From the IMG/VR virus record IMGVR_UViG_3300043427_002463, positions 1-36,377 of that record: a DNA stretch of 36,377 nt; one strand, given 5' to 3'. Each line of letters opens with the position of its first letter. Position 1 is the first letter of the stretch. Positions 1 through 36,377 of the stretch are shown one piece after another. The notes under the pieces are model-generated. The model was not told the origin of the DNA. It made no database searches and saw nothing but the letters and a program-made list of their open reading frames with translations. The DNA comes from a virus. A program made the position numbers and the translations under genes.

Positions 1-126
1 CCCAGGACCAAAGGCCCAGGACCAAAGGCCCAGGACCAAAGGCCCAGGACCAAAGGCCCAGGACCAAAGGCCCAGGACCAAAGGCCCAGGACCAAAGGCC
101 CAGGACCAAAGGCCCAGGACCAAAGG
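1..126. repeat. 14-bp tandem repeat, nine perfect copies
   Basis: The unit CCCAGGACCAAAGG occurs nine times head to tail without a mismatch and stops abruptly just before the 3' end of the amidotransferase gene. The unit length is not a multiple of three and there are no spacers, so this is neither a coding repeat nor a CRISPR array. It starts at the first base of the window, so the true copy number is unknown. It could be part of a genome terminus, a protein-binding array, or a place where assembly stalled on a repeat. Confidence 0.97.
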
Positions 127-133
127 CTAACCC

Positions 134-1081
134 TCATTTCCGCTTTTTTCTTTTTTTGACTGGGACCGTCGTTTTTTCCTCTATGAATTGAAGCACGATT
201 TTTTCCCTTACTTGATCCGACAATTCCATGCGCATCATTTCCGAAAATCCATTTAGGACGGTATATAGTTCCTCAAGAGACCGCGCCGATTCCATTTCAT
301 AATTGAAAAAATCCATTTCCCCGGTGTATTGAAGCGCGGAAATAAAATCATCAATTTCCTCAGAATGTCGGGAAAAATCCACCGAACCGTCGTTCCAGTA
401 AAACGGATCGGAAATATATTCGGAATCCAATCCCGAATAATTCCCCCCGATTGAAAGGGAATAAAATCCTTTCCCATAATCCGATTTTTTAACCTTGATC
501 GGATTGTCCGATTTTCCTACAACGATTTTCCGGAGCGCGATTTTTTGAAAATCCTTCCCTAGATTATGACTGCAAAAAATCCTACCGTCGGAATATAACG
601 GCGCGGTATCGTCAATAATAACGATTGTTTCCTCTTTACTGACCATGAAAACCGAAAAATAACCCTCAATACTTTCGGTATCAAAATCGGTTTTTAGTAA
701 ATGGTGCAATAATGCTTCAGAATCGTTAGTGGTTTTTGTGTTATGTTTTCCCGGGACATTGACCACCCCATTGTGGGTTAGGTGATAACCCTGGAAATAG
801 AAAGGATGCGCATAGGCTAACCCTTGACCGTTAGTGCTAGTCCTATGGTGAATCACAACGCTATCAATGGTTTTTATCCTGGGATCATAGTGGGAATAAA
901 GTATTTCCATCAATTCGAGATAGAAAATCGACGGATTCAATCCCTTCAGGGTATCAATTTCCCCCGATTTTCTTCGGATAATCGCACCATATCCGTCATT
1001 GTCATGTGTCAATGAAATGAATTGTTTGATGGTTTTAATGTCATCAAAACTAAAATCGTTTATCAAGATATGCTTGCACAT
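134..1081 (-). CDS. Class II glutamine amidotransferase-like protein
   Basis: This 315-residue protein has the hallmarks of the Ntn-type glutaminase fold. Cys2 directly follows the initiator Met, so Met removal would expose the N-terminal nucleophile. HHRTST (78-83) carries the substrate-binding Arg, HNG (103-105) the oxyanion Asn-Gly pair, and NDSEAL (119-124) the Asp that holds the glutamine alpha-amino group. In this family glutamine is hydrolysed and ammonia passed to a partner synthetase or ligase. The C-terminal half (from about 160) is not recognised and ends in a Lys/Arg tail. The start is set by an AAAGGAAAA ribosome site and by the need for Met-Cys. The amidoligase gene lies 19 nt upstream on the same strand, so the two probably act together. 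Family assignment is firm; the substrate is unknown. Confidence 0.85.
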   Translation of the reverse strand: MCKHILINDFSFDDIKTIKQFISLTHDNDGYGAIIRRKSGEIDTLKGLNPSIFYLELMEILYSHYDPRIKTIDSVVIHHRTSTNGQGLAYAHPFYFQGYHLTHNGVVNVPGKHNTKTTNDSEALLHHLLKTDFDTESIEGYFSVFMVSKEETIVIIDDTAPLYSDGRIFCSHNLGKDFQKIALRKIVVGKSDNPIKVKKSDYGKGFYSLSIGGNYSGLDSEYISDPFYWNDGSVDFSRHSEEIDDFISALQYTGEMDFFNYEMESARSLEELYTVLNGFSEMMRMELSDQVREKIVLQFIEEKTTVPVKKRKKRK

Positions 1082-1100
1082 TGTGTATTTTTCCTTTCAA

Positions 1101-2057
1101 TTAAACGTCGATTTTTTGCAATTCATCATAGGACTTGAGAGAATTGACGCGCTTCAAAGTATCTTCCGCAACGTCAAGGGGAATCCCATTTTTTTCAGTC
1201 ATTTTTTTGAGAAAATACCTCATTGATTTTTTAGATAATCCCGCTTTTTTCCCGGCGAGTCTCTTATATACGACGTTAGCCAATGCGACGTAATGGTTCA
1301 GTTTTTCCGCATCAAAGGTAGGGGAGAAAAACCTAAATTCGAGTCGGTCCCCCTGGAAAAAAATCATAGAGTATTTTTGACCATCCACGCCGATCCCTAA
1401 TTTATTGCAATAGGAACTATCCCGGCGCGATTTTGCCACAAAATTGAAAAGAAAATCCAATTCTCTCGTGGGGATATTGGATTCACACTGTAAACCTAAA
1501 TAGTTATTGAGGTTAATGTGAAGTCCGCATGACGTATTGAATCGCGCATCAATGTCTTTCAAGTGTTCCAGGATTTTCTCATTGTCCCGGATTGTTTCCT
1601 TAGACGCGTAATAGTTCCAACATACTTCCGCGTCAGTCTCTTCGGAATCGGTATCAATACTTGAATCAGTGACGACTTTGAAGGACGTGTTTCCGGTCAT
1701 GTTTTTAAGGTCCGATTCCAATTCCCGGCGCGCTGAATCCCCCCCGGTTCCGGAAATCGTCAATCCACAATCGCCGCCACAATCATAATCGTTGCACGCG
1801 TCGTCAATCCATTGATCGACATTAAAATAGTCTTCCAGTCTTCTGGCCTCACTTCTATCCATGTTGAAATAGTTCATAAGAATTTCCACCGCACCCTCAG
1901 AAAACAAGGATTCACGATAAGATTCCAGGCACGCGTCGTCGTCATGATCCGCATGGTCTGAATCACATGGGATCATTGTTTCCAATTCGATCCCGACGTG
2001 GAACCCGTCGGAAATAACAGTGTCTTTTCTGAGATTATTCTTTTTTTGCTTTTTCAT
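1101..2057 (-). CDS. Amidoligase (COOH-NH2 ligase, glutamine-synthetase-like fold)
   Basis: This 318-residue protein matches the pattern of the Amidoligase_2 type of ligase, which is predicted to join an amine to a carboxylate using ATP. Visible motifs, in order, are GIELE (22-26), TDSSID (130-135), SCGLHINL (176-183) and RLEFRFF (238-244). These correspond to the metal-, nucleotide- and substrate-binding strands of the family. An acidic, Cys/His-rich insertion (about 31-107, with CDSDHADHDDD and DCGGDC) separates the first two motifs and is unusual. The start is supported by the AGGAAAGGGA ribosome site. A glutamine amidotransferase follows and a small membrane peptide precedes it. Such pairs are known from other phages and bacterial clusters and are thought to modify peptides, cell wall or small molecules. 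The actual target here is unknown. Confidence 0.82.
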   Translation of the reverse strand: MKKQKKNNLRKDTVISDGFHVGIELETMIPCDSDHADHDDDACLESYRESLFSEGAVEILMNYFNMDRSEARRLEDYFNVDQWIDDACNDYDCGGDCGLTISGTGGDSARRELESDLKNMTGNTSFKVVTDSSIDTDSEETDAEVCWNYYASKETIRDNEKILEHLKDIDARFNTSCGLHINLNNYLGLQCESNIPTRELDFLFNFVAKSRRDSSYCNKLGIGVDGQKYSMIFFQGDRLEFRFFSPTFDAEKLNHYVALANVVYKRLAGKKAGLSKKSMRYFLKKMTEKNGIPLDVAEDTLKRVNSLKSYDELQKIDV

Positions 2058-2088
2058 GATTAGTCCCTTTCCTTATCAGTGTTTTCGG

Positions 2089-2151
2089 TTATTTGAGCAA
2101 AGGCGCAACGATAGCTAATCCAATAAAAATAAATCCCCATAGTGTCGGCAT
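2089..2151 (-). CDS. 20-residue single-span membrane peptide
   Basis: A short open frame starts with ATG after AAAGGAAAGGGAAAACC, the same style of ribosome site as the two genes that follow. Its product begins MPTLWGFIFIG and continues hydrophobic to a C-terminal Lys, so nearly the whole peptide would fill one membrane span. It ends 31 nt before the amidoligase start. No family is recognised. It may be a leader-like peptide, a membrane anchor or partner for the amidoligase, or a chance frame. The good ribosome site and the hydrophobic character argue for a real gene. Confidence 0.5.
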   Translation of the reverse strand: MPTLWGFIFIGLAIVAPLLK

Positions 2152-2176
2152 AATGGTTTTCCCTTTCCTTTGTTTC

Positions 2177-2205
2177 ATTCTATTCTATGTTACCTTAAAA
2201 GTAAA
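2177..2205 (-). promoter_or_regulatory. Candidate promoter of the amidoligase cassette
   Basis: On the minus strand TTTACT is followed after 17 nt by TAGAAT, resembling a housekeeping-sigma promoter. It points to the membrane peptide, amidoligase and amidotransferase genes, and the predicted start of transcription is about 20 nt from the first ATG. The hexamers are only moderate matches and the region is AT-rich, so this is tentative. Confidence 0.3.
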
Positions 2206-2395
2206 CAATCCAATATCATGCAAGCGCCGCACCATTTACTTGACAATAAAAACAATGGGTTAAGACGGCACACATTTTGAAAATTGCCTATTTCCTGGAC
2301 ACTGTAAAAGGACCAGACAGCCTCAACTAAAAAAGTTTAATCGCCCCTGTTTTCCTCTCTTTTTTTGCTTGCGCTCAACGGAAAAGATTGAAATA

Positions 2396-2479
2396 ATGGT
2401 AAAGTCAACTCTTTTCGTTCAGTCAGTAGTCAATCTACTGTGTCTGATAATGTTTATTATGTTAACCGTCTCTAAGTAG
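2396..2479 (+). CDS. Possible 27-residue membrane microprotein
   Basis: An ATG frame of 27 codons encodes a polar start (MVKSTLFVQS) and then a continuous hydrophobic segment of about 15 residues ending before SK. This would fit a single membrane span. The ribosome site is poor: GGAAAAG lies about 10 nt away. A 6-bp inverted repeat, CAGTAG/CTACTG (2424-2440), lies inside it. AT-rich DNA often yields hydrophobic frames by chance, so this is tentative. Confidence 0.2.
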   Translation: MVKSTLFVQSVVNLLCLIMFIMLTVSK

Positions 2480-2548
2480 TTGATTTCACTGGGTGAAAAA
2501 CCCCCCGATCCGACCGAACCCTATCACAAAAAATACTGACCACTAATT

Positions 2549-2579
2549 GGTCCGGATCTTGCATACCATGGTTCGGACC
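2549..2579. repeat. Spaced inverted repeat GGTCCG...CGGACC
   Basis: GGTCCG (2549-2554) and CGGACC (2574-2579) are perfect inverted copies separated by 19 nt, with similar flanks (TT before each GGTCCG arm when read outward). There is no T-run after either arm, so a terminator is unlikely. It may be a protein-binding site or part of a packaging site. Confidence 0.5.
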
Positions 2580-2601
2580 TAAGTACTTGTAATCATTAGG
2601 G

Positions 2602-2692
2602 TGTGTCACCCTGGACACATGGCCCGGAGGACTCATGTCATAGAGGACGCGTGTCATGCAAGACACATCCCCTGTGTCACGCCGGACACATC
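2602..2692. promoter_or_regulatory. Array of four dyads TGTGTC-N6-GACACA
   Basis: Two perfect dyads (2603-2620 and 2674-2691 regions) share TGTGTC-N6-GACACA. A third (2652-2668) has GTGTC-N6-GACAC, and a fourth (2636-2652) is degenerate (TGTC-N6-GAC). The starts are 32, 16 and 23 nt apart. A partial copy, TCACCCTGG, recurs at 2744-2752. Repeated short dyads next to a terminase gene could be sites for the small terminase subunit, as the cosB R sites are in lambda. They could equally be an operator array for a regulator encoded elsewhere. The pattern is seen directly; its role is inferred. Confidence 0.75.
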
Positions 2693-2693
2693 A

Positions 2694-2722
2694 GGGGGAC
2701 GGGGGGGCTGGGGGGCCGCGGG
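2694..2722 (+). other. G-run cluster, potential G-quadruplex
   Basis: Four runs of G on the plus strand (5, 7, 6 and 3 residues) are separated by 2-nt loops and one 4-nt loop. This satisfies the common G3+N1-7 rule with very short loops. It begins two bases after the last TGTGTC dyad and lies about 105 nt before the terminase gene. It could affect transcription, replication or packaging. Confidence 0.7.
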
Positions 2723-2825
2723 CCGTTCGTGGTCGTAGACGTATCACCCTGGCCTAAATACGCGCACCCGCATCGGTTTTACTTTTTCGGTTTACATTGG
2801 GCAATAACTGCCTATCCTGAAGTCA

Positions 2826-3794
2826 ATGACTGACAAGAAGCAGAGACGCGAGGAGCGCATGGCCCAAGTTAAAGCGGAGCTTTTCGAGGAGCATCCGGAG
2901 CGGGCAGGGAAGCCCCCGAACATCGCAATCGCCCACGCCAAGACCGCCGAGAACAAAGATCCAATCGGCCTTTCCCAGAAGGGCGGGCGAAACAAGCTCC
3001 CCGAGGGAACTTCGATCCGCAAAGAGCTTACCTTCAACACCTATATCGCCCAGATCGAGGAGCCTCGGTCCTTCTTAAACCTGCTCCCCGAGTCCATGAA
3101 GGAGGCCGTTACCACGGTCCCGCAGGACTTGGTGGACCTAGACGAAGACTCGCTCCTGGTTCGTCTTGAAGAAAACTACAAGTACAAGCCCACCGCGTCA
3201 GTGGAAGCGATGAGAAACAACTTCTGGATGGAGTTTGACCGCGTAGCGGTAACGCGCAACGAAGTCATGAACCAGAGCAATATCTATCTCGGGGTCGTGT
3301 CTCGGGAGCATTTCCACAATATGCTCCGCACTGGTCATCATGTCCTTGCGTACATCTTGTGTCGCCCGCCCGAGTACGAAGCGGTGATGCGGGGGCTTCT
3401 TAATCTCTCGACCAGGAAGATCCGGGACGTACTAAACATCCCGCTTCAGAAGGCCGACGGGTCTGTTCAAGATCCTAAGATTATCGAACTGGTACTGAAG
3501 GCGGCTGCGATGGTAGACCTCCGAGCCAAAGGTGGATATGTTCAGAGGTCCGAGACGAAGAACCTGACCATGATGAAGCAGGAGACTACGAGCTACACTA
3601 CGGTCTTTAATGCGGCCTCTTCTACTAAGTCCCCCGATATTGCGTCCCTTACGGCTGACATTGACGCGAAAATTGCGGCTCTTGAGAAAGAGATGCAAGC
3701 GGTCCCTGGGATTGCTCATCAACCCTCCGAGCCGACCGTATCTATTACAGATGTGGAGTACGCTGACTTCCGTGAGAAGGGCGACTTGGTTTGA
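2826..3794 (+). CDS. Putative terminase small subunit
   Basis: The 322-residue product is not recognised by a clear motif. Its place directly before, and overlapping, the large terminase gene is the standard position of the DNA-recognition subunit. The N-terminal 30 residues are highly charged (MTDKKQRREERMAQVK), a basic segment that could contact DNA. The middle is mostly helical in character, and residues 280-300 (DIDAKIAALEKEMQ) could form a short coiled coil. It is longer than many small subunits (about 150-200 residues). The ribosome site before 2826 is weak (CTGAAG). An alternative ATG at 2859 has GAGGAG only 3 nt away. The dyad array just upstream could be its binding site. Confidence 0.55.
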   Translation: MTDKKQRREERMAQVKAELFEEHPERAGKPPNIAIAHAKTAENKDPIGLSQKGGRNKLPEGTSIRKELTFNTYIAQIEEPRSFLNLLPESMKEAVTTVPQDLVDLDEDSLLVRLEENYKYKPTASVEAMRNNFWMEFDRVAVTRNEVMNQSNIYLGVVSREHFHNMLRTGHHVLAYILCRPPEYEAVMRGLLNLSTRKIRDVLNIPLQKADGSVQDPKIIELVLKAAAMVDLRAKGGYVQRSETKNLTMMKQETTSYTTVFNAASSTKSPDIASLTADIDAKIAALEKEMQAVPGIAHQPSEPTVSITDVEYADFREKGDLV

Positions 3795-5350
3795 GTGAGT
3801 TAGATCCGGTCCGGGATATCAAGTTAGAGAAGTTGAAGCTCCTTGAGGAGAAGGCCCGGATGGTTCGGGGGCTTCCTCACTTGTACGGGTTTAAGGATTA
3901 TTCCTGGAGTCGGGAGTTCTTGGACTCGGATGACAGGACTGTACTGCTTACAGCAGCAAACCAGTTGGGTAAGTCTACGTCTCAGATTAGGAAGATTGTG
4001 GAGTATGCCACAAATGTCCAGGCGTGGCCCAAGCGGTTTCGGAGGACTCCGAGGCAGTTTTGGTATTTGTACCCCACGGCTCAAGTGGCGACTGCGGAGT
4101 TTCACACGAAGTGGAAGCCTGACATTTTGCCGAAGGACAGTTTTAAGGACGATCCCCAGTACGGGTGGAGAGCGGAGTTTAAGAACCGGGGCGACATCAG
4201 TGCGATTTACTTCAATAGCGGAGTTGCGCTGTACTTTAAGACCTACGCACAGGACGTGCAGCACCTTCAGTCCGGTACGGTGGATTATGTCGCCTGTGAC
4301 GAGGAGTTACCGCTTGAGCTGTGGGACGAGATCAACTTTCGAAGAAACGCGGTAGACGGGTATTTCTCAATGGTGTTCACGGCTACCTTGGGGCAGGAGT
4401 TCTGGAGGCTTGCTATGGAGCCTCGGGCGGGGGAGACGGAGACGCTTCAGTTTGCGAAGAAGCTCCGTGCCTCGCTGTTTGACTGTCAGCACTTTCTTGA
4501 TGGTACGCCATCGCACTGGTCGCTTGAAAAAATCCACCGGACCATCGCTATGTGTAAGTCCGAGGCCGAGGTACAGCGACGGGTTTACGGTCGGTTCGTA
4601 AAGGACGAGGGGTTGAAGTATCCGTCGTTTGAGCGGGGGAAGAACATCCAAGCTCCTATGGACATACCCGCACACTGGCCGATTTATGTCGGGGTGGATA
4701 TTGGGGCCGGGGGAGACGAGAACCACCCGAGCGCAATTACGTTTGTGGCGGTGAAGCCTGATTATCGGTATGGCCGGGTGTTTCGGCATTGGCGTGGGGA
4801 CGATAAGGTTTACACGATGTCGGACGTGGCGGTGAAGTACATGGAGCTATCGCAGGACTTGAACGTGACTGCGGCGTTTTACGACTACCATGCGAAGGAC
4901 TTTAAGACGATTACGGACCGGATGGGTTTGTCGTTTATCCCGGCTGAGAAGAAGCATGATGTGGGCGAGCAGGTGATTAACGTGCTTTTTAAGAACAATA
5001 TGCTCGACATCGACAATACGGTGGAGTGTCAGCCGATCGTCAACGAGTTAACGACCCTGCAACTGGGGACGGATAAGCGTAAAGCGAAGGACGACTCTGT
5101 TGACTCGATGCGGTATGCTTTGACGAAGATTCCGTTTGATTTTACTCATGTAGGTTTTGTACCAACAAGAGAGGTAATAAGGGCTAAGTCACTGAGTCCA
5201 CTTGAAGTGGCTCACGTGGAGCGGAACAAGGATCGACTAAGGATGCTTGCTCCGAAGGACAATTCGGGGTTTAATGGGGTGCAGGATGAAATTAGGCTTT
5301 GGAACGAAGTTATCGGAACAGACCTCTCAGACTATGAGGACTTCTTTTGA
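3791..5350 (+). CDS. terL: Terminase large subunit (ATPase/nuclease)
   Basis: This 519-residue motor protein cuts concatemeric DNA and drives it through the portal with ATP. The Walker A-like AANQLGKST (55-63) and Walker B VDYVACDEE (164-172, with the catalytic Glu) form the ATPase. RNase-H-like nuclease acids lie in GVDIG (D303), AFYDYH (D365) and KDDSVDSMRYAL (D434, D435, D438). The start is TTG, overlapping the TGA of the previous gene (TTGA), with GAAGGG upstream, so translation is probably coupled. The next gene begins inside its last 17 nt. Assignment is firm. Confidence 0.95.
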   Translation: MSELDPVRDIKLEKLKLLEEKARMVRGLPHLYGFKDYSWSREFLDSDDRTVLLTAANQLGKSTSQIRKIVEYATNVQAWPKRFRRTPRQFWYLYPTAQVATAEFHTKWKPDILPKDSFKDDPQYGWRAEFKNRGDISAIYFNSGVALYFKTYAQDVQHLQSGTVDYVACDEELPLELWDEINFRRNAVDGYFSMVFTATLGQEFWRLAMEPRAGETETLQFAKKLRASLFDCQHFLDGTPSHWSLEKIHRTIAMCKSEAEVQRRVYGRFVKDEGLKYPSFERGKNIQAPMDIPAHWPIYVGVDIGAGGDENHPSAITFVAVKPDYRYGRVFRHWRGDDKVYTMSDVAVKYMELSQDLNVTAAFYDYHAKDFKTITDRMGLSFIPAEKKHDVGEQVINVLFKNNMLDIDNTVECQPIVNELTTLQLGTDKRKAKDDSVDSMRYALTKIPFDFTHVGFVPTREVIRAKSLSPLEVAHVERNKDRLRMLAPKDNSGFNGVQDEIRLWNEVIGTDLSDYEDFF

Positions 5351-5627
5351 CACTGAGACGATTTTGGCTATCATAGAGTCATGTAGTCGCAACGGAGTGG
5401 CTAAGTTCTCATGTGGAGGGCTAGAGCTTAGTTTCCTCCAGGTAGACAAGGCTCCGGTCACAGAGCCAGTATTCGTAAGACCTGAAGTTCAGGCCGCACA
5501 GAGTTCCCAGGCAAAGGATTCTCTAACTAAAGAAGAGGCACTCATCAAGGCGAACACGCTAGAGCAGATGCTCCTTGATGACCCGTTAGAGTATGAAAAT
5601 CTCCTCCGCGCTAGGGAAATTGAATGA
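5334..5627 (+). CDS. Hypothetical protein between terminase and portal
   Basis: This 97-residue protein is read from ATG at 5334, overlapping the end of terL by 17 nt. It ends in an ATGA overlap with the portal gene. Residues 1-35 (TSFDTETILAIIESCSRNGV) suggest a helix followed by a strand. Residues 38-60 are Pro/Val-rich and the C-terminus is a charged helix. No motif is recognised. The tight packing between terL and portal suggests a small head protein or packaging factor. A longer in-frame start at 5247 would overlap terL by over 100 nt and has no better ribosome site. Confidence 0.75.
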   Translation: MRTSFDTETILAIIESCSRNGVAKFSCGGLELSFLQVDKAPVTEPVFVRPEVQAAQSSQAKDSLTKEEALIKANTLEQMLLDDPLEYENLLRAREIE

Positions 5628-7747
5628 AAAAGTTAGATCACCCGGAACTGGTTCGACTCTACAAAGAAGGTGAAAACGCGGACAATCACCTGTACGCGGA
5701 ACAACGGTCTAACCTTCTTCTCGTTGCCGGGTCACACTATGCTCGCAAAGGCTCGCGGTTCTGGAACCGCGTTAGGGACGACCAGAGGCTCACGGAAGAG
5801 CAAAAAATCCGGCTGACTATCAATCACATTCAGCGGATTTGTAAAATTTACGAAAACAATATTATTTCCTACGCTCCGGGCGTTGCTCCACTTCCGAAGA
5901 ACGAGAACGAGCTTCAGGACCAAAAAGCGGCACAACTGAACAATGCCGTTTGGAAGGACATCAAGGACCGCCATCGTTGGAACGACAAGATCCGCGAGAT
6001 TGTGCAGGACTTTGTTCGCATCGGGGAAGTAGCACACAAAATTTACTGGGATGATAACAAGGGCAAGCAGATCGGGTTTGCTCCGATGGTGGATGAGTTC
6101 GGGATGCAGATGGTGGACGAGATGGGACAGCCCATGCTCGATCAATCTAAGCCCGTATTCTCCGGTGATTTCTGCTTCGAGCGCATCTTTGGATTCAACC
6201 TCTTCCGGGCCACTGAAGCGCGGAGCATGGAAGACTCTTGGTTCGTCGGTTTCCGCAAAATGGTGGATATTGACGAGCTTCGTGCTAGGGTAGGCGACGA
6301 TGAAGAGAAGCAAAAGCTCATCCAAGAGAGTAAGGATGAGACGTATCTTGTGTTCGATGGAAATGGATCAGCTTACGAGCGCACTAAAAACCAGTGTTTG
6401 TTGCTCGAAATGTATATCCGTCCGTCCATCAACTTCCCGAACGGTTACTATTTCATCTATACGATGCAAGGTGTTCTGTGGGAAGGCGAGCTTCCTTTCG
6501 GCGTTTTCCCGATTATTTACTGCGGTATGGACGAAGTTCCTACTTCTCCCCGTTGTTACTCGTTTATTAAACAGCTTCGCCCAATTCAGGGCGAAATCAA
6601 CCGGGCCATTAGTCAGACAGCTACCCATCAAGTTACTCTTGGCGACGATAAGCTCGCGGTACAAGCGGGAACGAAAATAGCCAACGGTGGACTTCAGCCT
6701 GGGGTTCGGGTGTTTTCTTACTCGGGACAGGCTCCTGTGGTCATTCCGGGCCGGACTGGGGACCAGTATCTTCCGTATATCGAGAAGATGGTCGATCAGT
6801 TCTACGTGATTGCCAATCTTCAGGAAGAATTGCAGGAAAAACCTGCGAATCTTGACCCGTACACGATGCTTTTCATGAGCATCCAACAGAAAAAGAAGTT
6901 TTCTGTCTACACTTCCAAGATCGAGCAGTATCTTATCGAGTTTTGCTCGAAGGCTTTGGAGCTTGCTAAGAATTACTACACCGAGCAGAACCTTGTTCCG
7001 GCAATCGGACGGGCAGAGCTTATCAATATCTCGGAATTCAAGACCACAACCCCGCTTCACTACTCGATTCGCCTTGAGCCAGGTAGCGAGGACATGGAAA
7101 CTCGTCTTGGAAAGCAGCTTACCTTCAACCAGATCATGCAGTATGTGGGATCTAACCTCGATCCGAAGGACATCGGTAAGATTATCCGCACTTCCCCATA
7201 CGCAAACAACGATCTCGCCGCGGAAGACCTGACTATGGACTTCGACGCGGGGACGAACATGATTTTGTCGCTTGATCGCGGGCAGTACATGGAGCCTTCC
7301 ATGTACGACGACAAGAAGTATTTGATTAAGCGTCTGACCAACCGGACCAGGAAAGCAGATTTCAAGTTTCTCCCAGAGCAGATGCAGATGATGTATCAGC
7401 AAGTCATCGGACAGTTGATTGATCTCGATGCGGAAGAGCAGAGAAAGATCCAAGAAGCCGCCCAGGGCTTTATCCCGATGTCCGGGATGGCGGTCGTTTG
7501 CGATATTTACGTTCCAGATCCAAACAATAGCTCTAAGACTATGAGGGCGCGAGTCCCTTATGATGCTCTTACTTGGCTTTTGAAGAGACTTGAGGAGCAG
7601 GGTGCTACTCAGCAAGCCATTATGCAACAGCAACAGGCCGTAGTTGCTCAAACTGCACAATCTCTTATGCAAGGTTCTCCATCACAACCACAAGCATCAG
7701 TTGGAGCGGAAAATCCGCTCCAACCGATGTTAAAACCCCAAGGGTAA
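5624..7747 (+). CDS. Portal protein (P22-like)
   Basis: This 707-residue protein would form the dodecameric ring at one head vertex through which DNA passes and to which the neck attaches. Length, position after terL and overall character match P22-type portals (about 725 residues). The N-terminal region (about 20-110) is helical with conserved-looking segments such as INHIQRICKIYENN. The central part is mixed. The C-terminal 65 residues are Gln/Ala-rich (AIMQQQQAVVAQTAQ), fitting the helical barrel or crown. The start overlaps the previous stop (ATGA), with AGGGA upstream. Scaffold and coat genes follow. Confidence 0.9.
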   Translation: MKKLDHPELVRLYKEGENADNHLYAEQRSNLLLVAGSHYARKGSRFWNRVRDDQRLTEEQKIRLTINHIQRICKIYENNIISYAPGVAPLPKNENELQDQKAAQLNNAVWKDIKDRHRWNDKIREIVQDFVRIGEVAHKIYWDDNKGKQIGFAPMVDEFGMQMVDEMGQPMLDQSKPVFSGDFCFERIFGFNLFRATEARSMEDSWFVGFRKMVDIDELRARVGDDEEKQKLIQESKDETYLVFDGNGSAYERTKNQCLLLEMYIRPSINFPNGYYFIYTMQGVLWEGELPFGVFPIIYCGMDEVPTSPRCYSFIKQLRPIQGEINRAISQTATHQVTLGDDKLAVQAGTKIANGGLQPGVRVFSYSGQAPVVIPGRTGDQYLPYIEKMVDQFYVIANLQEELQEKPANLDPYTMLFMSIQQKKKFSVYTSKIEQYLIEFCSKALELAKNYYTEQNLVPAIGRAELINISEFKTTTPLHYSIRLEPGSEDMETRLGKQLTFNQIMQYVGSNLDPKDIGKIIRTSPYANNDLAAEDLTMDFDAGTNMILSLDRGQYMEPSMYDDKKYLIKRLTNRTRKADFKFLPEQMQMMYQQVIGQLIDLDAEEQRKIQEAAQGFIPMSGMAVVCDIYVPDPNNSSKTMRARVPYDALTWLLKRLEEQGATQQAIMQQQQAVVAQTAQSLMQGSPSQPQASVGAENPLQPMLKPQG

Positions 7748-7771
7748 GGGCCAATTATCCAAAAGGACAGC

Positions 7772-8719
7772 ATGGAAAATCTGGAATCAGTACAAGAAAC
7801 ATCGACAGTACAATCAGCCCCCGAATCGGTAGCTTCGGCCCCCGTATCGGCTCCTGAAGTAGCTGCGGCCCCCGCCACAGAAGCTCAGGAATGGTCGCCC
7901 AACTACAAAGTTAAGGCATACGACAACGAGTATGAGATTCCTGAGAACTTTCGGGGATACATTAACAAGGACAACGAGAAAAACTTCCGAGAAGTGTTCG
8001 AGCGGTCGTTTGCTTTTGATACTATCAAGCAAAAGTACAAAGATGCTCACTCGAAGTACCAAGATGTCAACACCAAGTACGATACGATGACTAAAAACTT
8101 GGATCGCTTGTCCAAGTTTGTCCAGAACGGTGACTTTGACACCTTTTTCTCGACTATTCAGATCCCAGAGGCAGAAATTCAGAAGTGGATTTACAACAAG
8201 CTCACTCTTCAGGACTTGCCGAAGGAACAGCAACAACTTTACACTAAAAACAGCGAGTATCAGAGAGAACTGCTCTCCATGCAGGAAAAGTATGATGAGA
8301 TGCAGGGCAAGATGGCTGAGTTTGAGGAATACAAAGCTCAACAAGCCATTCAACAAAGACACTCTGAACTTGATTCGGTTCTGACAAGTTCCGAATACAG
8401 GGGACTCGCGGAAAGTTACGATGCTCGGGCAGGAAAACCCGGAGCGTTTAAGAACGAAGTCATCCTTCGTGCGGCGGCGTTGGCAAATGCCACAGGAAAA
8501 GACCTGTCTGCACAGGAGGCGGTTCAAGAGATGGCGAGACTGGTCGCTTGGAATCAGCAAAACGCTGGACAAGTATCAGGGGTAGCACAAAAGGGTCAGG
8601 GTAGACCAACTCTCCCTTCGGTGTCGGGAAAGACAAGCTCTCCGGTCGCACCACAAGTAAAAAGCATTGAGGATCTGAAGAGGCTCGCAAAAGCGGCTTC
8701 TCAAGGTCAAACCTACTAA
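7772..8719 (+). CDS. Capsid scaffolding protein
   Basis: This 315-residue protein lies between portal and coat, the usual scaffold position. Residues 1-45 are low-complexity Ala/Pro/Ser/Val. Residues 70-210 are charged and helical, with coiled-coil stretches (QQLYTKNSEYQRELLSMQEK). The C-terminus is basic (DLKRLAKAASQGQTY), as in scaffolds whose C-terminal helix-turn-helix binds coat protein. No protease motif is visible, so it is probably released rather than self-cleaved. The start has AAAGGAC at good spacing. Confidence 0.85.
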   Translation: MENLESVQETSTVQSAPESVASAPVSAPEVAAAPATEAQEWSPNYKVKAYDNEYEIPENFRGYINKDNEKNFREVFERSFAFDTIKQKYKDAHSKYQDVNTKYDTMTKNLDRLSKFVQNGDFDTFFSTIQIPEAEIQKWIYNKLTLQDLPKEQQQLYTKNSEYQRELLSMQEKYDEMQGKMAEFEEYKAQQAIQQRHSELDSVLTSSEYRGLAESYDARAGKPGAFKNEVILRAAALANATGKDLSAQEAVQEMARLVAWNQQNAGQVSGVAQKGQGRPTLPSVSGKTSSPVAPQVKSIEDLKRLAKAASQGQTY

Positions 8720-8746
8720 TAAACAACCTTTTGAAAGGGGTTAAAA

Positions 8747-9982
8747 ATGGCTACTAATCGTACATTTAGCAATATGCTGAATGAGTACCTCCCGGAGAAG
8801 CTCCTCCTGGAAGAACTCAAGAAGCGCAACTGGGCACTCGCAAACATTGAGCAGGACGATTCCTGGATGGGAGGAAATTTAGTAATCCCCTTCCTCGGAG
8901 CAGTTGGCTCTACCGTAACCTTCGGCTCTTTGGCCGCAGCTAACGACATTGCCGAAGAACTTTCTGTTCGCGGTCAAGTCGCTGCCTACAAAGAGTGTTG
9001 GGGATCTATGATCTTCAACGAAACCGATCTTCTTCAGCACGGCAAGCTCTCCGAGCAAAACTTCCTGAAGATCATCCCTGATGCAATCATGCGCCATGCT
9101 GATTACATCTCGGCTGTGGTTTCTCAGAACCTCCTCACCGGATCGGCTGTTGCCAAGGCAATCGCTGACGGAACCGTTGGTGGTCTGATTACTGTTGCTC
9201 AACCTGATCGTTTCCCGATTGGCATGAAAGTTTCCGTTGATGACGGTGACTCTTCTCCTGTCAGCGGCTACGTCAGCGCGATCAACCTGAACACCGGAGT
9301 TCTCTCTATTGTCACCGCTCGCGGCGGCTCGACTCCTGTGGATCTGTCTGCTTACACCGTAGCTCAAGGCGCAGCTATCTACGGAGACGGTCAGCAAGCC
9401 AATGGCTTCGACAACCTCCCGAACCAGTTGCTCTCCGCTGCTAACGGCGGTGCATCTTCGATCTTGGGCGTGACCAAGACCGCTTATCCGTTCACCCAGG
9501 CTATCAACGTGGACGGATCTGGAATCACCGCGTCGAACATTCTGTCTCAGATTTTCGATGCTTACGTGACTGTTCGTCGTTTGGGCGGTGGTAAGCCGTT
9601 CAAAGTCGTGATGAGCTACAAGAACTACGGCTCTTGCTTGAAAGTTCTTGAAACTCAGAAGGGCGCGTTCAACGTCGTTCCTAACTCCAAGAAGACCGAA
9701 GCCTACGCTTTCGACTCTATCTCGGTGGGTGGTTTCGCCGGAACTCTCGAACTGTCCGCAGTTCAAGAGATGGATGACGACAAAATCATGCTCCTCGACC
9801 TGTCTGGCATGAAGTTTTACACCAACGGCGGTATCCGTCGTCGTAAAGCTCCAGATGGAAAGGAATACTTCGAAGTGCGCAACACTTCTGGTTTCCAGTA
9901 CATCGTCGATCATTGCTTGTTCGGCGAGTTTGTGGTGAAAGAACCTAAGAAACAGGGTATCATCCACAGCATCAGCTACTAA
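8747..9982 (+). CDS. Major capsid (coat) protein, P22 gp5-like
   Basis: This 411-residue protein is the expected size of a P22-type coat (about 430 residues) and follows the scaffold gene. The segment at about 142-215 (FPIGMKVSVDDGD to AAIYGDG) is a beta-rich insertion resembling the I-domain-like insert of P22-group coats. AAAGGGG precedes the ATG, and codon use is strongly biased (many CTC, GTT, AAG, ATC), as expected for the most abundant virion protein. A strong hairpin follows the stop. The HK97 fold is inferred from the family, not directly seen. Confidence 0.88.
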   Translation: MATNRTFSNMLNEYLPEKLLLEELKKRNWALANIEQDDSWMGGNLVIPFLGAVGSTVTFGSLAAANDIAEELSVRGQVAAYKECWGSMIFNETDLLQHGKLSEQNFLKIIPDAIMRHADYISAVVSQNLLTGSAVAKAIADGTVGGLITVAQPDRFPIGMKVSVDDGDSSPVSGYVSAINLNTGVLSIVTARGGSTPVDLSAYTVAQGAAIYGDGQQANGFDNLPNQLLSAANGGASSILGVTKTAYPFTQAINVDGSGITASNILSQIFDAYVTVRRLGGGKPFKVVMSYKNYGSCLKVLETQKGAFNVVPNSKKTEAYAFDSISVGGFAGTLELSAVQEMDDDKIMLLDLSGMKFYTNGGIRRRKAPDGKEYFEVRNTSGFQYIVDHCLFGEFVVKEPKKQGIIHSISY

Positions 9983-9990
9983 CCAACGAT

Positions 9991-10015
9991 GGGGGAGGCG
10001 CGATGCGTCTCCCCC
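9991..10015 (+). terminator. GC-rich hairpin after the coat gene
   Basis: GGGGGAGGCGC and GCGTCTCCCCC pair over 11 bp with one G-T wobble and a 3-nt loop. The following tail is only TT then CAATT, so termination may be partial or the hairpin may stabilise the mRNA end. The next gene starts 22 nt later with no room for a promoter. Confidence 0.65.
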
Positions 10016-10036
10016 TTCAATTAAAAAGGAGATAAC

Positions 10037-10363
10037 ATGGCGGCACTAAGTCTTACAGTAGGGGCAAGGTTTAAGAAGAATGTCATTAAGCAACAGACAG
10101 TAGGGACAGTGGCGACTGGTCTTACTCCTTTGGCTATTTCAGATTCCGTTAAGCAACCCGAGCAAATTTTTGTTCAGGCTCTTTCTGGTAACACTGGAAA
10201 AATTACAATCGGTCTTTCCGGAGTGACTGCGGGCGGGGCGGGGATTGAACTTATTGCAGGTGCAAATACTGTTCTCCCGAGCAATACCGTAGGCGACTGG
10301 TATGTGATTTCTGACTCTTCGAATCAAAAACTTAATATCATCTATTCTTCCGGAGCGGTATAA
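10037..10363 (+). CDS. Hypothetical small virion protein
   Basis: This 108-residue protein is rich in beta-favouring and small residues (Val, Ile, Thr, Gly, Ser), with no charged helix. It has a perfect-looking ribosome site (AAGGAG, 6 nt spacing). Its place after the coat gene fits a head decoration or fibre-base protein. No motif is recognised. It overlaps the next gene by one base (TAATG). Confidence 0.7.
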   Translation: MAALSLTVGARFKKNVIKQQTVGTVATGLTPLAISDSVKQPEQIFVQALSGNTGKITIGLSGVTAGGAGIELIAGANTVLPSNTVGDWYVISDSSNQKLNIIYSSGAV

Positions 10364-11931
10364 TGAGTTACGCCCCATTTCCATTAGTATGGGGTCCACT
10401 TGCAGGAGGCGGGGGCGGTCCTTCGTTTGGAGTAATTCAAACTGACTTTGGGACTTACCCCACCGCCAGTGGATCTAGTGACATCCTAAACCTAGTATCC
10501 GACAACCCTGCGAACTACTACTTTACTGGTACTGCTCTCACCGATACGGTTACTCTTACCATTCAAGGCTTCGTTCCGATCTCGGACTACGAGGCGTACA
10601 ATGAGCTTCAGAAAGAGCCTACCGGGTTTCCAAACAGGACAGACTCTTCAACTAGCTTTGACGAGATCAGTCGTGAATTCAGCATCTCGCCTACCGGAGC
10701 ATCGTTTGATGTCTATGTGAAGGGCAAGAAGTACACAAAAACTTCAACACAGACCGTCACCATTCCTAACTCTCCTGGCAATCATTACATCTACTTTGAT
10801 GTGAGTGGAGTTCTTCAGACCTCTCAAGTCGTATCTATTGATCTTTTTCAAGATAACGCGCTTGTGGGGATCATCTACTGGAACACCGAAATTTCTAAAC
10901 AGGTTTACTATGCAGAAGAGCGGCATGGTGTGGTTATGGATGGGGCTACTCATGGGTATCTCCATACTATTTTCGGTGCTAGGTATCTTTCTGGTTTTGC
11001 TCTTCAAGGATTTTCTGTTGACGGCACTGGGGACGTAGACAGCGACGCGCAGTTCACCGCAGACTCCGGTTCGTTCCGCGATGAAGACTTAGTTATCCAG
11101 GCTTTAGCTCAGTCTCAAATCCCTATCCTGTATCGTCAGGGGACGCTCTGGAGAAAGAAAGCGGCTGACGCTTTTCCTGTCATTTATAGTGGGACTGCGG
11201 GATATACCGGAGCTAGTGGAAGGCTTGCCTACAACGTATTGTCTGGTGGGTCTTGGAGTCTTGCAGAAGTACCCAATACTAACTTTGTCCTGGTTCACTT
11301 TTTTGCCACTAACGACGTAAACAATCCTGTCGTCGGTATCCAGGGGATTGATGTTTATACTTCAATCTCGGGAGCCAGAACCGCCGCGTCGGAAGAAATT
11401 TCTTCTCTTAGCGGGCTTCCTTTTGCTGAATTTGTGGCGATTGGATCTGTTGTATTTGAAACCGCAGATGCCTATTCAAATACAGTAAAGGCTAAAGTCC
11501 GTTCCATCTCAGTTGATGAGGACTACGTAGACTTTAGAGGAACTCAACCATACTCGCCTTCGCATGGCGCGGTGAGTTCACACAGCCTTCTCTCAAATCT
11601 TTCTAGCGATGACCACCCACAGTATCTTACCGAAGACCGCGCAAACCTTTTGTATTACACGCAGTCCGAAGTTAATACGATCGTAGCCGGACTTGCGGAT
11701 CCATATTTAGAGGTGTTCACTCTTGACTCAACTGCGATTGCGGATAAAAAAATAACTCTCTCTAACACACCAAGCTCTTCAACTACTATTCGATTCCTTC
11801 CAGATGGAGGAATTGAACAAAGATTTTCCGTTGACTATGACTTAAACGGCAATGATATAATTTGGGATGGTCTTGAGCTGGATGGTTTTCTCGAAGTTGG
11901 GGATGTGGTGCGTATTTACTATTCAGCTTAA
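10363..11931 (+). CDS. Tail fibre or minor structural protein with HPQYL motif
   Basis: This 522-residue protein is beta-rich with Gly/Ser/Thr composition. Near residues 400-430 it contains SLLSNLSSDDHPQYLTEDR, a motif common in phage fibre and appendage proteins, where the His-Pro-Gln-Tyr-Leu segment sits in a trimeric stalk. The C-terminal 80 residues look like a compact beta domain (ADKKITLSNTPSSSTTIRFL). The previous gene overlaps by one base. It is followed by another fibre gene. The exact role (head fibre or tail fibre) cannot be told. Confidence 0.65.
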   Translation: MSYAPFPLVWGPLAGGGGGPSFGVIQTDFGTYPTASGSSDILNLVSDNPANYYFTGTALTDTVTLTIQGFVPISDYEAYNELQKEPTGFPNRTDSSTSFDEISREFSISPTGASFDVYVKGKKYTKTSTQTVTIPNSPGNHYIYFDVSGVLQTSQVVSIDLFQDNALVGIIYWNTEISKQVYYAEERHGVVMDGATHGYLHTIFGARYLSGFALQGFSVDGTGDVDSDAQFTADSGSFRDEDLVIQALAQSQIPILYRQGTLWRKKAADAFPVIYSGTAGYTGASGRLAYNVLSGGSWSLAEVPNTNFVLVHFFATNDVNNPVVGIQGIDVYTSISGARTAASEEISSLSGLPFAEFVAIGSVVFETADAYSNTVKAKVRSISVDEDYVDFRGTQPYSPSHGAVSSHSLLSNLSSDDHPQYLTEDRANLLYYTQSEVNTIVAGLADPYLEVFTLDSTAIADKKITLSNTPSSSTTIRFLPDGGIEQRFSVDYDLNGNDIIWDGLELDGFLEVGDVVRIYYSA

Positions 11932-11961
11932 TGATCTTTAACAAACAAGGAGAACGTAATA

Positions 11962-14103
11962 ATGGCTAATCAAATCAAAAAGAAGTTTCTAGGAGCCGAT
12001 CAGGTTTCTGGAGACAAAATCTTGCTCGACAACGAACAGGCGTTGCGGGCAAAACTTAGCAGCGGTTTTACTACCGATGTTTTGAAATTGGACGTTAACA
12101 ACAAGGTTATCGTTTACCGCGATGGCGTAACTGACGAAATTGCATACCAAGGCGACATCACCGACTTGGACGGTGCGATTAGCGATCACGTCGGCGCAGC
12201 TTCCGACGCACACGATGCGTCAGCAATCTCTGTTGTTGCAACTGGAAATCTTTCCTCAACCAACGTCCAAGGCGCACTCGAAGAGTTGCAGATGGAGTTG
12301 GACGGTCTTGGAGCTACTTATGTAGATGTGTCCGGAGATACCATGTCCGGAAGCCTCGACATGGACGGGAACAGCATCGAAGGACTTCCTTCTGCTACTG
12401 CTTCTGGTCAACCCGTTGCTTTCCAACAGATCGGTGCTAACGACGGGGTTGCTCCACTTAACTCGTCTGGTAAGATCGACGCACAATACCTTCCTTCTTA
12501 CGTTGACGACGTTGAAGAATATGCGAATCTTGCTGCTTTTCCTGGAGTTGGTGAGTCTGGGAAAATCTATGTGGCACTGGATAGCAATAAGACCTATCGT
12601 TGGTCTGGTAGCCAGTACATCGAGATTTCTCCAAGCGAAGTAAACTCGGTAAATGGTCAGTCTGGAATTGTTGTTCTTGATTCTGACGACATTTCTGAGG
12701 GTTCGAGCAATCTGTATTTTACTGAAGCTCGCGCCAAGTCTGCTGCTGTTTCGGACGCTATTGTTGACGGAGTTACTGACGTAGCTCCTTCTCAAAACGC
12801 AGTTCACGACGCACTCGCTCTCAAGTACGACGCGGCTGATTTTGATACCGACTGGGACAACCGCCTTTCTCAGAAAGACACTGACGATCTTTCTGAAGGT
12901 GCAAGCAATCTGTACTTTACCGATGCTCGCGCTAAGGCTGCTGCTGTTTCTAATTCTATCACTGATGGAATTATTGACGTGGCTCCTTCCCAGAACGCTG
13001 TGCATGATGCTCTTGCTCTCAAGCTCGACATCAGCGCGTTTCCTACGGAGTTCAGCTCTGAGCTTGCTACCAAAAGCACTAACGATCTTGCTGAAGGCGG
13101 GTCTAACCTGTACTTCACCGATGCTCGTGCAAAAGCCGCCGCTGTAGCGGATCTCATTCAAGACGGTGTTCTTGATGTAGCTCCTTCGCAGAACGCTGTT
13201 TTTGACGCGGTTGCTGCTCTCGAAGCTGAAGACGATACCTTCTTGAAGTTGGATGGTTCTCGCACGATGACCGGAAACCTTCAGATGGACTTCAACTCTA
13301 TTAGCTCTGTGGGTGCGATTAGCGGTCCTACCGAAATCACTGGTCAAATTGGACAGACCATGACTTTCGGTATTTCTAGCTCGTTCATCTTCCAGTCGGC
13401 TATTGATATGCAGTCGGCAAGCAAGATCGTCGGACTTTCTGACGGTACTAATCCAGGAGATGCAGTAAACAAAGGTCAGCTTGATGCGTTGGGGGACAAC
13501 TACCTTGCCCTTGATGGATCTGACAGCATGGCTGGCAATCTTGACATGGGAACCAATGACATTAACAATGTCAGCAATGTCAATGCCCTGAATCTCTACG
13601 CCGGAACTCTTAACGATGTCGTTACGATTTCTGGTTCTCCTGCGGAACCAATCGTTTTCTCTGCAATTCATACTAAAGTAGAATTTCAGACCGACGTTGA
13701 CATGGGTTCCACTAACAAAATCATCAATCTTGAAGATGGTGTTAGTGCAGGAGACGCAGTAAACAAGGGACAACTCGATGCGGTTGAATCTGCTCTGGAT
13801 TCTCGCCTTGATGTTCTTGAGGCTGCTGCTGCTGAGTGGGCAACCCCATACAAGCGCACTCTCGATGCAACCGATCTCAGCAACGGTTATATCGACCTGC
13901 CTCACGAAGCTCTCCAGACGAACAGCATGGGGGTCTTTGCAGACCGTCTTGCTCTTCATCAGGGCGCATCTGAAGACTACACCCTCTCTGTTGTGGGTGG
14001 AGTTACCCGGATCACCTTTGGTGGGGATCTGGTAGGCGGCGGGGCAACCCAACCGCTTCAGGAAGGCGATTCGATCTATGTTCGCTATCAAAAATCTGTC
14101 TAA
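11962..14103 (+). CDS. Repeat-containing tail fibre protein
   Basis: This 713-residue protein is built from repeats. Three 66-residue units (about residues 242-415) each contain SEG.SNLYFT.ARAK.AAV and DVAPSQNAV.DA. A second family (GDTMSGSLDMDGNSI and relatives, about 127, 433 and 513) and a third (DGTNPGDAVNKGQLDAL, about 492 and 593) are also present. These are typical of trimeric fibre shafts. Residues 595-625 form a predicted coiled coil before a beta-rich tip (625-713). CAAGGAGAAC precedes the ATG. A strong terminator follows. It probably binds the host surface or connects the tip domain to the tail. Confidence 0.85.
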   Translation: MANQIKKKFLGADQVSGDKILLDNEQALRAKLSSGFTTDVLKLDVNNKVIVYRDGVTDEIAYQGDITDLDGAISDHVGAASDAHDASAISVVATGNLSSTNVQGALEELQMELDGLGATYVDVSGDTMSGSLDMDGNSIEGLPSATASGQPVAFQQIGANDGVAPLNSSGKIDAQYLPSYVDDVEEYANLAAFPGVGESGKIYVALDSNKTYRWSGSQYIEISPSEVNSVNGQSGIVVLDSDDISEGSSNLYFTEARAKSAAVSDAIVDGVTDVAPSQNAVHDALALKYDAADFDTDWDNRLSQKDTDDLSEGASNLYFTDARAKAAAVSNSITDGIIDVAPSQNAVHDALALKLDISAFPTEFSSELATKSTNDLAEGGSNLYFTDARAKAAAVADLIQDGVLDVAPSQNAVFDAVAALEAEDDTFLKLDGSRTMTGNLQMDFNSISSVGAISGPTEITGQIGQTMTFGISSSFIFQSAIDMQSASKIVGLSDGTNPGDAVNKGQLDALGDNYLALDGSDSMAGNLDMGTNDINNVSNVNALNLYAGTLNDVVTISGSPAEPIVFSAIHTKVEFQTDVDMGSTNKIINLEDGVSAGDAVNKGQLDAVESALDSRLDVLEAAAAEWATPYKRTLDATDLSNGYIDLPHEALQTNSMGVFADRLALHQGASEDYTLSVVGGVTRITFGGDLVGGGATQPLQEGDSIYVRYQKSV
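12685..13230 (+). repeat. Three 198-bp in-frame repeat units in the fibre gene
   Basis: Units begin at 12685, 12883 and 13081, exactly 198 nt (66 codons) apart; the third is incomplete. Each encodes SNLYFT, then ARAK.AAV, then DVAPSQNAV. Protein similarity is higher than DNA similarity because third positions differ, so the duplications are old and kept by selection. Confidence 0.9.
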
Positions 14104-14115
14104 TTAGATAGGCTT

Positions 14116-14146
14116 GGGGGGTAGGGGTTCCCTGCCCCCCATTTTT
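14116..14146 (+). terminator. Rho-independent terminator after the repeat fibre gene
   Basis: GGGGGG (14116-14121) pairs with CCCCCC (14135-14140), and AGGG with CCCT, across one T-G wobble with a 3-nt loop. The tail is ATTTTT. Only 12 nt separate it from the next ATG at 14159, so that gene must be expressed by read-through. Confidence 0.8.
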
Positions 14147-14158
14147 ACTGGAGATCAA

Positions 14159-15424
14159 ATGGCAAAGAAAATTGATGTTTCTTGGATTGCAAATGAGATG
14201 GCTACTGACGAAGAACTCGCGGCGGTAGAGTCTGCGCTTGATGCTCGAATAACAACCCTTGAAAACAACGCGCCAAATCCAGAATTCAAATTTGTAAACT
14301 CCAAAAGCGATTTTCCCACCCCTTCTGGGGGCGTTATCACCCTAGAAGATGGGGTAACTTATTTTATTACTAAGACTATCGACCTGACCGGAGACAGGAT
14401 TGTAGCCGGAAACAACACTGTTTTGTTGGGCGGTTCTTCCGAAAACTGTTATCTGATCTCTACTGGTCTTTCTGCCTCAACTGCTCTTATCACCTCTGTT
14501 TACTCTCTCCCTATGCGGAACCTGTCCATTACTCACGGAACCGCACTTAACCTGGACGGAACTGGCAACGCTACTGCCGCTCTTGACTGGTTTGGAGTTA
14601 ACTTCGTGAACTGCGCAACGGTCGGAACAATCAAGACTTATTCAAACTTTATCATGTCCGACTGCGCTCTTTTGTCATCGGCAAATATGACATTCGACGG
14701 AACTATCGGTACGGTCGGATTCGTTAACTGCCTTTTCTCCGGGGTTGCCGGACAGACGACCTTGAACTTTCCATCAACGCTTACGATTACCAGACGTATT
14801 CGCGCAATCTATTCGAGCTTTGTGGCGTTTGGCGCAGCTACGGCAATTTTTGTTGATCCATCTGCTGTCATTCCAGTTGAGAGCTATATCTTGGATACCA
14901 TCAACTTTTCGGGTGGGGCGACGTATACAGGCGGTGTGACATATACCGATAACAAAGCCTTTTTTTCAAACTGTAAAGGAATCGTGAACAGTTCCGAGAT
15001 CGGCCAGATGTACTACACTGACAACACCGTTCAGAACGGTATTGCGACCACTAACGTCTTTGAAAAGATTGAGGGCGTTACAACAGCTTCAACAATTAAC
15101 CAAAAGTTTGACCACACCAATAACCGCCTTACATATACTGGGGGGTTGGTGAGGTCCTTTAAAATTACTGCTTCGATCTCAGCAAACTCTGTTACAACTC
15201 AGACTGTAATTATTAAGACAAGGATTGCGAAAAACGGAACGACTTTGCCCGAGTCCGAGTCTCAAGCAACCACATCGGCTACTGGAAGGAACGAGAACTT
15301 TTTCTCTCAGGCTATTGTTGAGTTAACCACGAACGACTTTATTGAAATCTTCATTGCGAACCAGACAAACGCTAACAGCTTGCTTGCAACCGAACTTAAC
15401 GTGATTATCGAAGCCCTAAATTAA
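14159..15424 (+). CDS. Beta-helix tail fibre/spike-like protein
   Basis: The start is ATG at 14159 (421 residues) with GGAG upstream; an earlier in-frame start at 14114 would lie across the terminator stem. Residues 5-40 form a short helix or coiled coil (DEELAAVESALDARITTLEN, the same style as the preceding fibre). Residues 50-300 show short repeated strands with recurring NFVNC and FVNCLF patterns, suggesting a parallel beta-helix. The last 95 residues (SFKITASISANSVTTQT to EFNVI-like end) resemble the beta-sandwich tips of other phage fibres. A receptor-binding or glycan-binding role is inferred. No catalytic residues can be assigned. Confidence 0.7.
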   Translation: MAKKIDVSWIANEMATDEELAAVESALDARITTLENNAPNPEFKFVNSKSDFPTPSGGVITLEDGVTYFITKTIDLTGDRIVAGNNTVLLGGSSENCYLISTGLSASTALITSVYSLPMRNLSITHGTALNLDGTGNATAALDWFGVNFVNCATVGTIKTYSNFIMSDCALLSSANMTFDGTIGTVGFVNCLFSGVAGQTTLNFPSTLTITRRIRAIYSSFVAFGAATAIFVDPSAVIPVESYILDTINFSGGATYTGGVTYTDNKAFFSNCKGIVNSSEIGQMYYTDNTVQNGIATTNVFEKIEGVTTASTINQKFDHTNNRLTYTGGLVRSFKITASISANSVTTQTVIIKTRIAKNGTTLPESESQATTSATGRNENFFSQAIVELTTNDFIEIFIANQTNANSLLATELNVIIEALN

Positions 15425-15447
15425 CGCATTTATTAGGCTATTTTTAT

Positions 15448-15475
15448 TGGACATTTCTGGATAGTGTCATATTAT
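15448..15475 (+). promoter_or_regulatory. Sigma70-type promoter for the C-tail-anchored gene
   Basis: TGGACA (15448-15453) is followed after 16 nt by TATTAT (15470-15475); each hexamer differs from consensus at one position. The predicted transcript would start about 15 nt before the ATG at 15496. A perfect 7-bp inverted repeat, TTTCAGC/GCTGAAA (15475-15481 and 15490-15496), overlaps the start region. It could act as an operator or as an mRNA hairpin with the GGGG ribosome site in its loop. Confidence 0.6.
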
Positions 15476-15495
15476 TTCAGCTAATAGGGGCTGAA

Positions 15496-15993
15496 ATGGA
15501 CTATCTAGTAGAGTTTTTGGACACTGGGGCAAGAGTAATTAAAGACCCCCATCTCGTAGACAAAAAAAGACATCTTCCAAATGTCCTTCTTAATCCGAAG
15601 ATTTCTCACTTGAGAGGCATCTCCCCTTCGTTCTGGATGCGGGACGGAGAAGGCATTTCCGTAAAAGATTTCAACGAATCTAAAAAGCAGGTTTTAGATT
15701 CGATAGAAGACTTTCATTCTTTTGCTACCGAGAAGGATCTTCCCTTCTCTAGCTCCTCAAAGTTCTTCACCAAGATCAGTGAAATTGACGCAAAGCACGA
15801 TGAAAAGATTATGAATCTTCACACGAAGATCATGTTTCATCATGACGATATTTATACAAAACTGAGAGAATTGAAGTTAGAATCTCAGATGAAGCATCAC
15901 CTTCTTGAAGCCCAGGCCAGGACCACTAAGAAGATCGGGATGATACTGTTTTTGTCGTGTGCATTGGCAATCCTTTTGCTAAATGTTTTGTAA
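15496..15993 (+). CDS. C-tail-anchored membrane protein, possible moron
   Basis: This 165-residue protein lies between two fibre genes but does not look like a virion protein. Residues 1-60 are mixed alpha/beta. Residues 60-140 are strongly charged and helical, with coiled-coil character (DDIYTKLRELKLESQ). Residues 146-165 (IGMILFLSCALAILLLNVL) form a single C-terminal membrane span, so the bulk would stay in the cytoplasm. It has its own promoter and the ribosome site AGGGG. Separate expression in a late operon is typical of cargo genes that alter the host, for example superinfection exclusion, but no family is recognised. A structural role is less likely. Confidence 0.7.
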   Translation: MDYLVEFLDTGARVIKDPHLVDKKRHLPNVLLNPKISHLRGISPSFWMRDGEGISVKDFNESKKQVLDSIEDFHSFATEKDLPFSSSSKFFTKISEIDAKHDEKIMNLHTKIMFHHDDIYTKLRELKLESQMKHHLLEAQARTTKKIGMILFLSCALAILLLNVL

Positions 15994-16011
15994 AAGTATC
16001 AAGGGGTAAAG

Positions 16012-18558
16012 ATGGCTAAGATTTACGGGGCATTAGAAGTAGCACAGCTTGAGTGGTTCGCGGACGCAAGCAAACCAAGCCCAAGCACCTATGCGTACCG
16101 GGTTATTTATGTCACCGATCTGAAGCAGATCCAAGTATCTGACGGTTCTGCATGGATTCCGTTCCTGAATACTTCTACCAACCAGACTATTGCCGGAGAC
16201 TTGGCTTTTTCTGGTACTGTTACCTTCTCCGGAGCGCAAAACTTTAACGGCGCACACAAGCTCGGAGTTACCGCAGACTCTTCTACCGGAGCGATTACTG
16301 CTCTGGTTCCAACCACTCCTGTCATTGAATTGACCGGAGCCGCCACCTCTGTTGCAGGTATTTCGTCTCCCGCTTCGGGGTCTTTGGTCATGATTGTAAA
16401 CAGAAGCGGAAATTCTGTTCAGATTTTGAACGAAGACGCGTCTGCTACCGCCGCCGAAAGAATTTTGACCGGGACAGGAGGATCTCTTACTCTTACTAAT
16501 AACGCATCTATTTTGCTTACTTATGTGGGCGACAACAGATGGCACGTTATCGGGGGAACTGGAGGCGCGGGCGGTGGAAGTAAAAACTACTTTCAAATCG
16601 CAGACGCAAACCCAAATTTTAAACAAGGAGTGGTTGCTCCTTGGTCGGCCTGTACCATTACCCTTTCTTCAGGTATTCCTTCCGGAACTCCGACTCTTTC
16701 GGCCACCCAGATGGCCCTGTCAATCGACTCGGTAAGCCCTCTCGTTCAGAGCGAAAGCCTTTACAATCTTAAACTTACTAAATCTGCCGCCGCCGCTTCA
16801 GGACAAGGCTTTATCTCTGGAGTCCTTACTATCGACGCAGAAGATATTGCAAAGGTCATCAAGGGATCTTTTAGCTACAAGGTATCTTCCGGTACGGTAG
16901 ATTTCACCGGAGGCGCATCCCAGTCTCTTGAGATTTGGGTTTACAACGTATCTTTGGGTCGGTGGATTCAGCCTATCGGATACCGTGGCATGAACCAATC
17001 TTCCGGAGTGGGAAGCGTTGAGTTTACTTTTCAAAGCGACAGTTCTGGAAGCCAGTACCGAATTGCGGTCATCACAGCAAACGCAAGCTCGACCGCATAC
17101 GAGGTTATTTTTAACAGCTTCTTTATGGGTAAACAGTCTCCGTCCTACGGAACTGTTACCACTATTACTGACTGGTCTTACTATGTCCCAACATATAATT
17201 CTGGATTTAATACTAGGTCTGACCCTCAGTGGTATTATAGAAGAGTCGGGGATAAGTTAGAGGTAAAAGGCGGTTTTGCGCTTGGTGGAACTGGATCTTT
17301 TCCAAACCAACCGACTCTTGGAACTGGGAATTTCACATTTTCTATTCCTTCTGGACTATCCGTAGACACCGCAAAACTTCCAAACAACTTTTCTATATTT
17401 GTTCCTCCATCTACGTACATCACCAATCCAGGAACAGTGCCAGTCGGGATTGCTCGCCTTTATGATGCCAGTGTTCCTTCTTCGGTAGGATATGCCCAAG
17501 TAGTCTATGTCAACACGACTACGTTCTCTATTCTTGCAAACACCGCAGGAAACAACGTAGTTTCTCAAACGGTTCCTTGGACTTGGGCTACTTCAGATGA
17601 AGTTCACGTGGAGTTTTCTGTTCCAATCGTGGGGTGGTCTTCGACCGCAATTCAGCTTAGTTCCGCGTCTGACTCAAGGGTTGTTGCCGCCAAGTTTAAC
17701 ACCACACAACTTAGAACTATCAATAACACCGCACCCGCCGTTGTTTTTGAAAACGTCATTTTCGATACTCATGGAACTTACAACTCTACTACTGGGGTTT
17801 ATACTGTTCCTGTTTCCGGATATTACAAAATTTCTGGCTACCTTCGCGGGTCAGCAATAGCAGTAAATGGAAACTATACTGGGTTTATTCTTCGGGTAAA
17901 CGGGGTTCTTTCTGCAAGCAACACCGCCCCCGGAATTTGTGGAACCAGATCATCTGCGGCAAACTCTTACAATCCAGAGGCTACCGGATCAAACATTTTC
18001 CGACTCAATGCAGGAGATCAAATTTCTTTCGGTGGATTTAGCGACACCGCAAGCACTACGTTTAACGATGGCTTTACTTGTATAAGCGTTGAAAAAGTAA
18101 ATGGACCCTCTGTCGTCGCAGCTACCGAGACAGTTGGATGCCTTTACAACACGACAAGCGTCCAGGTAGGTATACCTTCTGGGGGATTTTATTACGTTGT
18201 AACCGTAAATAAAACCAAAGTTTTTGATACACACAACGCATTTAATACCACTACTGGAACTTATACTGCGCCTGTAAGCGGGTTGTATCAGGTATCCGCA
18301 GGATATGCGTTTGTAGCAAACGCAACTGGCGAAAGAAAAATGTATATTGCATCTTCGGAAGCATCTTTCACGGCAGATAATATGCTCGGAAACGCGTCTG
18401 CTCCAAATATGCTTTCTGGCTCTGTTCTTGTCCCTATACGGGCGGGGCAGACAGTTGCCGTTGGAGTGTTTCAAAGTTCTGGAACTACCCTGAACAACGA
18501 CATTTCAATCTTCCTTCCAATGAACTATTTCTCTTGCGTGAGAGTCGGAAATTACTGA
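16012..18558 (+). CDS. Large tail fibre with C-terminal C1q-like domains
   Basis: This 848-residue fibre protein starts at ATG 16012 behind AAGGGG. Its N-terminal part contains GDLAFSGTVTFSGAQNF and a Gly-rich linker (GGTGGAGGG, near 181-189). The centre is a set of beta-rich domains. At the C-terminus two related domains (about 550-700 and 700-848) share FDTH followed by TTG.YT.PVSG.Y..S. This is the C1q/TNF-like signature (hydrophobic strand, then aPvsGlY), and later AGDQISFGGF or AGQTVAVGVF. C1q-like jelly rolls trimerise and bind ligands, so these probably form the receptor-binding tip. Confidence 0.8.
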   Translation: MAKIYGALEVAQLEWFADASKPSPSTYAYRVIYVTDLKQIQVSDGSAWIPFLNTSTNQTIAGDLAFSGTVTFSGAQNFNGAHKLGVTADSSTGAITALVPTTPVIELTGAATSVAGISSPASGSLVMIVNRSGNSVQILNEDASATAAERILTGTGGSLTLTNNASILLTYVGDNRWHVIGGTGGAGGGSKNYFQIADANPNFKQGVVAPWSACTITLSSGIPSGTPTLSATQMALSIDSVSPLVQSESLYNLKLTKSAAAASGQGFISGVLTIDAEDIAKVIKGSFSYKVSSGTVDFTGGASQSLEIWVYNVSLGRWIQPIGYRGMNQSSGVGSVEFTFQSDSSGSQYRIAVITANASSTAYEVIFNSFFMGKQSPSYGTVTTITDWSYYVPTYNSGFNTRSDPQWYYRRVGDKLEVKGGFALGGTGSFPNQPTLGTGNFTFSIPSGLSVDTAKLPNNFSIFVPPSTYITNPGTVPVGIARLYDASVPSSVGYAQVVYVNTTTFSILANTAGNNVVSQTVPWTWATSDEVHVEFSVPIVGWSSTAIQLSSASDSRVVAAKFNTTQLRTINNTAPAVVFENVIFDTHGTYNSTTGVYTVPVSGYYKISGYLRGSAIAVNGNYTGFILRVNGVLSASNTAPGICGTRSSAANSYNPEATGSNIFRLNAGDQISFGGFSDTASTTFNDGFTCISVEKVNGPSVVAATETVGCLYNTTSVQVGIPSGGFYYVVTVNKTKVFDTHNAFNTTTGTYTAPVSGLYQVSAGYAFVANATGERKMYIASSEASFTADNMLGNASAPNMLSGSVLVPIRAGQTVAVGVFQSSGTTLNNDISIFLPMNYFSCVRVGNY

Positions 18559-18569
18559 GGTAACAGACG

Positions 18570-19037
18570 ATGAAAAAAGTAATTGCAAAGCACAGTAAGA
18601 CCGGAGAAATTTTGCCAGTATTCTCCACAACAAAAGAGCCAGAAAAGTTCATCAAAGAGGCGATTGAGAACGAGTACTGGGGCAAGGCTGAAAGAGACGT
18701 TCCCATCTCCGCAGACTACGACGCAGAAGACGTTATAGAAGAGTTCGACCATGTAATGACTCCGGCGATTGATGAAGTGGTAAACGAGTCTGGAGAAGTC
18801 GTCCAGGAAGCCATTCCTGCGGTTCTTGTCAAAATGGTAAAGCTCCGGGCCGAATACATTATCGAGATCCTGGACGTTTCCGCAGAAGCAGACCTAGCCG
18901 AGTGCATTGCAAAGCGGAAAGCCGAGTATCCGACCCCAGAAGAATTTATGAACGCGTGGTTCGATGGTGGAGAGTCTGGGCTTAACTCCCTCCATGCCAA
19001 GCGTCTTGAAATCAAAGCCAAATATCCAAAACCTTGA
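18570..19037 (+). CDS. Hypothetical protein downstream of the C1q fibre
   Basis: This 155-residue soluble, acidic protein begins behind GAGGTAACAG 11 nt after the fibre gene. The C-terminal part (YPTPEEFMNAWFDGG...SLHAKRLEIKAKYPKP) looks like a compact helical domain, while residues 40-90 are acidic and Val-rich. Its place after the long fibre suggests a fibre assembly chaperone, but no known chaperone motif is seen. It could equally be the first gene of the lysis segment. Confidence 0.7.
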   Translation: MKKVIAKHSKTGEILPVFSTTKEPEKFIKEAIENEYWGKAERDVPISADYDAEDVIEEFDHVMTPAIDEVVNESGEVVQEAIPAVLVKMVKLRAEYIIEILDVSAEADLAECIAKRKAEYPTPEEFMNAWFDGGESGLNSLHAKRLEIKAKYPKP

Positions 19038-19044
19038 GGTAACT

Positions 19045-19218
19045 ATGACTAAGAAGGGCGCGTCGTCTTTGGAAGTTATTATGTGGCTGCTCGGGACCAT
19101 TGGAGCCGTGACAGCTTATGCTCACATGACTTTCATTACTTACCGAGAGGTCGCCCCGAGACTCGATAGGATAGAAGGCAAGATTGATTCAATTATTGAA
19201 AAGGCGGGGGAAAGATAA
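19045..19218 (+). CDS. Small N-terminal membrane protein, lysis-cassette candidate
   Basis: The start is ATG at 19045 (57 residues), chosen for the strong GAGGT ribosome site; an upstream in-frame start at 18964 lies within the previous gene. One membrane span covers about residues 9-31 (LEVIMWLLGTIGAVTAYAHM). A charged amphipathic helix follows (RLDRIEGKIDSIIEKAGER), resembling small XhlA-like or holin-associated proteins. It overlaps the next gene by one base. A holin, antiholin or spanin-like role is inferred from location. Confidence 0.65.
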   Translation: MTKKGASSLEVIMWLLGTIGAVTAYAHMTFITYREVAPRLDRIEGKIDSIIEKAGER

Positions 19219-19379
19219 TGGATATTTTAGAAATTCTTCACAAAGCGCAAGAAGTGATCGGGATGGTAGTAATGATTCTTAGCGGAGCAGTTGGTATCGC
19301 CATGCTGATCCCTGGGGAACATCCCGACAAAGAGCTTCAAGCGGCTATCGACTTCTTGAAGCGGTTTTCTAGGAAGTGA
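19218..19379 (+). CDS. Small membrane protein, holin candidate
   Basis: This 53-residue protein overlaps its neighbours by one base at each end (TAATG and TGATG). It has one hydrophobic span (GMVVMILSGAVGIAMLIPG, about residues 15-33) flanked by charged ends and a basic C-terminus (DFLKRFSRK). This is the general form of single-span holins. Translation is probably coupled to the previous gene because no independent ribosome site stands out beyond GGGGGAAAG. It sits three genes ahead of the endolysin. Confidence 0.6.
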   Translation: MDILEILHKAQEVIGMVVMILSGAVGIAMLIPGEHPDKELQAAIDFLKRFSRK

Positions 19380-19555
19380 TGCTGAAAGAGCTAATTGCTC
19401 TTATCTCGGGGATCTTGCAGTTTCTCCCAGAGGTCAGAAAGCTCATCTATCTACTTCAAAAGTCACCCGCAGAAAAAAAGACGGAAATAACAGAATCGGT
19501 AGGCGAAGAGGCAGATAAATTAAAGGAAACAGGGAGGCCGACGTGGGAAAAGTAG
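19379..19555 (+). CDS. Small lysis-region protein
   Basis: This 58-residue protein has a hydrophobic or amphipathic N-terminal half (MLKELIALISGILQFLPEV) and a charged C-terminal half rich in Glu and Lys. It begins at the overlap with the previous stop (TGATG) and its last 13 nt overlap the lipoprotein gene in another frame. The nested arrangement resembles Rz/Rz1 spanin pairs. However, the N-terminal segment is only weakly hydrophobic for a membrane span, so the function is open. Confidence 0.6.
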   Translation: MLKELIALISGILQFLPEVRKLIYLLQKSPAEKKTEITESVGEEADKLKETGRPTWEK

Positions 19556-19821
19556 GTCTTGGATTTACAGTTGGATTGATTCTCTCTGCCTGTGTCTCTG
19601 CTAACTTTCCTTTCAAATACTATACGTTAGAGGCCGCGTCTTACGACGGAAAGCTCCTCGGGCCACACTCGGACAAGGATCTACTCCTTGCTATGTGTAC
19701 CCCGACAGAGATGGACCGGGGGCCTTGCATAGTCCTATTTACTTCCGAGTTTCTCAGGCTGAAGGATGCTTACTTGAAGTGCCAGGTAGATTTAGATGCC
19801 GTATCAAGGGGGATTGAATGA
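19543..19821 (+). CDS. Lipoprotein, possible outer-membrane spanin
   Basis: This 92-residue protein starts at GTG with GGGAGG upstream, inside the end of the previous gene. Residues 1-17 are a lipoprotein signal ending in the lipobox LSAC, so Cys17 would be lipidated. The mature part (75 residues) has three further Cys residues and is mixed in character, not the Pro-rich stretch of classic Rz1. Its place between membrane genes and endolysin suggests an outer-membrane disruptor. It overlaps the endolysin start (ATGA). Confidence 0.65.
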   Translation: MGKVGLGFTVGLILSACVSANFPFKYYTLEAASYDGKLLGPHSDKDLLLAMCTPTEMDRGPCIVLFTSEFLRLKDAYLKCQVDLDAVSRGIE

Positions 19822-20201
19822 TTAGCATGAAAGAGCTTAACAAACATGGATACCCAACCAATCCTACGATCGAGGAAAATCTAAAGATCCTCCACCAAAG
19901 GATGAACGAGCTTAGACAAGCGTGGGCAAAGCCCATGATTATCACCTCGGGGCTTCGCTCGGATGAAAAGCAAGCTGCCCTAATTGCCCAGGGCAAGTCT
20001 AAGGCGGTGGGGTCTAAACACCTTGCAGGAGCAGCGTGTGATGTCTTGGATAAGGACGGAAGCCTTGGAGCATGGTGTCTTGAAAATCCTGACATTCTTA
20101 GGCGAATTGGGCTGTGGTGCGAACACCCTGAATACACCCCAGGATGGGTACATTTCCAGATTATGGCCCCAAAGTCAGGAAATAGGTTTTTCATTCCATA
20201 G
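19818..20201 (+). CDS. Endolysin, M15-type peptidase
   Basis: This 127-residue enzyme fits the VanY/M15 zinc carboxypeptidase group used by phages to cut peptidoglycan peptides. SGLRS (44-48) starts the core. SKHLAGAACDV (66-76) gives zinc ligands H68 and D75, and WVHFQ (110-114) gives H112. E102 or E105 is the likely general base. There is no signal peptide or membrane span, so release depends on a holin. The start overlaps the lipoprotein stop, with AGGGGG 5 nt upstream. Confidence 0.9.
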   Translation: MISMKELNKHGYPTNPTIEENLKILHQRMNELRQAWAKPMIITSGLRSDEKQAALIAQGKSKAVGSKHLAGAACDVLDKDGSLGAWCLENPDILRRIGLWCEHPEYTPGWVHFQIMAPKSGNRFFIP

Positions 20202-20205
20202 GTTT

Positions 20206-20233
20206 TTGGGTACACTGAGTAAAACATTATAGA
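20206..20233 (+). promoter_or_regulatory. Candidate promoter of the tail-tube/ejection gene block
   Basis: TTGGGT is followed after 16 nt by TATAGA in the 67-bp gap after the endolysin gene. A small inverted repeat, GAGGC/GCCTC (20232-20249), lies just downstream. Neither hexamer is a good match, so this is a candidate only. Confidence 0.3.
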
Positions 20234-20268
20234 GGCCGATCATAGCCTCCGAGTCACAAGGAGATACT

Positions 20269-20646
20269 ATGGCTACAACGCTTTCATACGGATATATCCA
20301 ACCGGAAAACGGGGACAAAGGTTCGACATGGTTCCCGGCTCTAAATGACAATATTCAACAGCTAAATGACCACACGCATGATGGAGTAACCTCTTCGCTC
20401 ATTCCGGGAACGTCTGTTTCTTCTAGTAGCGTGTCTATTCCCGCCGCTTCTTGGGTGTACGATTCGGTCGGTCGCTATCGTCAAGATGTTGCCGTTCCCG
20501 CCGGGTATAACATGGACAGCTACTCCATCACTTTCAAACTTTCTACTGGGGAGATTATTCTCCCATCCATCATCAGAATCTCTGCAACTTCGTTTCGAAT
20601 TTTTGGACCAGACAACACGCTTACCTATACGGCGGTATTTAAGTAA
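20269..20646 (+). CDS. Hypothetical virion-associated protein
   Basis: This 125-residue protein is beta-rich, with the segment LNDHTHDG (residues 32-39) that recurs in phage appendage proteins where a His motif binds metal in trimers. The N-terminus (YGYIQPENGDKGSTWFPALN) resembles the base of fibre or neck proteins. The ribosome site AAGGAG is strong. The next gene overlaps by one base (TAATG). Confidence 0.65.
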   Translation: MATTLSYGYIQPENGDKGSTWFPALNDNIQQLNDHTHDGVTSSLIPGTSVSSSSVSIPAASWVYDSVGRYRQDVAVPAGYNMDSYSITFKLSTGEIILPSIIRISATSFRIFGPDNTLTYTAVFK

Positions 20647-23120
20647 TGCCTTTAGCTAATCAACAACTTGTCATCGGTGACTTCTCAGGCGGGATCACCG
20701 ACTATACTCTCGATGCTCAACCGAACCAATCGGCAGAGCTTGAGAACTTTGTTGTCAATAAGAACAAAAAGCTAGTTACTGTTCCTGGTAGCGAAATCTT
20801 CAACGCGCTTTATCCGCAAGTTCCAGATGGAAACGTCCGAATCACCGGGCTGTTCAAGTCCACCGCGCCCAATCTCTACGTAAACTCGGGCCGTAAAATC
20901 TGGTATCCGGGGGCTTCGTCCTGGACGGAGCTTGTCGGGCCTAGCTCTAACCCTGCATTTGGGGCGGGTACTACTGCTTCATTTATGTCGGCATCGGAGT
21001 GGAACGACCACATCTACGCTACGAACTCGGAGTATTCAAAGCCGATTAAGATTTTTCACAACGGATCTACCTATCAAGTAAGAACCGCAGGACTGCCTGA
21101 GTTTACTTCTCCCCCATCCATTGCATCAACCGCCGCCGCTACCGTGACATTTACTGTCACAGCCGCAAACGCCACAATCGGTGCAGTATATCAGGCTTCA
21201 AACGGAACTCAGTTTACTGTCAGTATTACTATTGCAGCGGGAACAACCCTTACCACAACTTCTACCGGATCTGTCCCGGTCAGTGGAACGCTTACGAAGC
21301 TCTCTGGGACGGGAGACGCTACTATTAACTTTACGGCGGTTACTTCGCCTACAAACAGCTACCTGTACGCTTTTCACTACTTTTACCAGTACACCGTGGG
21401 AACAACGCAGTATGAAGACTATGGCCCGGTCACTTATGTTTCGCGTCAGAATGTTCCTGCGGTTACTTCGGCTGTTACTGCCTCTGTTACTGGTATTCCT
21501 GTACTGTCTAACGGGGCGACCGATAACTACGCCACAGCCCTGGTTAAGGTCTATATTTATCGTACCATCAATAATGGTCTTACTTTCTACAAGATCGGGG
21601 AAGTGACCAACGGAACGACTACGTTCCTTGATAATAAGCCGGATGGAGACATCACGAGCGGGCTTCTGCTTTACACAAACGGCGGGACGCTTGACTATGA
21701 TCCACCGCCCCTGTGTAAGTTTGTTCACGTTGTAAACGGAGTAGCTTACTACGCGAACATCAAAGAGGGATCAGAGTTTTTTAGAAATCAAGTTCGACAG
21801 TCAATTCAGGGCGATCCAGACTCCTGCCCCATTGGGCTTACGGTTGATGTGCTTGAAGAAATCGTGGGCCTGTCTAGTTACACCGATAACCCGCTTGTCT
21901 TCACAAACAAGCGGGTTTATCGGCTGAACGGACAGTACGATGAGTTGGGGCAGGGTCAGGTTACATTTGAGGACATCACCAAAACGGTCGGCTGCATGAG
22001 CCACAACTCCATCGTTCAAACCCGCTTCGGGGTGTTTTGGGCGGGGGATGACGGGTTCTACTGGACCGATGGATTCAGCTTTAAGAAAGTGTCCGACTCT
22101 ATCAATGAGCGGTACAAAAGCCTTGTGTCTAGCGACAGTCGTAAGTCCAGGATTTACGCGGCTTACGACACGACAGAAAACAAAATTCACTGGGCAGTAA
22201 CATACGATAATACTGCCACGGATAACGACGCGTTCTTCACTCTCGACCTTCGATGGGGAATTAGCGACTCTTGCACATTTACAACTCGGTCAAACGGAGC
22301 TTCTTTTGCTCCTACCGCAATCATCTTCTATCAGGGAGACCTCATCCGAGCAGATAAACGAGGATACATTTTTAAGCACTCCAGTTCTTACACAACCGAT
22401 CCAGACGTGAATCCGCTTCTTGCGTACTCGCTATGGAACAAGAAAACTATCGTCCCTCGATACTTGTCCACTATCTTCAATTTTGGACTTCCGTCGGTTC
22501 GTAAATGGGTTCCTAAGCTGTTACTTTCTATGCAGAATGTAACTAATGTATCGGTACAAATCCGCTCCATCAATGATGACTCGAACGCATCAAAGGATTT
22601 GTTAGAAATCCGATACCGGGGAAATGTGCTTTGGGGCGACCCTGAGCCTGTATGGGGACTTGATGCCCCGTATTGGAGTTTCTTCAACCTGATTGAAGAG
22701 ATGCGCCGATTCCCCGCAAAGTCTCTCAGATGCTCGTTCAAGCAGATCGAGATTACTCAGGCATTTACCATTGTTTACAACTCAGACACGATCGGGACAG
22801 GGACGGTTGACAACGCGCTTAAAACTGTTACCTTGTCTGGCGATTGGCCCGCAGACTTGGTGGATTACTTGATCTACTTTGAAACCGACGGGTACTCCAA
22901 AGGATATGAGATTGTTTCCAGGGATTCGAATAATCAGATTACTTATCTTGATCCATCTACTCTTCAACCATCCGGCACTGATGTAAAATGGGTTATTAGG
23001 GGCTATCCCCGTGGGGAAATCTTTAACATCCTTTCGTACATTCTGTATTACGCGCCGCTTACCGATCAGTCCTTTAAGACTTACCGGACCGAGCAGGACA
23101 CCTCCGGGGGTAACGCGTGA
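20646..23120 (+). CDS. Tail-tube/hub protein (T7 gp12 / P22 gp10-like architecture)
   Basis: This 824-residue protein begins with a typical pattern of podovirus tail proteins: SGGITD, then PNQSAELENF and KLVTVPGSE (residues 14-50). Many WD-like strands follow, including FVHVVNGVAYYAN and FGVFWAGDDGFYWTDGF, suggesting a beta-propeller-type ring. An inserted domain at about 165-235 (ATIGAVYQASNGTQFTV) is a module that recurs in other phage virion proteins. It probably forms the nozzle that stabilises packaged DNA, working with the 232-residue adaptor encoded two genes later. The next gene starts at the overlapping GTGA. Confidence 0.7.
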   Translation: MPLANQQLVIGDFSGGITDYTLDAQPNQSAELENFVVNKNKKLVTVPGSEIFNALYPQVPDGNVRITGLFKSTAPNLYVNSGRKIWYPGASSWTELVGPSSNPAFGAGTTASFMSASEWNDHIYATNSEYSKPIKIFHNGSTYQVRTAGLPEFTSPPSIASTAAATVTFTVTAANATIGAVYQASNGTQFTVSITIAAGTTLTTTSTGSVPVSGTLTKLSGTGDATINFTAVTSPTNSYLYAFHYFYQYTVGTTQYEDYGPVTYVSRQNVPAVTSAVTASVTGIPVLSNGATDNYATALVKVYIYRTINNGLTFYKIGEVTNGTTTFLDNKPDGDITSGLLLYTNGGTLDYDPPPLCKFVHVVNGVAYYANIKEGSEFFRNQVRQSIQGDPDSCPIGLTVDVLEEIVGLSSYTDNPLVFTNKRVYRLNGQYDELGQGQVTFEDITKTVGCMSHNSIVQTRFGVFWAGDDGFYWTDGFSFKKVSDSINERYKSLVSSDSRKSRIYAAYDTTENKIHWAVTYDNTATDNDAFFTLDLRWGISDSCTFTTRSNGASFAPTAIIFYQGDLIRADKRGYIFKHSSSYTTDPDVNPLLAYSLWNKKTIVPRYLSTIFNFGLPSVRKWVPKLLLSMQNVTNVSVQIRSINDDSNASKDLLEIRYRGNVLWGDPEPVWGLDAPYWSFFNLIEEMRRFPAKSLRCSFKQIEITQAFTIVYNSDTIGTGTVDNALKTVTLSGDWPADLVDYLIYFETDGYSKGYEIVSRDSNNQITYLDPSTLQPSGTDVKWVIRGYPRGEIFNILSYILYYAPLTDQSFKTYRTEQDTSGGNA

Positions 23121-23455
23121 AGAAGAAGCTGTACGTCTCCCAGATTGAAGATCCGTTTATTCAACAGAACTTCAAGACCTTTGGAGAAATCTTCAACGGT
23201 TCCCCCTTCCTAAAGGGACAGTGGCGGTTCATCGAGTTCCAGGTCACTAAGTCTGGGACCAACGTAAGGATAGAGCATAAACTTTCTTTTGTTCCGATTG
23301 ATGTCATTGTCACATCGGTTCAAAATGGTACAATCTCATTTAAGTACGCGAACTTCGATACCACGTACATAGTGTTTGACGCGACAGTAACCACGGCTCC
23401 GATGACTGTCCGGGCCATGATCGGTAGATATACGGAGGAGACGATAGGTGTATAG
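23117..23455 (+). CDS. Hypothetical small tail protein
   Basis: This 112-residue protein starts at GTG overlapping the previous stop. It ends 8 nt inside the following gene. The sequence is mostly beta (WRFIEFQVTKSGTNVRIEHK) with no charged helices or membrane segments. Location between the tube protein and the adaptor suggests a minor neck or tail component. No family is recognised. Confidence 0.7.
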   Translation: MKKKLYVSQIEDPFIQQNFKTFGEIFNGSPFLKGQWRFIEFQVTKSGTNVRIEHKLSFVPIDVIVTSVQNGTISFKYANFDTTYIVFDATVTTAPMTVRAMIGRYTEETIGV

Positions 23456-24146
23456 TCCAACTTATGGAGACTTGAAGGCTTACTTGGAGAAGGAGCTTGA
23501 CCTGGAAGATGAGACATTCATCACCCCAGACGAGATGCTCGCTTACTTTAACGAAGCGGTCGATATGATCGAGGCCGCCATCCACAATATCTACGAAGAC
23601 TACTTCCTTACTTCCGCTCCTTTTCCTATTACAGCGGCTACTGCGGGGTATGCTCTGCCATCTGACATCTACGCGCAGAAGATTCGGAAAATTCTCTATA
23701 ACGATAACGGATCGCTCAAGTATGAGATCCGGAGGCTCAAGCGGATTGAGGACATCCTCTACATTCAGCCCACCGATCTTTATGCCTATGTGATCCTGAA
23801 CTCCTCTACGACCGGACTTAAACTTACACTTTATCCGACCCCCCAGGACACAAACAGTAACATCACGGTTTGGTACATCCGAAACGCAAAAAGGTTTACC
23901 TCGGACACCGATGTTTGTGATATTCCTGAGTTCACCAATGTGCTTGTGCAGTTTGTCCGGTGGAAGTGTCTGTCGAAAGAGGGACATCCGGACGCGGCTC
24001 AGGCCGGATCGGATCTTGAGCGCATGAAGCAAGAAATGGTAGACACGCTTACTGCTCGGGTTCCTGATGAAGACAATTTTGTTATCAAGGACACGACGTT
24101 TTACAGAGACTATGATGACTGGAGATTCGGGGGAGGGTTTTTCTAA
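23448..24146 (+). CDS. Head-tail adaptor / tail-tube A-like protein
   Basis: This 232-residue protein starts at GTG with GGAGGAG upstream. The N-terminus (PTYGDLKAYLEKELDLEDE...FITPDEMLAYFNEAVD) is a helical pattern typical of phage adaptors that dock under the portal (T7 gp11 and P22 gp4 groups). Residues 60-160 are beta-rich and the C-terminal third is helical. Gene order next to the large tube protein supports this. No enzymatic motif is visible. Confidence 0.7.
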   Translation: MYSPTYGDLKAYLEKELDLEDETFITPDEMLAYFNEAVDMIEAAIHNIYEDYFLTSAPFPITAATAGYALPSDIYAQKIRKILYNDNGSLKYEIRRLKRIEDILYIQPTDLYAYVILNSSTTGLKLTLYPTPQDTNSNITVWYIRNAKRFTSDTDVCDIPEFTNVLVQFVRWKCLSKEGHPDAAQAGSDLERMKQEMVDTLTARVPDEDNFVIKDTTFYRDYDDWRFGGGFF

Positions 24147-24808
24147 TGGATAACTGGAACTGGGGAAATTTGGCGCAGCCAAAAAAACCAAAAGCGGCTC
24201 CGATGAGTGCGGAGCAAATCGCCACGCTTCAGCAACAAGTTGAACTTCAGAATCAACAACTTGAACAAGAGCGTCAGCGTCTTGAGCAGGAAAAACAGCG
24301 GCAACAACAGTTGTTGAATGAAGGACCAAAGCTAACCTACGACCCGATTACAAAAGGTCCAGACGGAAAGATTGCTCTTCGTGAAGAATTCCAACTTGAA
24401 GGACCAGAAAAGTTCATCGAAGCAGAGCGCGGTCGTTTGGCACAAGAACAAGCCGGGGCTGCGGATACGCTTCAGCAACAAATCGCTCAACAGCAAGCGC
24501 AGCAACGCGCTCAGATGGCTTCTCGCGGTGGTATGCGCGGTGGCAATCAAGCTCTACTGTCTCGCTTCTCGATGCGGGACGCACTGATGGGACAGCAACA
24601 GCTTGGAAGACAGGCCGCTACTCAAAGAGGGGAACTGGAATCTAAAGGATACTCGCTTGGGCAATCTATCAGGGAAAAGAACCTCCAAAGCCTCATGGGT
24701 GCGGTCAAGGATGTCGAACAATTCAACCTCGAAAAATGGAAGAAGCAAAAAGAGGTGGAGGCAACCAAAGCAACAGCCGACGCAACCCGAAACCAACCGA
24801 CAAAATAA
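24146..24808 (+). CDS. Gln-rich coiled-coil internal virion (ejection) protein candidate
   Basis: This 220-residue protein has a coiled coil at residues 24-60 (LQQQVELQNQQLEQERQRLE) and a second Gln/Ala-rich stretch at 100-130 (DTLQQQIAQQQAQQRAQ). A Gly/Arg-rich patch (ASRGGMRGGNQ) follows, then a charged tail. Such low-complexity helical proteins near the end of podovirus late operons are often ejected with DNA. It overlaps both neighbours by one base. Confidence 0.65.
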   Translation: MDNWNWGNLAQPKKPKAAPMSAEQIATLQQQVELQNQQLEQERQRLEQEKQRQQQLLNEGPKLTYDPITKGPDGKIALREEFQLEGPEKFIEAERGRLAQEQAGAADTLQQQIAQQQAQQRAQMASRGGMRGGNQALLSRFSMRDALMGQQQLGRQAATQRGELESKGYSLGQSIREKNLQSLMGAVKDVEQFNLEKWKKQKEVEATKATADATRNQPTK

Positions 24809-25227
24809 TGCAGTTCGTCAAACTACAAAAAAAAGACCTGACTGATAAATTTGTAGAAGACCTTCATTTGACCATTTTCGGGTACTCTAAATCAGCTAAA
24901 GACTTTAGAATTGACGGAGGATACGCCGCAGAAAAGGACGACGGAACTTTGTTTGGATACCTTCTATACAAGGAGTTATCCGATTCTGAGGTAGAACTAA
25001 TGTACGGGGGTGTAGAACGCGATCTGAGGGGGTTTTCCACATTTAAGGTCTATAAGCAGTTTTTGGACCTGATGTTTGAAAAATACTCTTCGATTGTAAC
25101 TTCCGTATGGAACAAAAATTTTCCCATGCTAAAAATCTATTTAGGATTAGAATTTGAAGTTGTGGGAACAAAGCTGTTAGAAAATAATAGCTTGCTTCTA
25201 ATTTTGAACAAACGAAAAGAGGGATGA
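24808..25227 (+). CDS. GNAT-like protein, function unknown
   Basis: This 139-residue protein starts at ATG 24808, overlapping the previous stop (TAATG). Its second half follows the strand-helix pattern of acetyltransferases: EVELMYGGVERDLRGFSTFKV, then VWNKNFPMLKIYLGLEFEVVG, the N...m..iY..lGF-type end. The acetyl-CoA loop (Q/RxxGxG/A) is not clear, so it may be inactive. Podovirus virion gene blocks can carry GNAT-like proteins at this position. Composition is more AT-rich than the genes around it. Confidence 0.5.
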   Translation: MQFVKLQKKDLTDKFVEDLHLTIFGYSKSAKDFRIDGGYAAEKDDGTLFGYLLYKELSDSEVELMYGGVERDLRGFSTFKVYKQFLDLMFEKYSSIVTSVWNKNFPMLKIYLGLEFEVVGTKLLENNSLLLILNKRKEG

Positions 25228-25228
25228 C

Positions 25229-25606
25229 ATGGTTCCGGCACTTGTACTCGGTGGAATAAATATGGCAATGGGGGCTTTGAAAGCGGATCAGGCCGCTCGT
25301 CAAAGAAAAGCGGAACAGAACATTCGTGCCGCTGAGATTGAGGCTTCTCCCTGGACTGGAAAAGGCCCAACCACCCAAGTCTCTACCGCCGCGCCAAGTG
25401 TGTGGGGTGAGATGGCGGGTGGGGCAGTCAACGCTCTTGGACAAACTGCGGCCCTTCAGAACGCGGGGCTTTTTACGGCGGGTGATGTGACCGCCCCACA
25501 AATTTCTCCTCCCCCCGGAGAGCAAGTTACTATGCTCATGCCCCAGAAAAAAAATCTCTGGGATACCATGAGCAATCTTTCTAAGTCCGGAATTCAAACT
25601 GCGTAA
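25229..25606 (+). CDS. Small internal virion protein candidate
   Basis: This 125-residue Ala/Gly-rich protein begins one base after the previous stop, with AGAGGGA upstream. It has a hydrophobic start (MVPALVLGGINMAMGALKA), a charged helix (ARQRKAEQNIRAAEIEA) and a flexible Pro-rich end. The amphipathic N-terminus could insert in membranes during ejection. No known family is recognised. Confidence 0.6.
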   Translation: MVPALVLGGINMAMGALKADQAARQRKAEQNIRAAEIEASPWTGKGPTTQVSTAAPSVWGEMAGGAVNALGQTAALQNAGLFTAGDVTAPQISPPPGEQVTMLMPQKKNLWDTMSNLSKSGIQTA

Positions 25607-25615
25607 GGAGTGATT

Positions 25616-26710
25616 ATGGCACAGCCTTTAGATTTTTCCGCATTACTCAGCGACCCCGCGTTTGCAGAGGAGTTTAAGAAAGGCTATGCAAAAGGCGAGG
25701 CTATCGCCCAGACGGTTGCAACTACTCCCATGCAGCCCCCAGTAGAGGGGATTGAAGCACAGCCAGAAATGCAGATTTCTGGAAACCCTAAAGATATGCA
25801 GAAGCAGATGTACGCGCTTCTTCAGAAGTCTATGCGGGAGCAACAGTCTCAAGTAGATCAACTAAAACAACAGGCGCAAAAAGAACGAGAGAAACAAGAA
25901 CAGATGGGAGTTCTTGGCCGATTGGATCTTCGCCCATTTGCTGAAGCTCTGAAAGGTTACGGAGCCACTGGAGTAGCAGTACCAAAAGAAGCCCCTGAAG
26001 ATCGTACAGAGATCCTAAGAAAACTAGATGCGGCTGTCAGTCAGGCAGAACAAGGGCTTACTAAAGAGCAGGTTGCGTTCATGAAAAACATCATGGACGA
26101 CAAGAAATCGGCCCAAGCCGACATTTCACTTCGAAATGCAGAAGTAAGAGAAACCAAGTCAGTCGTAGACCCTCTTCTTAAAATTACTGCCGGGGGATCT
26201 GATCTTATGCAGAATCTTGGACAAATTGAATCGGTGGTTTTTAAAAAAGAAATACCCGTTCAAGAGCTTCGTCAGATTGTTACTAAATTTGGTAAAACTA
26301 TGGGTGAAGTAGGTGCGCAGACCGAGGGCGATCGCGCGGCCTACTTTGATCCGACCATTATGGATAGATTAGAAATTATTACAAATAAATTTGGAATGGG
26401 CGGGACAATTCCAAACAACGATCCTTCTGTTCAAGCTATCTTGGCTCAGATGAAATATAACCGAGAACAAGCGTCGGCGGGTATTGCAAGAAAAGCACAA
26501 GGCATTGCTGACACATACGGATCTCAAGGTTCTGTGCTTCATTATCAGTTTCAGCCGGGTAAACCAGGACACGCGGCGTGGAGACAGGCAATTAAACTGT
26601 CTCAGGATATGCTCATGCCTAGAAAAGCAGAGGCCGCTCCTGCTGGGGGAGCAATGTCAGAAGCACAGAAGAAAAGACTTCAGGAGCTAAAGGCTAAGTA
26701 TGGCAAGTAA
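25616..26710 (+). CDS. Internal virion protein candidate
   Basis: The start is ATG 25616 (364 residues) behind AAGGAG; the GTG six bases earlier is too close to that site. Residues 65-90 are a Gln-rich coiled coil (QSQVDQLKQQAQKEREKQEQ). Residues 120-260 are helical and charged, and the C-terminus is Lys-rich (EAQKKRLQELKAKYGK). No enzyme motif is visible. Its last 11 nt overlap the following gene. It is placed with the ejection proteins by position and composition. Confidence 0.65.
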   Translation: MAQPLDFSALLSDPAFAEEFKKGYAKGEAIAQTVATTPMQPPVEGIEAQPEMQISGNPKDMQKQMYALLQKSMREQQSQVDQLKQQAQKEREKQEQMGVLGRLDLRPFAEALKGYGATGVAVPKEAPEDRTEILRKLDAAVSQAEQGLTKEQVAFMKNIMDDKKSAQADISLRNAEVRETKSVVDPLLKITAGGSDLMQNLGQIESVVFKKEIPVQELRQIVTKFGKTMGEVGAQTEGDRAAYFDPTIMDRLEIITNKFGMGGTIPNNDPSVQAILAQMKYNREQASAGIARKAQGIADTYGSQGSVLHYQFQPGKPGHAAWRQAIKLSQDMLMPRKAEAAPAGGAMSEAQKKRLQELKAKYGK

Positions 26711-28085
26711 AGAAGCAGAGCTTAAAGAATTAGCAGAACTTGAAGAGCTTGCCCAACTTGAGGCACTAGACGCTAAGGAGTCTGCTCCCGCTCCTGTAGA
26801 GCCGACTATGGGCGACAGGGCTATGCAAGCCCTGAACTATGTGGGTGGATTGGGCCGCGGTACTGTGGCGGCTGGACTAGAGCCACTTATCGGAAAAGAC
26901 ATCGTATCTCCTGAAGAGATCATGACAGGCAAGGTCCCCGGATCTGCCGAGCTTATGGAACGGGCAGGGGTTCCTGCCGGATGGTCGCTTTCTACAGCTA
27001 TTCCTGCGGCTTTTTCTGAGCCTGGACAGGGAGGGATTGAGAAGGGTGGGATGCTTGATATCACCGCTCGCGGGTTCGGGGGACTTGTAGGAGATGTGGC
27101 ACTTGACCCATCTACATATCTTCTGCCAATGGTTAAAGGCACTGGTATGGTTGCGAAAGGGCTTAGGGCTGGTCTTAACCCTCTAGGAGAAGTGGTTGGT
27201 CTAACTGGAAAACAGATCGCTAAAACCGGAACTGCTGCCTATAAGTCTGCGTTTGAAAAAGCAGACCGCGCCCTTGCTACTCGGTATGGAAAAGGTTCTA
27301 TTGCTGACATCCTGAAATCAGAAAAGTTTGTCGGAAACGCAGAAGACGCACTTAAAAAAGCAGAAGAAATCAATCAGACCTTGGGACAGAAAATTGGCGA
27401 CTATCGAGCAACTGCCGATGCGTCTGGCCTCATGAGTGCCCCTCAGTCCTACGACGAAGCAGAGAAGCTCATTCAAAAGTATCGGGTAGCCTCAGATCCA
27501 AAGATGATGAGTATCGCAGATAGCCTTCAAGAAACTCTTGATAGCTACAAAGCGATGCCTCCTAAAACAGCAACAGAACTTGCTACCGTAAAAAGAACCA
27601 ACCTCGATATGGCAGGTGGAGATACAGCTTTTGACAAGCTCAAGTCTTCTCCAGATCGAGCCGAAGCAGAGCTTCGCCGATTGATCGCCAAGGAGCTTGG
27701 CAAGGCAGAAGACGATGTAGTTAAGGCATCTCTTTCAAAAGAAGAGTTTGATGCTTACTTGAAGACCAAAAAGGACTACGGCATTACCACTAAGTTCACT
27801 CAAAAACAGCTCGCTAAACTGGCCGGGGCAGAAGCATCTAGAACGGGTGTACTGCCAAGTGCAGTAGATGTCATGGGAACAGGGACAGCTCTTGCCACAG
27901 GTAGCCCTATTGGGCTTGGAACAATGGCCCTCAAAAAAGCACGGGACATCGGACGGCTTACTGGTACTAAGACTGGTGGCGGGCGCGGTCTTGAAATTTT
28001 GGGCGGTGGGATAGAAACTGTCAGTAAAGTAGTACCGCCACAAGTTTGGCTTGAAATGATTAGAAGCAAGGAGTCTGAGAAATGA
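26700..28085 (+). CDS. Large internal virion protein candidate
   Basis: This 461-residue protein has an acidic Glu/Leu-rich helical N-terminus (ELKELAELEELAQLEALD), a Gly-rich hydrophobic middle (VGGLGRGTVAAGLEP and GGLVGDVALDPSTYLLP), and a long charged helical stretch (about 180-370). The second half also has Gly/Ala-rich segments. The pattern resembles ejected proteins that cross membranes, but no lytic transglycosylase motif is seen. It overlaps both neighbours by a few bases. Confidence 0.65.
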   Translation: MASKEAELKELAELEELAQLEALDAKESAPAPVEPTMGDRAMQALNYVGGLGRGTVAAGLEPLIGKDIVSPEEIMTGKVPGSAELMERAGVPAGWSLSTAIPAAFSEPGQGGIEKGGMLDITARGFGGLVGDVALDPSTYLLPMVKGTGMVAKGLRAGLNPLGEVVGLTGKQIAKTGTAAYKSAFEKADRALATRYGKGSIADILKSEKFVGNAEDALKKAEEINQTLGQKIGDYRATADASGLMSAPQSYDEAEKLIQKYRVASDPKMMSIADSLQETLDSYKAMPPKTATELATVKRTNLDMAGGDTAFDKLKSSPDRAEAELRRLIAKELGKAEDDVVKASLSKEEFDAYLKTKKDYGITTKFTQKQLAKLAGAEASRTGVLPSAVDVMGTGTALATGSPIGLGTMALKKARDIGRLTGTKTGGGRGLEILGGGIETVSKVVPPQVWLEMIRSKESEK

Positions 28086-28354
28086 AAAAAGAAGAGATGG
28101 AAATGGAAGAGAAAGAAGCCCCCGAGATGGAGTCTGAGTCGGAAGACGAAGGCGAAGAAGGCGGCGAGATGGAGATGGACTCAAAGTTCAAGGCCGAGTG
28201 CGATGCTAACGACCTTCTCCGCGCTGCTGAGATCAAAGCAGATCCAGAGCGCATGAAGGCGGCTATGGCTATCCTGGACAAAAAGAAAGCGGCCATCGAA
28301 TCAATGGATGATCTGATGGCCGTTCGTAAAGCTAAGATGTTAGAGAAGGCTTAA
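28082..28354 (+). CDS. Acidic protein, last gene of the late arm
   Basis: This 90-residue protein has an extremely acidic, Met/Glu-rich first half (EEMEMEEKEAPEMESESED) and a basic helical second half (MAILDKKKAAIESMDD). AAGGAG precedes the ATG, which overlaps the previous stop (ATGA). It could mimic DNA charge or bind a basic partner. No family is recognised. Its TAA overlaps the stop of the converging gene. Confidence 0.7.
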   Translation: MKKEEMEMEEKEAPEMESESEDEGEEGGEMEMDSKFKAECDANDLLRAAEIKADPERMKAAMAILDKKKAAIESMDDLMAVRKAKMLEKA

Positions 28355-28767
28355 ACATTATCGAAGTCAGCGATGAATGGCTTCATCACGAGAAGCTCGT
28401 TCACACTGGCTTTGATGTCTTTAAGATCCGTCGCAAAGATCGGAGTTACTTCGATCTCAAACTCTTCGTTCAAGTAGGCTTTCATGGCAGTCTCGAAAGA
28501 CTTTCCATCCTTCAGCTTATAGCCAACGGCCTTTTTAGCGTCGCCTTCGCCCTGATACTCAAGAACGTACTTTCCATCATCGCCCATTTCACCGTACTTC
28601 TTGAGCAAACTGTTCATGAATTCCACATGGAGTTTCTGTTGCTGATCCATACGCGCTCCGATACGACGTAACTTGTACCGCAGGTCGTGGGTTACTGGCT
28701 CCTTCAGGAGACGCTCAAATACAGGGTACAGACGATTATCGAGCAGAATACTATGCTTCAGTTTCAT
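28351..28767 (-). CDS. Hypothetical protein, end of the early arm
   Basis: This 138-residue soluble protein starts behind GGAGGAAAT, overlapping the nuclease gene by 17 nt. It has a helical, basic first half (LRYKLRRIGARMDQQQK) and a mixed C-terminal half. Residues 70-90 (YVLEYQGEGDAKKAVGYKL) look like a beta hairpin. No motif is recognised. Co-transcription with polymerase and nuclease suggests a role in DNA metabolism or host takeover. Confidence 0.75.
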   Translation of the reverse strand: MKLKHSILLDNRLYPVFERLLKEPVTHDLRYKLRRIGARMDQQQKLHVEFMNSLLKKYGEMGDDGKYVLEYQGEGDAKKAVGYKLKDGKSFETAMKAYLNEEFEIEVTPIFATDLKDIKASVNELLVMKPFIADFDNV

Positions 28768-29065
28768 TTGCGATTTCCTCCAAATGCTTCATTACTTCTT
28801 CCAGGTTTTCTGGATACACCAATGTAGCATACCCCCCAGACTTGTTGATTCGCTCCACATTGTACTTCTGAAGTTCAGTAGCGGGAGCCTTGCTACTGCG
28901 CTTCAATTCTAGTGCCACAAATCTTCCATTAAGACAAAGGAGAAGGTCTGGGGTTCCCCGGATTGAGGCTTGCTGTATTGTGAAAGTAACTATCTTCGAA
29001 AGTTTTCGAAGCCGACTCAGAACTCTCTTTTTGAACGTGGATTCTTTGGGCAAGGTCGACTTCAT
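28751..29065 (-). CDS. VRR-NUC domain nuclease
   Basis: This 104-residue protein contains RGTPDLLL (36-43, D40) and ALELKRS (51-57, E53 and K55), followed by Q66. This is the PD-(D/E)xK core of the VRR-NUC (Holliday-junction-resolvase-like) family. In phages such nucleases are thought to resolve branched replication intermediates, as T7 gp3 does. The start ATG (TAGAAGACATAG upstream) lies inside the polymerase gene, giving a 137-nt overlap in a different frame. No later start is available that keeps the domain. Confidence 0.8.
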   Translation of the reverse strand: MKSTLPKESTFKKRVLSRLRKLSKIVTFTIQQASIRGTPDLLLCLNGRFVALELKRSSKAPATELQKYNVERINKSGGYATLVYPENLEEVMKHLEEIANETEA

Positions 29066-30884
29066 CTATGTCTTCTAGCTTACCCCAAGACTCACCGATA
29101 GCAACTGATGTACTCATCGCAAGACCGTTTTTAGGGGTATAGACCTTCTCCATAAGCTCCCGGATCTGGGGTATCAAGTGCAACTCAGATTCAGGCATTT
29201 CGAGAAGCACCTCGTCATGAATCGACAGTACCAGTTTTGACTGGTAAGGGGCCAGGAAGTCATGAATCGAGATCAACGCTCTTCGCATGATCTCTGACCC
29301 GGAGGATTGAATGATGTAGTTCGGTCCCTTGTAAGCGAAGTTCCCCCTACGCTTCTCCCCGTCCTTCTCGAACTCGATCTCTGGGAAGTGCAGAATACGC
29401 CCCGCAAAGTTGAAAATATACCCTCTGGAGTCGATCTTCTTCTTAATCCCTGAAATCAAGCCCTTCACCGCAGACAGCTTAGAGAAGTATAAGTCTTTAA
29501 GCACTTGCGCCCGATGCTCTGAAATCTTGAGCATAACCGCAATTTTTGGGGCGGCGGCTCCGTACAAAAGCGCAAAGTTCAGCACCTTAGCCGAGTACCG
29601 ATCTACCCCCATCATCTTGGCGGTAGCCGAGTGAACGTCTACTCCTTCGTTGATTTGTCGGATGAGTTCTCGTTCTCCGGCGTAATCAGCCGTAAGCCTG
29701 TATTCTTGCGCTTGGTAGTCGATTGAAACATAAACGAAACCCCGACGAGCCTTAAAACTATCTCGAACTCTAAATTCCCCTTCGTCTTCGCTGTTGAGAG
29801 TTTGAAGTGCAGGATCGGTGATAGAGAATCGGAAAGTGTCAGCGGCAGTCTGCCGGATATTAGGTCTGACAACTCCTTCTTTATCTCCGTAATAGGTAAA
29901 ACTATTGTAGTAGGTGTTGAGTCTTTTGTAGGCATCTCGATATTCTCCAATTACTTGCGCGGCGGGGTGGGTGATTGATTGAAGAACTGCATCCGTAAAA
30001 CTTGCATTTCCCTTTGATGTAACCCCTCCCATAATTCCATTTGACCGGAAGACTTCTGCGAGATGCTTATTGCTGTCAATAAGCTCTCTGCCAGTAAGTT
30101 CGAAGAACTTCTTCTTCGCGTCCGAGATCCTTTGCTCTTCCCTTTGCTTCGCTTTTTCAATGTGTTCATAGTCTAGTTGCATCCCCCTTTTTTCAATGTC
30201 GAACAACACTTTAGTCAGTTTGCACTCGTCTTCAATCAAATTCGAGAACGGGCCTGGATACCCTACGATCTTCGAATACTTCTCAGTAAGTTCTTGTACC
30301 TTTGCCTGTTGAAGCTCCCCGATCTGGTAGGTCAACCGGGCATCCTGCATGGCATACTTAGAGATGATCGAGAAAGGTACTCGGTCGAATCGGGGGTTTT
30401 TCTTGATGCTTTTTTTGCCCTCGATAGTCTCCCGCTCAAACAAGTCGTTTTCCTTGATGTAGTCCATCAAGTCCCCGTCCTTGCCCTCAAGCCCCATGCG
30501 CTTTGCGACGCTATCCAAGCTGTAAGATAAGTGACGGTTATAGATGCACTTATCCACTACCAGAACATCCCAAGGGGTGAAGTCTTCCCCCCAGGTATCA
30601 TCTGAGAGAAAGTGCATATCGAACTTTGCGTTAGCGAAGTAAATGAGCTTTCCTTTCACGGCCTCGTAGATCGTACTTTTGCGGTGAAAGTCCAAGACCG
30701 GGGAGCCATCAGAGTACAGATTGAAGTTGAAGTAATACTCTTCTTTATCTGTACCTATGATGATGGCGAACGCTCGGTCCCCGTGATACCGCCTAAGTCC
30801 GGTCGTCTCGGTATCTAGGCTGATTCGGGGGGCTTGTTTAATTTCTTCAATAGTCCTGTTGAAATTGTCAGTAGTAACGATCAT
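28929..30884 (-). CDS. DNA polymerase, family A, with 3'-5' exonuclease
   Basis: This 651-residue replicative polymerase has an N-terminal proofreading domain with DTETTG (24-29), ANAKFD (84-89) and YAMQDARLT (177-185). The polymerase motifs are A, SIDYQAQEYR (387-396, D389 and E394); B, RYSAKVLNFALLYG (429-442); and C, SIHDEVL (554-560). Motif A differs from the common DYSQIELR. F437 sits at the nucleotide-selection position, as in E. coli Pol I rather than T7. The last 45 residues after GESWGKLED overlap the nuclease gene and look non-conserved. The start overlaps the exonuclease stop (ATGA). Confidence 0.95.
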   Translation of the reverse strand: MIVTTDNFNRTIEEIKQAPRISLDTETTGLRRYHGDRAFAIIIGTDKEEYYFNFNLYSDGSPVLDFHRKSTIYEAVKGKLIYFANAKFDMHFLSDDTWGEDFTPWDVLVVDKCIYNRHLSYSLDSVAKRMGLEGKDGDLMDYIKENDLFERETIEGKKSIKKNPRFDRVPFSIISKYAMQDARLTYQIGELQQAKVQELTEKYSKIVGYPGPFSNLIEDECKLTKVLFDIEKRGMQLDYEHIEKAKQREEQRISDAKKKFFELTGRELIDSNKHLAEVFRSNGIMGGVTSKGNASFTDAVLQSITHPAAQVIGEYRDAYKRLNTYYNSFTYYGDKEGVVRPNIRQTAADTFRFSITDPALQTLNSEDEGEFRVRDSFKARRGFVYVSIDYQAQEYRLTADYAGERELIRQINEGVDVHSATAKMMGVDRYSAKVLNFALLYGAAAPKIAVMLKISEHRAQVLKDLYFSKLSAVKGLISGIKKKIDSRGYIFNFAGRILHFPEIEFEKDGEKRRGNFAYKGPNYIIQSSGSEIMRRALISIHDFLAPYQSKLVLSIHDEVLLEMPESELHLIPQIRELMEKVYTPKNGLAMSTSVAIGESWGKLEDIDEVDLAQRIHVQKESSESASKTFEDSYFHNTASLNPGNPRPSPLS

Positions 30885-31597
30885 GGTCCCTTGTAGTCCT
30901 TGAGAATTGTCGTGGTGAATGGGAATTGCTTCTTATCGAGGTCACACTGTTTGAACAGCTTGACCCACCATTTGTTGCCTCCATCCCAGAGGAATCTCTC
31001 AGACTTAGCCATCTCACGGTTATCGTAGCTGACATTTGCCCGCACCCAAATCTGGGGGCTATTTGCTCGCTCTACAATCGACTCGAAGGGGAATCGAAAG
31101 AAGAGCAGGGCCATGAGGTCCACGTCATGCCTAGCACTATGGGCGGCGGGGTTTACTATTCCAAACTCCGCTCCGAGATAGGTGAGCTTACGGGTGTCGA
31201 TATGCTCGGGCCAGGGTACGTCGAATCGAGTGTCGATCAGCGCGGGTAGTTCGTAATCTGCAAGCTCAAGTCTTTTGCACTCGTTCCGATAGAGCGGGAG
31301 GTCATATTGGAGGAGATTGTGTGCAATAAGATAATCCACATTGCGGAGGTGAGAATGAAGAACATCAAGCGAATACCTAAGCGATTTTCCATAAACTGAA
31401 AGCTGCTCCTTGCTAATACCAGTTATGAGTTGTGCAGTCTCGTTGATCTCGTAATCCCCTTCTGGGAGGATGAGTTCCGAGTAGTGGTACAACTCTTTTT
31501 TTGTTTGTTGATCGTACACCGAGAAAGCGATCTGTGTCACCCTCGCGGTGTTTACATCCTTGTCAGTGGCTTCAAAATCCAGAAAGCAAAGTTTCAT
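30881..31597 (-). CDS. DnaQ-like 3'-5' exonuclease (DEDDh)
   Basis: This 238-residue protein has FLDFEATD (5-12; D7 and E9), HNLLQYDLP (93-101; D99) and AHSARHDVD (152-160; H153 and D158), the four acidic residues and His of the DEDDh exonucleases. It removes nucleotides from 3' ends in proofreading or RNA/DNA turnover. The last third has Trp-rich segments (WDGGNKWWVKLFKQ) of unknown role. It is coupled to the polymerase gene, which already has its own proofreading domain, so it may act on other substrates. The ribosome site GGGGGA is only 11 nt from a strong terminator. Confidence 0.88.
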   Translation of the reverse strand: MKLCFLDFEATDKDVNTARVTQIAFSVYDQQTKKELYHYSELILPEGDYEINETAQLITGISKEQLSVYGKSLRYSLDVLHSHLRNVDYLIAHNLLQYDLPLYRNECKRLELADYELPALIDTRFDVPWPEHIDTRKLTYLGAEFGIVNPAAHSARHDVDLMALLFFRFPFESIVERANSPQIWVRANVSYDNREMAKSERFLWDGGNKWWVKLFKQCDLDKKQFPFTTTILKDYKGP

Positions 31598-31608
31598 TAG
31601 TCCCCCTT

Positions 31609-31647
31609 AAAAATGCCCCCGATCCGCTCCATCTTCGGACCGGGGGC
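31609..31647 (-). terminator. Strong rho-independent terminator after the SSB-like gene
   Basis: On the minus strand GCCCCCGGTCCG pairs with CGGATCGGGGGC over 12 bp (one wobble), with a 9-nt loop, followed by ATTTTT. It lies between the SSB-like stop (31659) and the exonuclease start (31597), with no space for a promoter after it. Exonuclease, polymerase and nuclease must therefore be transcribed by read-through or antitermination. Confidence 0.85.
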
Positions 31648-31658
31648 TTCCAGTATTT

Positions 31659-32387
31659 TTAATACTGCTCCGCTGCGCTGTCCGAGAGGTCTTCACCTGT
31701 TGAGATGGTAGCCCCTTGAGAAAGCATAGCCTGGAGATTTTTAGCCTCAAATGCAGCTTGATTCATAGTCTCGCTGTCGATCTTCACATCACGGTCTGCA
31801 TTTGCGGTGAACACGAACCATTTTCCCTTCTCGTTCTCCACCTGCTTAACACCGATGTCATAGGCCACAGCGTAGGGGGGAATTCCGCGCTGTACCGCGT
31901 TCATCAGTTGAGTCAGCATGGGGCGACCAGCCGAGGAAATATTCCGTGAACCACGGAAACTGAGCATATACTTGGACTTGGTTTCATCGCCTACAACCAT
32001 GACGAAAAAGTTGAAGCATGGGTAGTTGTAGTAAGTAGTACCGTCACGCTCTTCTTCGTAGGGGCGATCCTTGTCAAACGCTTCGATAGCGTGGAACTCT
32101 TTCTTTCCGTTGACTACCTTTTGGACCTGATAGCTTTTCTGAAAGTAGAAAGGAATGACCTTCGCCGGACCCTTCTTGCCCCCGAGAACCTTGTTCTCCA
32201 TGTTCTCTACGATGTCGCCTTGAGCGGCCAGTCCGTCTGCACAGACTTTGCTCATGGCTTGGGCCACATAGATCAGAGGGATCTTGATGTCCTTAGAGGT
32301 TACATTCTCCAGTCCGAAGGAAAGACCTTCTGGAATGGTGTTCGCTACTGCGGTGGTTTCTTTTTTCGTTACTTCGTTTTTTCCCAT
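31659..32387 (-). CDS. Putative single-strand DNA-binding protein
   Basis: This 242-residue protein has a pattern seen in a common phage family placed next to replication genes: GLENVTSKDIKIP (25-37), then GDIVENMENKVLGG, then VIPFYFQKSYQVQK. A mid segment, NFFVMVVGDETKSKYMLSF, and a C-terminal acidic tail (GEDLSDSAAEQY) resemble T7 gp2.5-type proteins, whose tail contacts partners. The function is inferred from position between helicase and polymerase and from this architecture. AAAGGAAAA precedes the ATG. A terminator directly after the gene suggests high expression. Confidence 0.6.
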   Translation of the reverse strand: MGKNEVTKKETTAVANTIPEGLSFGLENVTSKDIKIPLIYVAQAMSKVCADGLAAQGDIVENMENKVLGGKKGPAKVIPFYFQKSYQVQKVVNGKKEFHAIEAFDKDRPYEEERDGTTYYNYPCFNFFVMVVGDETKSKYMLSFRGSRNISSAGRPMLTQLMNAVQRGIPPYAVAYDIGVKQVENEKGKWFVFTANADRDVKIDSETMNQAAFEAKNLQAMLSQGATISTGEDLSDSAAEQY

Positions 32388-32391
32388 GTTC

Positions 32392-32862
32392 TTATTTTCC
32401 TTTTCTCATTGAGACAGTTACTCTTGGCTCGGGACTACCGATGCCTGGTAGTACCTTGCTAGGATCGGCTCCGTCTCCAGCCTCTTCCAACTTAGACTTG
32501 AAAAATCCATTTAGTGTTTGATGGTTCATTGTAAGCATGGACTCCATGCCATTGTCCACCAAGTATTTCCTGAACGAAGCGGCGGCCTCTTCCTCTTTGG
32601 GGAAGCTCACCTGATATTTCGTCACGACACTGATCCTGCCTACCCCTGGGGTTTCATGGTTCAGTCGTCCAGTAGCTTCCAGTACAGACTGGATTTTGGC
32701 TTGCATCGTCTCAAGTTCATCGTGTTTTTGAGATGCCTGATCCTTGAGATCCTCATACTCCACACGAAGCTCGAAGCACTTTTTTACCATGCTATCGAGT
32801 TCTTGAATTGTTGTTTGATCGAGTGGCTTCTCTTCGAAACCGAAATTGAATTCTTCGTTCAT
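32392..32862 (-). CDS. Coiled-coil early protein of unknown function
   Basis: The ATG at 32862 gives 156 residues, two bases after the stop of the small membrane gene (TAATATG), so translation is probably coupled. A longer TTG start at 32889 would overlap that gene. Residues 15-70 are a long coiled coil (LDSMVKKCFELRVEYEDLKD). The second half (SFPKEEEAAASFRKYLVDNG) is a compact mixed domain. Similar proteins often sit beside phage SSB genes and may bind a host nuclease or replication partner, but this is not shown. Confidence 0.75.
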   Translation of the reverse strand: MNEEFNFGFEEKPLDQTTIQELDSMVKKCFELRVEYEDLKDQASQKHDELETMQAKIQSVLEATGRLNHETPGVGRISVVTKYQVSFPKEEEAAASFRKYLVDNGMESMLTMNHQTLNGFFKSKLEEAGDGADPSKVLPGIGSPEPRVTVSMRKGK

Positions 32863-32863
32863 A

Positions 32864-32959
32864 TTATTTTTTAACAAAAAGAATAACAACTAAACCAACT
32901 AACCCATTAACAATGTATAGAGAAAATAGGGTATAAAAGATGATTTTGTCTTTATTCAT
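32864..32959 (-). CDS. 31-residue single-span membrane protein
   Basis: ATG at 32959 is preceded by AAAGGACTAACAA, a good ribosome site. The product has a short charged start (MNKDKIIF), one hydrophobic span (about residues 7-28, with YIVNGLVGLVVILFV) and a KK end. It lies between the helicase and the coiled-coil gene and its stop is one base before the next ATG. A small early membrane protein may alter host membrane functions; no family is recognised. Confidence 0.7.
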   Translation of the reverse strand: MNKDKIIFYTLFSLYIVNGLVGLVVILFVKK

Positions 32960-33002
32960 TTGTTAGTCCTTTCTGTGTTGTCTTGTTCAATTTTTATCGC
33001 AG

Positions 33003-34415
33003 TCAGATCATCTTTGCAAGATGCAAAATGTCCGTCGATAAATCTTTCTTGTCCTGAAGAGCCTTCAGAACCGCAGTATCAATCGTGCCTTCAGCTACAA
33101 GATCAATCCGAGTAATGCTCGTGTGCTTTTCCGATCCACCGCGGTACGCCCTCGCCTCACTCTGAAGATCATGCTCTAGGCTATATCCACGGCTAAAGTA
33201 AACCATGTAGTTCGCTTCGGTCAGGTTTACCCCAGTACCCCCCGCAGCCTGGGATGCAATCATCACCCGGCAAGTAGGCTCTTGCTGAAAGCGGTCGATC
33301 TCCGCTTGCTTATCAGAGATGAGTCCTGTCAGTTCTGCAAACTCAATCTTCAAATCCTTACACGCGTTCCTGACAATCTCGTGATCCTCATGAAAGATGG
33401 ACCACACGATTACTTTGTGGTTAGGGGCTAGGTCTTCAAGAAGATCCTTCAGTGCTTTGGCTCGGGGGTTTACCTCGAAGCGGTGGATCTCACCGTTGTC
33501 TAGCTTCAGGAATCCCGACAGGATTTGTTGCATCCGGAGAGCCTTGGTGATCGCAAGCTGTGCAATCGAAACCCCGTTCTCGCACACAGCAAGAAACTCT
33601 TTTTTCATATCGACATACGCGCGCTTCTGCTCCGCAGAGAGGTCCACGGGAACGGTAACGCGCACGAGCGGCGGCAAATCGAGACACTCATCCTTCGAGG
33701 CATGGATGCTGATTTCGCTGATTTTGGTCTTTAGGATGTCCCGACTAGAAGGCTTCACTACCCACTTCGGAAAGTGCGCGTGTTTTGGCATATAGCGGTT
33801 CTTGTCTTCGAAGTATTGCGCTCTGAACTGGAAGAAGTTCTTTCCGAGACGCTTGCCCCCATCAAGAATTCGGTACTGTGCAAACAGATCCATCTCGTTG
33901 TTTAGCACCGGAGTCCCGGTCAGAATCATCCGATAGTGGACGGGCAAGTTGTTCATGGCATCGCTAATCGCGGTCAGTGCCTTGGTCCTCTGGGCCGTAA
34001 CGCCTTTGACCCGGTGGGCTTCATCAAGGATCAGGAATTCAGGCGGGGCATAGGTGAAGATTTCCTTCATCTTTGCGTTCGCAAATCCTTCGTAGTTTGT
34101 GATGAAGATGCTATCTTTCGGAAGAACCTTAATCATCTTCACTCGCTCAACCACAGATCCGTCCAGGACAAATACCTTATCAAGCGGGATCTTTGTGTAC
34201 TTGGCAATCTCCGCTCTCCAGTTGTAGAGAACGGCTGCGGGACCGATGATGAGGGTACGCAGGATCTTCTTGTTCTCGTTCATCCTGGCCCGGAGGATTT
34301 CAAGGGCGGTTCGAGTCTTCCCGGTTCCCATCTCAAAAAGAAGGGCGCAGTCAGGGGTGTTTTTACCTAGCTCGATTCCCTCAAGCTGATGTTTCCAAAG
34401 CGGTGGTAGTTCCAT
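33003..34415 (-). CDS. SNF2-type superfamily 2 helicase
   Basis: This 470-residue ATPase has all main SF2 motifs: I, EMGTGKT (28-34); II, DEAH (131-134); III, LTGTP (165-169); V, GGTGVNL (392-398); and VI, QSEARAYRGG (418-427) with the Arg finger. The Lys/Arg-rich part between the domains is short compared with chromatin remodellers. Phage SNF2-like proteins are proposed to assist replication or recombination and to displace bound proteins. No DnaB-type helicase is seen here. AGAGGA precedes the ATG. An inverted repeat of 8-bp arms lies just upstream. Confidence 0.9.
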   Translation of the reverse strand: MELPPLWKHQLEGIELGKNTPDCALLFEMGTGKTRTALEILRARMNENKKILRTLIIGPAAVLYNWRAEIAKYTKIPLDKVFVLDGSVVERVKMIKVLPKDSIFITNYEGFANAKMKEIFTYAPPEFLILDEAHRVKGVTAQRTKALTAISDAMNNLPVHYRMILTGTPVLNNEMDLFAQYRILDGGKRLGKNFFQFRAQYFEDKNRYMPKHAHFPKWVVKPSSRDILKTKISEISIHASKDECLDLPPLVRVTVPVDLSAEQKRAYVDMKKEFLAVCENGVSIAQLAITKALRMQQILSGFLKLDNGEIHRFEVNPRAKALKDLLEDLAPNHKVIVWSIFHEDHEIVRNACKDLKIEFAELTGLISDKQAEIDRFQQEPTCRVMIASQAAGGTGVNLTEANYMVYFSRGYSLEHDLQSEARAYRGGSEKHTSITRIDLVAEGTIDTAVLKALQDKKDLSTDILHLAKMI

Positions 34416-34430
34416 GTAGTCCTCTAAATT

Positions 34431-34462
34431 CCCCCCGGCTTTCAGGGATGATAACCGGGGGG
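34431..34462 (-). terminator. GC-rich hairpin before the helicase gene
   Basis: CCCCCCGG and CCGGGGGG form perfect 8-bp arms with a 16-nt loop. The tail on the minus strand is AATTTAG, too poor in T for a strong terminator. It lies between the lysine-rich microprotein and the helicase, and may lower read-through or protect the upstream mRNA. Confidence 0.55.
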
Positions 34463-34471
34463 CTTATTAAA

Positions 34472-34528
34472 TTATTTCTTCGCGGTTTTTTTCTTGCTGA
34501 TCTTTTTAGCTGTTTTTTTCTTAGCCAT
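34472..34528 (-). CDS. 18-residue lysine-rich peptide
   Basis: The frame encodes MAKKKTAKKISKKKTAKK, two near copies of a Lys/Ala/Thr unit much like a histone H1 or bacterial Hc1-type tail. Its ribosome site, AAGGAGG, is a perfect Shine-Dalgarno at good spacing, so translation should be efficient. It would bind nucleic acids or acidic proteins by charge. The upstream gene ends 13 nt before it, and a hairpin follows. It is too short to have been found by usual gene length cut-offs. Confidence 0.7.
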   Translation of the reverse strand: MAKKKTAKKISKKKTAKK

Positions 34529-34541
34529 GATTGTGTCCTCC

Positions 34542-34721
34542 TTACTTCTTGAATTTCGCCTTAGCGATCTTTTTCAAATCCTCTAGTGTTTTGGGCTTCT
34601 TTCGCTCCGGGATGTTCTTCGGAGTCTCGGAGTTCCACTCGTCAAAAGTCTTCTGGGAGATTTCCCCCTTCTTGACCATAGCGGCGAACTTGCGTCTTTG
34701 TGCATCACTTTTGAATGGCAT
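34542..34721 (-). CDS. Small basic protein with MPFKS...QRRKF start
   Basis: This 59-residue protein begins MPFKSDAQRRKFAAMVKKGE, resembling small phage and bacterial proteins of unknown function with the same N-terminal signature. It then has FDEWNSETPKNIPERKKP and a Lys-rich helical end. GGGGGGATT precedes the ATG. Strong positive charge and small size suggest a nucleic acid-binding helper. It is directly upstream of the lysine-rich peptide. Confidence 0.75.
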   Translation of the reverse strand: MPFKSDAQRRKFAAMVKKGEISQKTFDEWNSETPKNIPERKKPKTLEDLKKIAKAKFKK

Positions 34722-34748
34722 AATCCCCCCAAGGAAACGGAACTCGTT

Positions 34749-35189
34749 CTACAAACAAAATAGCTCCCCGGCTAATTTGACGTACTTACCAACTTTAGTT
34801 GGTAACGACTTCGCTTTCTGTTCGCATGGGAATCCCATCATTTTCATCATCTCAGAAGCAAAGTAAGAAGCCTTTTCTGGGGTACTCATTTTGTCGTACC
34901 GATGCTTGTACGTGACCAGAATTTTGTTGTCAATATCAGTGATGCCTACTGCACTACCAAGTCTTTTTAAGAGAGGTCTTTCAACCACTTCCCAGGAAAA
35001 TCTATGCTCTTTGTTTAGAAAAAACTTCTGATAAAGTTGTTGTTGGGTACTGCCCTCAAACCGCCCGAGATCGGTAAAGTTTGATTTCAAAAACCAACCC
35101 ATGAAGTCGTTAGAGTTCATCACGGACTCTGCAAGACTGACCGCCTTAAACTGGTCTTGGTCTAACTTTGAATTAGAAAGAAATTTCAT
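34749..35189 (-). CDS. Hypothetical early protein
   Basis: This 146-residue soluble protein is mainly helical, with aromatic clusters (FMGWFLKSNFTDLGRFEG and NKEHRFSWEVVERP). The start has AGAAAGAT, a weak ribosome site. It lies 25 nt downstream of the metalloprotease candidate and 27 nt before the small basic gene. No motif is recognised. Confidence 0.75.
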   Translation of the reverse strand: MKFLSNSKLDQDQFKAVSLAESVMNSNDFMGWFLKSNFTDLGRFEGSTQQQLYQKFFLNKEHRFSWEVVERPLLKRLGSAVGITDIDNKILVTYKHRYDKMSTPEKASYFASEMMKMMGFPCEQKAKSLPTKVGKYVKLAGELFCL

Positions 35190-35214
35190 ATCTTTCTAGT
35201 CTCACGGATCAAAG

Positions 35215-35799
35215 TCAGATGCAACACCCGCCGTTACGATAGTCCTCATCAAGCGAGTCGAAGGCATGGTTAATCTGGTACGGGGGACTGTAATAGTTGT
35301 GGTCGTTGTTGTCGTTACCCCGGTGCATGAGTCCCTTAGCGTGTGCAATCTCGTGCGCCATGATCGAGGCTTCAGAACAGAAGCTCTGGTTGTAAGCCGC
35401 GAGCGCATTTCGGTTGATATGCACCACTGGCTGCCCCGCTACCTCGTACCCTTGCAGTCCGTAGATGAAGTGGTAAAAGTAGGACACCATAATGACCTGC
35501 TCGGTCCGCATCTTGAGAAGTACGTCGATCGGATCGTCGCCCCTAAGTTCGGTCCACTTCCGGCCTTTTGCCAGTAGGAACTTTGCAAAGCAGTCGGAGT
35601 TGAGAGTAGCGTTTAGCTTTCTCTCAAGCTCCGGTAGCTTCATCCGCTCCGAGTCGTTGCAAGTCTCGTTGCAGACAAGAGTAATCGTGCGCTTTGGTTC
35701 GGGGGGTTTGGGCGGCGAGGGCGGTCCGTAGACGCGCTCAACCGGACTATGTTTTATGACGCAACCCATTAAAAACAATGCCAGGAGAAAACCCCTCAT
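35215..35799 (-). CDS. Lipoprotein zinc metalloprotease candidate
   Basis: This 194-residue protein has a lipoprotein signal with lipobox LMGC (lipidated Cys13) and a Pro-rich segment (YGPPSPPKPPEP, 24-35) that could span the periplasm. The motif HEIAHAKGLMH (149-159) fits HExxHxxGxxH of metzincin-type zinc proteases: H149, H153 and H159 as ligands, E150 as the base. A Met-turn is not evident. Several Cys residues (43, 47, 70, 141, 191, 192) could form disulphides outside the cytoplasm. Its role may be envelope protein cleavage or resistance to superinfection. The start codon lies in an inverted repeat with a weak ribosome site. Confidence 0.75.
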   Translation of the reverse strand: MRGFLLALFLMGCVIKHSPVERVYGPPSPPKPPEPKRTITLVCNETCNDSERMKLPELERKLNATLNSDCFAKFLLAKGRKWTELRGDDPIDVLLKMRTEQVIMVSYFYHFIYGLQGYEVAGQPVVHINRNALAAYNQSFCSEASIMAHEIAHAKGLMHRGNDNNDHNYYSPPYQINHAFDSLDEDYRNGGCCI

Positions 35800-35826
35800 G
35801 TATTAAGCATGAGGTAAATTTTACCT
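35795..35826. promoter_or_regulatory. Two inverted repeats at the metalloprotease start
   Basis: CTCATG/CATGAG (35795-35813) has a 7-nt loop and its left arm contains the start codon of the protease gene. Immediately upstream, AGGTAAATTTTACCT (35812-35826) is a perfect 7-bp-arm palindrome around one base. The first could hide the start codon in mRNA; the second looks like a repressor site. Both are inferred from the sequence alone. Confidence 0.5.
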
Positions 35827-35834
35827 ACCTGCAA

Positions 35835-35960
35835 TTATTTTCCTCGCATGACAAAACGAAGGGCATCAAAAATCGCCATTCCCAGTAGTGCCCCAAAAGC
35901 AAGGGCGGTTCCGAGGCAAAAGAAAACTCCTAACAAAAAGCTAAAGTCTTTGAATTCCAT
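35835..35960 (-). CDS. 41-residue membrane protein
   Basis: The start at 35960 is chosen for its GGAAGGAAAA ribosome site; a longer frame to 36092 runs across the next gene. The product begins MEFKDFSF, has one span (about residues 7-30, FLLGVFFCLGTALAFGALLG) and ends with Arg/Lys (RFVMRGK), predicting an inside C-terminus. No family is recognised. The AP2-like gene overlaps its start region by 20 nt. Confidence 0.65.
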   Translation of the reverse strand: MEFKDFSFLLGVFFCLGTALAFGALLGMAIFDALRFVMRGK

Positions 35961-36126
35961 GTTTTTCCTTCCATTTCTTATAGGCTTCAACGGCCTCTTC
36001 TCGGGTCTTGAAACAGCCAATATACCGACGCTCTTTGTTGAGCGTGGTCCTGACAATGTAACGATAAAGTTGCCCCTTTCGGTACACCTCAAAAATGCAC
36101 TCTTCCTTGTAGGGCTTCCTATTCAT
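35941..36126 (-). CDS. Small AP2-like DNA-binding protein
   Basis: ATG at 36126 (61 residues) has AAGGGTGA about 6 nt upstream; an alternative GTG lies at 36135. The end part (RYIGCFKTREEAVEAYKKW) matches the AP2/ERF-type pattern: the Gly-x-Phe strand, T.EEA and then AY on the helix. This domain is found in many phage proteins and in HNH endonucleases. The N-terminal strands (FEVYRKGQLYRYIVR) complete a three-strand sheet. No nuclease motif is present, so a stand-alone DNA-binding regulator is likely. Confidence 0.75.
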   Translation of the reverse strand: MNRKPYKEECIFEVYRKGQLYRYIVRTTLNKERRYIGCFKTREEAVEAYKKWKEKHGIQRL

Positions 36127-36370
36127 CGAATTCACCCTTCCCGATGGTCTCGCTAATGATGTCTGGTCCGTAGCCTAAAGAAACCAACTCGGACCGGATT
36201 CCGGCATAGTTCGGAGCTTTGGCGTAACAGCACTTACCGCTCACCTTGAGTTGCTCCTTCAGAAGACGTTGAAGCGTCTCTACTCGGTTCTCAAGATGGT
36301 TCAACTCCTCGACTGCTTCCATCGCCATCTCGGGGTCCATGCGATTCAAGAGTCGTCTCAACTCACTCAT
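36119..36370 (-). CDS. Hypothetical coiled-coil protein at the window edge
   Basis: This 83-residue protein starts at ATG 36370, only seven bases from the end of the window, so its ribosome site cannot be fully judged. Residues 10-45 form an acidic coiled coil (EAVEELNHLENRVETLQRLL). A segment GKCCYAKAPNYAG with two adjacent Cys residues follows, then a short helical end. The stop overlaps the next start. No family is recognised. Confidence 0.7.
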   Translation of the reverse strand: MSELRRLLNRMDPEMAMEAVEELNHLENRVETLQRLLKEQLKVSGKCCYAKAPNYAGIRSELVSLGYGPDIISETIGKGEFDE

Positions 36371-36377
36371 CGTCTGT

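Follow-up and report, generated by a model that had tools for sequence, protein, structure and literature searches.

Phage lipoproteins known to protect infected cells plug receptors. The small outer-membrane exclusion lipoproteins Llp of phage T5 and Cor of phage T1 (PMC9586334) are non-enzymatic proteins that jam the receptor. In Listeria monocytogenes, a phage-derived secreted metzincin, Mtz, cleaves a lipoprotein of the envelope and changes lysis; it carries a Sec/SPI signal, a Met-turn (AIMLD) and a TIMP-like lipoprotein partner, Tim (PMC8235301).

We analyzed a 36,377-nucleotide stretch of DNA, called the window throughout, from an IMG/VR virus contig (IMGVR_UViG_3300043427_002463). A minus-strand gene in the window encodes a predicted lipoprotein that resembles the Mtz/Tim system in its phage origin, in the type of protease, an exported HExxHxxGxxH enzyme at the cell envelope, and in its adjoining regulators. 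Unlike Mtz, the window protease is itself a lipoprotein, has no Met-turn, and has no TIMP-like neighbor that we could see. Like Llp and Cor, it is a phage lipoprotein whose expected place is the outer membrane of the infected cell, predicted in the case of the window protein, but it differs from them in having a conserved zinc-protease domain. We propose a zinc endopeptidase that is anchored in the envelope and modifies the host surface, perhaps in superinfection exclusion, and assign this reading a probability of about 0.45. Export and the zinc site are well supported by the sequence, while the target and the phenotype are what we infer.

The lipoprotein and its family

The gene and the parts of its product are as follows.

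35799-35215, minus strand: putative exported zincin lipoprotein gene, 194 aa, ATG start
35761..35799, minus strand: signal peptide and lipobox, MRGFLLALFLMGC, assigned by pattern test; relatives share the layout
35323..35355, minus strand: zinc-binding and catalytic motif HEIAHAKGLMH (H149, E150, H153, H159), ligands invariant in 7/7
Protein residues: signal peptide 1-12, lipobox Cys13, Pro-rich linker ~24-37, catalytic domain ~39-194

The initial annotation had described a lipoprotein with a HExxHxxGxxH match and a Pro-rich linker, and both are present in the 194-residue minus-strand ORF. Its numbering of H149 and E150 is correct, as HEIAHAKGLMH spans residues 149-159; the catalytic domain also contains SPPYQINHA. 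The sequence GFLLALFLMGC fits a PROSITE-PS51257-like lipobox pattern with the cysteine at position 13. The PROSITE rule sets a range of 15-35 for this cysteine, of which Cys13 falls short, and short signal peptides also occur in relatives, with the cysteine at 14 in L051 and at 12 in L071. After FLMGC the protein continues with VIKHSPVERVYGPPSPPKPPEPKR, the Pro-rich stretch GPPSPPKPPEPK and a cysteine-containing domain.

Single-sequence searches with the window protein found nothing in INPHARED phages (best E 0.1) or in viral contigs. Using alignments as queries, we retrieved six relatives from viral contigs (L051, L052, L053, L067/L068, L069/L070 and L071), so that the exported family, window included, has seven distinct members, all from IMG/VR contigs whose tailed phages are unlike one another. 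No member departs from H149, E150, H153 and H159, and since six further distinct phage sequences share these four zinc-site residues, the window protein is far beyond chance. The motif glycine is kept in six, the exception being L053 (HEMSHTKQFWH). C70 and C141 are invariant, and a C-terminal CC is found in 6/7 (L071 is shorter). L069 and L071 lack both C43 and C47 (CxxxC), the pattern predicted for two cysteines that bond to each other. Such recurring cysteines are as expected for disulphides outside the cytoplasm. The lipobox pattern is matched in four proteins (window, L051, L052 and L069), a lipobox-like cysteine follows the hydrophobic stretch in L067 (TPSC) and L071, and L053 has a signal peptide with no lipobox; membrane anchoring is thus not essential to the family.

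L052 and L069 had no match in phages, and L051 and L069 none in plasmids. Two family-alignment scans of genome contigs through short peptide patterns recovered no cellular homologue, a result that does not imply absence from bacteria. The window protein had no match in PADLOC, nothing significant by PDB sequence search, and only weak, non-significant matches in NCBIfam and PHROGs. Pfam gave sub-threshold zincin matches around the motif (E 0.02-0.07), the best being Astacin (E 0.018, 15.2 bits against a cut-off of 22.5 bits). On these alignments, the window protein is assigned to a small unnamed family of phage enzymes of a known type.

Predicted structure and classification

An AlphaFold2 model of the exported protein, built on a 10-sequence alignment, has a mean pLDDT of 88.6, with values of 95-98 over most of the catalytic domain and about 96 in the motif region, where residues 140-154 form the motif helix. 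By Foldseek, zinc peptidases are the best solved matches, with the Grifola M35 peptidase at E 0.01 and probability 0.99. VIA-align ranked AsaP1 (Z 10.9), the Grifola peptidase (10.4) and deuterolysin (10.1) highest, over 133-138 residues and, for the M35 fold matches, at 11-14% identity; YbeY (8.3) and Wss1 (7.2) ranked lower. The modeled fold is that of a zincin. Together with the invariant zinc-site residues (7/7), the lipobox or lipobox-like signals (6/7) and the conserved cysteines, this confident zincin-like model upholds the initial description of an exported zinc-protease lipoprotein. The zinc-site residues lie in a confidently modeled region and the sequence predicts export; on these two points, on which that description had been staked, it was not refuted.

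Assignment to a class is less direct. The M35 peptidases (deuterolysin, Grifola peptidyl-Lys peptidase and AsaP1) have the same HExxH, are disulphide-bearing secreted proteins and provide the nearest solved folds. The third zinc ligand of M35 peptidases is Asp. This ligand is absent here: no GTxxD follows HExxH, and the window family has instead the invariant His159, six residues after the second His, a third ligand of metzincin type. The metzincins (astacin, matrixin and reprolysin; M12/M10) share HExxHxxGxxH, but the window family lacks the Met-turn, its glycine is not invariant, and no match is significant. The window protein and 5/6 relatives have no Met beyond H159; in L052 a Met directly follows the third His, outside the turn position. 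Downstream of the zinc motif there is an S/T-x-P-Y motif instead. Sequence membership of the named metzincin families M10 and M12 is not supported, the best Pfam match being below its cut-off. The earlier term "metzincin-like" holds for the zinc consensus, and a metzincin in the strict sense is not supported, given the missing Met-turn and the M35 nearest folds. With a His third ligand and no Met-turn, we describe the protein as a zincin with a metzincin-like zinc consensus.

A decayed, non-exported paralogue in the adjoining gene

The next gene downstream of the lipoprotein gene is an intact ORF, without a signal peptide, for a second zincin-like protein. This neighbor and the spread of the family had escaped the initial annotation.

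34749-35189, minus strand: putative non-exported distant paralogue, 146 aa, decayed zinc site (SEMMKMMGFPC replaces HELMHxxGFxH)
34542..34721, minus strand: small ORF, MPFKSDAQRRKF..., conserved beside the non-exported paralogue in relatives
L044 8377-8835, plus strand: non-exported zincin-like protein, site RQMMHIVGFDE, ORF intact

Phage relatives of the window, located through terminase, polymerase and helicase, encode a ~150-residue protein without a signal peptide at the same locus upstream of the helicase. The zinc site is intact in four of them (HELMHMMGFEH, HEMMHVMGFVH or HELMHIIGFSH, then S/T-L/V-PYQV) and decayed in L044. The window gene at 34749-35189 is the orthologue of this protein. 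On sequence, the site has been lost in two different ways, in the window and in L044, so that a phage pseudoenzyme exists alongside relatives that keep their site. Since no exported copy was found with the decayed copy in the partial L044 contig, gaining the lipoprotein does not by itself account for site loss. The family would then offer a natural case of divergent fates, with catalysis retained in the exported branch and lost on at least two occasions in the non-exported one.

The model of the paralogue (pLDDT 93.1) has the same order of secondary structure as the exported protein, and its nearest solved folds are again AsaP1 (9.2), Grifola (8.7) and deuterolysin (8.6). Alignment of the exported and non-exported families by hhalign gave E 6e-12 and 97.5% probability over 129 columns. 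The profile score was 73 versus 27.4 +/- 2.2 (maximum 36) for column shuffles that kept the motif; masking the motif left a score of 45, and the N-terminal part by itself scored 33.6 versus 11.8 +/- 2.2 for shuffles. The score of the single window sequence against the neighbor family was equaled in 4/200 motif-kept shuffles, and homology is clear only from the four- and seven-member profiles. These profile comparisons indicate that the two families are homologous beyond the HExxH motif. The cysteines of the exported clade are not conserved in the non-exported clade. In Pfam the non-exported family weakly matches PhageMetallopep (PF18894, E 2e-4) and YbeY (0.04), neither of which is matched by the exported members scanned; YbeY, an endoribonuclease, lacks the general-base Glu.

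In the tree, exported and non-exported clades split at 98/97 and the window lipoprotein pairs with that of L051 (95/98), to which it is 47% identical, compared with about 18% for its neighbor. A recent tandem duplication was rejected on this split and these identities. Since the tree separates the clades, the adjacent genes are old paralogues that have come together rather than a fresh duplication. In L051 a small AP2-like gene lies immediately before the exported zincin; in L035, L037, L043 and L044 it lies immediately before the non-exported one, as though either form could stand in for the other. The lipoprotein anchor, the metzincin-type ligands without a Met-turn and the adjoining decayed non-exported paralogue are an unusual combination. 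A second small HExxH family (FIHEVLHAVCEE, FVHEILHVF) was observed in the same gene blocks (L043 732-1133, L045 7068-7358 and L067 5361-5756).

The start region

35794-35814: inverted repeat containing the start codon, CCTCATG-N7-CATGAGG (7-bp arms, 7-nt loop), not above chance
35812-35826: 15-bp palindrome AGGTAAAATTTACCT, not above chance, none seen upstream of the L051 gene

Both repeats, which had been taken as signs of a controlled start, are real as sequence; a frequency beyond chance is not supported. Palindromes with an arm of at least 7 number five in the window versus 3.9 +/- 1.8 in Markov shuffles, and 3/40 gene starts in the window lie inside such inverted repeats, where coverage predicts about one. 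The L051 lipoprotein gene starts behind a normal AAGGGGGAAG ribosome-binding site, with no repeat of this kind. A regulated start was rejected on these grounds. In the window lipoprotein gene the start has no clear Shine-Dalgarno sequence and the RNA folding of the start region is modestly stable (z -2.65), so that weak or conditional translation is possible but unsupported. A sigma-70 promoter scan found none.

Genomic context

Structural genes of the window are on the plus strand and replication genes on the minus strand, the latter in a block that includes the following.

28929-30884, minus strand: DNA polymerase A
33003-34415, minus strand: SNF2 helicase
35835..35960, minus strand: small hydrophobic ORF, 41 aa, with similar ORFs in the same block of relatives
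35941..36126, minus strand: small AP2-like ORF (YIGCFKTREEA; likeness by eye), homologues in L051, L035, L037, L043 and L044

No close cultured relative of the window phage was found. The exported zincin gene is in the replication block in the window, adjoins terminase in L052, and lies between terminase and the presumed portal in L069/L070. L053 is a contractile-tailed phage (sheath-like protein) in which the gene comes before the tail sheath, and the L051 phage has a DnaB-like helicase. Such varied placement in dissimilar phages is as expected for a mobile accessory gene. Similar small HTH-like proteins are encoded directly beside the zincin gene in L045 (8441-8668) and L052 (5492-5749) (IEKRTGIHRQIIARF / IESRTGVHRQIVARL), upstream of it in one phage and downstream in the other.

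Proposed function and alternative explanations

The window protein is very probably an exported zincin. Sequence and model suggest Sec export and lipidation at Cys13, with a flexible Pro-rich tether holding a disulphide-bearing zincin domain in which H149, H153 and H159 would bind Zn and E150 would be the general base. In a Gram-negative host, Val at +2 would direct the protein to the outer membrane under the Lol +2 rule. The invariance of E150 makes catalysis likely, and we consider that the chances of an active protease are good; that it would act on an envelope target, as its location suggests, is only a little less probable. The protease would be made early, given the position of its gene in the replication block with SNF2 helicase and DNA polymerase A, and may cleave a protein in the envelope or on the surface of the infected host. 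The most plausible consequence would be that other phages, or its own progeny, could no longer bind productively. Exclusion as the purpose is a guess from the precedents of T5 Llp, T1 Cor and the Listeria phage-derived metzincin, and we give it, against another envelope role, less than even odds. Llp, which blocks sterically or allosterically and not by proteolysis, counts against proteolytic exclusion. If true, proteolytic rather than steric exclusion would be a new mechanism, and exported phage proteases that keep their active site across unrelated phages would give phages a separate way to remodel the host surface. The broader proposal, that unnamed lipoprotein proteases exclude competing phages by cutting surface receptors and share a common stock with a cytoplasmic phage zincin repeatedly turned pseudoenzyme, is doubtful.

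Placement of the gene among late structural genes in L053 and L069/L070 fits late expression better than early; it counts against exclusion and favors a late or lysis role in those phages, which we keep as the main rival. The protein would then help release through late cutting of envelope proteins, for example outer-membrane tethers, alongside a separate M15-type endolysin. Pro-rich lipoproteins are typical of o-spanins, a point for this role. The Listeria phage-derived Mtz/Tim pair sensitizes cells to lysins (PMC8235301), which also favors it. In the window, however, the gene belongs to the replication block and the M15 endolysin (19818-20201), which another small lipoprotein-like ORF adjoins, is about 15 kb away; a lysis helper is unlikely here.

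Alternatively, an exported zinc-binding or adhesin-like zincin fold could block a receptor by binding, as Llp does, with no physiological proteolysis. Known lipoprotein exclusion works by binding (PMC9586334), and the sister clade keeps its fold after loss of the zinc site, so the fold can be useful without catalysis. All four catalytic and zinc residues, E150 included, are however invariant in the seven divergent exported members, more than selection for binding alone would require, and this explanation is improbable. E150 alone provides one clean mutation that would separate catalysis from binding. Least likely is a released protein that acts on neighboring cells or extracellular material (biofilm matrix, competitor cells or vesicles) instead of the infected cell, for although L053 has a signal peptide without a lipobox and the fold neighbors AsaP1 and the Grifola peptidase are secreted extracellular enzymes, most family members carry a lipobox-like Cys.

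Other features of the window

Just before the M15-type endolysin gene, a small plus-strand ORF (19543-19821) has a lipobox-like start, GLILSAC, and may encode an outer spanin; a similar lipobox-like signal, GVTISAC, is found in L037. At the very end of the contig, positions 1-127 hold 9.1 copies of a perfect 14-bp tandem repeat, CCCAGGACCAAAGG, either a repeat end or an assembly artefact. Two adjoining minus-strand genes follow, one for a class-II glutamine amidotransferase look-alike by eye (134-1081, starting MCKHILIN) and one for a Pfam Amidoligase_2 protein (1101-2057), possibly a phage peptide- or cell-wall-modifying pair.
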